From positions 6,220 to 54,012 of the forward strand of contig PMLC01000037.1 of NCBI GenBank assembly GCA_003158745.1: DNA of 47,793 nucleotides, read 5' to 3'. The DNA comes from Acidobacteriota bacterium. Its GTDB lineage: Bacteria > Acidobacteriota > Thermoanaerobaculia > Thermoanaerobaculales > Thermoanaerobaculaceae. Both the position numbers and the translations under genes were made by a program. Of this stretch, positions 1 to 47,793 are shown piece after piece. The notes beneath the pieces were generated by a model. That model was not told where the DNA came from, searched no databases, and was given only the letters and a program-made list of their open reading frames with translations. The first letter of the stretch is position 1; every line of letters starts with the position of its first letter.

Positions 1-247
1 CATCAAGGCGTTCTCCGAGACGGACTTCACCGAAGACCTCGGGAAGTTCGACGTGCCGACGCTGGTGCTTCACGGCGACGACGACCAGATCGTTCCGATC
101 GCGGCGTCGGCGCTCCGCTCGTCGAAGCTGGTCAGGAATGCGACTCTCAAGATCTACCCGGGTGCACCACACGGACTCGCGTACACGCACAAAGACCAGC
201 TCAACGCCGATCTGCTGGCGTTCCTCGAGAAAGGGATCGTCCCTTGA
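1..247 (+). CDS. Alpha/beta hydrolase, C-terminal end (partial)
   Basis: The frame is open from the window edge and closes with TGA at 245-247, so only the last ~81 residues are seen. They carry the end of an alpha/beta-hydrolase fold: the strand-plus-acid motif [12 protein letters not shown], whose Asp is the expected second member of the triad, and GAPHGL near the end with the catalytic His. The wording is closest to what I know of non-heme chloroperoxidase/esterase-type hydrolases, in which a Ser-Asp-His triad acts on esters or peracids; the nucleophile Ser lies outside the window. The stop overlaps the TTG start of the macA-like gene, so the two may be co-transcribed, though the functions are not obviously linked. 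Substrate unknown. Confidence 0.85.
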
Positions 248-1401
248 GCCTTCCCGCCCTCCTGCGGCGACGAAGCCTGTGGCTGGTCGGCGCGCTCCTC
301 CTCGCCACAGCAGGCGTGTTCGGGTATCGCTGGGCGTTCGGAAAAGCCAAGGTCCTCTATGTCACTGCTCCCGTCGTCCGGGGCGATGTGGAGAGCACGG
401 TCGTGGCGGCAGGCATCGTGCAGCCCATCAAGTACGTCGATGTCGGCGCCCAGACCTCCGGCACTCTCAAGTCGTTGAAGGTCAACCGCGGCGATCTGGT
501 GGCAGAGAAACAGCTGCTCGCCGAAATCGATCCGGTTTTGGCGGATACCGCGCTCACGTCGGCCAACGCAACGCTCGAGAACATGACCGCGCAGCGCGCT
601 CTGAAGCAGGCGCAACTCGTGCTGGCCAAAGCCCAGCGGGATCGCAACGACACGCTCTTTGCGAGAAAGCTGATCTCCGCCAGCGACCGCGACGTCACCC
701 AGGCCAACTACGACGTCGCCGTCGCCGACGCCGCGTCCCTCTCGGCCCAGATGAAGCAGGCGACGGCGGCGGTGGACACCGCCAAGGCCAATGTAGGCTA
801 TACCAACATCACGGCTCCGATGGCCGGCGAAATCGTCTCCATCAGCCTGCTCGAAGGGCAAACGCTGAACGCGAATCAGCAGGCTCCGATCATCCTCCGG
901 ATTGGAGACATCAGCACCGTGACGGTCTGGGCGCAAGTCTCGGAAGCGGACATCGTTCGCGTCAAGCCTGGCCAGGACGTCTATTTCACGATTCTCGGCG
1001 ATTCCCGGCGGTGGAACGGCCAGGTCAGGCAGGTCCTCCCTACCCCGGAGCTCATCAACAACGTGGTCTTCTACGACGTATTGTTCGACATTCCGAATCC
1101 GGACAACGAACTGAGGATTCAGATGACGGCGCAGGTCTTCATCGTGCTGGCGCAGGCGAAAGGCGTCTTGCTGATACCGGTCGCCGCCATTGGCAATGCC
1201 GCCGAAGGCGCGGAAATCAAGGTGCGGGTGCTGAAGGCGAATGGCACCGTGGAACTGCGCCCGATCACGGTTGGCATCAAGAGCGAGATCCTAGCCGAGG
1301 TCACGAAGGGTCTCAAGGAGAAGGAACTGGTCGTCATCGGGGGAATCGCGGCCCAGAGCAATAAGACATCGAGCGCTCTGAGCGCCCGCAAGGGCCCTTG
1401 A
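244..1401 (+). CDS. macA: MacA-like periplasmic adaptor of a tripartite efflux pump (HlyD family)
   Basis: 385 residues. A TTG start at 244 overlaps the previous stop and has AAAGGGA about 8 nt upstream; no better start lies nearby. An N-terminal membrane anchor (about residues 10-30) is followed by a barrel-sandwich/lipoyl half ([33 protein letters not shown]), an alpha-helical hairpin around residues 95-180, the second lipoyl half ([12 protein letters not shown]) and a beta-barrel plus membrane-proximal domain. This order is typical of MacA/RND-type adaptors, which link an inner-membrane ABC transporter to an outer-membrane channel. The stop shares one base with the macB ATG, so the pair is almost certainly translated from one message. 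The likely cargo is macrolides, peptides or glycolipids; this is an inference. No tolC gene is adjacent. Confidence 0.93.
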
Positions 1402-3344
1402 TGTCGTCGCCACTGCTGGAATTGAAGGCTGTCAGCCGCACCTACACGTCGGGCGGGGAGCCGCTGACCGTGCTCAGAGAAGTGAGTCTGGTGATTCAGA
1501 GCGGCGAGTTCGTTGCCATCATGGGCGCATCCGGCTCGGGCAAGTCCACGCTCATGAACATCATCGGCTGTCTTGACAAGCCCTCAAGCGGCACCTATTC
1601 CATCCGCGGCCTCGAAGTCGCCAATCTCGACGGCGATGCGCTGGCAGCACTCCGACGCGATACCTTTGGCTTCATCTTCCAACGCTACAACCTGATGTCC
1701 GATTTGAGTGCCGTCGAAAACGCGGAAGTCCCTGCCGTGTACTGCGGCATGGCGAAAGCTCAGCGGGCGGCGCACGCCAGCGACTTGTTGCGGGAACTCG
1801 GACTGGGCGACCGGCTGCAGCACCATCCAAATCAGCTCTCGGGCGGCCAGCAGCAGCGCGTGAGCATCGCCCGCGCGCTCATGAACGGCGGGCCGGTCGT
1901 TCTGGCCGATGAACCGACGGGAGCGCTGGACAGCCAGGGCGGCAAGGAAGTCATGGCCATCCTGGTGAAGCTGCACGGGCAAGGGCACACGATTATCGTG
2001 GTGACCCACGACACCGACATCGCGGCGTACGCACACCGACTCGTTCGAATCGCCGATGGGCGCATCACCTCGGACGAGCAGCAGCAGAAAGGCGAGGCAG
2101 ATCATCAGGCGAAGACTGGCGAAACGGCAAGGGACACCAAGCCGGGCGTGGCGGTCCTTGGCGAATCTCTGAAGATGGCATTGCGCTCGCTGGTGCACAA
2201 TCGGCTGCGGACCGCGCTGACAATGCTGGGTATTATCATCGGCGTCGCCTCGGTGGTCGCCCTGATGGCGATCGGCAACGGCGCGAAGCAGGATGTCGTT
2301 GAGCGCATCCAAGCCATGGGCACCGACCTGTTGACGATTATGCGTGGACCGCCCGCCGTTCGCGCCTCGGCCGACGTCGTGACCAGTTTCCTGCCTGAAG
2401 ATCTGCCATCCATCGACGGTGTGCCGGGTGTCGCCATGGCGGTTCCGGAAACCACATTGTCTTCGCTTCTGCGCTTTGGCGACCAGGACCTGACGGTCGC
2501 GGTTGTCGGAACCGGCGAGGACTTTCCGCAGGTGCACGATTGGCCGCCGCAGTCCGGCGTGTTCTTTTCCGCGGAGCACGTGAAACGCTACGCCCAGGTC
2601 GTCGTGCTCGGCCAGACCACAGCGAAGAATCTCTTCCCCAATGACACGAGTCCGCTGGGTCAGTACGTGCTCATTGGCAGCGCGCCTTTCCTGGTCATTG
2701 GCGTACTGAGCAGCAAGGGCCTGACCCCACGGGGAGACGACATGGACAACTCCGCCTGGCTGCCCTACACGACGGCCGGAGCGCGTGTGTTTGGACAACG
2801 GTTCTTCAACGATTTCGTCGTAAGAGTGAAGCCGGATGCGGATATGAGCGTGGTGCAAGCCAATCTCCATACGCTCCTGATGAAGCGCCATCGCAAGGAG
2901 GATTTCAACATCCGGAACATGGCCGATACCATCGCCACGGCCAACGAAACGCAGAACACCCTCACCTATCTGCTGGCGGCGATTGCCGTGATCTCGCTCG
3001 TTGTAGGCGGCATTGGCGTGATGAACATCATGCTTGTTTCGGTCACCGAGCGGACACGCGAAATCGGCATCCGAATGGCGATTGGCGCACGCGGATTCGA
3101 CGTGTTGTTTCAATTTCTAACGGAGGCCGTGATGGTCTGCTTTATCGGCGGCGTAGTGGGCCTGGTTGTCGGCGTTGGCGGCGGTTTAGCTACTTCGGTG
3201 ATTGCAGGTTGGCGCGTGATTTTCACGGTCGCACCCATCGTCATTGCCTTCGCGTGCGCATTTCTGACGGGTATCATATTTGGCTACCTTCCGGCCAGAA
3301 AGGCCGCGCGTCTCGACCCCATCGAGGCGCTGGCTCGAGACTAG
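1401..3344 (+). CDS. macB: MacB-like ABC transporter, fused ATPase and permease
   Basis: 647 residues from the ATG at 1401, the usual MacB length (a TTG at 1398 is the alternative). The N-terminal ATPase domain (1-225) has Walker A GASGSGKST at 42-50, the signature LSGGQQQRV near 147, Walker B VVLADEPTGALD near 165 and an H-loop VVTHD. A short linker leads to the first TM helix near 275, a large periplasmic MacB_PCD domain (about 295-520) and three C-terminal TM helices of the FtsX-like permease, ending in the typical ARKAARLDPIEALARD. MacB dimers act as mechanotransmission pumps that push substrate from the periplasm through MacA and an outer-membrane channel. The gene is intact, and the coding signal stops abruptly after it. 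Confidence 0.96.
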   Translation: MSSPLLELKAVSRTYTSGGEPLTVLREVSLVIQSGEFVAIMGASGSGKSTLMNIIGCLDKPSSGTYSIRGLEVANLDGDALAALRRDTFGFIFQRYNLMSDLSAVENAEVPAVYCGMAKAQRAAHASDLLRELGLGDRLQHHPNQLSGGQQQRVSIARALMNGGPVVLADEPTGALDSQGGKEVMAILVKLHGQGHTIIVVTHDTDIAAYAHRLVRIADGRITSDEQQQKGEADHQAKTGETARDTKPGVAVLGESLKMALRSLVHNRLRTALTMLGIIIGVASVVALMAIGNGAKQDVVERIQAMGTDLLTIMRGPPAVRASADVVTSFLPEDLPSIDGVPGVAMAVPETTLSSLLRFGDQDLTVAVVGTGEDFPQVHDWPPQSGVFFSAEHVKRYAQVVVLGQTTAKNLFPNDTSPLGQYVLIGSAPFLVIGVLSSKGLTPRGDDMDNSAWLPYTTAGARVFGQRFFNDFVVRVKPDADMSVVQANLHTLLMKRHRKEDFNIRNMADTIATANETQNTLTYLLAAIAVISLVVGGIGVMNIMLVSVTERTREIGIRMAIGARGFDVLFQFLTEAVMVCFIGGVVGLVVGVGGGLATSVIAGWRVIFTVAPIVIAFACAFLTGIIFGYLPARKAARLDPIEALARD

Positions 3345-4268
3345 AAGCGCCATGCGTTCTCCTGGACCGACCGGGCGAGAGGATCGGCCACGAAGTTCCC
3401 AGCAAGGTCGACCGGGTGTTCCGCATCGAGCATGGTGAGGCCCGATGCGTCTTTGACGAGAAGGGGAACGTTCTGGCGCATGAAAGCGACGAGATAGGTA
3501 GGGAAGAACTGCCCGGCCGCTTTATCGGCGCCCCTGGCGTGTCTGCACGAGCGCCGGCTTGTCGGCACGTGGCAGGGCCGACGCAACGTTGTCTCGGAAC
3601 GGGGCCTGCCATGATGTGGACGAACATGAGGTGGGCCAGGATAGGGGTGCTGGGAGCGAAGCGGGCGCTGGCGGGCGCTGCCACCATCAGGTAGCCGTGG
3701 CAGGAGTTTGACTAAGCCATAACCGCGATCCTGCGGCCCGAGCAAATGAAGGGGGTACAGCTCGCCACGGACGAAGATGCGAGCACGAGCCCCGGATGCG
3801 GTCGAGGAGCCGCAGCGGGCAGCCGGATCTCCGTGCGGTCGCGCCGTGATCGACAATCCTCGCCATCGCGTGACCATGTCGCCATTACCTCATGCGTGAT
3901 GTCAGGGTCCACCACCGGCTGCCGACCTTGCGGTCGAGGCGGGCGTTCGAACCCGGGTTGCACCGCGTTCGTCGGCAGCACCGGTGAGCCTGTCATTTTG
4001 AAGCTCATCAGACCCTGTCAGAAACCGCAAACCGCGATGAACGGTTTTCGCCGCGCATCCTCGTACCCGCGTGACTCGGTGGATGTCAGGCTTGGTTGCG
4101 GGGGCTCGCAACTTCGGTACATACAGCCTCGATCGAGGCTTGACCATACCTGAGGTCAACCCGTTAGCGCCCCGGAGCACCAAGCGCTCTGCCGATGGTG
4201 GGACGAGCTGCTCCGTCGCATCGACGCGGTGAATCTCCTGGCCTGATCTCGCTGCGGCGAGACGCTAC
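3345..4268. other. Gene-poor interval, no gene supported
   Basis: 924 nt after macB. Several overlapping reading frames exist on both strands, but none shows a start with a ribosome site plus a recognisable fold. The longest minus-strand frame (3341-3877) ends in plausible protein-like text (FFPTYLVAFMRQNVPLL) but is Arg/Pro/His-rich elsewhere, as shadow frames are. The base composition looks less G+C-rich than the flanks. A short hairpin, GTTGCG/CGCAAC, lies at 4095-4112. It may be decayed coding DNA or an old insertion; I cannot identify it. Confidence 0.4.
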
Positions 4269-4361
4269 TCAGTCCCCTCTGCCCCGCCAGTAGTAGGTGC
4301 CACCGCCGCCAAACAGAAGGACCAATACGACGATCACGATGATCAGTGTGGTAGTGCTCAT
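4269..4361 (-). CDS. 30-residue single-TM peptide (DUF3309-like)
   Basis: A very small minus-strand gene with ATG at 4361-4359 and TGA at 4271-4269. The product starts MSTTTLIIVIVVLVLLFGGG and ends GTYYWRGRGD: a single hydrophobic helix, a glycine run and a short aromatic/basic tail. This layout matches the small hydrophobic DUF3309-type peptides widespread in soil proteobacteria; the family match is from memory. A purine-rich site (GGTAGGGAAAG) lies just upstream of the ATG. Support for the gene also comes from its leader: the same ~95-nt block, ending at a start codon, precedes the divergent gene at 4796. The function of such peptides is unknown; membrane association is inferred from hydrophobicity. 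Confidence 0.7.
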   Translation of the reverse strand: MSTTTLIIVIVVLVLLFGGGGTYYWRGRGD

Positions 4362-4470
4362 GATCTTTCCCTACCTTTCGAAATCTCCTCGAGGTTAGTC
4401 CTCCGGAACCCCATCCGAGAAGCGCACTTTCTACCCGGGAGCGAAACCGCGAGCTAGGTAGGAACTACCC
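4362..4470 (-). promoter_or_regulatory. Twin leader element, copy 1 (upstream of the 30-residue peptide)
   Basis: Read on the minus strand, this region contains GTAGTTCCTACCT, then GTAGAAAGTGC about 21 nt further on, then a TGGGG...GGAGGACTA block and a purine-rich ribosome site before the ATG. The same words in the same order and at nearly the same distance (95 versus 94 nt from the first block to the ATG) occur at 4690-4795 on the plus strand. Shared promoter or RNA leader is the simplest reading; no standard -35/-10 pair was identified with confidence. Confidence 0.6.
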
Positions 4471-4688
4471 GATCGGCACTAAATGTCGGGCGCGTGTCCT
4501 TGCCCGAACGATGGTCCGGAGCAATGCATCGGAGGCCTTGTTTGGCCTTGGGTTGCTGGGTTGCTCAAGTTCGCAGAGCCTTTCATGGTCACAGTCGGTG
4601 GGCATCCGTTCCCGGTCCTGTGGGCGATCATCGGCGCCGCCGGACCGCAACCGGCCAAGGGCCGGCGATGGAGGATGGCCACCGGCCG

Positions 4689-4795
4689 CGTAGTTCCTAC
4701 CTGGCTTGCGCCTTCGCTTCTCGGTAGAAAGTGCTCTTCCTGTGGGGGCGGCCGAGGACTAGAGTCGTAAAGTGTTCTGGGAAGGACGGTATGCC
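4689..4795 (+). promoter_or_regulatory. Twin leader element, copy 2 (upstream of the 4796 gene)
   Basis: The plus-strand counterpart of the leader at 4362-4470. The identical 13-mer GTAGTTCCTACCT is at 4690-4702, GTAGAAAGTGC follows about 21 nt later, and GAGGACTA is at 4753-4760. A GGAAGGA site (4780-4786) sits about 9 nt before the ATG at 4796. The two leaders point away from each other and together form an imperfect inverted repeat of about 50 nt or more with about 220 nt between the inner edges. Confidence 0.6.
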
Positions 4796-5437
4796 ATGAA
4801 ACGCAATCGACACGGGCCTACGGTGACCGATGGTCTGATGTTCGGGCACGAAGAAGTCGCCGTCATGGACCTTTTCACCCCGCGCAGCGCGCTTTCGGGA
4901 ACGCCACTCGTTTTCCAATCGGCCAAGCTCCTCGATCACGTACAAGACGCAATAGACTTCGTGATCCCCTGGCAACCGGTCTTTCGGCGACAATGGAAGC
5001 GGTCAGCTTCTCTGCGGGTTCCACATCCGGAACATTTTCATGCGCGCGTTCTACCTCCGGTCCTCGAAGAGAACAACCTTCAAGCTGGGTGCGACAGGGT
5101 CCTCGCGGACGGAACTTGGAACTCCACGCTGCTGCTTCCCAGGGCGGAAGGCAACCGGAGTGGGTGGCAATGGCTCCATCGACTCGTCACCCTATCGGGG
5201 CTGGGCTGGGCGTTCGTTCTCGCGGCGGTCCTTTGGGAGCTTTTCGCCCTCGCATTTTCCAAATGTGCCGGCTGGGGATGGGACAAGGGAGCGTTCTTTT
5301 TCGCTTGGGGTCTTGGGATCCTCGCCTTGGGTTTCTATCTGAGAACGAGTACGAAACGGCCTGCATGCTCCCGGTTCTTCCTCGGCGTCAACGCCATCAT
5401 GCTGACCGTGCTCTCTCTAGTCGTCGCCACGAGATAG
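4796..5437 (+). CDS. Predicted membrane protein of unknown family
   Basis: 213 residues from the ATG at 4796 (MKRNRHGPTVTDG). The start is chosen because it has a GGAAGGA site and lies at the same distance from the shared leader as the ATG of the divergent small peptide. The first ~125 residues are soluble and unrecognised. The last ~85 contain three hydrophobic stretches (LSGLGWAFVLAAVLWELFAL, FFFAWGLGILALGFYL and GVNAIMLTVLSLVV), suggesting a membrane-anchored C-terminus. Codon third positions in the C-terminal half are G/C-rich and look coding. I do not recognise the family; a frameshift joining two frames in the N-terminal half cannot be excluded. The leader sharing suggests the same control as the 30-residue peptide. 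Confidence 0.45.
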   Translation: MKRNRHGPTVTDGLMFGHEEVAVMDLFTPRSALSGTPLVFQSAKLLDHVQDAIDFVIPWQPVFRRQWKRSASLRVPHPEHFHARVLPPVLEENNLQAGCDRVLADGTWNSTLLLPRAEGNRSGWQWLHRLVTLSGLGWAFVLAAVLWELFALAFSKCAGWGWDKGAFFFAWGLGILALGFYLRTSTKRPACSRFFLGVNAIMLTVLSLVVATR

Positions 5438-5514
5438 ACCAATCATTGGACGCGGTGGTGCCTCAGCCGCAGCCCCCTGGGGGGAAACTCTGCCCGGCTC
5501 GCCGGTCGTCTTTG

Positions 5515-6153
5515 CTACAGCAGGTTGTTTTCCTCGGCGTAGTTCACCAACTCGACTCGGCTGACCAATCCGAGCTTGCCCATCAGGTTGGCACGGTGGT
5601 TCTCGACGGTGCGCATCGAGAGGCCGAGCAGGCCGGCGATCTGCCGGTTGGTGTTTCCCTTGGCGAGGAGGCGCAAGACGTCGAGCTCGCGGCGGGTCAG
5701 CACGACCGCCTGCAAGCCGCGCCGGTGCTCCGTCGTGACGGGCTGGTGAAGGAGCGCGCGGGTCATCGCGGGGTGCACGTAGATGTCGCCGTGACTCACC
5801 GCATGGATCGCCTGGATGATCTCGGACTCGTCGGCCCGCTTGATCACGTATCCGGCGCCGCCCGCGCGTAGAGCTTCGTGCAGCAGGCTTTCGTCCTCGT
5901 GCATGGTGAGGAACAGCACGATGAGCTCCGGATGCTTTTCCTTCAGCTGCTTTGCAGTCTTGATGCCGTTCTCGGGGGGCATGGTGATGTCGAGCAGGAC
6001 CATGTCTGGGTGCAGCATCTCGACGAGGCGCAGCGTCTCCATACCATCTTTCGCTTCGTCGACAACCTCGAGATCGGGGTCGGCTCGGAGCAATGCCCGG
6101 AGGCCCGAACGGACGACGGCGTGGTCGTCAGCGATCAGGATGCGGATCGGCAC
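5515..6153 (-). CDS. NarL/FixJ-family response regulator
   Basis: 212 residues. The receiver domain (1-120) has the acidic pair in IADDH, the phosphoacceptor Asp55 in MVLLDITMP, and the Lys in YVIKRADESE. A linker is followed by a LuxR-type helix-turn-helix (about 145-210: LTRRELDVLRLLAKGNTNRQIAGLLGLSMRTVENHRANLMGKLG). It is a DNA-binding transcription factor switched by phosphorylation. Its start lies 26 nt inside the end of the upstream kinase gene, so the two are translationally coupled, and the kinase is the obvious partner. Targets are not evident from the sequence. Confidence 0.96.
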   Translation of the reverse strand: MPIRILIADDHAVVRSGLRALLRADPDLEVVDEAKDGMETLRLVEMLHPDMVLLDITMPPENGIKTAKQLKEKHPELIVLFLTMHEDESLLHEALRAGGAGYVIKRADESEIIQAIHAVSHGDIYVHPAMTRALLHQPVTTEHRRGLQAVVLTRRELDVLRLLAKGNTNRQIAGLLGLSMRTVENHRANLMGKLGLVSRVELVNYAEENNLL

Positions 6154-8281
6154 TTGGCACCTCCACCACGACGGTGGTACCTGCCCCAGGCGCGCTTTCC
6201 AGCGTCAGGGTCCCGCCCAGCGCCTCGGCTCGCTCCCTCAGCCCGAGGAGACCCAAGTGCTCCCCGCGCTGGACCTGGTGCGGTTCGAACCCGACGCCGT
6301 CGTCCTCGACCATCACAAGGACCCGGTCGCCGCGACGCTCCGCCATCACGTCGACCCGGGTCGCTCGGGCGTGGCGCACGACGTTGGTCATCGCCTCCTG
6401 GACCACGCGGTAGAGAGCCGTCTCCACCGCCATCGGGAGACGTTCGCTCGTGAACCCGCGCGCCTTGAAACGGACCGCGAGGCCAAACTTGGACCCGGCC
6501 GACCGCGAGTACTCTCTGAGGGCCGCCTCGAGCCCCAGGGGATCAAGGCTCGGCGGTCGCAGGTCCGCGGCCAGACGGTGCAGGCCGTCGATGACGGCAT
6601 CGGTCCTCTGCATGAGCTCCGCCACCCGTCCGGCAGCATTCCCGCCCTCGTCGATCTCCCTCTCCAGCAGGCGGAGTCCGAAGCGCAGCGACGCCAGGGA
6701 TTGACCCGCCTCGTCGTGAAGCTCTCGGGCAATGTGGCGCCGCTCGCTTTCCTGCGCCTCGACGAGGCGGTGTGAAAGCGACCGCATCCGCACCGCCGAT
6801 GCCTGCATCTGCTCGAAGAGAACCGCGTTCTCGACGGCTACCGAGGCCTGGGACGACATCGCCTCGGCCAGCCTCACGTGATCTTCGTTGAAGTAGCCGG
6901 CCTCGCGCTTGGACAGGGAGAACAACCCGGCCACCTCGCCACGCGCGAACAGCGGGACCCCCATCCAACTCGCCTCGGACGAACCATCCGTTGGGAGGCT
7001 CCAGTCGGGGTGGGCGCGGACGTCGGAAATCAGAACCGCTGTGCCGGTCTTCAGGATACCGTGGACGATCGGGTGGTCGGTCGCCTTGAACTCCGGTCGA
7101 TCCTCGGGCGGGAGGGGAACCACGCGGTTGCCGTCGAAGATGGCCCGGACGGAGACCCGCGACGCCTCCTCGACGAGCATGACGCGGGCACGGTCGAAGG
7201 GGACCAGCCGTCGCAGGCGGTCGAGCAAGGTCGCCAGCACGGTTTCGCGGTTCAGGCTGCGCGTGAGCACCAGGGTCGCCTCGCGTAGGGCGTCGGCGAC
7301 GTGCCGGGCGCGCTGCTCGGCCTCGTACGCGAGCCATCTGTCGGTCACGTCCCGGGCAACGGTCAGCACCGACGGGATGGCGTCCCCCAACCCGGTCTCG
7401 GGAACGAGCCGGCAGTCGAAGTGCCGCGTCCCATCTCGGGCCGGAAAAGCGAACTCGATTCTCTCGGGCCGTCCGGTTGCGAAGACCCTCCGCAGGGCTA
7501 CGTCCCACATCTCGATCAGCTCGGCCGACATCCCCACTTCCTTGTTCGTCTTGCCCACGTAGTCCTGCGATGGGCGGCCGCTTACGCTCTGGATCGAAGG
7601 GCTGACGTAGAGGTGGCGCAGATTCGGGTCAAAGCGCGCGATGACGTCGGGCAGGTTCTCGACCAGCGTCCTGAATTTCTCCTCCGCCTGATGCAGTTGC
7701 GTGGCGCCCTCACGCACCTTCCTCTCGAGGCCATTCCGGTTCTTCTCGAACCCGTTGACGGTGCGGCTATTGAGCATCGCCACGGCAGCCATCTCGGCAA
7801 AGACCTCGACGAGCCGGGAGGCGGTCGCGGAGAAGCCCCCGGGCTTGTTGATCAGGCCGACCAGCCCAGCGACGTCGCCGGCGATGATGATCGGTGCGAC
7901 GAGCACGCTCTCCAGGGCTGCGTGATCGTCAGCAGCCGACGCCTGCGCCGCGCCCTTTGTCAGATCGTTGGCGATGACGACCCGGCCAACCTTGGAGGCG
8001 CGGGCGCAGATGCGGCGAAGCGGGGCGGGCAGGCCGCCAGCGGAGGGGAGGCCGAGGCTGCCGGGATCGAGGCAGATGACCTCGATGCCCTTCCCGCCCG
8101 GTGAGCTCACGGCGACGAAACCGGTGTCCGCGCCAAGGATCGCTTTGCACGCCCCCAAGACCGCTCTCGCCGCGTCGGTGAAGGCGCGGTTCTCGAGCAC
8201 CGCGCGGGCGGCCGCCAGCAGCGCGGCAACTTCGCGGCTGCGGCCGTTCGTCTTTCCTTGCGGTTCCGGCGACTTCGTCAT
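6128..8281 (-). CDS. Soluble GAF-PAS-GAF sensor histidine kinase (HisKA_3 type)
   Basis: 717 residues from the ATG at 8281, which has AGGAAGG just upstream; an upstream in-frame start at 8329 lacks this. No TM helix is present. Order: GAF-like domain (about 20-170), short coiled linker, PAS (about 195-325, FRTLVENLPDVIARFDPN through VLTVARDVTDR), second GAF (about 340-490), HisKA_3 dimerisation helix with phospho-His near residue 522 (RRHIARELHDEAGQ), and a HATPase_c domain (N-box QEAMTNVVRHA, G-box EDDGVGF, GLLGLRERAEALGG). This layout is typical of NarX/DegS-like cytoplasmic kinases that sense small ligands or redox through GAF domains. It forms an operon with the NarL-type regulator, and the genes overlap. 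Confidence 0.95.
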   Translation of the reverse strand: MTKSPEPQGKTNGRSREVAALLAAARAVLENRAFTDAARAVLGACKAILGADTGFVAVSSPGGKGIEVICLDPGSLGLPSAGGLPAPLRRICARASKVGRVVIANDLTKGAAQASAADDHAALESVLVAPIIIAGDVAGLVGLINKPGGFSATASRLVEVFAEMAAVAMLNSRTVNGFEKNRNGLERKVREGATQLHQAEEKFRTLVENLPDVIARFDPNLRHLYVSPSIQSVSGRPSQDYVGKTNKEVGMSAELIEMWDVALRRVFATGRPERIEFAFPARDGTRHFDCRLVPETGLGDAIPSVLTVARDVTDRWLAYEAEQRARHVADALREATLVLTRSLNRETVLATLLDRLRRLVPFDRARVMLVEEASRVSVRAIFDGNRVVPLPPEDRPEFKATDHPIVHGILKTGTAVLISDVRAHPDWSLPTDGSSEASWMGVPLFARGEVAGLFSLSKREAGYFNEDHVRLAEAMSSQASVAVENAVLFEQMQASAVRMRSLSHRLVEAQESERRHIARELHDEAGQSLASLRFGLRLLEREIDEGGNAAGRVAELMQRTDAVIDGLHRLAADLRPPSLDPLGLEAALREYSRSAGSKFGLAVRFKARGFTSERLPMAVETALYRVVQEAMTNVVRHARATRVDVMAERRGDRVLVMVEDDGVGFEPHQVQRGEHLGLLGLRERAEALGGTLTLESAPGAGTTVVVEVPSADPHPDR

Positions 8282-8670
8282 CGGACCTTCCTCGCGCTGC
8301 GACGGACAGCGCGGACACCTCCGAACCATCCCACGGTCGCCTCAGGAGAGTGGAGGAGCGCGGCCCGGAGGCGGATGCTCTGAGACAAACATACCACCAA
8401 CCGACGCGACTGGTGCAGGAGCCGAAGCCAAGCGTGAGCCCCAGCTCCGGCGCCATAGCGGCGGCGGGGTGGCCGGGAGGTTCTTCGATTGCGGGCCCCC
8501 GGTCATCGTGTGGGCGGGCGGCTGGTCTGTTTGGGGATCGGTACGAGCGAAAAGGGTCGGCGCCGTGCCCGGTGTCGCTGAGCAAGGCGCCGGCGGCGCA
8601 AGGTAGTTCAGTTCGGGCTGCGCATGAGGGTTCGACGCTCGCGCGGCGATCCCTGACGCGCAGATCCGGG
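8282..8670. other. Intergenic stretch, no gene seen
   Basis: 389 nt between the kinase start and the end of the Spy-like gene, both on the minus strand. It should hold the promoter of the kinase/regulator pair and the terminator of the sigma-factor operon, but I find neither a convincing -35/-10 pair nor a strong hairpin with a T-run. The reading frames crossing it are antisense shadows. Confidence 0.5.
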
Positions 8671-9168
8671 CTAGATGCCCAGCCGCTGCAAGGCCTCACC
8701 TGCCTGCAGCGACGTCCTGAGCGAGGTGATCTGGTCGACCTTCTGCTGTTGCGCCGTGGTGAGCAGCTTGGCGAAGGCCGTGCGGGAGGTTTCCGCTGCC
8801 TGTTCGAGTTGGGTGCTGAGCCCCTGGACCTTGAGCAGGAGCGTCCCGAGTTGGGTTGCGTCGGGGCTGGTGGCCTTGAGCGCGTCGGCGAGCGCCTTTT
8901 CGGCGTCCATCACCTGCGGCACGAGGGTGTCGGCGGCCTGTTTGCGCGCGTCGAGGAGGGTCTTGAAGGCGGCAACCTGGTCATCACTGAGGCCCAGGAC
9001 GTCCTTGAGCACCACTTCAGGGGCTGGGCCGGGCTGTTGGCCTCCGTGAAACCCCGGACCACCGGGTCCGCCGGCGCCTCCCGGCCCCTGTGGCGGCGGG
9101 CCCTGGGCTAGGGCCGGTCCAGCGACCGCGAGGACAGTAAGCAGCGTGAGTGCAAGGACCTTGTTCAT
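8671..9168 (-). CDS. Spy/CpxP-like periplasmic protein
   Basis: 165 residues from the ATG at 9168, preceded by AAAGGAG; upstream in-frame codons lack a ribosome site and a signal peptide. The N-terminus is a clear signal peptide (MNKVLALTLLTVLAVAGPALA), followed by a Gly/Pro/His-rich stretch (about 20-48) and then long amphipathic helices with VLGLSDDQVAAFKTLLDARKQ and LLTTAQQQKVDQI. These are the paired LTxxQ-type motifs of the LTXXQ/Spy-CpxP-ZraP group, small periplasmic chaperones or metal sensors induced by envelope stress. It is the last gene of a run with an ECF sigma factor, an anti-sigma-like protein and a helical-repeat protein, which fits an envelope- or metal-stress output. Metal binding by the His-rich stretch is possible but unproven. 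Confidence 0.85.
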   Translation of the reverse strand: MNKVLALTLLTVLAVAGPALAQGPPPQGPGGAGGPGGPGFHGGQQPGPAPEVVLKDVLGLSDDQVAAFKTLLDARKQAADTLVPQVMDAEKALADALKATSPDATQLGTLLLKVQGLSTQLEQAAETSRTAFAKLLTTAQQQKVDQITSLRTSLQAGEALQRLGI

Positions 9169-9367
9169 GGCGTTGCTCCTTTCTTTCGACGTCGAGCGGT
9201 GAGTCGGCGGCAGGTTCCCCGGGGTTGCCGGCCGTGGCTCCCGTGTGCGTCCGGCACACAGCTGATTCGATGGGTTGCAGTCCTTCGTGTGCCCCGTTGA
9301 GAGCAGGGTTTCTCTCGGTCGGTGCGGATGGGGCACCGGTGATCCGCGGCGGCACGTCTACGTCCGG

Positions 9368-9955
9368 CTAGGGCTGATGTGGAGGCGGGACGTTCGCAGC
9401 ATCCGGCGGAGCGTCCCGAGGTCTCCGGTCGGGCGGGGCGTCGCGAGGCTCCCGGCGGCGAGGGTCTTGCGGCGGGCGCCAGCCGTTCTGGGCCAGCTTA
9501 TTCGACAGGTCGATCGCCCGATCGAACGCCTTGAGCGCATCGTCCGGCATTCCCGCGGCGCGGTACACGGTGCCGGCCTCGAGCCAGGCCGCCGCCTCCG
9601 CCGGGGTCCCCGCCACGACGTCCGCGAGCATTCCCTTCACGGCCTCGAGAGCCTCGGGCTTCTTGCCGGTGGCTGCGTAGAGCTCGGCGAGGCGGCCGAT
9701 CAGGCGGACTTTCATCTCGAAGCTCGGTTGGCCTTTGGGGACGTCGAAGGTGTAGACGCGGCGCAACTCCTGGATCGCGGCATCCGTCTTCTTCTGATCG
9801 AGCAGGAGGTCCACCTTCTCGTTCAGGGCACGCATCGCCAGCGCCTGGAAGAAGGAGGCGTCCTGGAAAGGCGGGCCGGGAGGGCCCTCCTGGGCGAACA
9901 GCAACGTAGCCGTGAGCGTCGCGACGAGCACGACGAGGTTGGTTGGCCTGATCAC
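9368..9955 (-). CDS. Exported helical-repeat (TPR-like) protein
   Basis: 195 residues. The N-terminal signal sequence ends near LLFAQEGPP. Two to three tetratricopeptide-like helical pairs follow (ALNEKVDLLLDQKKTDAAIQELRRVY; RLAELYAATGKKPEALEAVKGML; AAAWLEAGTVYRAAGMPDDALKAFDRAIDL). The C-terminal ~40 residues are a low-complexity Pro/Arg/Asp tail with a repeated RDAPPD unit. Its ATG overlaps the TGA of the preceding anti-sigma-like gene by 4 nt (ATGA), so it belongs to the sigma-factor operon. TPR proteins mediate protein contacts; here it would act in the periplasm, perhaps with the neighbouring Spy-like protein. The role is inferred only from context. Confidence 0.8.
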   Translation of the reverse strand: MIRPTNLVVLVATLTATLLFAQEGPPGPPFQDASFFQALAMRALNEKVDLLLDQKKTDAAIQELRRVYTFDVPKGQPSFEMKVRLIGRLAELYAATGKKPEALEAVKGMLADVVAGTPAEAAAWLEAGTVYRAAGMPDDALKAFDRAIDLSNKLAQNGWRPPQDPRRREPRDAPPDRRPRDAPPDAANVPPPHQP

Positions 9956-10548
9956 GATGTACCTCCAGGGGTTGGGAGGGCGAGCGTGGCCCGAGGCACC
10001 GGCTGTGCCCGGTCCGCAACGGTGCCCTGTGCGCTTTCGGCCGCGAGCTGCTCGAAGCGCCCGCGGTCAATCATGGTCGTGAGGCGGGAACGCCACTGCT
10101 GCTCCGAGACGGCGGCCAGGCGCCGGCTCAAAGCGTCGTTCGCGGCCCACGACGTGGCCACCGCGACCACGGCGGCGCGCGCCGTCTCCTGACGCGCAGC
10201 GAGGACGCCATCGCTCGTCCGCGCGGGCGAACGCCAGAAGAAGACGCTCAGGAACGCGACCCCCGCGACGGCCGCGGCGATCGGGACGATGCTTCGTGCC
10301 GAACGCAACCGAGGGCGGCCGCCCGCGCGGGCGGTCAGCTCATTTCGCAATCTCCTGGCGGCGAGGTTGTCCGAAACGCCGGGCTTGGATACGGTCTCAA
10401 GAAGCCGCGCCACACCGAGCGCCTCGACATCGGCTGCGACCGCCATGCCGCCCTCGACCGCGTCGGCGAGCCGGCGCGCAGCCTGGAGTTCCTCAGCCGT
10501 CGCAGGCGACTCGTCGAAGCGTTTGTGCTCGCTCACGGTTTCTCCCAT
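9952..10548 (-). CDS. Putative anti-sigma factor, single-TM
   Basis: 198 residues. The cytoplasmic N-terminal ~85 residues are charged and helical (ATAEELQAARRLADAVEGG). A TM helix (about 86-105, SIVPIAAAVAGVAFLSVFFW) and a periplasmic C-terminal domain rich in Ala/Arg follow. There is no HxxxCxxC zinc motif, so it is not a ZAS-type anti-sigma; the layout and position alone suggest the role. It overlaps the ECF sigma gene upstream by 16 nt and the TPR-like gene downstream by 4 nt, an arrangement usual for a sigma factor and its membrane-bound inhibitor. If correct, it would hold the sigma factor at the membrane until an envelope signal is received. Confidence 0.7.
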   Translation of the reverse strand: MGETVSEHKRFDESPATAEELQAARRLADAVEGGMAVAADVEALGVARLLETVSKPGVSDNLAARRLRNELTARAGGRPRLRSARSIVPIAAAVAGVAFLSVFFWRSPARTSDGVLAARQETARAAVVAVATSWAANDALSRRLAAVSEQQWRSRLTTMIDRGRFEQLAAESAQGTVADRAQPVPRATLALPTPGGTS

Positions 10549-11093
10549 TCACGGGCGAATGCTCGGGTCGCTCGGTAGAGGATCACGTCGAAGTTCGGGG
10601 TGGCCACCGAGAGCGTCTCGGCGCACTCGTTCCGCGATCGGCCCTCCAGAAGGCGCAGCCTGAGCGCCTCCGCGTACCGGGGGTGAAGGGCGGCCAGCGT
10701 CTGCAACACGCGTTCGCGCAGCCGACGGAGGGTCTCTTCGCGGATCATCTGCGCCTCCGCGGTCGGAGCGTCGTCCGGAACGTCGAGCATGGATGGGATG
10801 TCCTCGAGCAGCTCGACGCGCGGGTCCCGGCGGCGCCCGTGCTCGAGCGCCTTGCGCCGGGCGATTGCAGCAAGCCAGTGAAGGAGGCCGATGCCCTGCC
10901 AGCGGAAGGAGTGAATCTTCTCGAGCGCGACGCGGTATGTCTCGGCGAGCACGTCCTCGGCATCGGCGCGACCGACGCGGGGAACGATGACGAGCGAGAG
11001 AAGCCAGCCACGGGTGCGGTCGTAGAGCTTTCCGAAGCTCTCGCCGTCCCCCTGTTGAATCCTCTCCAGTAGCTCGCGGTCATCGTCGCTCAT
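10533..11093 (-). CDS. ECF-family RNA polymerase sigma factor
   Basis: 186 residues from the ATG at 11093, with GGAAGG directly upstream; a GTG three codons earlier is less likely. Region 2 (about 20-85: SFGKLYDRTRGWLLSLVIVPRVGRADAEDVLAETYRVALEKIHSF, then LLHWLAAIARRKALEHGRR) and region 4 (about 125-180: LQTLAALHPRYAEALRLRLLEGRSRNECAETLSVATPNFDVILYRATRAF) are clear, with no sigma-3 region. ECF factors direct RNA polymerase to stress promoters. The downstream, overlapping membrane protein is the likely anti-sigma, and the Spy-like gene further on is a likely target product. It probably drives its own operon; see the candidate promoter at 11109-11135. Confidence 0.95.
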   Translation of the reverse strand: MSDDDRELLERIQQGDGESFGKLYDRTRGWLLSLVIVPRVGRADAEDVLAETYRVALEKIHSFRWQGIGLLHWLAAIARRKALEHGRRRDPRVELLEDIPSMLDVPDDAPTAEAQMIREETLRRLRERVLQTLAALHPRYAEALRLRLLEGRSRNECAETLSVATPNFDVILYRATRAFAREWEKP

Positions 11094-11108
11094 GCCTTCC
11101 ACGTAGTC

Positions 11109-11135
11109 TATGACCGAACCAGACGGGAACTTACA
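11109..11135 (-). promoter_or_regulatory. Candidate ECF promoter of the sigma-factor operon
   Basis: On the minus strand, TGTAAG (11135-11130) is followed after 15 nt by GTCATA (11114-11109), about 15 nt before the sigma-factor ATG. Many ECF promoters have a GTAA-type -35 and a GTC-type -10, so autoregulation is plausible. The spacing is one or two bases short of the common 16-17 and the match is by eye. Confidence 0.3.
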
Positions 11136-11216
11136 CCTCGCCGATGGGGCCTCTTCAGGATTTGTTCGAGGTGCAAGGCCCTGACGGATCGGAATGGGGA
11201 TGAGACTTCCGGGCGG

Positions 11217-12305
11217 TCAGCGCAGCAGGAGAAACGAGGCCACCAGCGGTACGAGGAGCACGGCGACCATGATGACCCAGGACCAGAGGTTGGCGAAATT
11301 GAGCGTGTAACCGAGGCCGAAACGCTTCTCAAGGAAGATCGCCGGGTCGGCGGGGTTGAAGTAGAACACCCCCGCCTTCCAGCACGAGTCGGGTGTGCGG
11401 TCGCCCGCCGGTGCGGAGCCGCCCGCAAACGTCTCGGGAGAAGTGCCGGAGCTCGCACGGCGAGCGCGAACGAGCCCGACGACCGCGAGTACGACGACTG
11501 CGAGACCAAGCAACGGGCCGCCGATGATGACCCAGCCGGGGCTCCGCAACTCGGCCCTGAGCGGCATCAGCGCTCCCCATGCGAACGCGGCGGCGACCAC
11601 GTACTCCGACGCCAAGAGGACGATTGCGACGGCACGCCGATACCTCGCCTCGCCGGCAGCCAACGGTGGCTGCAAACGCGTGCGGGGTATCAGCCGGAAC
11701 GCGGCGTAGGCCATGACACCGACCGCGCAGCAGACCAGGACACCGACCGCGAGAGGGCCGAATACGGCCTGCGGGGAGCGCATCACCCACCGGTCGGGCT
11801 GGAACTCGATGTTCCAGTGCACCGGAAAGCGCTCGGGTATCGCGGACCAGCGCGCTGCGAGGACCGCGGCCGCTCCGCCGAGCAGAGCGAACGGTCCGAA
11901 CTGGGCCGGCAAGCCGCCAGGAAAGCGGTCCGTGCGCGGGGCAAGTTCGGCGGAGCGCAGCGTGGTCGTGGGCACGGCGTGGGGGAGCGTCCGCCGGCGC
12001 GCCCCCAGGAACGCTGCAAAGCCACCGCCGATCTGGTACAGCACGCCGACCGGGAAGAGCGCCGGGCGCTGGGACCGCAATGCGGCGACGGCGATCGCGA
12101 GGGCGGCCGCGGTGTGGATCCAGAGCCAGATCCGGTAGCGCTGCACGATCCGCCGGCCAGTTTCGGTCGTCCGGAAGGTCGGGTCGACCGTCACCGAGAA
12201 GACGATGTCCGATCGCGTCCAGGTCGGCATGAAGTGGAGAAGCAGGGCGATGACCGTCAGATCGCCTGCGAGGAACAGCAGCGGGGCGAGAAGGCTCGCG
12301 TTCAT
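11217..12305 (-). CDS. DUF1648/DUF5808 multi-TM membrane protein
   Basis: 362 residues from the ATG at 12305 (MNASLLAPLL), chosen because it begins directly with the first TM helix; an in-frame start at 12338 is possible. About eight TM helices are visible. The DUF1648 signature IPERFPVHWNIEFQPDRW is in the middle and the DUF5808 signature CWKAGVFYFNPADPAIFLEKRFGLGYTLNF near the C-terminus, followed by the last TM. Such proteins are commonly encoded next to a YtrA-like GntR repressor, exactly as here (GntR gene at 12412-12816, same strand, upstream, 106-nt gap). By analogy with SdpI relatives it may confer immunity or respond to envelope-active compounds, but this is inference. Confidence 0.9.
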   Translation of the reverse strand: MNASLLAPLLFLAGDLTVIALLLHFMPTWTRSDIVFSVTVDPTFRTTETGRRIVQRYRIWLWIHTAAALAIAVAALRSQRPALFPVGVLYQIGGGFAAFLGARRRTLPHAVPTTTLRSAELAPRTDRFPGGLPAQFGPFALLGGAAAVLAARWSAIPERFPVHWNIEFQPDRWVMRSPQAVFGPLAVGVLVCCAVGVMAYAAFRLIPRTRLQPPLAAGEARYRRAVAIVLLASEYVVAAAFAWGALMPLRAELRSPGWVIIGGPLLGLAVVVLAVVGLVRARRASSGTSPETFAGGSAPAGDRTPDSCWKAGVFYFNPADPAIFLEKRFGLGYTLNFANLWSWVIMVAVLLVPLVASFLLLR

Positions 12306-12411
12306 GGCCGTAATCTCACCGAAATGAGAGCCGCGCATCCGACACGGTGCGGAGCAGCCGTGCCAAAGTGCCGGACGGGTAGTTCGTTCAAGAGTGGGAA
12401 GGAGAGTTTTT

Positions 12412-12816
12412 TCACGGCGTGACCTCCTCGGACAGCTCCTGAGCCAGTTCTGTCAAGGCTTCGGCGACCGTGCAGCAAGGGATGCCGTCGGCGAGCGCCT
12501 TGGCGGTGACGGCGCGGAGGTTCCTGGAAAATTCGGTCGCCACCGCGGGACTTGGCCTCGGTGCAACGCGTGACAGCACCGTGGCGCCCCGGCGGCGCCG
12601 GAGATCGAGCCATCCTTCGGCCGCCAGCGTCCGGTACGCCTCGGCGACGGTGTTGTGGTGGACACCGAGGTCAATTGCGAGCTCGCGTACGGTGGGGAGG
12701 CGCCGTCCCGGCTCGAGCTGGCCCGAAACCAGCACCCCGCGCATTGCCGTCACGATCTGCTGGTAGGCCGGTATGGGCGATGCGGTGTCGATAGTGATCG
12801 TGGGGGCGTGGGTCAT
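12412..12816 (-). CDS. Short GntR-family (YtrA-like) transcriptional regulator
   Basis: 134 residues. The winged helix-turn-helix of the GntR family is complete (about 10-80: PIPAYQQIVTAMRGVLVSGQ, LPTVRELAIDLGVHHNTVAEAYRTLAAEGWL, RRGATVLS), followed by only ~50 helical residues with a CC pair (IPCCTVAEALTELAQEL). There is no UTRA, FCD or aminotransferase effector domain, so it is of the short YtrA type, which typically represses its own operon with membrane-protein genes. A 26-nt inverted repeat overlapping a sigma-70-like promoter lies just 3 nt before the ATG, which fits autorepression. The downstream DUF1648 membrane protein is the likely co-regulated gene. Confidence 0.93.
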   Translation of the reverse strand: MTHAPTITIDTASPIPAYQQIVTAMRGVLVSGQLEPGRRLPTVRELAIDLGVHHNTVAEAYRTLAAEGWLDLRRRRGATVLSRVAPRPSPAVATEFSRNLRAVTAKALADGIPCCTVAEALTELAQELSEEVTP

Positions 12817-12819
12817 GAT

Positions 12820-12866
12820 TGTATACTGTCCTCAGACAATATACATTGCGGCGTACCGCCCGTCAA
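12820..12866 (-). promoter_or_regulatory. Promoter with overlapping palindromic operator of the GntR regulator
   Basis: Minus strand: TTGACG (12866-12861), 17-nt spacer, TATATT (12843-12838), a near-consensus housekeeping promoter. An inverted repeat TGTATACTGTC-CTCA-GACAATATACA spans 12820-12845 (10 of 11 positions pair), covering the -10 and the expected start site. The initiation point would fall about 15 nt before the ATG, leaving a very short 5' leader. Binding here would block RNA polymerase, so this is a strong autorepression site. Confidence 0.75.
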
Positions 12867-12969
12867 GGGTGGCGGCCAGTGTAGTGAAGGCCGAGCCGGT
12901 GCGATGGGTGGAGATCAGACCTCTGTGCGCGTCCACGCGCCTTTCCGGAGGGGCGCCCGGTGGGCGACA

Positions 12970-15108
<2,139 letters not shown>

Positions 15109-15209
15109 CCACCCTCCGCCGCGTGACCGACTCGAGTATACGGCTCCGGCCGCGCGGCACAGGAGCCTGACGGCGTCGAACCTGTGCCGGGGCGCCGGGT
15201 CTCCCTAAG

Positions 15210-15892
15210 ATGGGTCTGGGGAGAACGGGCTTGAGGAGCGCGCCGGATGCCGCGGTGCCGCTTCACGGGGAGCACCTGTTCTCGCACGATGGGCGAGGCC
15301 TGTTCCTGACGCGGATCGCCCGGCTGTTCGCGTACGGCTTCCTTTCGGTCGTGCTGGTGCTCTACCTGGTGGCCGTAGGGCTCTCGGAGGCGCGCGTTGG
15401 GCTGCTCCTGACGCTCACGCTGCTGGGAGACACCGCGATCTCGCTGGGTTTCACGACCCCCGTAGACAGATTCGGGAGGCGGCGGACGCTGATCGCCGGT
15501 ATGGACCTGATGCTCCTGGCAGGAGTGGTCTTCGCGATCACCGGGAACTTCGTGCTCCTGCTCCCGGCCGCGACGATCGGGGTCATCAGCCCGAGCGGGA
15601 ACGAGGTCGGGCCCTTCCTAGTGGTCGGTGCTCTCCCAGGTCGTGCCGGATGGGGAGCGCACCCGCGTCTTCGCCTGGTACAACCTGGTGGGCTCGTTCG
15701 CCATGGCGCTAGGCGGCATCTTCTTCGGTGCCAACATCCTGGCGGGGTTCTCCGCGCTCGTGGCGGTGCGCCTTGCGGCCCGGATCGGGCTCGTCAACAC
15801 GATGGTCGTCACACACCTGCCGTCAAACGTCCTGCTTCTCCTTGTGCTCTTGATGCCGACGCTGCCGCTCGCGCTTGCTGCGCTAGGGAGGA
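15210..15892 (+). pseudogene. Decayed MFS transporter gene
   Basis: The N-terminal part (15210-about 15620) encodes a typical MFS start with helices 1-4 (FLTRIARLFAYGFLSVVLVL, VGLLLTLTLLGDT, DRFGRRRTLIAGMDLMLLAG) and ends at GNEVGPF. The family text continues only in another frame (LSQVVPDGERTRVFAWYNLVGSFAMALGGIFFGANILAGF, then RIGLVNTMVVTHLPSNVLLL to about 15892), so there is a frameshift with a small loss near 15614-15628. Within the second frame, NLVGSFAMALG runs straight into GIFFGANILAGF; in intact relatives these are separated by roughly 100 or more residues, so an internal deletion is also likely. The C-terminal helices are missing too. The family knowledge is from memory; the frame change is seen directly. 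Confidence 0.8.
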
Positions 15893-15991
15893 CGCCGCGG
15901 CCGCCCATCCCCGCGCGGCGGAACGGTAGGCGGCTGGACGATCGAACCGGGGACAACGTCCCCTGGTACCATATCGGCCGGAGACGATGCC

Positions 15992-16438
15992 ATGCTTGTA
16001 GCGTCACTCGTACTCGTTGCCGCCGTGGGCGCGCCGCCCGCCCCCACGTGCACCGTTCCGGACGGCGGCCGACTCCAGCTTGAGCTCGCGCTGACCGAGA
16101 AGGAGAAACGGGCCGGCCTGATGTTCCGTGACGCCCTCGCGGCCGACCGCGGCATGATCTTCCCCTTCGACAGCGACGGAATCTTCTCGTTCCATATGAA
16201 GAACACGCTCATCCCGCTGGACTTCGTCTGGCTCGACGCGTCGGGCACGGTGACCGACGTCCTGCCGGACGCCCCTCCGTGCCGGTCCGCTCCTTGTCCG
16301 ATGTACCGGAACACGAAGAAGGCACGCGCCGTCCTGCTGGTCAACGCCGGGTATTCGCGGACCCATGGCATCGTCCCGGGCGCCCTGCTGAAGTTCGAGA
16401 GCGTGCCGGGTTTCCCGGTCGGCCTGCCGCCGAAGTGA
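15992..16438 (+). CDS. DUF192 protein, probably exported
   Basis: 148 residues. A short hydrophobic N-terminus (MLVASLVLVAAVGAPP) probably serves as signal peptide. The DUF192 domain covers the rest, with its hallmarks: LALTEKEKRAGLMFRDAL, RGMIFPFDSDGIFSFHMKNTLIPLDFVWLD and VNAGYSRTHGIVPGALLKF. A CGGAG site lies upstream. DUF192 proteins are small beta-barrel proteins found across bacteria and archaea with no settled function. The insert DAPPCRSAPCPMYRN adds two extra cysteines. It stands between the MFS remnant and the convergent tdk gene. Confidence 0.92.
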   Translation: MLVASLVLVAAVGAPPAPTCTVPDGGRLQLELALTEKEKRAGLMFRDALAADRGMIFPFDSDGIFSFHMKNTLIPLDFVWLDASGTVTDVLPDAPPCRSAPCPMYRNTKKARAVLLVNAGYSRTHGIVPGALLKFESVPGFPVGLPPK

Positions 16439-16465
16439 CACGCGCCGTCGCCGGTGAGCGCGGCC

Positions 16466-16495
16466 GCGAACTCGGCCCGAAATCCGTGAGTTCGC
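16466..16495. terminator. Candidate hairpin between convergent genes
   Basis: GCGAACTC (16466-16473) pairs with GAGTTCGC (16488-16495) across a 14-nt loop, in the 90-nt gap between the convergent DUF192 and tdk genes. No T-run follows on either strand, so at best it is a weak bidirectional terminator or an RNA-stabilising hairpin. Confidence 0.3.
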
Positions 16496-16528
16496 CGTTC
16501 TTGGTACCAGCATTGAGATCGACCGGTG

Positions 16529-17134
16529 TCAACCCTCGCTTTCGTCGGGCGGGTACAGCTCCGGCTGGACGCCGGGGCCACCGGGCTCGAAACAGCGGCG
16601 GCAGCGCGCTTCGTACACGTCGGCAGCGCCCACGACGACCTGTTCCTGCGCCTGGGTGAGGCGCTGGGTGTACGACGCCGCGGCGCCGCAACGGGCGCAG
16701 ATCGCGTGGACCTTCTCGACGTCCTCCGCTACGGCGAGCAGCTCGGGCATCGGCCCGAACGGCTGCCCGCGGAAATCCATGTCAAGCCCGGCGAGGATCA
16801 CGCGTTTGCCGAGGTCAGCGAGGTGGCCGGCGACACGGACCAGATCAGCATCGAAAAACTGGGCCTCGTCGATCCCAACGACGTCGGTGCGTGGGTCGAT
16901 GCGATCGAGAATGTCGGCGGCCTTTGCCACCCGCTCCGCTTCGAGGCGCCACTTCGAGTGCGAGACGACCTGGCCGGCGGCGTAGCGGTCGTCGAGCCCC
17001 GGTTTGAACACCTGCACTCGCTGCTTGGCGATGATCGCCCGCCGCAGGCGGCGGATCAGCTCCTCGGACTTGCCCGAGAACATGCTGCCGGTGATCACCT
17101 CGATCCCGCCGCCCCAGGGGCTCGTTGGCTGCAT
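16529..17134 (-). CDS. tdk: Thymidine kinase, type II
   Basis: 201 residues. The P-loop [15 protein letters not shown] is near residue 16, the Walker B/catalytic segment [11 protein letters not shown] holds the catalytic Glu, then come the Gly-rich [18 protein letters not shown] and the lasso with tyrosine (AASYTQRL). Two Cys pairs, CARC and CRRC, form the structural zinc site usual for bacterial TK. It phosphorylates thymidine in the salvage pathway. The C-terminal tail is short and acidic. It lies on the same strand downstream of the glycosyltransferase gene, 57 nt away. Confidence 0.97.
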
Positions 17135-17191
17135 CGTCCCTCCGGATTGGGTTGTACCACGGTCGGGGGTGCGCCGCCACCTGCGGCAGGC

Positions 17192-18805
17192 TCATCGCCG
17201 GAACTGCGGCCGTCTCGCGGCCGGGAGGCGAGCGAACCGGGAGGCGAGCGCGGGGCGCACCCAAAGGACGTCGGCGACAACGTCCACAGAGGACTCGGGC
17301 TCGTGCATCACCACAACGGGCTCGTACGCCAACCGAAATCCGGGGATCGCAACCGTCTGTCGTTCCGCGGCCTCGGCTACGGCCTTCGGGTCGCGAACTT
17401 GAGGGAGAGACTTTCCGATATAGATTACGTCGAACTTCCCGGCGGCCTGGCGCAACCCCCACAACCGGTGACCGGTGGGTCCGGCGTTCTCCTGGGTGAC
17501 CACCGAGCACAGGCCGTACATGTCGAATGCGGGCATTCCGGACGTGTAGGGCAGGGCGCCGGAGGGACCGCTCGCCAACGTCGTCCCAGGAGGGAGCACT
17601 GCGCTCAGGCCACCCCCGAGCGCCTCCCACCACTGTGACTGGACCCGGTGCTCGGCCATCGGTCGCCACGCCGCACCGGCGACCTTGACAGCGGGATCGG
17701 GTATCGGGGCGAGGAGCAGGCACCCCCACGCGGCGGTTGCCGCCGCGGCGGCGCGTGCCCACCGCCACTCGGTCGCCGCCGTGGCCCCCGTCAGCACGAC
17801 GAGCAGCGGAAGCAGGTACCGGCTGCCGGGCATCCAGTCGCCGCCGCGCATCGCGACGAGGGCGGTCCAACCTCCTGCGGCTGCGAGGGCGGGCGCCAGC
17901 AGCGCGCGTCGCCGGACGAGCAGCGGCACTCCCACGAGCAGCGGGAACCACTCGAGGAGACCCTTGCCGAGATAGACGATCCCTGAACCGATTCCGGCGG
18001 CGGCCGTGAACCCCTTGACGGTGACGGAGCGCGGAAGCAGGGCGCCGTACGTTGCCCAACGGGCGAGCGCTATCGCCCCGGCGCCCGCGAGCGTTCCCAG
18101 AACGAGGGCCCGCGCAGGGCGCCCGAGCCGGCGCAACCACGGGGCCGCGACGGCACCCAGAACCAGGCCTTCCGGGCGGAGCGCGGCGGTTACAGTCCCG
18201 GGAATCCACGCCAGCCGCGGTCGCCGGCTGGCGACGGCCCATGCGGCGAGCCAAAGCGCGAGTCCATATGCCGCGGTCTCCAGGCCGGTGGCGGCGTACA
18301 GCGCGGTGGTCGGCAGGGCTGCCCACACCAGAGCGGCCACTGCGCCGGCGCGCGCCCCGGCAGCGGCGGCCATCGCACGGCCGGCCGCGAGGGCTGCGAG
18401 CGCAGTGAGCGCCAGTGAGAGGAACCGGCCCCATACGCCCGGATCGGTTGCGAACAGAGCCGGCCCGAGGGCGAGCGCGCCGATCCAGATACCGCCGCTG
18501 GCACCCTCGATGCGCTCGCCGGGGTTGAACACCGGCCCGTGGTCTGCGGCGAGGTTGGCCGCGTAGCGGAACTGGATGTATGCGTCGTCCACGAGGCCGT
18601 CGGAAGCGATCCCGAGTGCCAGTGCGGCAATGGCCGCCAGAACGGGGGCCCATCTCGGCGCGCGCGTTGCCATTGCGAGGCCGGCCAGCAGCAGCACGAT
18701 CGCCGCGATCCACCATCCCAGGGGCGACCCGAAACGGGCGAGAGCCGTCGCGACCGGCGCCAGCGCCCGCTCCCAGCCCGCCGGAAGCACGACGACCACG
18801 ATCAC
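17192..18805 (-). CDS. GT-C fold membrane glycosyltransferase (AftB-like)
   Basis: 537 residues from a GTG at 18805 that overlaps the stop of the preceding gene (GTGA); no longer in-frame start makes a sensible protein. It is a multi-TM protein with about ten or more helices and a soluble C-terminal periplasmic domain. The first periplasmic loop has DGLVDDAYIQFRYAANLA followed by FNPGERIEGASGGIW, the acidic catalytic motif and GERxEG box typical of the AftB/mannosyltransferase-like GT-C enzymes that use polyprenyl-phosphate sugars. The sugar and acceptor are unknown. It is the last gene of an overlapping run nth-DUF84-GT-C, which may simply reflect compact packing. Confidence 0.85.
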   Translation of the reverse strand: MIVVVVLPAGWERALAPVATALARFGSPLGWWIAAIVLLLAGLAMATRAPRWAPVLAAIAALALGIASDGLVDDAYIQFRYAANLAADHGPVFNPGERIEGASGGIWIGALALGPALFATDPGVWGRFLSLALTALAALAAGRAMAAAAGARAGAVAALVWAALPTTALYAATGLETAAYGLALWLAAWAVASRRPRLAWIPGTVTAALRPEGLVLGAVAAPWLRRLGRPARALVLGTLAGAGAIALARWATYGALLPRSVTVKGFTAAAGIGSGIVYLGKGLLEWFPLLVGVPLLVRRRALLAPALAAAGGWTALVAMRGGDWMPGSRYLLPLLVVLTGATAATEWRWARAAAAATAAWGCLLLAPIPDPAVKVAGAAWRPMAEHRVQSQWWEALGGGLSAVLPPGTTLASGPSGALPYTSGMPAFDMYGLCSVVTQENAGPTGHRLWGLRQAAGKFDVIYIGKSLPQVRDPKAVAEAAERQTVAIPGFRLAYEPVVVMHEPESSVDVVADVLWVRPALASRFARLPAARRPQFRR

Positions 18806-19353
18806 TCCCGCTGCGCCGCGGGCGCGTACCACGGCGCGAGCGCCGTCAGCACCGCCTGAACATAGGCATCGGCACGGTTGACGACGCCGGCGGTGAGAAC
18901 CCCGAACGCGCCCTGGCGCGAGCGCACATCGTGCTCGGCGGCCCAGCGGTCGACTACCGCGGCGAGGTCTTCCCCGTCGAGCACGGCCGCGGCGACCGGC
19001 CCGGGGAGGAGGATCCCGGCGCTCGAGCCGACCCCCTCGCGGGTACCGTCCCATGCAACCGCCCAGTTGCGCAGCACCATCTGGAGCGGATCGCTGCCCA
19101 GCACCTCGACGCCCCCTTCGAGGCCGAGGGCGATATCCGCTCTGGGCACCGAGCCGAGCGCCGCACGGGATCGGGCACGAGCCCCCGAGAGCGTGGCCTG
19201 AGTCGAGAGGGGGGTGTCGGCCTGCCCGCTCGCCACATCCACCGGCAGCAACTCGACCGCCGCGTCGGGCCACGGCACAGCCGCGAGACGCTCCAGCGCC
19301 GCGCGAACGCCGGCGAGCTTCGGCTCGCGCCTCGACCCAACCGCGATCCTCAT
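18802..19353 (-). CDS. DUF84 NTP phosphatase (inosine/xanthosine triphosphatase-like)
   Basis: 183 residues from the ATG at 19353 (MRIAVGSRREPKLAGVRAAL), which overlaps the stop of nth (ATGA). The family pattern is visible: VGS-x-x-x-PK at the start, VDVASGQADTPLSTQATLSGARARSRAAL in place of the usual VxSGVxxQP segment, DIALGLEGGVE and RQGAFGVLTAGVVNRADAYVQAVLTAL. Members (YjjX) hydrolyse non-canonical ITP and XTP and so sanitise the nucleotide pool. Next to endonuclease III this would put two DNA-quality functions in one transcript. Confidence 0.88.
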   Translation of the reverse strand: MRIAVGSRREPKLAGVRAALERLAAVPWPDAAVELLPVDVASGQADTPLSTQATLSGARARSRAALGSVPRADIALGLEGGVEVLGSDPLQMVLRNWAVAWDGTREGVGSSAGILLPGPVAAAVLDGEDLAAVVDRWAAEHDVRSRQGAFGVLTAGVVNRADAYVQAVLTALAPWYAPAAQRE

Positions 19354-19979
19354 ACGTCGATCCGTGGGCAGGTCGGCATAAGAGGGCAGGCGTCGCACTC
19401 AGGCTTGCGTGCGTGGCACACGCGCCGTCCGTGCCGGATAAGTCTGTGCCCGAGCGGCACCCAAGTCGCCGGCGGGAACAGCTCCATGAGGTCGCGCTCG
19501 ATCTTCTCCGGGTCCTCCTCCGCGGAGAGCCCGAGGCGCCGCGCGAGCCGTGCCACATGTGTGTCCACGACCACGCCCGTCGACATCCCGAACGCGGTGC
19601 CGAGGACCACGTTGGCCGTCTTGCGTCCCACGCCAGGCAGGTTCCTGAGGTTCCCCATGGAAGCCGGGATCTCGCCCCCGTGGCGCTCGACCACCGCGCA
19701 CGCCATCCCGAGCAGCGATTTCGCCTTGTTGCGGAAGAACCCCGTCGAGCGGATCAGCGCCTCGAGCTCCGCCTGGTCCGCGCGCGCCAGGGCTCTAGGA
19801 TCGGGGAACCGCTCGAATAGCGACGGCGTGACAGTGTTCACCCGCGCGTCGGTGCACTGTGCGGAGAGGATTGTGGCAACCAGAAGCTCGTAGGGGCTGC
19901 GGAAATCGAGCTCGCACGTCGCGTCGGGATAGGCGGCGGCGAGAGCCGTCTCGATCGCTGCGGCGCGCGCTGCCGACAT
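19350..19979 (-). CDS. nth: Endonuclease III (DNA glycosylase/AP lyase)
   Basis: 209 residues from the ATG at 19979, preceded by AGGGGA; longer in-frame extensions run through non-coding-looking text. It contains LLVATILSAQCTDARVN, the helix-hairpin-helix LPGVGRKTANVVLG with the catalytic Lys, and VDTHVARLARRLGL with the catalytic Asp. The C-terminal [4Fe-4S] cluster motif has the classic spacing C-x6-C-x2-C-x5-C (CHARKPECDACPLMPTC). It removes oxidised pyrimidines in base-excision repair. It is followed by the overlapping DUF84 NTP phosphatase gene. Confidence 0.98.
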   Translation of the reverse strand: MSAARAAAIETALAAAYPDATCELDFRSPYELLVATILSAQCTDARVNTVTPSLFERFPDPRALARADQAELEALIRSTGFFRNKAKSLLGMACAVVERHGGEIPASMGNLRNLPGVGRKTANVVLGTAFGMSTGVVVDTHVARLARRLGLSAEEDPEKIERDLMELFPPATWVPLGHRLIRHGRRVCHARKPECDACPLMPTCPRIDV

Positions 19980-20002
19980 TCCCCTGGCCGCCGGCCTGCG
20001 GT

Positions 20003-20707
20003 TCACGGTACGGCGTCCCTGGGCGCCGGAGTCGGGAACAGGCGCGACTGGGTTGCGTTCACGAGGCCGCCCGAGATGACCATGCGGAGCGCCTCCTCCA
20101 CCGTGAGGTCCGTCTCCTTGACCGAGGCGGCCGGGTAGACGAGGAAGAAGCCGGTGGTGGGGTTCGGAGTGGTCGGCATGAAAACCGTAACCACACGCCT
20201 CGGCCCGGCCGAGGTTTGCTCGTCGAACTCCCCGGTCACGAACGCCACCCCCCACACGTCGGCAGCAGGAAACGGGACCAGCACAACCCGACGGAAGCTC
20301 TTCGAGCGGTTGGAGGCGAACGCCCGCGTGACCTCGCGCGTTCCTGTGTAGACGGCCCGCAGCACAGGGATGCGTGCAAAGACCTTTTCGCCCCAATGCA
20401 GCACGCGTCGCCCGAGCACGTTGTGCGCGAGGACGCCGAGCAGGAAGACGCCGATAACGAAGATCGCCGCTCCGAAGCCGGGCACGATGCGGTCGAACAG
20501 CCGCTGGCTGATCGGGTCGGCCCAGCGGTCGATGAGGTCGAACATGAACCGCCCGAAGAACATCGTCACGACCAGGGGAAACGACACCAACAAGCCCGTG
20601 ACGAAGCGGCTTCGCAGAAAGCCGAAGAGCGTCGTCTTCTTGCCGGGCTCCGGCCGGCGGATCGGGAGTCCCATCGTCTCGGAGAGGAACTTCGGCGCTT
20701 CGTCCAT
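20003..20707 (-). CDS. DUF502 family membrane protein
   Basis: 234 residues. Two N-terminal TM segments (about 31-55, FVTGLLVSFPLVVTMFFGRF, and about 76-97, GFGAAIFVIGVFLLGVLAHNVLG) precede a beta-rich domain with the family signature VFMPTTPNPTTGFFLVYPAASVKETDLTVEEALRMVISGG. DUF502 proteins are widespread and have no settled role, although plant relatives (COV/LCV) affect vascular patterning and trafficking. The gene lies 23 nt upstream of nth on the same strand, so it may head that run. Confidence 0.93.
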   Translation of the reverse strand: MDEAPKFLSETMGLPIRRPEPGKKTTLFGFLRSRFVTGLLVSFPLVVTMFFGRFMFDLIDRWADPISQRLFDRIVPGFGAAIFVIGVFLLGVLAHNVLGRRVLHWGEKVFARIPVLRAVYTGTREVTRAFASNRSKSFRRVVLVPFPAADVWGVAFVTGEFDEQTSAGPRRVVTVFMPTTPNPTTGFFLVYPAASVKETDLTVEEALRMVISGGLVNATQSRLFPTPAPRDAVP

Positions 20708-20773
20708 CGTGTCGTTATTGTAGCGGCATCGGAGAAAGGGCGGAGGTGCGGGACGGTGTGGGTGAAAGGGAAG

Positions 20774-20829
20774 ACGGGAAAGGGCAAAGGGACTACGGTG
20801 TCTTCCCTTTGACCCTTGATGTTTCCCGT
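20774..20829. repeat. Intergenic purine/pyrimidine palindrome
   Basis: ACGGGAAAGGGCAAAGGGA (20774-20792) pairs, with small bulges, with TCCCTTTGACCCTTGATGTTTCCCGT ending at 20829. An alternative register pairs AAAGGGAAGAC (20765-20775) perfectly with GTCTTCCCTTT (20800-20810). It sits between the stop of the Cys-rich gene and the start of the DUF502 gene, so it could serve as a terminator-like or processing hairpin. It resembles the G-rich palindromes at 33757, 45797 and 47682 in style but not in exact sequence. Confidence 0.6.
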
Positions 20830-20847
20830 TTACCCCTGCATTTCAAC

Positions 20848-21309
20848 CTACGACTGCTTCGCGCCACCCTTCGCGTACGGGCACTTCCCGCCCATCCCCG
20901 CGTCGTGGGCGTCGGCGTTGCCCTTGCAGCAGCCCGTCATTTCGCCCCCCGCGGCCAACGCCGCGGCGTGCGCTTGGAGCTTCTTGACCAGCTCCGGGTT
21001 GGTCGCCGTGGCGGTGACCACGACCCCCGAGTTGGTCTTCTCGACCGTGCGGGTCACACCCTCGGACGCCAGAGGGCAGTCCTTGCAGCACGGCTTGTCC
21101 TTGGAGCAGGCGGCGGACATTTCCTGGATGATCGCGACGGCCTTTGGGTCCTTCGCCGTCATCGTCACCTTGACGCCGTTGTCGAGGTTCGTCACGGTGC
21201 GCTCGACGCCGACGGCCCTGCAGCAGGCCATCGGAGCCGCGGCGTCAGCCGCCATCACAGGCGCGGTGGCCAACACGGCCAGGGCGATCACGAGCAGAAA
21301 ACGCTTCAT
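20848..21309 (-). CDS. Exported Cys-rich protein with two internal repeats
   Basis: 153 residues from the ATG at 21309 with AAGGAG upstream. The signal peptide MKRFLLVIALAVLATAPVMA is followed by a duplicated module: VERTVTNLDNGVKVTMTAKD then VTRTVEKTNSGVVVTATATN, each leading into a helix (AVAIIQEMSAAC; LVKKLQAHAAAL). Cysteines are clustered: ACCR, CSKDKPCCKDC between the modules, GCCKGN, and a C-terminal CPYAKGG with His/Asp residues nearby. The repeat plus Cys/His clusters suggest periplasmic metal binding (copper or other soft metal); this is inference. I do not recognise a named family. A single gene with no metal transporter beside it. Confidence 0.85.
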   Translation of the reverse strand: MKRFLLVIALAVLATAPVMAADAAAPMACCRAVGVERTVTNLDNGVKVTMTAKDPKAVAIIQEMSAACSKDKPCCKDCPLASEGVTRTVEKTNSGVVVTATATNPELVKKLQAHAAALAAGGEMTGCCKGNADAHDAGMGGKCPYAKGGAKQS

Positions 21310-21428
21310 ACAGTTCTCCTTACGATTGTCCGTACTGCGGTTGATGTTCAAGCCCCGCCCCCGGGTCCGGTGGCGGCGCAGATGCAGCGGTGTCGGAAGC
21401 CGAGCCGGGAATCTGGGGAGGGGGAACG

Positions 21429-21503
21429 TGGAGGTGACGGGCGGAGTCGAACCGCCGAATGAGGGCTTTGCAGGCCCCTGCCTTACCACTTGGCTACGTC
21501 ACC
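21429..21503 (-). tRNA. tRNA-Cys (GCA)
   Basis: 75 nt including an encoded CCA. Acceptor GGTGACG (21503-21497) pairs with CGTCACC (21439-21433), discriminator T, then CCA. The D arm contains GCCAAGTGGTAAGGC, the anticodon loop CTGCAAA gives GCA, and the T arm is GGCGGTTCGACTCCGCC. No mismatches are seen in the stems. Confidence 0.97.
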
Positions 21504-21572
21504 GCGCGGGGAGTGTACCGGCAGCTCAGGGAGGGTGTCAACGAACCCGGCACGCTGCGCCCCACGTGAGCG

Positions 21573-22559
21573 CTACCGGTTGACCGCCCGCATCGCTCCT
21601 TCCGGGTAGCGCGCGCCGGCGGTCGCGCCCTTCGGCGCTGCCTCGTTCAGCTCTGCCAGCACCTTCGGAGCGAGACGGATCGCGGCCGCGCCGACGTTCT
21701 CTTCGAGGTACTTCAGACGCTTGGTGCCCGGGATTGGCACGACGTCATCCCCCCGCGCGAGCAACCAGGCGAGCGCGAGCTGTGCCGAGGTCACGCCGTA
21801 ACGGGATGCGATCTCCTCCACGCGCGCCGCCAGCTCGCGGTTCTTCGCGAAGTTCTCCGGCTCGAAACGCGGCGATGCGCTCCGGAAATCGCCCGCCGGG
21901 AGGTCCGCGGGAGTCCGGAACCGGCCGGTAAGAAAGCCGCGCCCGAGCGGGCTGTATGCGACGAAGCCGATCCCCAATTCGCGCACCGCAGGCAGGATCT
22001 CATCTTCGACATCGCGGGTCCACAGCGAGTACTCGGTCTGCAGCGCGCTGATCGGATACGTGGCGTGGGCGCGCCGGATCGTCGCGGGCGCCGCCTCAGA
22101 GAGACCCAGGAAGCGAACCTTGCCCAGATGCACCAGCTCCGCCATCGCGCCCACCGTGTCCTCGATCGGCACACAGGGGTCGACGCGGTGCTGGTAGTAC
22201 AGGTCGATGACGTCGACGCCCAGGCGCGACAGCGACGCGTCGCACGCCGCCCGCACATAGTCGGGACGCCCGTTGACGCCGACCCAGGTACCGTCGGCGC
22301 GCCGCTCGTTGCCGAACTTGGTGGCGAGCACGACCCCGGCGCGATTCTCCCTGATCGCCCGGCCGACCAGGCGCTCGTTGGTGAACGGCCCGTACATGTC
22401 GGCGGTGTCGAGGAGCGTTACCCCGAGGTCGAGTGCGCGGTGGATCGTGGCGATCGACTCACCCTCATCCGCCGGTCCGTAGAACTCGCTCATCCCCATG
22501 CAGCCGAGCCCGATCGCTGAGACCACCAACCCCTGTTTTCCAATCGCCCTCGTGTCCAT
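21573..22559 (-). CDS. Aldo/keto reductase
   Basis: 328 residues from the ATG at 22559 with AAGGAG upstream; the longer in-frame extension is not protein-like. It is a TIM-barrel AKR of the YajO/AKR13-like type: [18 protein letters not shown] (catalytic Asp and Tyr), LATKFG (Lys), DLYYQHRVD (His), and the NADPH-binding tail [19 protein letters not shown]. It reduces aldehydes or ketones with NADPH in the cytoplasm; substrate unknown. It is divergent from the second Spy-like gene, with 293 nt between them. Confidence 0.96.
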
Positions 22560-22852
22560 GCCATTCTCCTTCTTCTGTGATGCTAGCGTTACTCTCTCAC
22601 ATGTGCCGGGACCGCGCGGCCGGGAAGGACCGCGGGAGCCGCGGCGCCCTCTGCCGAGGTTAAGGTGGAAGCAGGGTTCGCCATTCCCCGACCTGCGGCC
22701 GAAAAGGAGCTCGGCGGTTCGACGACGCTTCGGGCCGCACCACGGTTCACACAGGACCCGTGGTTGTCGCAATGGTTGTAACCGGTTCCCATCGTGGTGC
22801 ATCTTAGAGGTGTCTGGCGATCGAACGCCGGGCAGGAAGGCGGTATCCGACG

Positions 22853-23323
22853 ATGGGCAACGTGAGGCGCAGGTTGGTTGTCCTGTGGATCCTACTCGTC
22901 GCAAGTGCGGCGCTCCCGGGCCTGGCGCAAACGGCTGGCCCCATGCCCGGGCGGTGGAACCGTGGCGGCGACCCGATGCAGACGGCGATCGCAAAGCTCA
23001 ACCTCACCGACGAGCAGCAGACCAAGGTGAAGGCGATATCCGACCAGGAGACGGCGAAGATCGGGGTGCTGAGAGGCCAGATTCGCCCTGCGCACGACGC
23101 CCTCGACGCGGTCGCACAGGCCGAGAAGCCGGACCCGGCAACCGTCGGGAGGGCGTACCTGAACCTCAAGGCCATGGAGGAGGCGCTGCAGGCCGAATCG
23201 GCCAAGTTCCAGGACGCTGTCGCCGATGTCCTTACGAAAGAGCAGAAGGCGGAGTTCGAGACGTATCTCAGCGGCGCGAGGGACAACCGCATGCGCTGGG
23301 GCGGACCGCCGCGGACCAACTGA
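22853..23323 (+). CDS. Second Spy/CpxP-like periplasmic protein
   Basis: 156 residues. A signal peptide ([25 protein letters not shown]) is followed by a helical domain with [18 protein letters not shown] and [14 protein letters not shown], the two LTxEQ-type motifs of the Spy/CpxP/ZraP group, separated by a helical hairpin. The Met/Arg/Trp-rich termini ([20 protein letters not shown]) resemble Spy-like client- or metal-binding tails. It is distinct from the 8671-9168 protein and stands alone. A strong hairpin follows it. It may answer to the same envelope stress; a TGTAAC word at 22777-22782 recalls the -35 proposed for the sigma-factor operon, but the spacing differs. Confidence 0.85.
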
Positions 23324-23354
23324 GCCGCATCGACTCTCGGAGGCTTGCATACGC

Positions 23355-23379
23355 GCCACGGCCGTTCGGCGGCCGTGGC
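23355..23379 (+). terminator. Hairpin terminator after the Spy-like gene
   Basis: GCCACGGCCG (23355-23364), loop TTCGG, CGGCCGTGGC (23370-23379): ten perfect base pairs, followed by TTCGCTTTCT. It lies between the convergent Spy-like and emrB genes and suits the plus-strand gene best; the T-run is interrupted. Confidence 0.7.
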
Positions 23380-23436
23380 TTCGCTTTCTCGGCGATTATC
23401 GGCTGTGGTGAGAGCCGTCCGGCCGTGCAGTGGCGT

Positions 23437-24987
23437 TCAGTGCGCGCCGGTGGGTGTCGTCCCGGTGTCGCCGGAGAGCGTGAAGATGAATGGGATGAAC
23501 AGAACGAACGCGACCGTGAGCATCCAAAAGACGTCCACGTACGCCTTGACGACCGCCTGCTGCTGGAGCTGGCCATACATCAGCCGCAGCGAAAGTTCAT
23601 GGGTCGTGACCGGGTCGAGCCCCGCCACCGGGAACAGCCCGTGCGTCGCAGCCGCCAGGCGCTCCTGGACTATCGGACTGAAGCTCGTAACATGATCGGT
23701 GAGCTGCGCCTGGTGAACCTGTGCGTGGCGCGCTAGCACCGTCGCCGACATCGCGATCCCCACCGAACCGCCCTCATTGCGCAACAGGTTGAACAGCCCG
23801 GTCGCGTTGCCGATCTGTTCCGGCGGCAGGTGCGAGAACGCCGAGGTCGAGATCGGTACGAACAGGAACCCGAGCCCAAACCCCTGCAGTAGGCGGGAGA
23901 ACGTCACGTAGGCGAAGCCTACGTTCAGGTCCACAGACTGCAGCAGCCAGATCGCGGCGATGTTGAACCCCGCGCCGACGAGCACCAGGAGGCGATTATC
24001 GACCCTGCCGATGAGGGCGCCTACAACTCCCATGGCGACCAGGGAGGCGATCCCGCCCGGCGAGATTACGAGCCCGGCCCAGGTTGCGGTGTAGTGCAGC
24101 ATGGTCTGGACGTACAGCGGCAACATCGTGAACGAGCCGAAAAGGCCGAACCCGAGAAGGAACATCAGTACCGTGGCAGAGGCGAACGAGCGGTTCTTGA
24201 ACACCCGCAGGTCCACGAGTGGCCGCTCGGCGGTGAGCGAGCGCCAGATGAAGAGGGCGATTCCGGCAACGGCCGCGAGTCCGAAGATCTTGATGAAGTT
24301 GCTGTCGAACCAGTCGTACCGCTGCCCGCGGTTGAGGAACACCTCGAGACTGCCGAGCCCGACGCAGATGAACAGGAAGCTCAGGACATCAACGCGACCC
24401 TTGGGGCGTGTGAGGTACACCGGGTCGGTGATATGCATCAGGCCGAGCACGATACCGAGGATGCCCACCGGGATGTTGATGTAGAAAACCCAGGGCCAGC
24501 CCCAGTTGTCGGTGATCCATCCGCCCAGCGTGGGTCCGATGATCGGGCCGAATACGACGCCTACCCCGAACAGCGCCATCGCCTTGCCGCGCTCCTCCCT
24601 GGGGAAGGCGTCGAGCAGGATCGCCTGCGACATCGGCACCATGGCGCCGCCGGCAAACCCTTGAATCACCCGCATCACTACGAGAAATGGCAGCGAAGGC
24701 GCCGCACCCGAGCCGAGCGAGGCGAGCGTGAACACTGTCAGGCACCAAAGGTAGAAACGTTTCCTTCCGTAGTAGTTGGCGATCCAACCCGTGATCGGCA
24801 GGATGACCGCGTTGGCGACCAGGTAGGAAGTGATCACCCAGGTGATCTCGTCGACGCCGGCGGAAAACGTCCCCTGCATGTGGGGCAACGAAACGTTGGC
24901 GACCGACGTGTCCACCACCTCCATCAGCGTTCCGAGCATGGAGGTGAACGCCATCAGGTACTTGTGGGCCGGGTGGTTCTTCTCCAT
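23437..24987 (-). CDS. emrB: EmrB/QacA-type MFS drug exporter (DHA2, 14 TM)
   Basis: 516 residues, the usual DHA2 length. It starts MEKNHPAHKYLMAFTSMLGT and shows motif D1 (LMEVVDTSVANVSLPHM), motif A (GWIANYYGRKRFYLWC) and motif C (GVVFGPIIGPTLGGWITDNWGW), followed by about ten further TM helices and a TM near the C-terminus. It uses the proton gradient to pass hydrophobic drugs to the periplasmic adaptor encoded just upstream (14-nt gap). With tolC and marR it completes an inducible tripartite pump. Confidence 0.97.
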   Translation of the reverse strand: MEKNHPAHKYLMAFTSMLGTLMEVVDTSVANVSLPHMQGTFSAGVDEITWVITSYLVANAVILPITGWIANYYGRKRFYLWCLTVFTLASLGSGAAPSLPFLVVMRVIQGFAGGAMVPMSQAILLDAFPREERGKAMALFGVGVVFGPIIGPTLGGWITDNWGWPWVFYINIPVGILGIVLGLMHITDPVYLTRPKGRVDVLSFLFICVGLGSLEVFLNRGQRYDWFDSNFIKIFGLAAVAGIALFIWRSLTAERPLVDLRVFKNRSFASATVLMFLLGFGLFGSFTMLPLYVQTMLHYTATWAGLVISPGGIASLVAMGVVGALIGRVDNRLLVLVGAGFNIAAIWLLQSVDLNVGFAYVTFSRLLQGFGLGFLFVPISTSAFSHLPPEQIGNATGLFNLLRNEGGSVGIAMSATVLARHAQVHQAQLTDHVTSFSPIVQERLAAATHGLFPVAGLDPVTTHELSLRLMYGQLQQQAVVKAYVDVFWMLTVAFVLFIPFIFTLSGDTGTTPTGAH

Positions 24988-25001
24988 CGCCCTCTCGGCC
25001 G

Positions 25002-26045
25002 TCAGCGCGTTACAACCGGCACCGTCGCCGGAGCCGACGTGGGCAGGGCGCGTTGCTGGGCGAGCGTGTCGACCTCGACATGGGCCGACAGGCCCAGCCT
25101 GAGCGAATGGTCCGCGTTGCTCGCCGGGTCGATCGCGATGCGCACGGGCAGGCGCTGGACGACCTTCACCCAGTTGCCGGTGGCATTCTCCGGGGGCAAC
25201 AGGGAGAACGCGGCGCCGGTCCCGGCGGAGAGGCTCTCGACCCAGCCGCGGTACTCACGATCACGGTCCACATCGGTGTGGAACGTGGCGGGCAGACCGA
25301 CGCGGATCCTGCGCAATTCGGTCTCCTTGAAGTTCGCCTCGATCCAGACGTGCTCGCCCTCGAGCGGGACGACGGCGCACAGCGGCTGGCCGGGCGCTAC
25401 GACCTGGCCTGGCTCCGCGCTCTTCCTGCTGACGAGGCCGTCGACCGGCGACGTGATGGTGCAGTAGGAACGGGTCAGTTCGGCGTTGGCGAGGCGGGTC
25501 TCCTGGAGCTTCACGCGTTGCTCGGCGACGGTGAGGTTGGCTTCCGCCACCGCGAGCGCCTTCTGCGAGGCGGCCGCGTCGGCGGAAGCGACCTGCTCGG
25601 CGGTGACCGCGTCGTCGTAACGCTGTTTGGGTGCGGAGTTGCGCTTGAACAGCTCGGAGAAGCGCTCCAGGTTGAGGCGCGCCAGCGCGAGTTTGCTCCC
25701 GTCGGCGTCCGTCTTGGCCCTGGCCTGGGCGATCTGCGCGCGGTTGGTCGCCGGCCCAAAGCGTGCTTCGTCGAGAGCCGCCTTCGCCTGCTCCACCTGC
25801 GCATCGTAGTCGCGGGGGTCGATCGTGGCGATCAGTTGGCCCCGCCTCACCGGTTGATTCTCCGTCACCTCGACCGTAGACAGCGTGCCGGCGATCCGCG
25901 ACGAGACCGAGAATACGTCGCCGGCCACGTATGCGTCCTCGGTGTTCGGGTGAACCTGGGAGTGCTGCCAGTACCGGTACCCGGCAACGGTGATTGCCGC
26001 CAGCACGAGCACGATGATTGCGAAGCTGATCCACTTTTTCAGCAT
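25002..26045 (-). CDS. emrA: EmrA-like membrane fusion protein (HlyD family)
   Basis: 347 residues. One N-terminal TM helix (ISFAIIVLVLAAITVAGYRYW) is followed by the biotinyl-lipoyl segment (HPNTEDAYVAGDVFSVSSRIAGTLSTVEVTENQPVRRGQLIATID), a long alpha-helical hairpin (about 80-200), the second lipoyl half (ITSPVDGLVSRKSAEPGQVV) and a beta-barrel with HVWIEANFKETELRRIRVG. This is the EmrA/VceA pattern. One base separates its ATG from the tolC stop, and GGAG sits within the end of tolC, so translation is coupled. It bridges EmrB to the outer-membrane channel. Confidence 0.96.
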   Translation of the reverse strand: MLKKWISFAIIVLVLAAITVAGYRYWQHSQVHPNTEDAYVAGDVFSVSSRIAGTLSTVEVTENQPVRRGQLIATIDPRDYDAQVEQAKAALDEARFGPATNRAQIAQARAKTDADGSKLALARLNLERFSELFKRNSAPKQRYDDAVTAEQVASADAAASQKALAVAEANLTVAEQRVKLQETRLANAELTRSYCTITSPVDGLVSRKSAEPGQVVAPGQPLCAVVPLEGEHVWIEANFKETELRRIRVGLPATFHTDVDRDREYRGWVESLSAGTGAAFSLLPPENATGNWVKVVQRLPVRIAIDPASNADHSLRLGLSAHVEVDTLAQQRALPTSAPATVPVVTR

Positions 26046-26046
26046 G

Positions 26047-27474
26047 TCAGCGCTCCTGTCCCTGAGTCCCGACGGCCGCGAAGAACGTCGGAAGATCCTC
26101 GCCGGCCACCGTGAGCAGCACGCCCTGCTTGAGGTAGGCGTTGTAGTGCTGGTTCACGAGAGAGAACCTGCTGTCCGCGAGGACCGACTCGGCGTCGAGC
26201 ACGTCGGTCGTCCTACCCAGTCCGGCTCTGTACTGGTCCTCCTCGATCCGGAGGTTCTCCTCGGCCGCCTTCACGTTGGTCTCGGCGGTAGATGCCTCCT
26301 GGATGGCCTGGGTGTAGTCCCGATAGGCCTGCTCGACCTGAACCTCCAGCTGGCGCTGGAGATCGGCGATCTCCTCCCTAGTCCTGGCGGCTGCAAAATC
26401 CGCTTCGCGCACGTTGGCCTGGCGCGCGCCGCCGTCGTATGCCTGCCACGACAAGCCGAGGAACAGCACGTTGGCGTGGGGGTAGATGAGGTACTCGTTC
26501 TGCTGGTAGGTGTGGGCGGCCTGGGCGAACAGGGTCGGGTAGCTCTCGCTCCGCCGTAGCGACACAACGTCCAGTTGCGTCTTCAGTCGTGCACGCAGCG
26601 CAAGCATCTGAGCGTTGTTGTTCGTAGCGCTTTTCTTCAGGTCGTCTGTCCCAGCGGGAAGAGTGGGCGGCGAGGGCAGCCGCTCGGGCAAGACGACTGG
26701 GTCGCTCGGCCTCCGGCCCATCAGGCGGTTGAGTTCCTGGGCGGCGACCACCTCGGCGTTGTCGACCTCGCCTCCCTGGTCCTGCACGAGACGCAGCCGA
26801 ACCTCTGTCGCGAGCAGATCGTTGCGGGCCACCACACCCTGGTCGAAGAGATCCTGTACCTCGCGCAAGTGGTCCTTGAGGGCTGCAATGCGCTGCGCCA
26901 CGACTTGCCTCTGGGCCTTGACCGCGAGGATGCGCAGGTATGTCGCGAGGCCTTCGAGCTGGCTCGACCTGACCTCGGCCTGGCCGCGGGCGGCGGTGGC
27001 GCCCTCCTGGTCCTTCGAGCTGGCGAGCCCGGATGCGCGCCGGCCGCCGTCCCAGAGCAGATAGCCGAGATCGAGCTCTCCGGTGAAGAAGTTCCGTTCC
27101 GTTTCCGGTGCGTGGAGTGCGCCGAATCGTGCGATGACCTCGTGGTCTCGCGCCTGGAAACCGGCCGCGAACGACGCTGTCGGGCGGTACATCGCCTCCG
27201 CGCGTTTTGTGCTCTCCTCCGCCGCTCCGATATCGAGCCTGGATGTCACGGCGGCGGTGGAGTGGGCCGCAATCTCCCGCAGGGCCTCGTCGAGGGTGAG
27301 AAGGGGGGGGCCTTGAGCTGGCGGCGCCTGTGCGGCTCCCGTGCTCGCAATAAGCAATGCTGCAAGCGCGGCTCGCGCCAGCGTCAGCCGGGCCGGTTCC
27401 GGCCGCCGGGCACGTCGATCTCTGTGAAGTTGAGGCATCTCGCCGTGTCCTCGTCGTCGGTCAATCGAGCTCAT
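26047..27474 (-). CDS. TolC-family outer-membrane efflux protein
   Basis: 475 residues from the ATG at 27474 (MSSIDRRRGHG), with AAAGGAACGG upstream inside the marR gene; an ATG at 27438 (MPQLHRDRR) is an alternative that gives a neater signal peptide ending near STGAAQA. Two OEP repeats of long helices and short strands are seen: LTLDEALREIAAHSTAAVTSRLDI, then TGELDLGYLLWDGG in the first half, and TQLDVVSLRRSESYPTLFAQ with LFLGLSWQAYDGG in the second. It forms the trimeric channel for the EmrAB pump. It overlaps the end of marR by 14 nt. Confidence 0.94.
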   Translation of the reverse strand: MSSIDRRRGHGEMPQLHRDRRARRPEPARLTLARAALAALLIASTGAAQAPPAQGPPLLTLDEALREIAAHSTAAVTSRLDIGAAEESTKRAEAMYRPTASFAAGFQARDHEVIARFGALHAPETERNFFTGELDLGYLLWDGGRRASGLASSKDQEGATAARGQAEVRSSQLEGLATYLRILAVKAQRQVVAQRIAALKDHLREVQDLFDQGVVARNDLLATEVRLRLVQDQGGEVDNAEVVAAQELNRLMGRRPSDPVVLPERLPSPPTLPAGTDDLKKSATNNNAQMLALRARLKTQLDVVSLRRSESYPTLFAQAAHTYQQNEYLIYPHANVLFLGLSWQAYDGGARQANVREADFAAARTREEIADLQRQLEVQVEQAYRDYTQAIQEASTAETNVKAAEENLRIEEDQYRAGLGRTTDVLDAESVLADSRFSLVNQHYNAYLKQGVLLTVAGEDLPTFFAAVGTQGQER

Positions 27475-27985
27475 GCCGGGTCCGTTCCTTTCGGGCCAGC
27501 GGGGCCGGAATGTCATCGGGTCGTCGCTCCAGCTGGCGAAGCGCCTCCTGGAGAACCGAAGCGAGCCTCTCGCGCACCCTCGGGCTCAGCCTGCTCGCAG
27601 CGTGGTCGAGGCCCCGGCTCTTGGCCTCTGCGAGCCGTGTCACGAGCCGGGCGCCTCTCGGGGTGATGGCCAGCCGCTTGCGGCGGCGGTCTCCCGGATC
27701 CTCGGTGCGGTCCACGAGGCCTTCCTGCACCAGACGGTCGAGGAGCTGGCTCGTGGCCGGCTGCGAGAGGTGCAGGACGGCGGCGATCGAGGACACGCAC
27801 TGAGGGCTCTGATCGTGCAGCTTGAACAGAGTCAGCACCTGGGGCAGGGTGAGCCCCGTCTCGGCCATGATGGCCAGATCCTCGCCCAGCGAGGCCTCGG
27901 CCATGAGCATCCACCACGATCGAATCGTGTGGCCGAGGCCCGGCCGGCCGGGGCCGGCTTCGCGGAGATGTTTCACCATCGCCAT
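27461..27985 (-). CDS. MarR-family transcriptional regulator of the efflux operon
   Basis: 174 residues from the ATG at 27985 (a second ATG at 27979 is possible); upstream in-frame text is a shadow of the glycosyltransferase. The MarR winged helix is clear: LTLPQVLTLFKLHDQSPQCVSSIAAVLHLSQPATSQLLDRLVQEGLVDRTEDPGDRRRKRLAITPRG, with dimerisation helices on both sides. It is the first gene of marR-tolC-emrA-emrB and overlaps tolC. MarR proteins typically repress such operons and are released by phenolic or hydrophobic ligands. A perfect 7-bp inverted repeat (27986-28020) abuts the ATG. Confidence 0.95.
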   Translation of the reverse strand: MAMVKHLREAGPGRPGLGHTIRSWWMLMAEASLGEDLAIMAETGLTLPQVLTLFKLHDQSPQCVSSIAAVLHLSQPATSQLLDRLVQEGLVDRTEDPGDRRRKRLAITPRGARLVTRLAEAKSRGLDHAASRLSPRVRERLASVLQEALRQLERRPDDIPAPLARKERTRHELD

Positions 27986-28020
27986 GGTTCCAAGGTCCAA
28001 AACATTCCGAAGATGGAACC
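27986..28020. promoter_or_regulatory. Candidate MarR operator
   Basis: GGTTCCA (27986-27992) and TGGAACC (28014-28020) are perfect inverted arms 21 nt apart, immediately before the marR ATG. The inner sequence is the most A+T-rich stretch nearby. MarR sites are usually shorter palindromes, so this may be two half-sites or a larger site; no clear -35/-10 was found. Confidence 0.45.
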
Positions 28021-28136
28021 GTACTGGGTCCCCCCCTATTCCGTCAACAGTCCGTGCGCCGTTCCGGAAGGCCGGCGCCAGGGCCACCGCGATTGTGGAG
28101 GGAGCCGCGCCCTTCTGGCGCGTCGCGTGAGCCGGG

Positions 28137-29642
28137 CTACCGGTGGGCCGTCGGCGCGGTTGTCTCGGCCAGCCGCCAGAGGGAGGCCTCATCGAGGCCG
28201 CCGAGGCGTTGCCACGAGCCGGGCCATCTCTGGTCGAATTCGACCCTGTCGTTCCGGAAGAGCAGGGCGTACAGAGGCACTCCGGCCCTTCGTGCATCGG
28301 CGGTGAAACGAACATAAGTCGGCTCGTCCATGAGGTCGTAGCGCACAATCGGGGAGCGGCCGTAGAAATACACGGCACCGCTCGTCTGCATCGCGAGGAG
28401 TGCGGCGTTCGGCGGGAGCTGGCGCTCCGACCAGGCGACGCATCGCGGGTAGACGTCCTCGCTCGTGCCGACGTTCCACACTCGACGGGTGACGTCCCAG
28501 TAAGCCGAGACGCCGAGAGCCCAGAGGAGGCTGGCGGCGAGCGCCGGTGCGGCAAGGCGGCGGAGGACGGGTCGCGAGCGCCACCGCTCGGCCGCGAGAG
28601 CGCAGAGCTCTTGGGCGGCCAGCGCGGCGCTGAGGATGAATGCGGGCAGGGCGGGCAGGAGGAACCGCAGCCGCCACCACCCGTAGACCGACTGCTCGTA
28701 CAGGGTGTAGAAGCCGACGATTGCGCCGGCCCAGGTGAGCAGCACGACCTGGCGGCGGTCGCCCCGCACGGCCCGGACGAGCCCGAAGCCGACCAGAGCG
28801 AGAGCGGGCACCCCAAGGAAGGTCGCCAACCAGCGGACGAAGTGGAGCAGGCCGGTGGGGAGGTTTGTGAGCGACACGAGAGGGGCGATTCCCGTGTAGC
28901 CGGTTGTGAAGACGCGGCCATACTCGGCGAGGTTATACAGGCCCAGACCGGCAAGCAGAGGAGCGGCACCGACCGCGGCTGGTACGAAGGCCGCCGGGCT
29001 CCCCCCGAGAGCGAGTGCGATCGCCGGAGCCAGGAGCGCATCCGTCGGGCGGACGAGGACCGCCATGCTGAAGCTCATTCCGGCGGCGACGGCGTACGCC
29101 CCCCGCTTCCGCCCGCGCAGCGCGAAGGCGACGGCGGCGGTGCACCACGCCGTCGCGAGCAAGTCGCTCATGACGCGGACCGATTGCAGGACCGTGAGGG
29201 GGAAGAGCGTGAACGTCAGCACCGCCGTGACGCACCAGGTTTGCGGCATCGCCAGGACCCTCGCGAGGCGATACAGGAGCACTGTCGCAGCAACCCACGC
29301 GATCACGTTGACGGCGACAGGTGCGCGTCCGATGCCGATGAGCAGGGAGGCCGCCGCGAGGTGGAGCGGCAGGCCGGGCGGGTAGGTTGGGACGGCGGTA
29401 AGCGGCTGACGGCCCGGGCGCATTCCGAGTGGCACGAAAACGCCGGGCCGGTAGGCGTCCGGCTTGACGCCGGGGACCGTTCGGACGCGCTCGTAGAGCT
29501 GGCCGGCGGCGAACATTCGTGCGCTGTTGAGGTATCCGGAGGAGTCGGCTCCGCCGGCAGCGGTGCCGGAGAAGCGGACGACGAGGGCGGCCCCTGCGAC
29601 CAGCGCCGCCGCCGCCGCCGCCGTGAAGACACGCGTGGTCAT
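28137..29642 (-). CDS. GT39-like membrane glycosyltransferase (GT-C)
   Basis: 501 residues with about ten to twelve TM helices. After TM1 comes the first periplasmic loop with the acidic residue in GGADSSGYLNSARMFAAGQLYE, then a PTYPPGLPLHLAAASLL segment typical of ArnT/PMT-like enzymes, and later VRPTDALLAPAIALAL. The C-terminal ~100 residues are soluble (WSERQLPPNAALLAMQTSGAVYFYGRSP) and probably periplasmic. Such enzymes move a sugar from a lipid carrier to lipid, polysaccharide or protein. Donor and acceptor are unknown. It is not overlapped by any neighbour; the 114-nt gap upstream shows no clear promoter. Confidence 0.87.
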   Translation of the reverse strand: MTTRVFTAAAAAALVAGAALVVRFSGTAAGGADSSGYLNSARMFAAGQLYERVRTVPGVKPDAYRPGVFVPLGMRPGRQPLTAVPTYPPGLPLHLAAASLLIGIGRAPVAVNVIAWVAATVLLYRLARVLAMPQTWCVTAVLTFTLFPLTVLQSVRVMSDLLATAWCTAAVAFALRGRKRGAYAVAAGMSFSMAVLVRPTDALLAPAIALALGGSPAAFVPAAVGAAPLLAGLGLYNLAEYGRVFTTGYTGIAPLVSLTNLPTGLLHFVRWLATFLGVPALALVGFGLVRAVRGDRRQVVLLTWAGAIVGFYTLYEQSVYGWWRLRFLLPALPAFILSAALAAQELCALAAERWRSRPVLRRLAAPALAASLLWALGVSAYWDVTRRVWNVGTSEDVYPRCVAWSERQLPPNAALLAMQTSGAVYFYGRSPIVRYDLMDEPTYVRFTADARRAGVPLYALLFRNDRVEFDQRWPGSWQRLGGLDEASLWRLAETTAPTAHR

Positions 29643-29756
29643 CGCGTGGATTCTCGTTCAGATGACCGCGATGGGCAATCACACGCCGGATACGGGCACC
29701 CCACGCCGCCCCGAACCTCCCCGGATGGGAGAGGGTCAGCGTTCCGGGCCGGAGTC

Positions 29757-30428
29757 TCAGGCCACCGGGGTGTGGGCTCCTCGGCACTTGCGCCCGAGCA
29801 TTCTCTCGATGAGCGCGGCCGTGATCTCAAGGGAGACTTCGAGGCCGACCGAGCTGGTGTTGATGCAGAGGTCGAACAGGGATGCGTCGTCCCAGTTCCT
29901 GCCAGTGAAGCTCTTGATGAACTGGGCCCTTTGCCGATCCGAGCGGTCGACCTGCTCCTCCGCTTCCTTTTCGGTCTCGATCCCATAGATCTCCATCACG
30001 CGTCGCACGCGGAACGACTGTGCCGCGTGCACCATGATGTTCACAACATTCGGGCGGCCGGCCAGCACGTGGAACCCGGCCCGGCCGACGATCACTGTGT
30101 CGAAACGCTCGGCGATCTCGTGAATGATGACGCTCTCGAGCTTGAAGAGATCCACGGCGTACACCGGCGGGAGGGCCGGAGGCACGAACGCGGCGTCCGG
30201 GGCGCCCATTGAGAACGAGTGCAACAACGACTCCCAGAAGCTCGTGGCCTTCTCCTCGCTGGGGGAGAGGTCCCCTTCCCGGAGCCCGGCCGCCGCCGCC
30301 GCCTGCTGCAGGATCTCGCGGTCGGCGTAGCGCAAGCCGAACCTGTTCGCGATCGCTTGGCCGATGAAGGAGCCGCCGCTGCCCAGTTGTCTCGAGATCG
30401 TGAGCACCATTGTCGGCCTCTCGCGCAT
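29757..30428 (-). CDS. Cytidylate kinase-like family protein
   Basis: 223 residues from the ATG at 30428 with GGGAGG upstream. It begins MVLTISRQLGSGGSFIGQAIANRFG, where GSGGSFIG replaces the GPxGxGKST P-loop of canonical Cmk, as usual for the Cytidylate_kin2 family (PF13189). It continues with YADREILQQAA, a lid-like region, VIVGRAGFHVLAGRPNVVNIMVHA, RRVMEIYGIETEKEAEEQVDRSDRQRAQFIKSF and DLCINTSSVGLEVSLEI. The true substrate of this family is not established. The missing P-loop Lys is typical of the family, not a defect. It is transcribed alone, divergent from the kinase gene at 30758. Confidence 0.9.
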   Translation of the reverse strand: MRERPTMVLTISRQLGSGGSFIGQAIANRFGLRYADREILQQAAAAAGLREGDLSPSEEKATSFWESLLHSFSMGAPDAAFVPPALPPVYAVDLFKLESVIIHEIAERFDTVIVGRAGFHVLAGRPNVVNIMVHAAQSFRVRRVMEIYGIETEKEAEEQVDRSDRQRAQFIKSFTGRNWDDASLFDLCINTSSVGLEVSLEITAALIERMLGRKCRGAHTPVA

Positions 30429-30757
30429 CGCCGCCTCCCGAGCGCCCGCCGGCGTTCGTTTCGTCGGGCTTGACACCGCTGCCTCTATAGCTTCAATCTT
30501 ACATCTTTCCGGGTCGCCTGCCGCGTCGGGCGCTCCAGCGCCGCCGGTTGGAAGTGCGCGAGGGGGCGCGTCCATCGGATGCAGCGAATCCCGGGCGCAG
30601 CGCAGGCGGCTAAGGCGGGGACGGCAGAAGTCCTTGAGCCCATTTCGAGAAGCGTTCCTTCTTGGTAGACTGAGAACAGCGTGGCTTCGCGAATTCGTTC
30701 GCTTGCTGCGAATCGTCGGTGGTCGCCCGCTCTTTGGAGGGCGGCAGAGGCGCGAGT
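30429..30757. other. Divergent intergenic region
   Basis: 329 nt between two divergent genes. An A+T-richer patch at 30466-30510 contains TTGACA on the plus strand (30470-30475) with a weak -10 candidate (TCAATC, 17 nt on) and TATAGA on the minus strand (30489-30484). These could be divergent promoters; neither is convincing alone. No gene is seen. Confidence 0.35.
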
Positions 30758-31423
30758 ATGAGGCAGATACCGGACCCGGAACTTGGCGAGACGATCCCCG
30801 ACCTCCTGCACCGGTTCCGCAACCCGCTCGCAGCCCTCAAGTCAGGCATTTCTCTGGTGATGCACGTCGCAAAGCCGACCGGTGAGACGCTCGATCTCCT
30901 GAACCAGATGCTCAACGAGATCGGGAGGCTGGACCTTGCCACACGGGAGACGCAGCGGTACTTCTGTATGACCGCCGGCCGGCCGCGGCCGGTCCGTGTG
31001 ACCCAAGTCGCGAGCGAGGCGCGAGAGGCGGTCCAGGACGAGGCGGCTAGGGCGGGCGTGGAGGTCGTGCTCGAAGGCGGCGGGGAAGAGAGCGCTCTGG
31101 TCGACCACGAGCAGCTCTGCTTCTCGCTCGCCGAACTGCTCGCGAACGCCTGCCGGGAGTCTGCGCCGGGCAGCCGGGTGCGCGTGATGTGGCACCGGGG
31201 CACGAAGGGCCTCGAGGTCATCGATGTCGTGGATTCCGGCAGGGGAATACCGGCAGCCCACGCCGGCGAGATTGGGAAACCCTACTTCACGACATCGCCC
31301 GGGCGGACCGGTCTCGGCCTCGCGACGGTCGCGAAAATTTGCCGGTTGGCCGGAGGGAGCTTATCGTGGGACAACCTCGGCGATCGAGGTTGCCGGTTCA
31401 CCGCGGAGCTGCCGATCGGATGA
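30758..31423 (+). CDS. Minimal histidine kinase without sensor domain
   Basis: 221 residues from the ATG at 30758 (MRQIPDPELG). The phosphorylation helix starts almost at once: LLHRFRNPLAALKSGISL, with His18 in the HxxRNPL form. The HATPase_c domain has the N-box LAELLANACRES, G1 VVDSGRGIP and G2 TGLGLATVAKICRLAGG. No TM helix, PAS or GAF is present, so input must come from elsewhere or by protein contact. It is followed 4 nt later by a NarL-type regulator, its likely partner. A HisKA-type kinase feeding a NarL-type regulator is unusual, since NarL regulators mostly pair with HisKA_3 kinases. Confidence 0.93.
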   Translation: MRQIPDPELGETIPDLLHRFRNPLAALKSGISLVMHVAKPTGETLDLLNQMLNEIGRLDLATRETQRYFCMTAGRPRPVRVTQVASEAREAVQDEAARAGVEVVLEGGGEESALVDHEQLCFSLAELLANACRESAPGSRVRVMWHRGTKGLEVIDVVDSGRGIPAAHAGEIGKPYFTTSPGRTGLGLATVAKICRLAGGSLSWDNLGDRGCRFTAELPIG

Positions 31424-31427
31424 CCAC

Positions 31428-32060
31428 ATGATCCGAGTCCTCGTCGCAGACGACCACGCCCTGGTGAGGGCGGGGTTGAAGCACATCCTCGGCAAGACCG
31501 GCGAGATCAGCGTGGTCGGCGAGGCCTGCAACGGCCAAGAGGTCATGGTCGAAGCACGGCGCACCCCGTGCGACGTGGTGCTACTGGACATCGGAATGCC
31601 CGGGCGCAGCGGCCTCGATGTACTGAAACAGCTGCGGGCCGAGCACCCGAGCCTATCGGTACTCATCCTGACGATGTACCCGGAAGAGCAGTATGCCGTG
31701 CGCGCTCTGCGGGCCGGGGCGGCAGGCTACCTGACGAAGGACAGCGGGCCCGAGGAACTCGTGAGCGCCGTTCGCAAGGTCGCGTCGGGAGGTCGCTACG
31801 TCACCATGCGCGCGGCGGAGAGCCTGGCGTTCGAAGTGCAGGGGCGGCTCCGGCAATCGCCCCACGAGGCGTTGTCCGACCGTGAGTTGCAGGTCCTCTG
31901 CATGATCGCGCGAGGAAGAACGGTGAACGAGATCGCGGGCGAGCTCACGTTGAGCCCAAAGACTGTGAGCACCTACCGGTCCCGCGTCCTCGCAAAGCTG
32001 AATTTGCGCAACAACAGCGAGATCGCCTACTACGCCGTCAAGGAGGAACTGGTCGATTGA
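31428..32060 (+). CDS. NarL/FixJ-family response regulator
   Basis: 210 residues from the ATG at 31428, 4 nt after the kinase stop. Receiver: acidic pair in VADDH, phospho-Asp54 in VVLLDIGMPG, Lys in YLTKDSGPEEL. C-terminal LuxR-type HTH: LSDRELQVLCMIARGRTVNEIAGELTLSPKTVSTYRSRVLAKL. It is a transcription factor coupled to the minimal kinase just upstream. The next gene, of unknown function, starts 179 nt downstream on the same strand and could be a target or operon member. Confidence 0.96.
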   Translation: MIRVLVADDHALVRAGLKHILGKTGEISVVGEACNGQEVMVEARRTPCDVVLLDIGMPGRSGLDVLKQLRAEHPSLSVLILTMYPEEQYAVRALRAGAAGYLTKDSGPEELVSAVRKVASGGRYVTMRAAESLAFEVQGRLRQSPHEALSDRELQVLCMIARGRTVNEIAGELTLSPKTVSTYRSRVLAKLNLRNNSEIAYYAVKEELVD

Positions 32061-32239
32061 AACCCGGACCGGCGGGGCCGTCGCCCCACCTTTCCGAACG
32101 GCGCCGACATCCCATCCGCGGGGACCTTACACACGTGCCGGGGTCAACGCCGGCACGCAGGGCGGCACCGATCCGATACCCGCGTTTGAACACTGGTCTA
32201 CCATTAGGATGTGGGGATTCGACCCCTCTGGGGGAGCTG

Positions 32240-33688
32240 GTGAACAGGGGACCGCTGAACGGCGGAGACGACGCCGCGCGCGGACCCGCGTTCCCCTCCG
32301 AGGCGTGGGACAGGCTTGTCCAGTTCGAGACGCACCTCAAGGCGATCGAACGGTTCTTCAACCTCGAGAACCACCCTGCCAGGTCGAGCGGGCCAATCGC
32401 TTTCCAGGACAACCTGACGACCGAGGTGATGCTCGCCGAGCGCCAGTTCCGGCGTCTGGTCCAGCTCGGCCGCGGGATCATGGACGAGACCGACGCGAAC
32501 TTGCTGGCCTTCCGAAACTACGTCGAGAGCGAATGGGCTGGCGACGCGGCCCGCGACGCCCTCCTCGCGGAGTACTCCGATCAAAAGACCTGGCGTGACA
32601 GCCTGTTCCTCCTGCTCGAAGGGCTCCAGAGCCTGACCGTGCTCGCGGCGGGCCTTCGGGCCGCCAACTCCGTCAACCTGGCGACTTTCCGTGCGCTCGG
32701 CCAGCAGTTCCGGTCACTGATGGTCCACAACCGGTTCTTCAGCCCCGTCCGTGCGCGCCCCGTGTTTCTCTTTGCCGAGCGCCTCGGCCACCCCATCATG
32801 CGCCGGGCCGTAGTCGAGTGTCCCTCGGAACGCCTCCGCCGAGCGATGGCCCTCGTCCTGTCCATACTCAACAGGCACCTGAGGGTGTTGAGCTGGGTCG
32901 AGGTCGGCAGCGAGCGTCGCGAGGAGCTCCTTGATGCCCTGCCTCTGCTGACGCTTCTGCGCAGCGACTTCGTGATCCTGAGGCCATTCCTGGAGAAGGC
33001 GTTCCCGAAGAGGTTCTTCTCGCAAGACAAGACCACGCGCGTGGAGGAGGATCTGCGAGCACGGATCGACGGCTTCTGCTTCGAGCTCCAGGTCGAGGCG
33101 CGGAAAGCGTTCGAGGTTTTCCTGCTCGACTTCACCCAGACCACCAGCGTCAAGAGGATCAAAGGCTCTCTCGAGGCCGCGCACGGCCTGCTCACGGCGC
33201 TGCTCGAACAGGCGGTGGTGGCCGTCGTCGGCGTCACGCTCCCCGGGACCGCCGACAAGGACCTGTTCCCGAGCTGTGTGATGCGCCGTCAGCAGTCGCT
33301 GCGCCTTCGCGAGGACCTCTGGTTGTTCGGCGAGGTCCTCGGGCATGTCACCGAGTTCCTGATTTCCCCTGCGGCGCCCGAGAGCAAGAGGCTGGCGTAC
33401 AAGGGGCTCCTCGACTTCCTGACGTATTTCGAGAACCTCAGCATGCAGTTCGTGCGCTACTCCGACCACGAGCCGTTCGAGCACTTCTGTCGGGAGATGC
33501 GGGCGCTGCGCGACGAGCGGTTCATGGACCAGCTGAGGTGTGAGGACATCGCCAGCAACTTCGACTGCTTCCGGGTCTTCATCCAGACCATCCTCGGCCT
33601 CGTCAACCTGCGCGCCGATCTGCACGCTACCGTGCTCGACGATGTCCGCGCCAAGCGCGCCCTGATGCAGTTCGTCCGCGTCGCCTGA
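32240..33688 (+). CDS. Conserved-looking protein of unknown function (482 residues)
   Basis: The GTG at 32240 with GGGGGAG upstream is the chosen start; the frame is open back to 32057 but that stretch reads like non-coding DNA. It is a soluble, strongly helical protein with no TM helix, signal peptide or repeat that I can see. Recognisable landmarks: TTEVMLAERQFRRLVQLGRGIMDETDANLL near the N-terminus, SVNLATFRALGQQFRSLMVHNRFFSPVRARPVF in the middle, and CEDIASNFDCFRVFIQTILGLVNLRADLH near the end. I do not recognise a family and see no catalytic motif. It sits between a two-component pair and a chemosensory cluster, so a signalling role is possible, but that is context only. Confidence 0.85.
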   Translation: MNRGPLNGGDDAARGPAFPSEAWDRLVQFETHLKAIERFFNLENHPARSSGPIAFQDNLTTEVMLAERQFRRLVQLGRGIMDETDANLLAFRNYVESEWAGDAARDALLAEYSDQKTWRDSLFLLLEGLQSLTVLAAGLRAANSVNLATFRALGQQFRSLMVHNRFFSPVRARPVFLFAERLGHPIMRRAVVECPSERLRRAMALVLSILNRHLRVLSWVEVGSERREELLDALPLLTLLRSDFVILRPFLEKAFPKRFFSQDKTTRVEEDLRARIDGFCFELQVEARKAFEVFLLDFTQTTSVKRIKGSLEAAHGLLTALLEQAVVAVVGVTLPGTADKDLFPSCVMRRQQSLRLREDLWLFGEVLGHVTEFLISPAAPESKRLAYKGLLDFLTYFENLSMQFVRYSDHEPFEHFCREMRALRDERFMDQLRCEDIASNFDCFRVFIQTILGLVNLRADLHATVLDDVRAKRALMQFVRVA

Positions 33689-33756
33689 TTCAGATCTCAG
33701 TACCTTCCCAGAAAATCCCCGGCCCGTGGCCGTGGGACCGGAGTGCCGGTCCGGAT

Positions 33757-33847
33757 GCAGAGGGGCAGGGGTGCAGGGGAGCAGAGGGGCAGCCGAGGGT
33801 GGGCGGCCAGAAGGCCTCTAGCTCCTCTGCCCCTCCGCTGCTCTGCC
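33757..33847. repeat. G-rich palindromic intergenic repeat, copy 1
   Basis: GCAGAGGGGCAGGG (33757-33770) and GCAGGGGAGCAGAGGGGCAG (33773-33792) are followed by a reverse-complement arm CTCCTCTGCCCCTCCGCTGC (33822-33841). GAGGGGCAG (33784-33792) pairs perfectly with CTGCCCCTC (33827-33835). It lies between the convergent unknown gene and response regulator, where a terminator would be expected. The same words recur at 45797-45880 and 47682-47731. Confidence 0.6.
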
Positions 33848-33865
33848 TGTTTGCTGGTGCGGCGC

Positions 33866-34240
33866 CTACTGCAAGCCGACGAGCTTCCGCAGGAACTCCA
33901 GCAGGCCGTCCTTCGTGAAAGGCTTCTTGAGGTACGACTTGGCTCCGAGCCTGGTGCACTCGTGGACGACATCGTCGCCGGCGAGAGAGCTGATCATCGC
34001 GACGGTCGCCACCGGGTTGATCGCCAGTATCTGCTTCAGCGTCTCAGGGCCGCCCTGCTCGGGCATCACGATGTCAAGCAGGACGATGTCGGGCTTGAGC
34101 TTCGCGTACCTGTCGACGGCGCTCTTGCCGTCGCGGGCGGAACCGGCGAAGACGAACTCCGATCCCTGGAGATAGGTCCCGATCAGGGTGAGCACCCCAA
34201 CGGAATCATCGACCGCCAGGACCCTGTGAGTTCGCATCAT
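33866..34240 (-). CDS. Single-domain response regulator (CheY-like)
   Basis: 124 residues, receiver only. Acidic pair in LAVDDSV (Asp11, Asp12), phospho-Asp56 in IVLLDIVMP, Ser/Thr switch in VAMISSLAGDD, Lys in YLKKPFTKDG. It starts MM; the first ATG at 34240 has GAGGGCGGG upstream. It is divergent from cheA (285 nt between), and a second lone receiver closes the far end of the cluster on the same minus strand. It could be an output or phosphate sink for the CheA in this cluster. Confidence 0.94.
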   Translation of the reverse strand: MMRTHRVLAVDDSVGVLTLIGTYLQGSEFVFAGSARDGKSAVDRYAKLKPDIVLLDIVMPEQGGPETLKQILAINPVATVAMISSLAGDDVVHECTRLGAKSYLKKPFTKDGLLEFLRKLVGLQ

Positions 34241-34525
34241 CCCGCCCTCGCCGTTGCGCCGACTGTTGCGCTTCCGAAGGATGGTAGCCACGGCGCCCGC
34301 GGGAATCAAGGCCGATAGCGCACCGCGCGGCGGTTCGTCGCGTTCGCGGGAGCGCGGGAGCAAGGAGAGTCCCGAAACGACTTGTAGGTCCCGCTCCCAT
34401 ATCCGGCATGGTGGTTTCTTCGACAAACGCGGTGCAGGCGCGCCCACACAACTGCAAGGCGGCTGCCTATTACGGGCCCCAGGGCCGACCGGTACAACGG
34501 TGTGCAGGAGGGTGGGGTCCCAGGC

Positions 34526-36826
34526 ATGGATGAAGCGGTTCAGGCCTTCTTGCTCGAGAGTCACGAAAACCTCCAGCAAATGGAGAAGGAGCTCGTGCTG
34601 CTCGAACAGCGCCCCGGCGACCGCGAACTGATCGCCAGCATCTTCAGGACAGTACACACCGTGAAGGGCACCTGCGGGTTTTTTGCCTTCTCCCGGCTCG
34701 AGGCGCTCAGCCATGCCGGCGAGAGCCTCCTCAGCCGCCTCCGCAGCGGCGAGCTGACGGTAACCCCCGAGATCGCGGACGCGCTCCTGGCGCTCGTCGA
34801 TGCCATCGAGGAGAAGCTGGTAAGCATCGAAACGGGGGGCAACGAAGGCACCGACGACAACGTCTCGCTGGTCGCTCGCCTCACCGCTCTCGCGCAGGCG
34901 AGCGGAGGAAACCCGCCGCCCCCGGCTCCGGCGGCCCGGCCCGCCAAAGGTCCCCGCCGCAAGGCCACGGCGCGCCCCGCCAGAGCCGGCACGAGCCGCG
35001 GCTCCCGCAAGGGCACGCGATCCTCAAAACCGAAGGGGTCTGCGGCCGAGACCGCACCGTCGGCCGAGCTGACCGGCACCGGCGACGTCAGGCAAGCCGT
35101 CCAGGCGGCAACGGTCACGGAGAGCGCCGTCCGGGTCGATGTGCGCCTGCTGGACAGGCTGATGGACCTCGTCGGTGAGCTGGTTCTCGTGCGCAACCGG
35201 ATCGTGCAGCTCTCCGGCGGGAGTGCGGCGGCTGAGCTGGCGGGTGCATCGCAGTTCCTGGATCGCATCACGGACCAGCTCCAGGACGACGTCACGCGGA
35301 CCCGTCTGCAGCCCCTCAACACCCTGTTCAACCGCTTTCCGCGTCTTGTGCGCGACCTCGGCACCGCGTGCGGGAAGCAGGTCACGATCGACATGAACGG
35401 CGGCGAGACGGAGCTCGACCGCAGCATCATCGAGTCCGTCAAGGATCCTCTGGTCCACCTCATCAGGAATGCCGTCGATCACGGGGTGGAGGCGCTGGAT
35501 AGCCGTGTCGCCGCGGGCAAGCCGGTCCAGGGTCAGATCACCCTGAAGGCCTTCAACGAAGGCGGCCAGGTCGTGATCGAGCTGCGCGACGACGGCGGTG
35601 GGATGGACGCCACGCTCCTCAGGCGGCGTGCGGTGGAACAAGGGCTTGTGGCCGCCGATGAAGCGGCGCAGCTCTCCGACCGCGAGGCGTTGCGGCTCGT
35701 GTTCCTCCGCGGGTTTTCGACCGCAAGGAAGGTCACCAGCTTCTCTGGGCGCGGGGTCGGGATGGACGTGGTCAAGAACAACGTCGAGAGCATCGGCGGC
35801 ACGGTCGAGATCGCGAGCGAGCCCGGGCACGGGACTACAACGAGAATCAAGATCCCGCTCACGCTCGCCATCATCCCGGCCCTCATCGTCCGCAACGGCA
35901 AGCAGCGATACGCGATTCCCCAGAATAACCTGCTCGAGCTCGTGCGCCTGGAGGGGCAGCAGGTGCGTGGCGGCATCGAGCGCTTCCAGGGCGCACCGGT
36001 GTTCCGCCTGCGCGGTAAGCTCGTCCCCGTTGTCCACTTCAAGCACGAGCTCAGCGGCGGGACGCCAGGGGAGTTCGAGATCCGGGCCCTCGCGCGCGAG
36101 GCCGTGACTAACATCATCGTCCTGCAAGCCGACGGGCGGCATTTCGGCCTCGTGGTCGACGGAGTGGACGTCACCGAAGACATCGTCGTCAAGCCGCTGG
36201 GGCAGCTGCTCAAAGGCGCGCCGCTTTACGCCGGGGCGACGATCCTCGGTGACGGGAGCGTCGCCCTCATCCTCGACATCCTCGGCCTGGCGCAGCGGGC
36301 CCACGTCCTGGCGGACGCCGCCCAGCGTGTCGTGGCGGCGCGACCCGGCGCAGCCGAGGAGGCGGTCGAGCGCCAGCAGGTGCTGCTGTTCCGCGGGTCC
36401 GAGGGCGGCCGCATGGTCATACCCCTCGAGAAGGTCGCTCGGTTGGAGACGTTTCCGATCTCGGCCGTGGAGCGGATCGGTGGGCGTGAGGTCGTCCAGT
36501 ACCGGGGCGGGATCCTGCCGCTGGTGCGTGTGCCCTCGCCCTTGGCGAGCGAACGCGACAGGGTGCGTCTCGGCGCGACGGTCGAGGTGCAGGACCGCCT
36601 CCACGTCGTCGTGTTCATCGAGGAGGGGCGGCAACTCGGCCTCGTCGTCGACGAGATCCTCGACATCGTCGAGGAGCAGTTCGACGTCGAGGGGGTCGGG
36701 GTCCGTGAGGGCATCCTGGGCAGCGCGATCGTCAAGGGTCGTGTCACCGAGCTTCTCGATGTCCAGCGGATCATCGCCGAGGCGCCGACAACGGGGTGGC
36801 GGCGCGGCTCCGGGGACGGAAGGTAG
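34526..36826 (+). CDS. cheA: Chemotaxis histidine kinase CheA with two CheW-like domains
   Basis: 766 residues from the ATG at 34526. Hpt domain (1-105) with phospho-His44 in RTVHTVKGTCGFFAF; a Pro/Ala/Lys/Arg-rich linker (about 130-195) in place of a recognisable P2 domain; dimerisation helices (about 198-262, LLDRLMDLVGELVLVRNRI); HATPase_c (about 300-440, N-box HLIRNAVDHGVE near residue 315, G-box RDDGGGMD, GRGVGMDVV); then two tandem CheW-like P5 domains (about 445-590 and 617-755). It autophosphorylates in receptor arrays and passes phosphate to CheY and CheB. The tandem P5 layout is less usual and may let it dock into an array without, or in competition with, CheW. It is the first gene of the plus-strand chemosensory run. 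Confidence 0.97.
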   Translation: MDEAVQAFLLESHENLQQMEKELVLLEQRPGDRELIASIFRTVHTVKGTCGFFAFSRLEALSHAGESLLSRLRSGELTVTPEIADALLALVDAIEEKLVSIETGGNEGTDDNVSLVARLTALAQASGGNPPPPAPAARPAKGPRRKATARPARAGTSRGSRKGTRSSKPKGSAAETAPSAELTGTGDVRQAVQAATVTESAVRVDVRLLDRLMDLVGELVLVRNRIVQLSGGSAAAELAGASQFLDRITDQLQDDVTRTRLQPLNTLFNRFPRLVRDLGTACGKQVTIDMNGGETELDRSIIESVKDPLVHLIRNAVDHGVEALDSRVAAGKPVQGQITLKAFNEGGQVVIELRDDGGGMDATLLRRRAVEQGLVAADEAAQLSDREALRLVFLRGFSTARKVTSFSGRGVGMDVVKNNVESIGGTVEIASEPGHGTTTRIKIPLTLAIIPALIVRNGKQRYAIPQNNLLELVRLEGQQVRGGIERFQGAPVFRLRGKLVPVVHFKHELSGGTPGEFEIRALAREAVTNIIVLQADGRHFGLVVDGVDVTEDIVVKPLGQLLKGAPLYAGATILGDGSVALILDILGLAQRAHVLADAAQRVVAARPGAAEEAVERQQVLLFRGSEGGRMVIPLEKVARLETFPISAVERIGGREVVQYRGGILPLVRVPSPLASERDRVRLGATVEVQDRLHVVVFIEEGRQLGLVVDEILDIVEEQFDVEGVGVREGILGSAIVKGRVTELLDVQRIIAEAPTTGWRRGSGDGR

Positions 36827-36837
36827 GCGGGGTGCCG

Positions 36838-37272
36838 ATGCGGCGACTCTGCACCTTCTATCTCGACGGCATGTTGTTCGGCATCGACGTCGACGCCGTT
36901 CAGGAGGTGCTTCGGTACCAGGCCATGACGCCGGTCCCGCTCGCACCCACCGTGGTAGCCGGGCTCATCAACCTGCGGGGGCAGATCGTGACGGCGCTCG
37001 ACCTGCGGCGCCGGCTGGAGCTCCCGGAGCGACCGCCCGACCTCCTCCCCACCAACGTCGTGCTGCGAAGCACCACAGTGGGGGCGAGCCTCCTCGTGGA
37101 CCGGATCGGCGAGGTGCTCGAGGTGGACGACGAGAGCTTTGAGCCGCCGCCTGAAACGACTCAGGGAACGGCGCGCGAGCTGATTCTCGGCGCCTACAAG
37201 CTGCCGGATCAGCTGCTGCTCCTGCTCGACTTGAAGAAGACGCTCGACATCGGAACCGAGGTGCACGCTTGA
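36838..37272 (+). CDS. cheW: Chemotaxis coupling protein CheW
   Basis: 144 residues from the ATG at 36838 with AGGCGGGG upstream (GTG at 36832 is an alternative). It has the two SH3-like subdomains of CheW: LCTFYLDGMLFGIDVDAVQEVLRYQAMTPVPLAPTVVAGLINLRGQIVTALDLRRRL, then ASLLVDRIGEVLEVDDESFEPPP and ELILGAYKLPDQLLLLLDLKKTL. It connects the receptor to CheA in the membrane-associated array. It lies 11 nt after cheA. Confidence 0.97.
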   Translation: MRRLCTFYLDGMLFGIDVDAVQEVLRYQAMTPVPLAPTVVAGLINLRGQIVTALDLRRRLELPERPPDLLPTNVVLRSTTVGASLLVDRIGEVLEVDDESFEPPPETTQGTARELILGAYKLPDQLLLLLDLKKTLDIGTEVHA

Positions 37273-37399
37273 GGACACCCTCGGCCTCGCCGCCGTCCGC
37301 AACGGCTCAGTTCTCGATGGAGCGTGCTGTTGGAATCGCGATCCGTTGGGTGTCTTCGAGGGCTGCGGTGCGGTGCAGGGTTTGAAGCAAGGGGGACTC

Positions 37400-37873
37400 A
37401 TGCGTAGGTTCTGGTTCTGGGCTTCTGGCGCGATTCTAGGCGCGGTTCTGATGGTCGGAGGGGTTGCCTCCGGCGACGACCTGGGGTTCGCGGTGATCGT
37501 CAATGCGTCGAATCCTGTCGAATCGCTTTCACGGTCGGAGCTCTCGAACATCTTCCTCAAGCAGGAGTCCGCCTGGCCCGACGGCCATGTGATCCTGCCC
37601 GTGGATCAGGCAGAGAGTTCTCCCGTGCGGGCCGAGTTCTCGCGAGTCGTACTCAGGAGACCCGTCACCGCCGTGAAGAGCTTCTGGCAGAAGCAGATCT
37701 TCTCCGGCTCCGCGGTTCCGCCGGTCGAGAAGGCCTCAAGCGCCGACGTCGCGACATACGTCAGCAATTTCCGCGGAGCGGTGGGCTATGTCGGGGTGAT
37801 ACAGCAGCTGCGCGAGGGCAAGGCCGTTGTGAGCCTGCCGTCGGGCGTCAAGGTCGTTCGACTCACTGAGTGA
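37400..37873 (+). CDS. Small periplasmic PstS-like binding protein
   Basis: 157 residues from the ATG at 37400 with AAGGGGGA upstream. Signal peptide about 1-25, cleaved near GVASGDDL. The rest fits the small PBP-like group annotated as phosphate ABC transporter substrate-binding proteins: [70 protein letters not shown] and [11 protein letters not shown]. At half the usual length it has only one full lobe plus part of the other. No ABC permease or ATPase is adjacent; instead it is followed 50 nt later by the chemoreceptor. It may present a ligand to that receptor, as periplasmic binding proteins do elsewhere. Ligand not proven. Confidence 0.85.
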
Positions 37874-37923
37874 TTTTCGGACGGGGCCGGTGCGTTGTGC
37901 TGCCGGACGAGGTGGGGGCTAGG

Positions 37924-39486
37924 ATGCTGAAGAATCTGCGTTTCCTCTACAAGATCTGGGCGATGCCGGTGATCGCCGGGACCGGCATGGCGATCGTGCT
38001 CATCGCGGTTCAGATGGGCATGGCAGCGAACGGCAGGTTGATCCACAGAACGGAGAGCGGCTACGTCCCTGCCCTCGAACTGGCGCGCGACCTCGATGAG
38101 GAGCTGCGGACGATCCAGAGAGGCCTGCAGGACGCGGTCGGTGCCTCCGATGCAGGCCTCCTCCGCGAACCGGACAAGGCCCGCGACCTCTTCCTCTCAC
38201 GCGTCGCAGATGGTGGCAAGAACGAGACGCTCGACGCACGAGGGCTGGAGGGGCTCGGCGAGGCCTTTCGAAGCTACTACACCAGCGCGCGCGACGTCAG
38301 TACGCGGATGATCGCGCGAGAGAGCGGCGAGGGTATCAGCGCCGCCCAAGAACGCATGAGAAGCGAGTATCTGTCGCTCAGCGGCCGGGTCGACGCGCTC
38401 CGGACCCACTCGAAGGAGGAGATGACACGGGGCTTCGACGAGATGCTGGAGGGCCAGCGATCGATTACGCGCGTCCTGCTGTTCGTCATCGTCGTGAGCG
38501 GTGTCGTGTTCATCGCGCTCGCGCTCTCCGTCGTCCGGTCGATCACGACGCCGCTCCGCGAGGTGACCGATGTCGCCGCCGGACTTGCGCAGGGCGAGGT
38601 GACCAAGCGCGTGCACGTCAACTCCTCCGACGAGATAGGCGCCATGGGCACGGCGCTCAACGGAGCCCTCGACAAGGTCGCCGGTACGATCCGGACCATC
38701 GCCGAGAACGCCAACGGTCTGGGCACCGCGTCGGAGGAGCTTACGGCCGTGAGCCAGGAGATGACCGGCAGCGCCGACCAGACCGCGACCCAGGCCAATG
38801 CGGTCTCCGCGGCCGCGGACCAGGTCAGCAAGAACGTGCACACGGTTGCCACGGCGGTCGAAGAGATGACGGCCAGCATAAGAGAGATCGCGCGCAACGC
38901 GCACGAGGCCGCCAGGGTCGCGACCGACGCCGTACGGGTCGCCGACAGCACCAACACGACCATCACCAAGCTCGGCGACAGCAGCTCCCAGATCAGCAAC
39001 GTCGTCAAGGTCATCACTTCGATCGCCGAGCAGACGAACCTCCTCGCCCTGAACGCAACTATCGAGGCGGCACGGGCCGGAGAGGCGGGCAAGGGGTTCG
39101 CAGTCGTGGCCAACGAGGTCAAGGAGCTGGCCAAGGCCACGGCGAGCGCAACCGAGGATATCGGGCGGAAGATCGCGACGATCCAGGCGGACACGACCGG
39201 CGCCGTCGAAGCGATCGGCCGGATCGGGGCCATCATCAAGCAGATTTACGATATCCAGAACACGATCGCGAGCGCGGTCGAGGAGCAGACGGCGACCACA
39301 AACGAGATCGCCCGCAACGTCGCGGAAGCGGCGCGCGGCAGCGCCGACATCGCCCAGAACATCACGGGCGTGGCGCACGCCGCACACGGAACGTCTTCGG
39401 GGGCGTCCGCGACTCAAGAGGCGGCGCGGGAGCTGGCCGGCATGGCCGACACGCTGCTCAGGCTGGTTGCGCAGTTTCGGGTGTGA
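37924..39486 (+). CDS. Methyl-accepting chemotaxis protein
   Basis: 520 residues from the ATG at 37924. TM1 (about 12-35), a periplasmic helical region of about 145 residues of four-helix-bundle type, TM2 (about 181-204, [20 protein letters not shown]), HAMP (about 205-260, [22 protein letters not shown]) and a long cytoplasmic signalling domain. The conserved hairpin tip, about 367-405, reads [20 protein letters not shown], then [15 protein letters not shown]. The C-terminus ([12 protein letters not shown]) has no CheR-tethering pentapeptide. Gln/Glu pairs for methylation by the CheR and deamidation/demethylation by the CheB encoded downstream are present in the helices. The only receptor in the window. 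Confidence 0.96.
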
Positions 39487-39497
39487 GGGAGGCGAGA

Positions 39498-39884
39498 ATG
39501 CGTGCGCTGGTACTCGACGATTCGCGGGCGATGCGGACGATCCTGAAGGGGGTCCTGACCGAGGTGGGTTTCGAGGTGCAGGAGGCCGCGAGCGTGCGGG
39601 ATGCGATCGCGGTCCTCGGGCAGGGTCCTGATTTCGACCTCGCCTTGATCGATTGGAACCTCCCTGATGTCGAGGGGATCGAGTTCGTGAGACGGGTCCG
39701 CGCGCAGCGCAAGTACGACGCCGTCAAGCTCATGATGGTGACCACCGAGACCGAGGCCGCTCAGGTCGCCAACGCGATCCGGGCCGGCGCCAACGAATAC
39801 ATCATGAAGCCCTTCTCCAAGCAGGCGGTCGCCGAGAAGCTCGTGCTGCTCGGGTTCACGCTCCCGCAAGGCGAGCATGCGTAA
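39498..39884 (+). CDS. cheY: Chemotaxis response regulator CheY
   Basis: 128 residues from the ATG at 39498 with GGGAGG upstream. Receiver only: LVLDDSRAMR (Asp7, Asp8), phospho-Asp52 in LALIDWNLPD, Thr in MMVTTETE and Lys104 in YIMKPFSKQ. The IDWNLP and KPFSKQA wording is characteristic of true chemotaxis CheY. It is the diffusible output of CheA. It lies 11 nt after the receptor gene and overlaps cheB by 8 nt. Confidence 0.96.
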   Translation: MRALVLDDSRAMRTILKGVLTEVGFEVQEAASVRDAIAVLGQGPDFDLALIDWNLPDVEGIEFVRRVRAQRKYDAVKLMMVTTETEAAQVANAIRAGANEYIMKPFSKQAVAEKLVLLGFTLPQGEHA

Positions 39885-41001
39885 GATCAGAGTCCTGGTC
39901 GTGGATGACGCCGCAGCCGTGCGGCGTCTCGTCTCCGAGGTTCTGGCCTGTGATCCCGCCATCGAGGTCGCGGGCGTGGCGCCCACTGGGAGACTGGCCC
40001 TCGCCAAGTTGCCTGAGCTGAGCCCGGACCTCGTGACGCTCGACGTCGAGATGCCCGGGATGAGCGGTCTCGAAACGCTGGCCGAGATACGCACCTACTA
40101 TCCGGACCTGCCAGTCATCATGCTGAGCGCGCACACGGAACAGGGCGCCGTGGTGACGCTGGAGGCGCTGTCGCTCGGAGCGAGTGACTACCTCCCGAAA
40201 CCTACGGGCTTTTCGAGCTCGGAGGAGGCACGCGAGTACCTCCGCGAGCAACTTGTCCCGAAGATCAAGGCCCTCTGCGCGGGCCGGGTCGGTCACGCCG
40301 TCTCCGTTCTGGTGGCGCAACCGGTGCCCCGGGGCACGAGGCCGGCGGCGGTCCAGCAACGCGCCGAGCGGCTCGAGATCGTCGGCATCGGTGTCTCGAC
40401 CGGTGGGCCGAACGCCCTAGCGACCGTCTTGTCGGGGGTCGCGGGCGACTTTCCCCTGCCGATCATCGTGGTCCAGCACATGCCGCCGGTGTTCACGCGT
40501 TTGCTAGCGGAGCGGCTTTCCGACCGCACGCCCTTGCGGGTGCGCGAGGCGGTCCCGGGGGGCGTGCTCGAGCCCGGGGTGGTGTGGCTCGCGCGCGGCG
40601 ACTATCACCTCGTCGTCGAACGGGAGGCCAAGCGCCTGACGGTGAACATCAATCAGGAACCGCGGGAGAACTCCTGCCGTCCCTCGGTCGATGTTCTCTT
40701 CTGCTCTCTTGCACGGGTGTTCGGCGCCAGGTCCCTGGCCGTTGTGCTCACCGGGATGGGGCGCGACGGACTTCGGGGTTGCCAGGAGATCCGCGACGTC
40801 GGTGGGCAGGTGATCGTGCAGGACGAGGCCACGAGCGTGGTCTGGGGCATGCCCGGGTTCGTGGCGAATGCCGGACTGGCGCATGCGGTGTTGCCGCTTG
40901 ACCTGGTTGCGGGAGAGATCGAACGTCGTGCGTGGGCCAGGCGAAGCCGGACGATGGCGGCGACGTCCGCCGGTGGGAGGAGGACGGTCTCAGGTGGGTA
41001 A
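39877..41001 (+). CDS. cheB: Chemotaxis glutamate methylesterase CheB
   Basis: 374 residues. The N-terminal receiver has phospho-Asp56 (LVTLDVEMPGMSG), then a linker, then the methylesterase domain with the triad Ser174 (GIGVSTGGPNAL), His201 (VVQHMPPVFT) and Asp297 (GMGRDGLRG). It removes methyl groups from, and deamidates, the chemoreceptor to reset it, and is activated by phosphate from CheA. It begins 8 nt inside cheY. All catalytic residues are in place. Confidence 0.97.
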   Translation: MRKIRVLVVDDAAAVRRLVSEVLACDPAIEVAGVAPTGRLALAKLPELSPDLVTLDVEMPGMSGLETLAEIRTYYPDLPVIMLSAHTEQGAVVTLEALSLGASDYLPKPTGFSSSEEAREYLREQLVPKIKALCAGRVGHAVSVLVAQPVPRGTRPAAVQQRAERLEIVGIGVSTGGPNALATVLSGVAGDFPLPIIVVQHMPPVFTRLLAERLSDRTPLRVREAVPGGVLEPGVVWLARGDYHLVVEREAKRLTVNINQEPRENSCRPSVDVLFCSLARVFGARSLAVVLTGMGRDGLRGCQEIRDVGGQVIVQDEATSVVWGMPGFVANAGLAHAVLPLDLVAGEIERRAWARRSRTMAATSAGGRRTVSGG

Positions 41002-41004
41002 GTC

Positions 41005-41844
41005 ATGCCGCTAGCAGCGAACGACTTCGAACTCGTGCGTCAGATCGTGCGGGATCACGTCGGCATCCTGCTCGACAGCTGGAAGACGAGTCTCGTCGAG
41101 ACGCGCCTCTCGGCGATCGCGAGGGGCGAAGGTCTGGCGGGCGTGGACGATCTCCTGAATCACCTGCGCTCCCGGTCGCGCAGTCCGCTGTCCACCCGCG
41201 TCGTGGAGTCGCTTCTCACGACCGAGACGTCGTTCTTCCGCGACGTGCACCCGTTCGAGGCCCTGCGACAGTTTATCCTTCCGGATCTGATCATTCAGAG
41301 GCAGGCGAGGCGCAGGCTAGCGATCTGGTCGGCCGGCTGCGCATCCGGCCAGGAGATCTACAGCGTTGCGATGCTGATCCGCGAGCACTTCCCCTCGCTC
41401 CTGGACTGGTCGCTCCAGTTGGTTGGCACCGATGTCTCGTCGTCAATGCTGGCGAAGGCGGCGAAGGGTCGGTACACTGAACTCGAGATCAACCGCGGCC
41501 TTCCCGCCGCTGCGCTGGTGAAGTACTTCGAGCAGCATGCCCTCGAGTGGCAGATCAAACTCGAGGTCCGTGCGATGGTCGAGTTCGTGCAGATGAACCT
41601 GGCTGGAAGCTGGCGTGCGCTGCCCAAGATGGATATCATCTTCATGCGAAACGTCCTCGTCTATTTCGACGTGGAAAAGAAGCGTGAGATCCTGGCAAAA
41701 GTGAGACGTCAACTTCACCCGGACGGATTCCTCTTTCTCGGTGGTGCCGAGTCAACGATTAACCTGGACGACGATTTCCAGCCAACCTATTTCGGGCCAG
41801 CGGTCGTCTACAGGCTGCGCGCGCGCGTCGGAGAGGCTGCATGA
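41005..41844 (+). CDS. cheR: Chemotaxis methyltransferase CheR
   Basis: 279 residues. An N-terminal helical subdomain (FELVRQIVRDHVGILLDSWKTSLVETRL, with TTETSFFRD) is followed by an SAM-dependent methyltransferase fold: WSAGCASGQEIYSVAM, LVGTDVSSSMLAKAAKGRYTELEI, DIIFMRNVLVYFDVEKKREIL and GFLFLGGAES. It methylates receptor glutamates. The SAM motif lacks the usual E-x-P (here QEI), a variation also found in other CheR groups. It lies 3 nt after cheB and overlaps cheX by 4 nt. Confidence 0.97.
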   Translation: MPLAANDFELVRQIVRDHVGILLDSWKTSLVETRLSAIARGEGLAGVDDLLNHLRSRSRSPLSTRVVESLLTTETSFFRDVHPFEALRQFILPDLIIQRQARRRLAIWSAGCASGQEIYSVAMLIREHFPSLLDWSLQLVGTDVSSSMLAKAAKGRYTELEINRGLPAAALVKYFEQHALEWQIKLEVRAMVEFVQMNLAGSWRALPKMDIIFMRNVLVYFDVEKKREILAKVRRQLHPDGFLFLGGAESTINLDDDFQPTYFGPAVVYRLRARVGEAA

Positions 41845-42353
41845 ACAACATCGAAGAGGCAATCGTCAACATCACTCAGAACATCTGGGAGTCGATCCTG
41901 GGCCTCGAGGTTCAGCGCGCCCGCGACGTCGCGCAGCTGAGTCACGCAACTCGTGAGAAGAGCCTCACCGGCTGCGTCCAGCTTGCCGGGGCATGGGAGG
42001 GAAGCGTCTTCCTCTACTGCACTGCGACGCTTGCAGGCGAGGTCGCCGCCACGATGTTCGGGACCAACCCGGACACCCTGCGCAACGGCGACGTGGAGGA
42101 CGCCCTCGGGGAGCTCACGAACATGGTGGCCGGCAACCTGAAGATCGTCCTGCCGAGGCCTTGTCAACTCTCGTTGCCCGCGGTCGTCGAGGGGATCGAC
42201 TACAGGATCATCGTTCCGGGGACCAAGATCGCGGGGCAGGTCCTCTTCGAGTCCAACTCCCATCCCCTCCTTGTCACGGTGCTCGAGGGTGCGGCGTTGG
42301 GCTCGAAACGGGCAAGCGCGGCGCGGGCGGAAGCCGAGTCGAAGGAGACCTGA
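41841..42353 (+). CDS. cheX: CheX-like chemotaxis phosphatase
   Basis: 170 residues. The phosphatase helix carries the E-x-x-N signature (EDALGELTNMVAGNLK, Glu91 and Asn94), with the CheX-type flanking strands VQLAGAWEGSVFLYC and VLFESNSHPLLVTVLEG. CheX removes phosphate from CheY-P and acts as a dimer. The ATG overlaps the cheR stop (ATGA). Its presence suggests CheY signalling here is ended by CheX, not CheZ. The Ala/Glu-rich tail is probably unstructured. Confidence 0.92.
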   Translation: MNNIEEAIVNITQNIWESILGLEVQRARDVAQLSHATREKSLTGCVQLAGAWEGSVFLYCTATLAGEVAATMFGTNPDTLRNGDVEDALGELTNMVAGNLKIVLPRPCQLSLPAVVEGIDYRIIVPGTKIAGQVLFESNSHPLLVTVLEGAALGSKRASAARAEAESKET

Positions 42354-42356
42354 GCG

Positions 42357-43580
42357 ATGGGTTTCATGGGCCGGCTCGGCGACATGCCGTTCGAAGACAT
42401 CGTCCAGATGCTCTCGATGTCTCAGCGGACCGGCAGGCTGACGCTGACCCACGCCGCCTCGAAGGCGGTCATCCTCTTCAAGCAGGGCGAGATCCTTGGG
42501 GCCACCTGCGATTCGGTCGGGGAGTCGTTGGGCCAGGCTCTCTTGGCGCGTGACGCGGTCACGGAATCTGCTCTCTCTCGCGCCCTCGAGATGCAGCAGA
42601 AGACGGTGCCGGCGCGCCTGCTGGGGGCGATCCTCGTCGAAATGAACGTGGTGCAGCCCGAGACCGTCGAGGAGGTCGTCCGCAAACAGGTTCAGAGCGT
42701 CATCGACGAGGTCGTGCGCTGGACCGACGGCGCCTTCAGATTCGAGCGCCTCGAGCACCCCGAGTACCTGAGCGCCGGTTTTGCGGACAGCGAGATGCTC
42801 CTGAAGTCCGGGTTGCGCGCCGACCAGGTAATGCTCGACGCGGCCCGGCGCCTCGACGAGACCGGCACCGACGATGACCATGAGCCGCCTTCGATCCTGT
42901 CGTTCGCCCGCCGTCAAAAGGGACCTTTGGCCGGTTCACCGAGGCGGCCCACCGTCGACATGGGGGACACGCTGACGGCCAACCAGATCATCGCGGCACT
43001 CACGGAGAGCGATGCGGACGACGCTACCGCTGCGGAACTGCCCGCCGCTGCCGAAGTGGAAGAGGCCTCTCCGTCCGAGGTGACGTTCCTCAAGTCCATC
43101 ATCGACGAGACCCGCTCCTCCGACTTCATCGGCGAGATCGGCCTGATGATCATGAGGTGCGGGGCGAGGATCGTCCGGCGAGGCATCCTCTTGTCGGTGA
43201 GCCATGGGCAGGTGCGTGGCATCGGCGAGTTCGGCCTTGAGCTCTCGGGTCCCAGGGCGTACGAGAGGGTGCGGAAGATGAGGATCCCGTTGATGGATCC
43301 ATCGGTCTTCCGCACGGTGGTCGAGAGCGGCCGGAGCTTCCGCGGACGGCTCGCGAAGACGTTCTGGGACGAGTACCTGATCAGGCAGCTCGGCGGCGAG
43401 GAACCGGACGAAGCCATCGCAGTGCCGATGTCGGTCGGCGGGAACGTCGTCTCGATCTTCTACGGCGACAACGTCCATTCCAAGGACCCCATCGGGTCCA
43501 TCGAGATGCTCGAGCTCTTGATGTTATACGCGTCCCTCGGGATGGAGAGGATGCTCCGCACCGCCAAGGCCGAACGTTAG
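42357..43580 (+). CDS. PATAN (DUF4388) domain protein
   Basis: 407 residues. The N-terminal PATAN/DUF4388 domain (about 1-65) has MGRLGDMPFEDIVQMLSMSQRTGRLTL and VILFKQGEILGA; a helical region (about 66-200) continues the DUF4388-type module, and a linker rich in Ala/Glu/Asp leads to a second, unidentified C-terminal domain (about 235-400, SDFIGEIGLMIMRCGARIVRRGILLSV; VPMSVGGNVVSIFYGD), which may be a degenerate GAF-like sensor. PATAN proteins act as adaptors or outputs of response regulators, notably in Myxococcota and cyanobacteria. It begins 3 nt after cheX, so it belongs to the chemosensory operon, and ends 4 nt into the convergent receiver gene. Confidence 0.88.
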   Translation: MGFMGRLGDMPFEDIVQMLSMSQRTGRLTLTHAASKAVILFKQGEILGATCDSVGESLGQALLARDAVTESALSRALEMQQKTVPARLLGAILVEMNVVQPETVEEVVRKQVQSVIDEVVRWTDGAFRFERLEHPEYLSAGFADSEMLLKSGLRADQVMLDAARRLDETGTDDDHEPPSILSFARRQKGPLAGSPRRPTVDMGDTLTANQIIAALTESDADDATAAELPAAAEVEEASPSEVTFLKSIIDETRSSDFIGEIGLMIMRCGARIVRRGILLSVSHGQVRGIGEFGLELSGPRAYERVRKMRIPLMDPSVFRTVVESGRSFRGRLAKTFWDEYLIRQLGGEEPDEAIAVPMSVGGNVVSIFYGDNVHSKDPIGSIEMLELLMLYASLGMERMLRTAKAER

Positions 43581-43951
43581 GTATCGGTGGATACGGCCGG
43601 CTCGCTCGGGTCGCGCAACTGACTGGCAAGCTGCTCGAAGTCGAACGGTTTCGGGAGCAGGCGCCAGCGGCCGTCGAGGACGCCGGCACGGACCTCGTCG
43701 TGGTCCGTGTTCCCCGACATGATCACGGCCTTGAGGTGCGGCCAGCGCTCGCGGAGGCGCCCGACCACCCGGTGGCCGAGCATCCCGGGTAGCCGGAGGT
43801 CGGCGAGCACGACCTCGAAGGGCTGATCGTCCGGAAGGCGGTCTGCCTCGTCACCGGTGGCCACCGCTGCAACGGTGTGGCCCAGGTACTCGAGCATCCG
43901 CACCACCGTGCTCCGAACACCCGGATCGTCCTCGACGACGAGGATTCGCAC
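43577..43951 (-). CDS. Single-domain response regulator
   Basis: 124 residues, receiver only: LVVEDDPGVR (Asp8, Asp9), phospho-Asp51 in VVLADLRLPG, KAVIMSGNTDHDEV, Lys in LLPKPFDFEQL. There is no output domain. It is convergent with the PATAN gene, overlapping its stop by 4 nt, and is on the same strand as the other lone receiver at the front of the cluster. Its MSGN and KPFDFEQL wording is of the type found C-terminally in hybrid kinases, so it may serve a different kinase from CheA. Confidence 0.93.
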   Translation of the reverse strand: MRILVVEDDPGVRSTVVRMLEYLGHTVAAVATGDEADRLPDDQPFEVVLADLRLPGMLGHRVVGRLRERWPHLKAVIMSGNTDHDEVRAGVLDGRWRLLPKPFDFEQLASQLRDPSEPAVSTDT

Positions 43952-44133
43952 GCGTCACGCCCCGATCCCGGCCTCCCGTCGCCGCACGCGGCGAGGTTCT
44001 TGGAGGTCTTTGTACCGATCATACGCCGCGTATGTCCTTTGCAAGCCCGATTCCCGCGGCCTGTGCGTTCTTGGCTGTTGCGTGCCTTGGTTTCTTCCCG
44101 CACCGTCCACTGGCTCGACCTCGAACCCGAAAA

Positions 44134-44152
44134 GTGTTACCTATGTCCCCGG
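44134..44152. mobile_element. Possible insertion-sequence end remnant
   Basis: The 19-mer GTGTTACCTATGTCCCCGG, in a 230-nt gap without genes, resembles terminal sequences I associate with IS481/IS3-type elements of high-G+C bacteria. This is from memory; no transposase and no partner end are seen in the window. It lies directly after the last gene of the putative cassette pair, where an attC site is missing. Confidence 0.2.
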
Positions 44153-44181
44153 CCGGTTCAAATTCACGTCGATCCAAGGCC

Positions 44182-44565
44182 TCATGGGTTGCCCGACCTT
44201 GCTCCGGCCTTGGCCAAGTCCTGCTTGAGGCGAAGCCTCGCGATGCGCTCGATCAACTCGAAGGGAATCGGTTCGTCGAGGGGAAACCGGAGATTGCCTT
44301 TCGGCCCGGCATACGGGGCGACGGCGCGTTCAAGTGCAGCGTCGCCCGACACTGGTGGGTACAAGCCAATGTGGTGCCTGAATGCCGCGAAGTACAAGAG
44401 GATGCCGTGAAGCCTGAAGGCCGGCATTCCGTAGCCAATCGCCTCCTGCGCTTGGGGCGCGACCTTGTGGACGATCGAGCGGATTCGCTGGAGGATGGCC
44501 TGTACGTCCGGCGGGAGGGAGCTGATGTATGCATCCACGCTTTCCGGACCTGACCGAGGTGCCAT
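44182..44565 (-). CDS. DUF1801 (YdhG/YjbR-fold) protein
   Basis: 127 residues from the ATG at 44565 with GGAGAAGGGAAG upstream. DUF1801 hallmarks: SVDAYISSLPPDVQAILQRIRSIVHKVAPQAQEAIGYGMPAFRLHGILLYFAAFRHHIGLYP and LRFPLDEPIPFELIERIARLRLKQ. The family includes the proposed iron chaperone Fra/YdhG, but most members are uncharacterised, and they are often found as single genes in mobile cassettes. An attC-like site ends about 11 nt before the ATG. The stop is followed by DNA with no attC, so the 3' end of the cassette, if it is one, is lost. Confidence 0.9.
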   Translation of the reverse strand: MAPRSGPESVDAYISSLPPDVQAILQRIRSIVHKVAPQAQEAIGYGMPAFRLHGILLYFAAFRHHIGLYPPVSGDAALERAVAPYAGPKGNLRFPLDEPIPFELIERIARLRLKQDLAKAGARSGNP

Positions 44566-44579
44566 TGCGCTTCCCTTCT

Positions 44580-44676
44580 CCTAGTGGCGCCGGCGTTCAG
44601 CCGCTGGCGCGAGCCTGCCCGGCGCGCAGCGCCGGCTTGCAGGCGAGCGACAGTCGGCTGTAACGCCAGGTTAGGC
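44580..44676 (-). other. attC-like site 1 between cassette genes
   Basis: Read on the minus strand, the site begins GCCTAAC (44676-44670, an R'' core) 10 nt after the pseudopilin-like stop. It continues GGCGTTACAGCC (44667-44656), which pairs with GGCTGAACGCC (44602-44592) with a single extrahelical A. Inner CCGGCGC/GCGCCGG arms form a further stem. The expected 3' GTTRRRY core is degraded to ACTAGGA near 44580, so the site is probably inactive. An imperfect hairpin with a bulged base and a core motif at each end is the hallmark of integron attC sites. Confidence 0.5.
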
Positions 44677-44685
44677 CTCAGCCCA

Positions 44686-45144
44686 CTACTTGCCGCAACA
44701 TCGGTGAAAGCCCCTGTCGGACATGACCTGATCGGCGTCCCAGGCGAAGCAGATGTTCCGCGCACGGGGCGAATTGTCGTTGAGTTCACGGAGGTGCCAG
44801 TAGTCGAGGTGGTCGGAGCGCCCATCGCGTCCGTAGCTCACCAAGACAAACGACTGCCCGCGGGATTCGTAGCGGACCGGGAAGTCCCAGTAATCGTCCC
44901 CATCGCGCACCACCTTCCAGCGAGCCGCAGATGTGGCGTCTGAGAGAATGCAGGGGAACGACCCGTGCGCCTTGTAGTACTCGTCCAGCGTGGCTGCGTA
45001 GAGTCTGAAGAGTTCGAGGTTGCGGATCTGCTTGACCCCCAAGAGCTGTCGCCTGACAAACGAGCCAAGAAGAACCGCAAATGCCGTGACCGTCAGGCCT
45101 GCAACAACCAGGCAGTTTCTGGTTCGGTTACGCATTGAGATCAT
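44686..45144 (-). CDS. Pseudopilin-like (type II secretion GspG-type) protein
   Basis: 152 residues from the ATG at 45144 (MISMRNRTRN; 45135 is also possible). An N-terminal TM helix (CLVVAGLTVTAFAVLLGSFV) leads into a soluble domain with LFRLYAATLDEYYKAHGSFPCILSD, DDYWDFPVRYESRGQSFVLVSYGRDG, the C-terminal wording of type II secretion major pseudopilins. It lacks the GFTLIE prepilin-peptidase motif, so it is not a normal pseudopilin; a free-standing relative is likely. It is bracketed by attC-like sequences on both sides, as a mobile cassette would be. Base composition is visibly less G+C-rich than its neighbours, which fits transfer. Confidence 0.8.
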   Translation of the reverse strand: MISMRNRTRNCLVVAGLTVTAFAVLLGSFVRRQLLGVKQIRNLELFRLYAATLDEYYKAHGSFPCILSDATSAARWKVVRDGDDYWDFPVRYESRGQSFVLVSYGRDGRSDHLDYWHLRELNDNSPRARNICFAWDADQVMSDRGFHRCCGK

Positions 45145-45156
45145 GCTGTCTTGGAC

Positions 45157-45309
45157 ATCTAACGCAGATTCGGCGGCCGAATGGAAAACGGGAAACACTG
45201 CGTACTCTGCAGTGTTTGTCGGGCCTCGAAGTCGGGCGGAGCGGAGACAAAGTCTTTTCCCATCGTGATGTTGCGGCGGATCCTCGGGCGGGAGCCCGCC
45301 GGGTTAGGC
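45157..45309 (-). other. attC-like site 2 upstream of the pseudopilin-like gene
   Basis: Minus strand: GCCTAAC (45309-45303) starts the site and GTTAGAT (45163-45157) ends it, 12 nt before the gene at 45144. Both fit the R'' and R' consensus (RYYYAAC, GTTRRRY). Next to them CGGCGG and CCGCCG can pair, as L boxes do. Inside lies a perfect 9-bp hairpin, AAACACTGC/GCAGTGTTT (45193-45201 and 45209-45217). At 153 nt it is longer than most attC sites, so a chance arrangement or an inserted segment must be considered. Confidence 0.45.
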
Positions 45310-45615
45310 TGCAGGAACTGCCGTCTAAGCTGGCAGGAGAAACGCTGCGGAGATCACGATTCTGTGACGGTTCAGAGGCGATCGAGGGGGCTTCGCACAC
45401 CGCGTCCTCCGGCGCTGTTCACTTGTGGACTATAGCCCTCGGTTTCGGCGGGCGCTCTTGCGGTGGGTGGCAGGCGACGGGGGGCCGCGAAGCTCCGGGA
45501 GGGGGGCGACGAGAGGCGCGGAGGGCGATTCACTCGCCCGCAGCAGCGCATGGGGGCACGTGGGGCATCTGTGGCGGGAGAATGGGAGGGGGGCCACAGG
45601 GCCCCCCGTACTAGA
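45310..45615. other. Intergenic stretch, no gene seen
   Basis: 306 nt between the attC-like site and tRNA-Gly. All reading frames here are Arg/Pro/Gly-rich and lack ribosome sites. It lies just downstream of the tRNA 3' end, a usual integration place, but I see no direct repeat of the tRNA end. Confidence 0.5.
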
Positions 45616-45690
45616 TGGAGCGGGAAACGGGATTTGAACCCGCGACTTCGACCTTGGCAAGGTCGCACTCTACCACTGAGTTATTCCCGC
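45616..45690 (-). tRNA. tRNA-Gly (GCC)
   Basis: 75 nt including CCA. Acceptor GCGGGAA (45690-45684) pairs with TTCCCGC (45626-45620), discriminator T, CCA. D arm AACTCAGTGGTAGAGT, anticodon loop with GCC in GACCTTGCCAAGGTC, T arm GCGGGTTCAAATCCCGT. All four stems form. Confidence 0.97.
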
Positions 45691-45796
45691 TCAGCGCCCG
45701 CTTGCGCGGGTGGGGAAGAAACATACCAGCGTCGGTCTGGACCGTCAAGATCGCCCCCGGAGATGGCCGTGGCCCGTGGACCGAGAACGACACGGC

Positions 45797-45880
45797 AGCA
45801 GAGGTGCAGGGGAGCAGGGGAGCAGAGGAGCGAGCGACGAACTGTCCGTTTCCTGCTCCTCTGTTCCTCTGCCCGTCTTT
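45797..45880. repeat. G-rich palindromic intergenic repeat, copy 2
   Basis: Left arm built of GCAGAGGTGCAGGGGAGCAG and GGGGAGCAGAGGAGC (about 45800-45830), right arm CCTGCTCCTCTGTTCCTCTG (about 45857-45876), partly complementary around CAGAGGAGC. It sits between tRNA-Gly and the end of the fumarylacetoacetase-family gene. It shares the AGCAGAGG/GGGGCAG vocabulary of the repeats at 33757 and 47682. Confidence 0.55.
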
Positions 45881-45895
45881 CCGGACCCCGGCCTC

Positions 45896-46651
45896 TCACG
45901 CAACCGAGTGGCGGAGGGTTCCGATCCCTGCGATCTCGACCTCGACGGCATCACCCGACGTGAGAGGTCCGACGCCGGGCGGGGTGCCCGTGGTGATCAG
46001 GTCGCCGGGGAACAGGGTCATGATGTGCGAGATGAAGGCGATGACTTCGGCGACCGGGAAGATCATGTCGCCCGTGCTGCCCCTCTGGCGCACGGCACCG
46101 TTGACGCGGAGCTCCAGTCCAAGTGCCTGGGGGTCCGCAATCTCGGTCTCGAGCCAGGGCCCGACCGGGCAGAAGGTGTCGAACCCCTTGGCCCGCGCAT
46201 ACACCTTCTCGCGACGCTGGATGTCCCGCGCGGTGACGTCGTCGAGGCAGGTGTAGCCGAGCACGTAATCGAGAGCGTTCCCGGCGTTGATTCTCGTTGC
46301 AGCCCTGCCGATCACCAGGGCGAGCTCGCCCTCGTGCTCGACCTTGGCCGACTGTCTCGGCAGGACCACAGCGCCCCCGGGTGGGAGCAACGACGACGGC
46401 GCCTTGAGGAACAGCAGCGGCTCCTCCGGAAGCTCCTTGCCCATTTCGGCGGCGTGGGCGCGGTAGTTGAGGCCCACCGCGACGATCTTGGACGGCTCGC
46501 ACGGCGGCAGCAGCCGAGCCGCAGCGAGCGGCGTGGCCCCGCCGATCTTGCGTACCTCATCCCATGGCGGCGCTGCCAGCGGCGTCACCAGATCGCCTTC
46601 GATCACGCCCCAGCGGGGTGTCCCGCCGACCTCGAACCGGCAGAGGCGCAT
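45896..46651 (-). CDS. Fumarylacetoacetate hydrolase-family protein
   Basis: 251 residues from the ATG at 46651 (MRLCRFEVGG). FAH-fold hallmarks: KIVAVGLNYRAHAAEMG, LFLKAPSSLLPPGGAVVLP, VEHEGELALVIGR (metal ligands Glu-x-Glu), YTCLDDVTARDIQ (Asp ligand), KGFDTFCPVGPWLE and GDLITTGTPPGVGPL. The size and motifs fit the FAHD1-like acylpyruvase/oxaloacetate decarboxylase or hydratase-isomerase branch, which needs Mg2+. The substrate cannot be read from the sequence. Its start is separated by a single base from the stop of the potassium-channel gene, so the two are co-transcribed. Confidence 0.94.
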   Translation of the reverse strand: MRLCRFEVGGTPRWGVIEGDLVTPLAAPPWDEVRKIGGATPLAAARLLPPCEPSKIVAVGLNYRAHAAEMGKELPEEPLLFLKAPSSLLPPGGAVVLPRQSAKVEHEGELALVIGRAATRINAGNALDYVLGYTCLDDVTARDIQRREKVYARAKGFDTFCPVGPWLETEIADPQALGLELRVNGAVRQRGSTGDMIFPVAEVIAFISHIMTLFPGDLITTGTPPGVGPLTSGDAVEVEIAGIGTLRHSVA

Positions 46652-46652
46652 C

Positions 46653-47666
46653 TCAGGCCTCCTTCTTCGCGGCGCCCGAGCAGAACATCGACTCGAACTC
46701 CTCCAGGTGGTCGCGGACGCCGAGCACGACGAGCACGTCGCCCTCGTGCAGGGCGAGGTTGGGTTCCGGGTTCGGGAACAGCGTCGGTCCGCGCTGAACG
46801 GCGACGACCCCGACCCCACACTTGCGCCGCAGATCGGCCTCGGCCAGGGTCACCCCGACCAGGGGGCTCGAAGAGGCCAGCCGCACCTGCTCCAGCTCCA
46901 GCCCTGGCATCTTCCCCGCCCCCATCGAGAAATCCAGGAAGTCCACGACCGTCGGCTTCACGACCAACTGGGCGAGTCGCACCCCGCCGTGCTGATAGGG
47001 GTTGACGACACGGTTCGCGCCGGCGCGCTGAAGCCGCGTCTCGGCGCCCTCCTCGCCGGCGCGCGCGACGATGAACAGCTGCGGGTTTATCGAGCGCGCG
47101 GTCAGAACCGTGTACACGTTGTGGGCGTCGTCGTTGAGGCAGGAAACCAATCCGCGCGCCCGTTCGATACCCGCGGCCCGCAGCGTTGTCTCGCTGGTGG
47201 CGTCGCCGGAAACGACCGGTATCTCGGCCGCGCGGAGTCGCTCGACTTTCTCCGGCTTGTGCTCCACGACGACGACGTCGCGGCGGGCGCGTCGAAGCTC
47301 CTCGACGACCGCCTGCCCCATCCGTCCCCAGCCGCACACGATCTCGTGGCCCGAAAGGCTCTCGATCATCCGTGACCTCCGCACCTGCCCAAGCGCCTCG
47401 CGCAACTCGCCCTCCACCACCGAACGGCCGATCTCCGTGGCCACTAGGAGGATCACGCCCAGCCCGGCAAACAGCAGGAAGACGGTCAGAACCTGGCCGC
47501 TGCGGGAGAGCGAGGAGATCTCGTTGAAGCCCACGGTCGTGAGCGTCAAGACGGTCCTGTAGAACGCCTCCCACAAGGAGTTGCCTTCGGCCCACCGATA
47601 GCCAAGCGTTCCGATCAGGAGGATTGCTCCGAGAACGGCGGCCGACCTGGCGAGCCGGGTGCGCAT
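46653..47666 (-). CDS. Two-TM potassium channel with RCK (TrkA) domains
   Basis: 337 residues. TM1 (about 10-25), pore helix and selectivity filter in TVLTLTTVGFNE, TM2 (about 57-80, VLTVFLLFAGLGVILLVATEIG), then an RCK-N Rossmann domain (about 110-225: HEIVCGWGRMGQAVVEELRR, then DVVVVEHKPEKVERL, VVSGDATSETTLRAAGIERARGLV) and an RCK-C domain (about 255-330). This is the Kch/MthK-like layout of a channel gated by a cytoplasmic ligand. The filter TTVGF is a variant of TVGY. It lies directly upstream of the FAH-family gene, with one base between stop and start. Confidence 0.96.
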   Translation of the reverse strand: MRTRLARSAAVLGAILLIGTLGYRWAEGNSLWEAFYRTVLTLTTVGFNEISSLSRSGQVLTVFLLFAGLGVILLVATEIGRSVVEGELREALGQVRRSRMIESLSGHEIVCGWGRMGQAVVEELRRARRDVVVVEHKPEKVERLRAAEIPVVSGDATSETTLRAAGIERARGLVSCLNDDAHNVYTVLTARSINPQLFIVARAGEEGAETRLQRAGANRVVNPYQHGGVRLAQLVVKPTVVDFLDFSMGAGKMPGLELEQVRLASSSPLVGVTLAEADLRRKCGVGVVAVQRGPTLFPNPEPNLALHEGDVLVVLGVRDHLEEFESMFCSGAAKKEA

Positions 47667-47681
47667 GGTGTAACTGTAACG

Positions 47682-47731
47682 CAGAGGAGCCGAGGAGCGG
47701 AGATGAAGAGGGGCAGAGGAGCACGAAGACT
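47682..47731. repeat. G-rich intergenic repeat, copy 3 (one arm)
   Basis: GCAGAGGAGCCGAGGAGCGG and AGAGGGGCAGAGGAGCA lie just upstream of the potassium-channel start. The words match those at 33757-33792 and 45797-45830. No complementary arm is seen before the window ends. Confidence 0.5.
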
Positions 47732-47793
47732 GTTCGCAGGTTCACACTTGCGAGGACTCAGGAACCGGAGTTACTACCGCGCCAGGAGTAGGG

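Follow-up and report, generated by a model that had tools for sequence, protein, structure and literature searches.

The closest described relative of the arrangement reported here is the ogt promoter of Escherichia coli under the control of NarX/NarL. There NarL is needed at −44.5 and −77.5, with the proximal site abutting the −35 element (PMC7419079). The dimer sites are 33 bp apart at that promoter, the NarL operator is a 7-2-7 palindrome, and NarX is a kinase of the membrane-bound type. The EcfG/RpoE-type stress regulons of Proteobacteria include BON and PRC-barrel proteins, small membrane peptides and surface proteins.

We have analysed a 47,793-nucleotide stretch of DNA (the window, C41:6220-54012) from the 3.7-Mb draft genome of an uncultured, soil-type Acidobacteriota bacterium of the class Thermoanaerobaculia. 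Two divergent genes, with ATG codons at 4361 (minus gene) and 4796 (plus gene), are each preceded by a copy of one module (Table 1). On both strands GTAGTTCCTACCT is followed after a gap of 21 nt by GTAGAAAGTGC; a GGACTA block and the ATG come next. The distance from the first word to the ATG is 107 nt (minus) or 106 nt (plus) start to start, and 94 or 93 nt when counted from where that word ends. Both words are thus confirmed at the positions given in an earlier note on this DNA, while its description of an almost identical leader of ~95 nt was overstated. The copies are 78% identical across 76 nt, from −3 to 72 relative to operator 1 (BLASTN E = 8e-10). Beyond this the identity drops to roughly chance (36% on the upstream side, 39% over the 28 nt that directly precede the ATG, and 20% where the coding sequence begins), so the shared unit is both shorter and less identical than claimed. 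The likeness of the two copies far exceeds what chance would give, since the host genome has the full pattern 16-19 times and its backward reading 0 times.

Table 1. Locations of the features discussed. Ranges lacking a contig identifier are window positions.
Feature	Location	Strand	Evidence or remark
30-residue DUF3309-like transmembrane peptide	4269..4361	-	Pfam PF11752 E 0.007, below cut-off
Predicted -10 TAACCT, minus module	4392..4397	-	Spacer 18; predicted +1 near 4385
Degenerate -35 TTCTCG, minus module	4416..4421	-	TT conserved across site set
Operator 2, minus module	4424..4434	-	GTAGAAAGTGC; centre about -44
Operator 1, minus module	4456..4468	-	GTAGTTCCTACCT; centre about -78 from predicted start; aligned with 61 other sites
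Operator 1, plus module	4690..4702	+	Sequence; 62-site alignment
Operator 2, plus module	4724..4734	+	Sequence; 62-site alignment
Degenerate -35 TTCCTG, plus module	4737..4742	+	Site alignment
Predicted -10 TAGAGT, plus module	4760..4765	+	Spacer 17; predicted +1 near 4772
213-residue membrane protein, family not recognised	4796..5437	+	No Pfam match
NarL/LuxR-type response regulator, proposed DNA-binding factor	5515..6153	-	Response_reg + GerE; best PDB match NarL
GAF-PAS-GAF histidine kinase (HisKA_3), operon partner of the regulator	6128..8329	-	Domain matches; pair conserved
Facing-palindrome module, own genome	C106:55109-55153 (L007:3110-3154)		Ice-binding-like gene
Facing-palindrome module, G004	C189:4252-4296		Ice-binding-like gene
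Facing-palindrome module, G008	C165:6876-6919		Ice-binding-like gene
Extra ECF sigma copy, G010	C91:47796-48461		
Extra ECF sigma copy, G008	C174:5768-6433		
Extra ECF sigma copy, own genome	C106:59356-60021		
Extra ECF sigma copy, fragment, G004	C64, near 11894-11980		
Diverged modules, G001	C84:3053, 4075, 4470		L087
Cassette copy, own genome	C106:39964	-	L006
Cassette copy, own genome	C106:70905	+	L014
Cassette copy, own genome	C106:14373	+	L013
Cassette copy, own genome	C137:82	+	L009
Cassette copy, own genome	C32:478	-	L016

Alignment of 62 sites defines a module of ~76 bp that comprises operator 1, operator 2, a degenerate −35, a spacer of 17-18 bp and a −10 of the form TAGnTT. Operator 1 has the consensus GTAGTTYCTACCT at offset 0-12. 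Operator 2, for which GTAGTAAGTGC and GTACAAAATGC occur as variants, begins exactly 34 nt after the start of operator 1, and this spacing is fixed in the 62 sites. The operator consensus is a palindrome of the GTAG-N3-CTAC type, imperfect in operator 2, and such palindromic operators recur at a fixed position upstream of several promoters. At the promoters of ice-binding (PF11999) genes in three genomes there are two nearly perfect facing palindromes, GTAGTTTCTACCT ... AGGTAGAAACTAC, and the full form of operator 2, GTAGAAACTAC, is therefore visible there. These facing-palindrome modules possibly act in both directions.

The promoter elements may be of the sigma-70 type. The −10 lies at offset 70, and TAnnnT is present at 69-71 in 53 of the 62 aligned sites; in the nonredundant strong sites the count is 34 of 37, and 0 at any control offset. 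The −35 region keeps only TT at offset 47-48 (T in 33/37 and 31/37 nonredundant sites), as at activator-dependent promoters. A GGAAAGGA-like Shine-Dalgarno sequence is found near offset 90-96, and an ATG at offset 106-108 in 31 of the 62 aligned sites. Taking the −10 as positions −12 to −7 places +1 at offset ~82 and the operators near −77 and −43. The earlier note recognised no standard promoter pair, and a strict scan for the sigma-70 consensus indeed finds none; yet a usable −10 had been overlooked in each window copy, missed by reader and scan because the −35 is degenerate. The predicted transcription starts lie ~24 nt before the ATG in both window genes, and most of the proposed leader is therefore upstream of the transcript.

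Module sites were located by pattern searches plus inspection of retrieved stretches. In the host genome there are 19 strand-wise matches with up to 3 mismatches, corresponding to about 16 places once mirror reads of near-palindromic sites are removed, and 0 matches to the reversed pattern. Most are on contigs other than that of the regulator described below. Many lie at a fixed distance from start codons, so the genome-wide search for the core words that had been proposed supports a regulon. Other members of the host family give 12 (G002), 19 (G004), 12 (G008) and 12 (G010) matches, with 3 weak ones in G001 and none in the remaining eleven genomes of the family; this amounts to 77 matches in six family genomes, against 1 match to the reversed-pattern control in 17. 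Across the class, matches with up to 2 mismatches are present in 13 of 149 genomes, with one control match. With a matrix trained on the host's own family, complete modules were detected close to the regulator in G114, G088, G097, G108 and G139, and over all loci scanned in other families it gives 21 matches against 0 in reversed sequence. The named contigs with the exact core are from Acidobacteriota, one of them from Thermoanaerobaculia, and the exact core was found nowhere else in a scan of 84,980 species.

The minus gene encodes a peptide that resembles DUF3309 (PF11752) over 22 residues, but is shorter and scores 16.9 bits against a curated cut-off of 22.3, so that it falls outside the family as defined. 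Similar peptides, 27-30 residues long across modules, follow the module in G004, G008, G010, G114, G088 and G139 with the ATG at offset 106-108. The small peptide looks like a core member of the module set because families f14, f16 and f17 all have it downstream of the module. A second DUF3309-like peptide (MTLILLIVVLVLLFGGGGGYYYSRRRRL) follows a module on another contig of the host genome (C105:2293, L012), and is itself followed by a YGGT-family protein. Between the window peptide gene and an ABC transporter gene, ~0.9 kb (3345-4268) contains no convincing gene. Relatives of the 213-residue protein occur in G001, G004, G008 and G010, in all four cases behind a module with offset 106.

Small membrane genes are only a part of the target set. 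The first genes after modules encode the DUF3309-like peptide, a BON lipoprotein, PRC-barrel, outer-membrane beta-barrel, ice-binding, WXXGXW, DUF3300, DUF6600, VOC, phosphoglucomutase, 6PGD-like and DUF883-like proteins, YGGT and PEMT membrane proteins, an ECF sigma factor in G010, and proteins without a Pfam family, the product of the plus gene among them; some of these downstream genes were called by a simple choice of ORF from third-position GC and ribosome-binding site. The module stays with orthologous genes in different genomes. In relatives the two genes of the window do not adjoin each other: they are separated by 32 kb or are on different contigs, and a separate module precedes each. 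The suggestion that both are under one control is supported in that each has a regulon module, but we reject the divergent pair as a special unit.

The plus gene adjoins a conserved kinase-regulator pair. The regulator has a receiver and a GerE domain with the phospho-acceptor set D9, D10, D55, T83 and K105, and the kinase has an ELHDE box and HisKA_3, as expected of a two-component system. For sensing, the kinase shows nothing clearly assignable apart from its GAF and PAS domains. In the host's own family, regulator orthologues of 86-88% identity are found only in the site-rich relatives G002, G004, G008 and G010. Among the 149 genomes of the class, the regulator (at least 65% identity) is present in 13 and sites in 13, with both in 10 (Fisher p = 7e-11); outside the host's own family the co-occurrence counts are 5, 2, 3 and 122 (p = 4e-6). 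The regulator is mostly 1-6 kb from modules (G000, G002, G004, G008, G010, G114, G088, G097, G108 and G139). Its kinase partner is conserved throughout, with an N-terminal end that is shorter or diverged in distant genomes. The recognition helix RTVENHRANLMGKL, with N, is found only in the ten closest regulators, all from module-bearing genomes. This N becomes S in G139, where the sites are weak, and G, S or D in relatives lacking good sites. The position aligns with V189 of NarL, a residue that contacts DNA bases. In G072, with a 66% regulator, no site was found near the regulator gene, and within the window no clear module belongs to the kinase-regulator operon itself. Window positions 30719-32060 encode a further, unlinked NarL-type regulator, which shares ~40% identity with the first, together with a short kinase-like protein.

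The observations, namely the motif and its rigid geometry, the genome-wide set of sites and the genes behind them, the co-occurrence, the linkage and the recognition-helix match, make it likely that each copy of the module is the promoter of its gene in a NarL-like two-component regulon, activated by dimers at tandem operators. The linked sensor-regulator pair probably throws the switch, turning on envelope and stress genes together. In the proposed mechanism, the kinase would phosphorylate the regulator, whose dimers would bind the two palindromic operators ~34 bp apart. The proximal dimer, abutting the degenerate −35, would help the housekeeping RNA polymerase to use the TAGnTT −10, and ~16 genes for envelope, surface and stress proteins would be switched on. 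We infer binding, phosphorylation, the sigma factor and activation rather than repression, the last because the −35 is poor and because of where operator 2 lies.

The layout matches that of NarL at ogt, and by this analogy the module most likely works as NarL does there, with phosphorylated dimers at two sites recruiting polymerase to a promoter with a poor −35. The regulator is also NarL-type, with NarL as its best solved-structure match, and the dimer sites have almost the same separation. It is not NarL itself because the operators are of the GTAG-N3-CTAC rather than the 7-2-7 type. Further differences are the GAF-PAS-GAF architecture of the kinase, in contrast to membrane-bound NarX, the envelope and stress proteins as targets, and an occurrence so far limited to some Thermoanaerobaculia. 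The gene content is comparable to that of the EcfG/RpoE regulons, but no EcfG-type promoter was seen, and a two-component regulator at tandem operators takes the place of an alternative sigma factor.

The operators might instead be bound by some other factor in the same promoter regulon, the linked kinase-regulator pair being a passenger or a target. The class is rich in LuxR-type regulators, a site is present with no close regulator found in the draft genomes G104, G125 and G127, and linkage alone could give co-occurrence. Set against this are the strength of the co-occurrence, physical linkage in ten genomes, the recognition-helix match and the separation of 33-34 bp, which suits a NarL-type regulator; we consider another factor improbable. 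An ECF sigma factor, with the blocks as its −35 and −10 elements, is a good deal less probable still. In G010, G008 and the host genome, an extra copy of such a factor (77-79% identical) is encoded next to the kinase or to a site, and the G010 copy has its own module. However, the ECF family is present in 135 of the 149 genomes against sites in 13, and neither G002 nor the distant genomes with sites have the extra copy, of which only a fragment is left in G004. The palindromic blocks lie at too great a distance from the −10 to serve as a −35, and the 17-18 bp spacer to the degenerate −35 is like that of housekeeping sigma. Its distribution does not follow that of the promoters, and we reject it as the trans-acting factor.

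The earlier note had left the choice between a duplicated promoter and an RNA leader. The promoter stands, with ~16 copies and a −10 at fixed distance, while a structured leader or riboswitch common to the genes is very unlikely. The rigid spacing to the start codon and conservation to about +280 in one subfamily would suit such a leader, but it is rejected, since the blocks come before the predicted start and the structure searches give no support for a fold. RNAalifold on the 37 nonredundant sites gave no fold in offsets 45-110 or 80-110, the transcribed part included, and over 0-110 only weak pairing between the two DNA operators (energy −0.8); an Rfam search at a permissive E-value gave no match. 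We share the note's opinion that the blocks are unlikely to be transposon ends. A dispersed MITE-like or other mobile repeat might have been suspected from the many copies and from a longer cassette, spanning −45 to +280, that is repeated in front of OMP, PRC-barrel and VOC genes. It is scarcely credible because distance and orientation to start codons are fixed across copies, which are thus not placed independently of genes; moreover, for unrelated genes the homology stops close to functional boundaries, at −3 and about 75, and orthologous genes retain the module.

The regulator and its modules have an uneven history. Judged by GlgX, the closest relative is G001 (88%), yet it has only a 65% regulator and three decayed modules, which look like operator decay or co-divergence with that regulator. 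G002, G004 and G008 (80-81% by GlgX), together with G010 of another genus, carry the 86-88% regulator. Patchy loss and transfer are both possible. The copies before OMP, PRC-barrel and VOC genes are homologous from −45 to about +280, covering the stretch coding for the OMP signal peptide, and this suggests that genes were recruited by copying of the OMP promoter cassette. A tentative extension, which we regard as possible but doubtful, is a portable stress regulon in which the pair and the module spread together, genes join by cassette copying, and operators decay after regulator loss, as in G001. If true, operators, promoter, 5' UTR and even a piece of the OMP signal-peptide gene would be copied ready-made.

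Our searches of the literature, mostly of open-access papers, found no description of the motif, of DUF3309 with a promoter, of Thermoanaerobaculia regulators or of BON/PRC stress promoters, and no described regulon for these uncultured Acidobacteriota. Two-component control at tandem operators is already known in kind; the operator, the regulator and the host group are new. This is a real, well-supported promoter regulon, and an uncultured group of Acidobacteriota now has a candidate regulator, an operator code and a set of target genes. Tiny membrane peptides, ice-binding-like proteins and several families with no assigned function are placed under one switch, and the presence, absence and operator decay seen across relatives make the birth and loss of a regulon directly testable.
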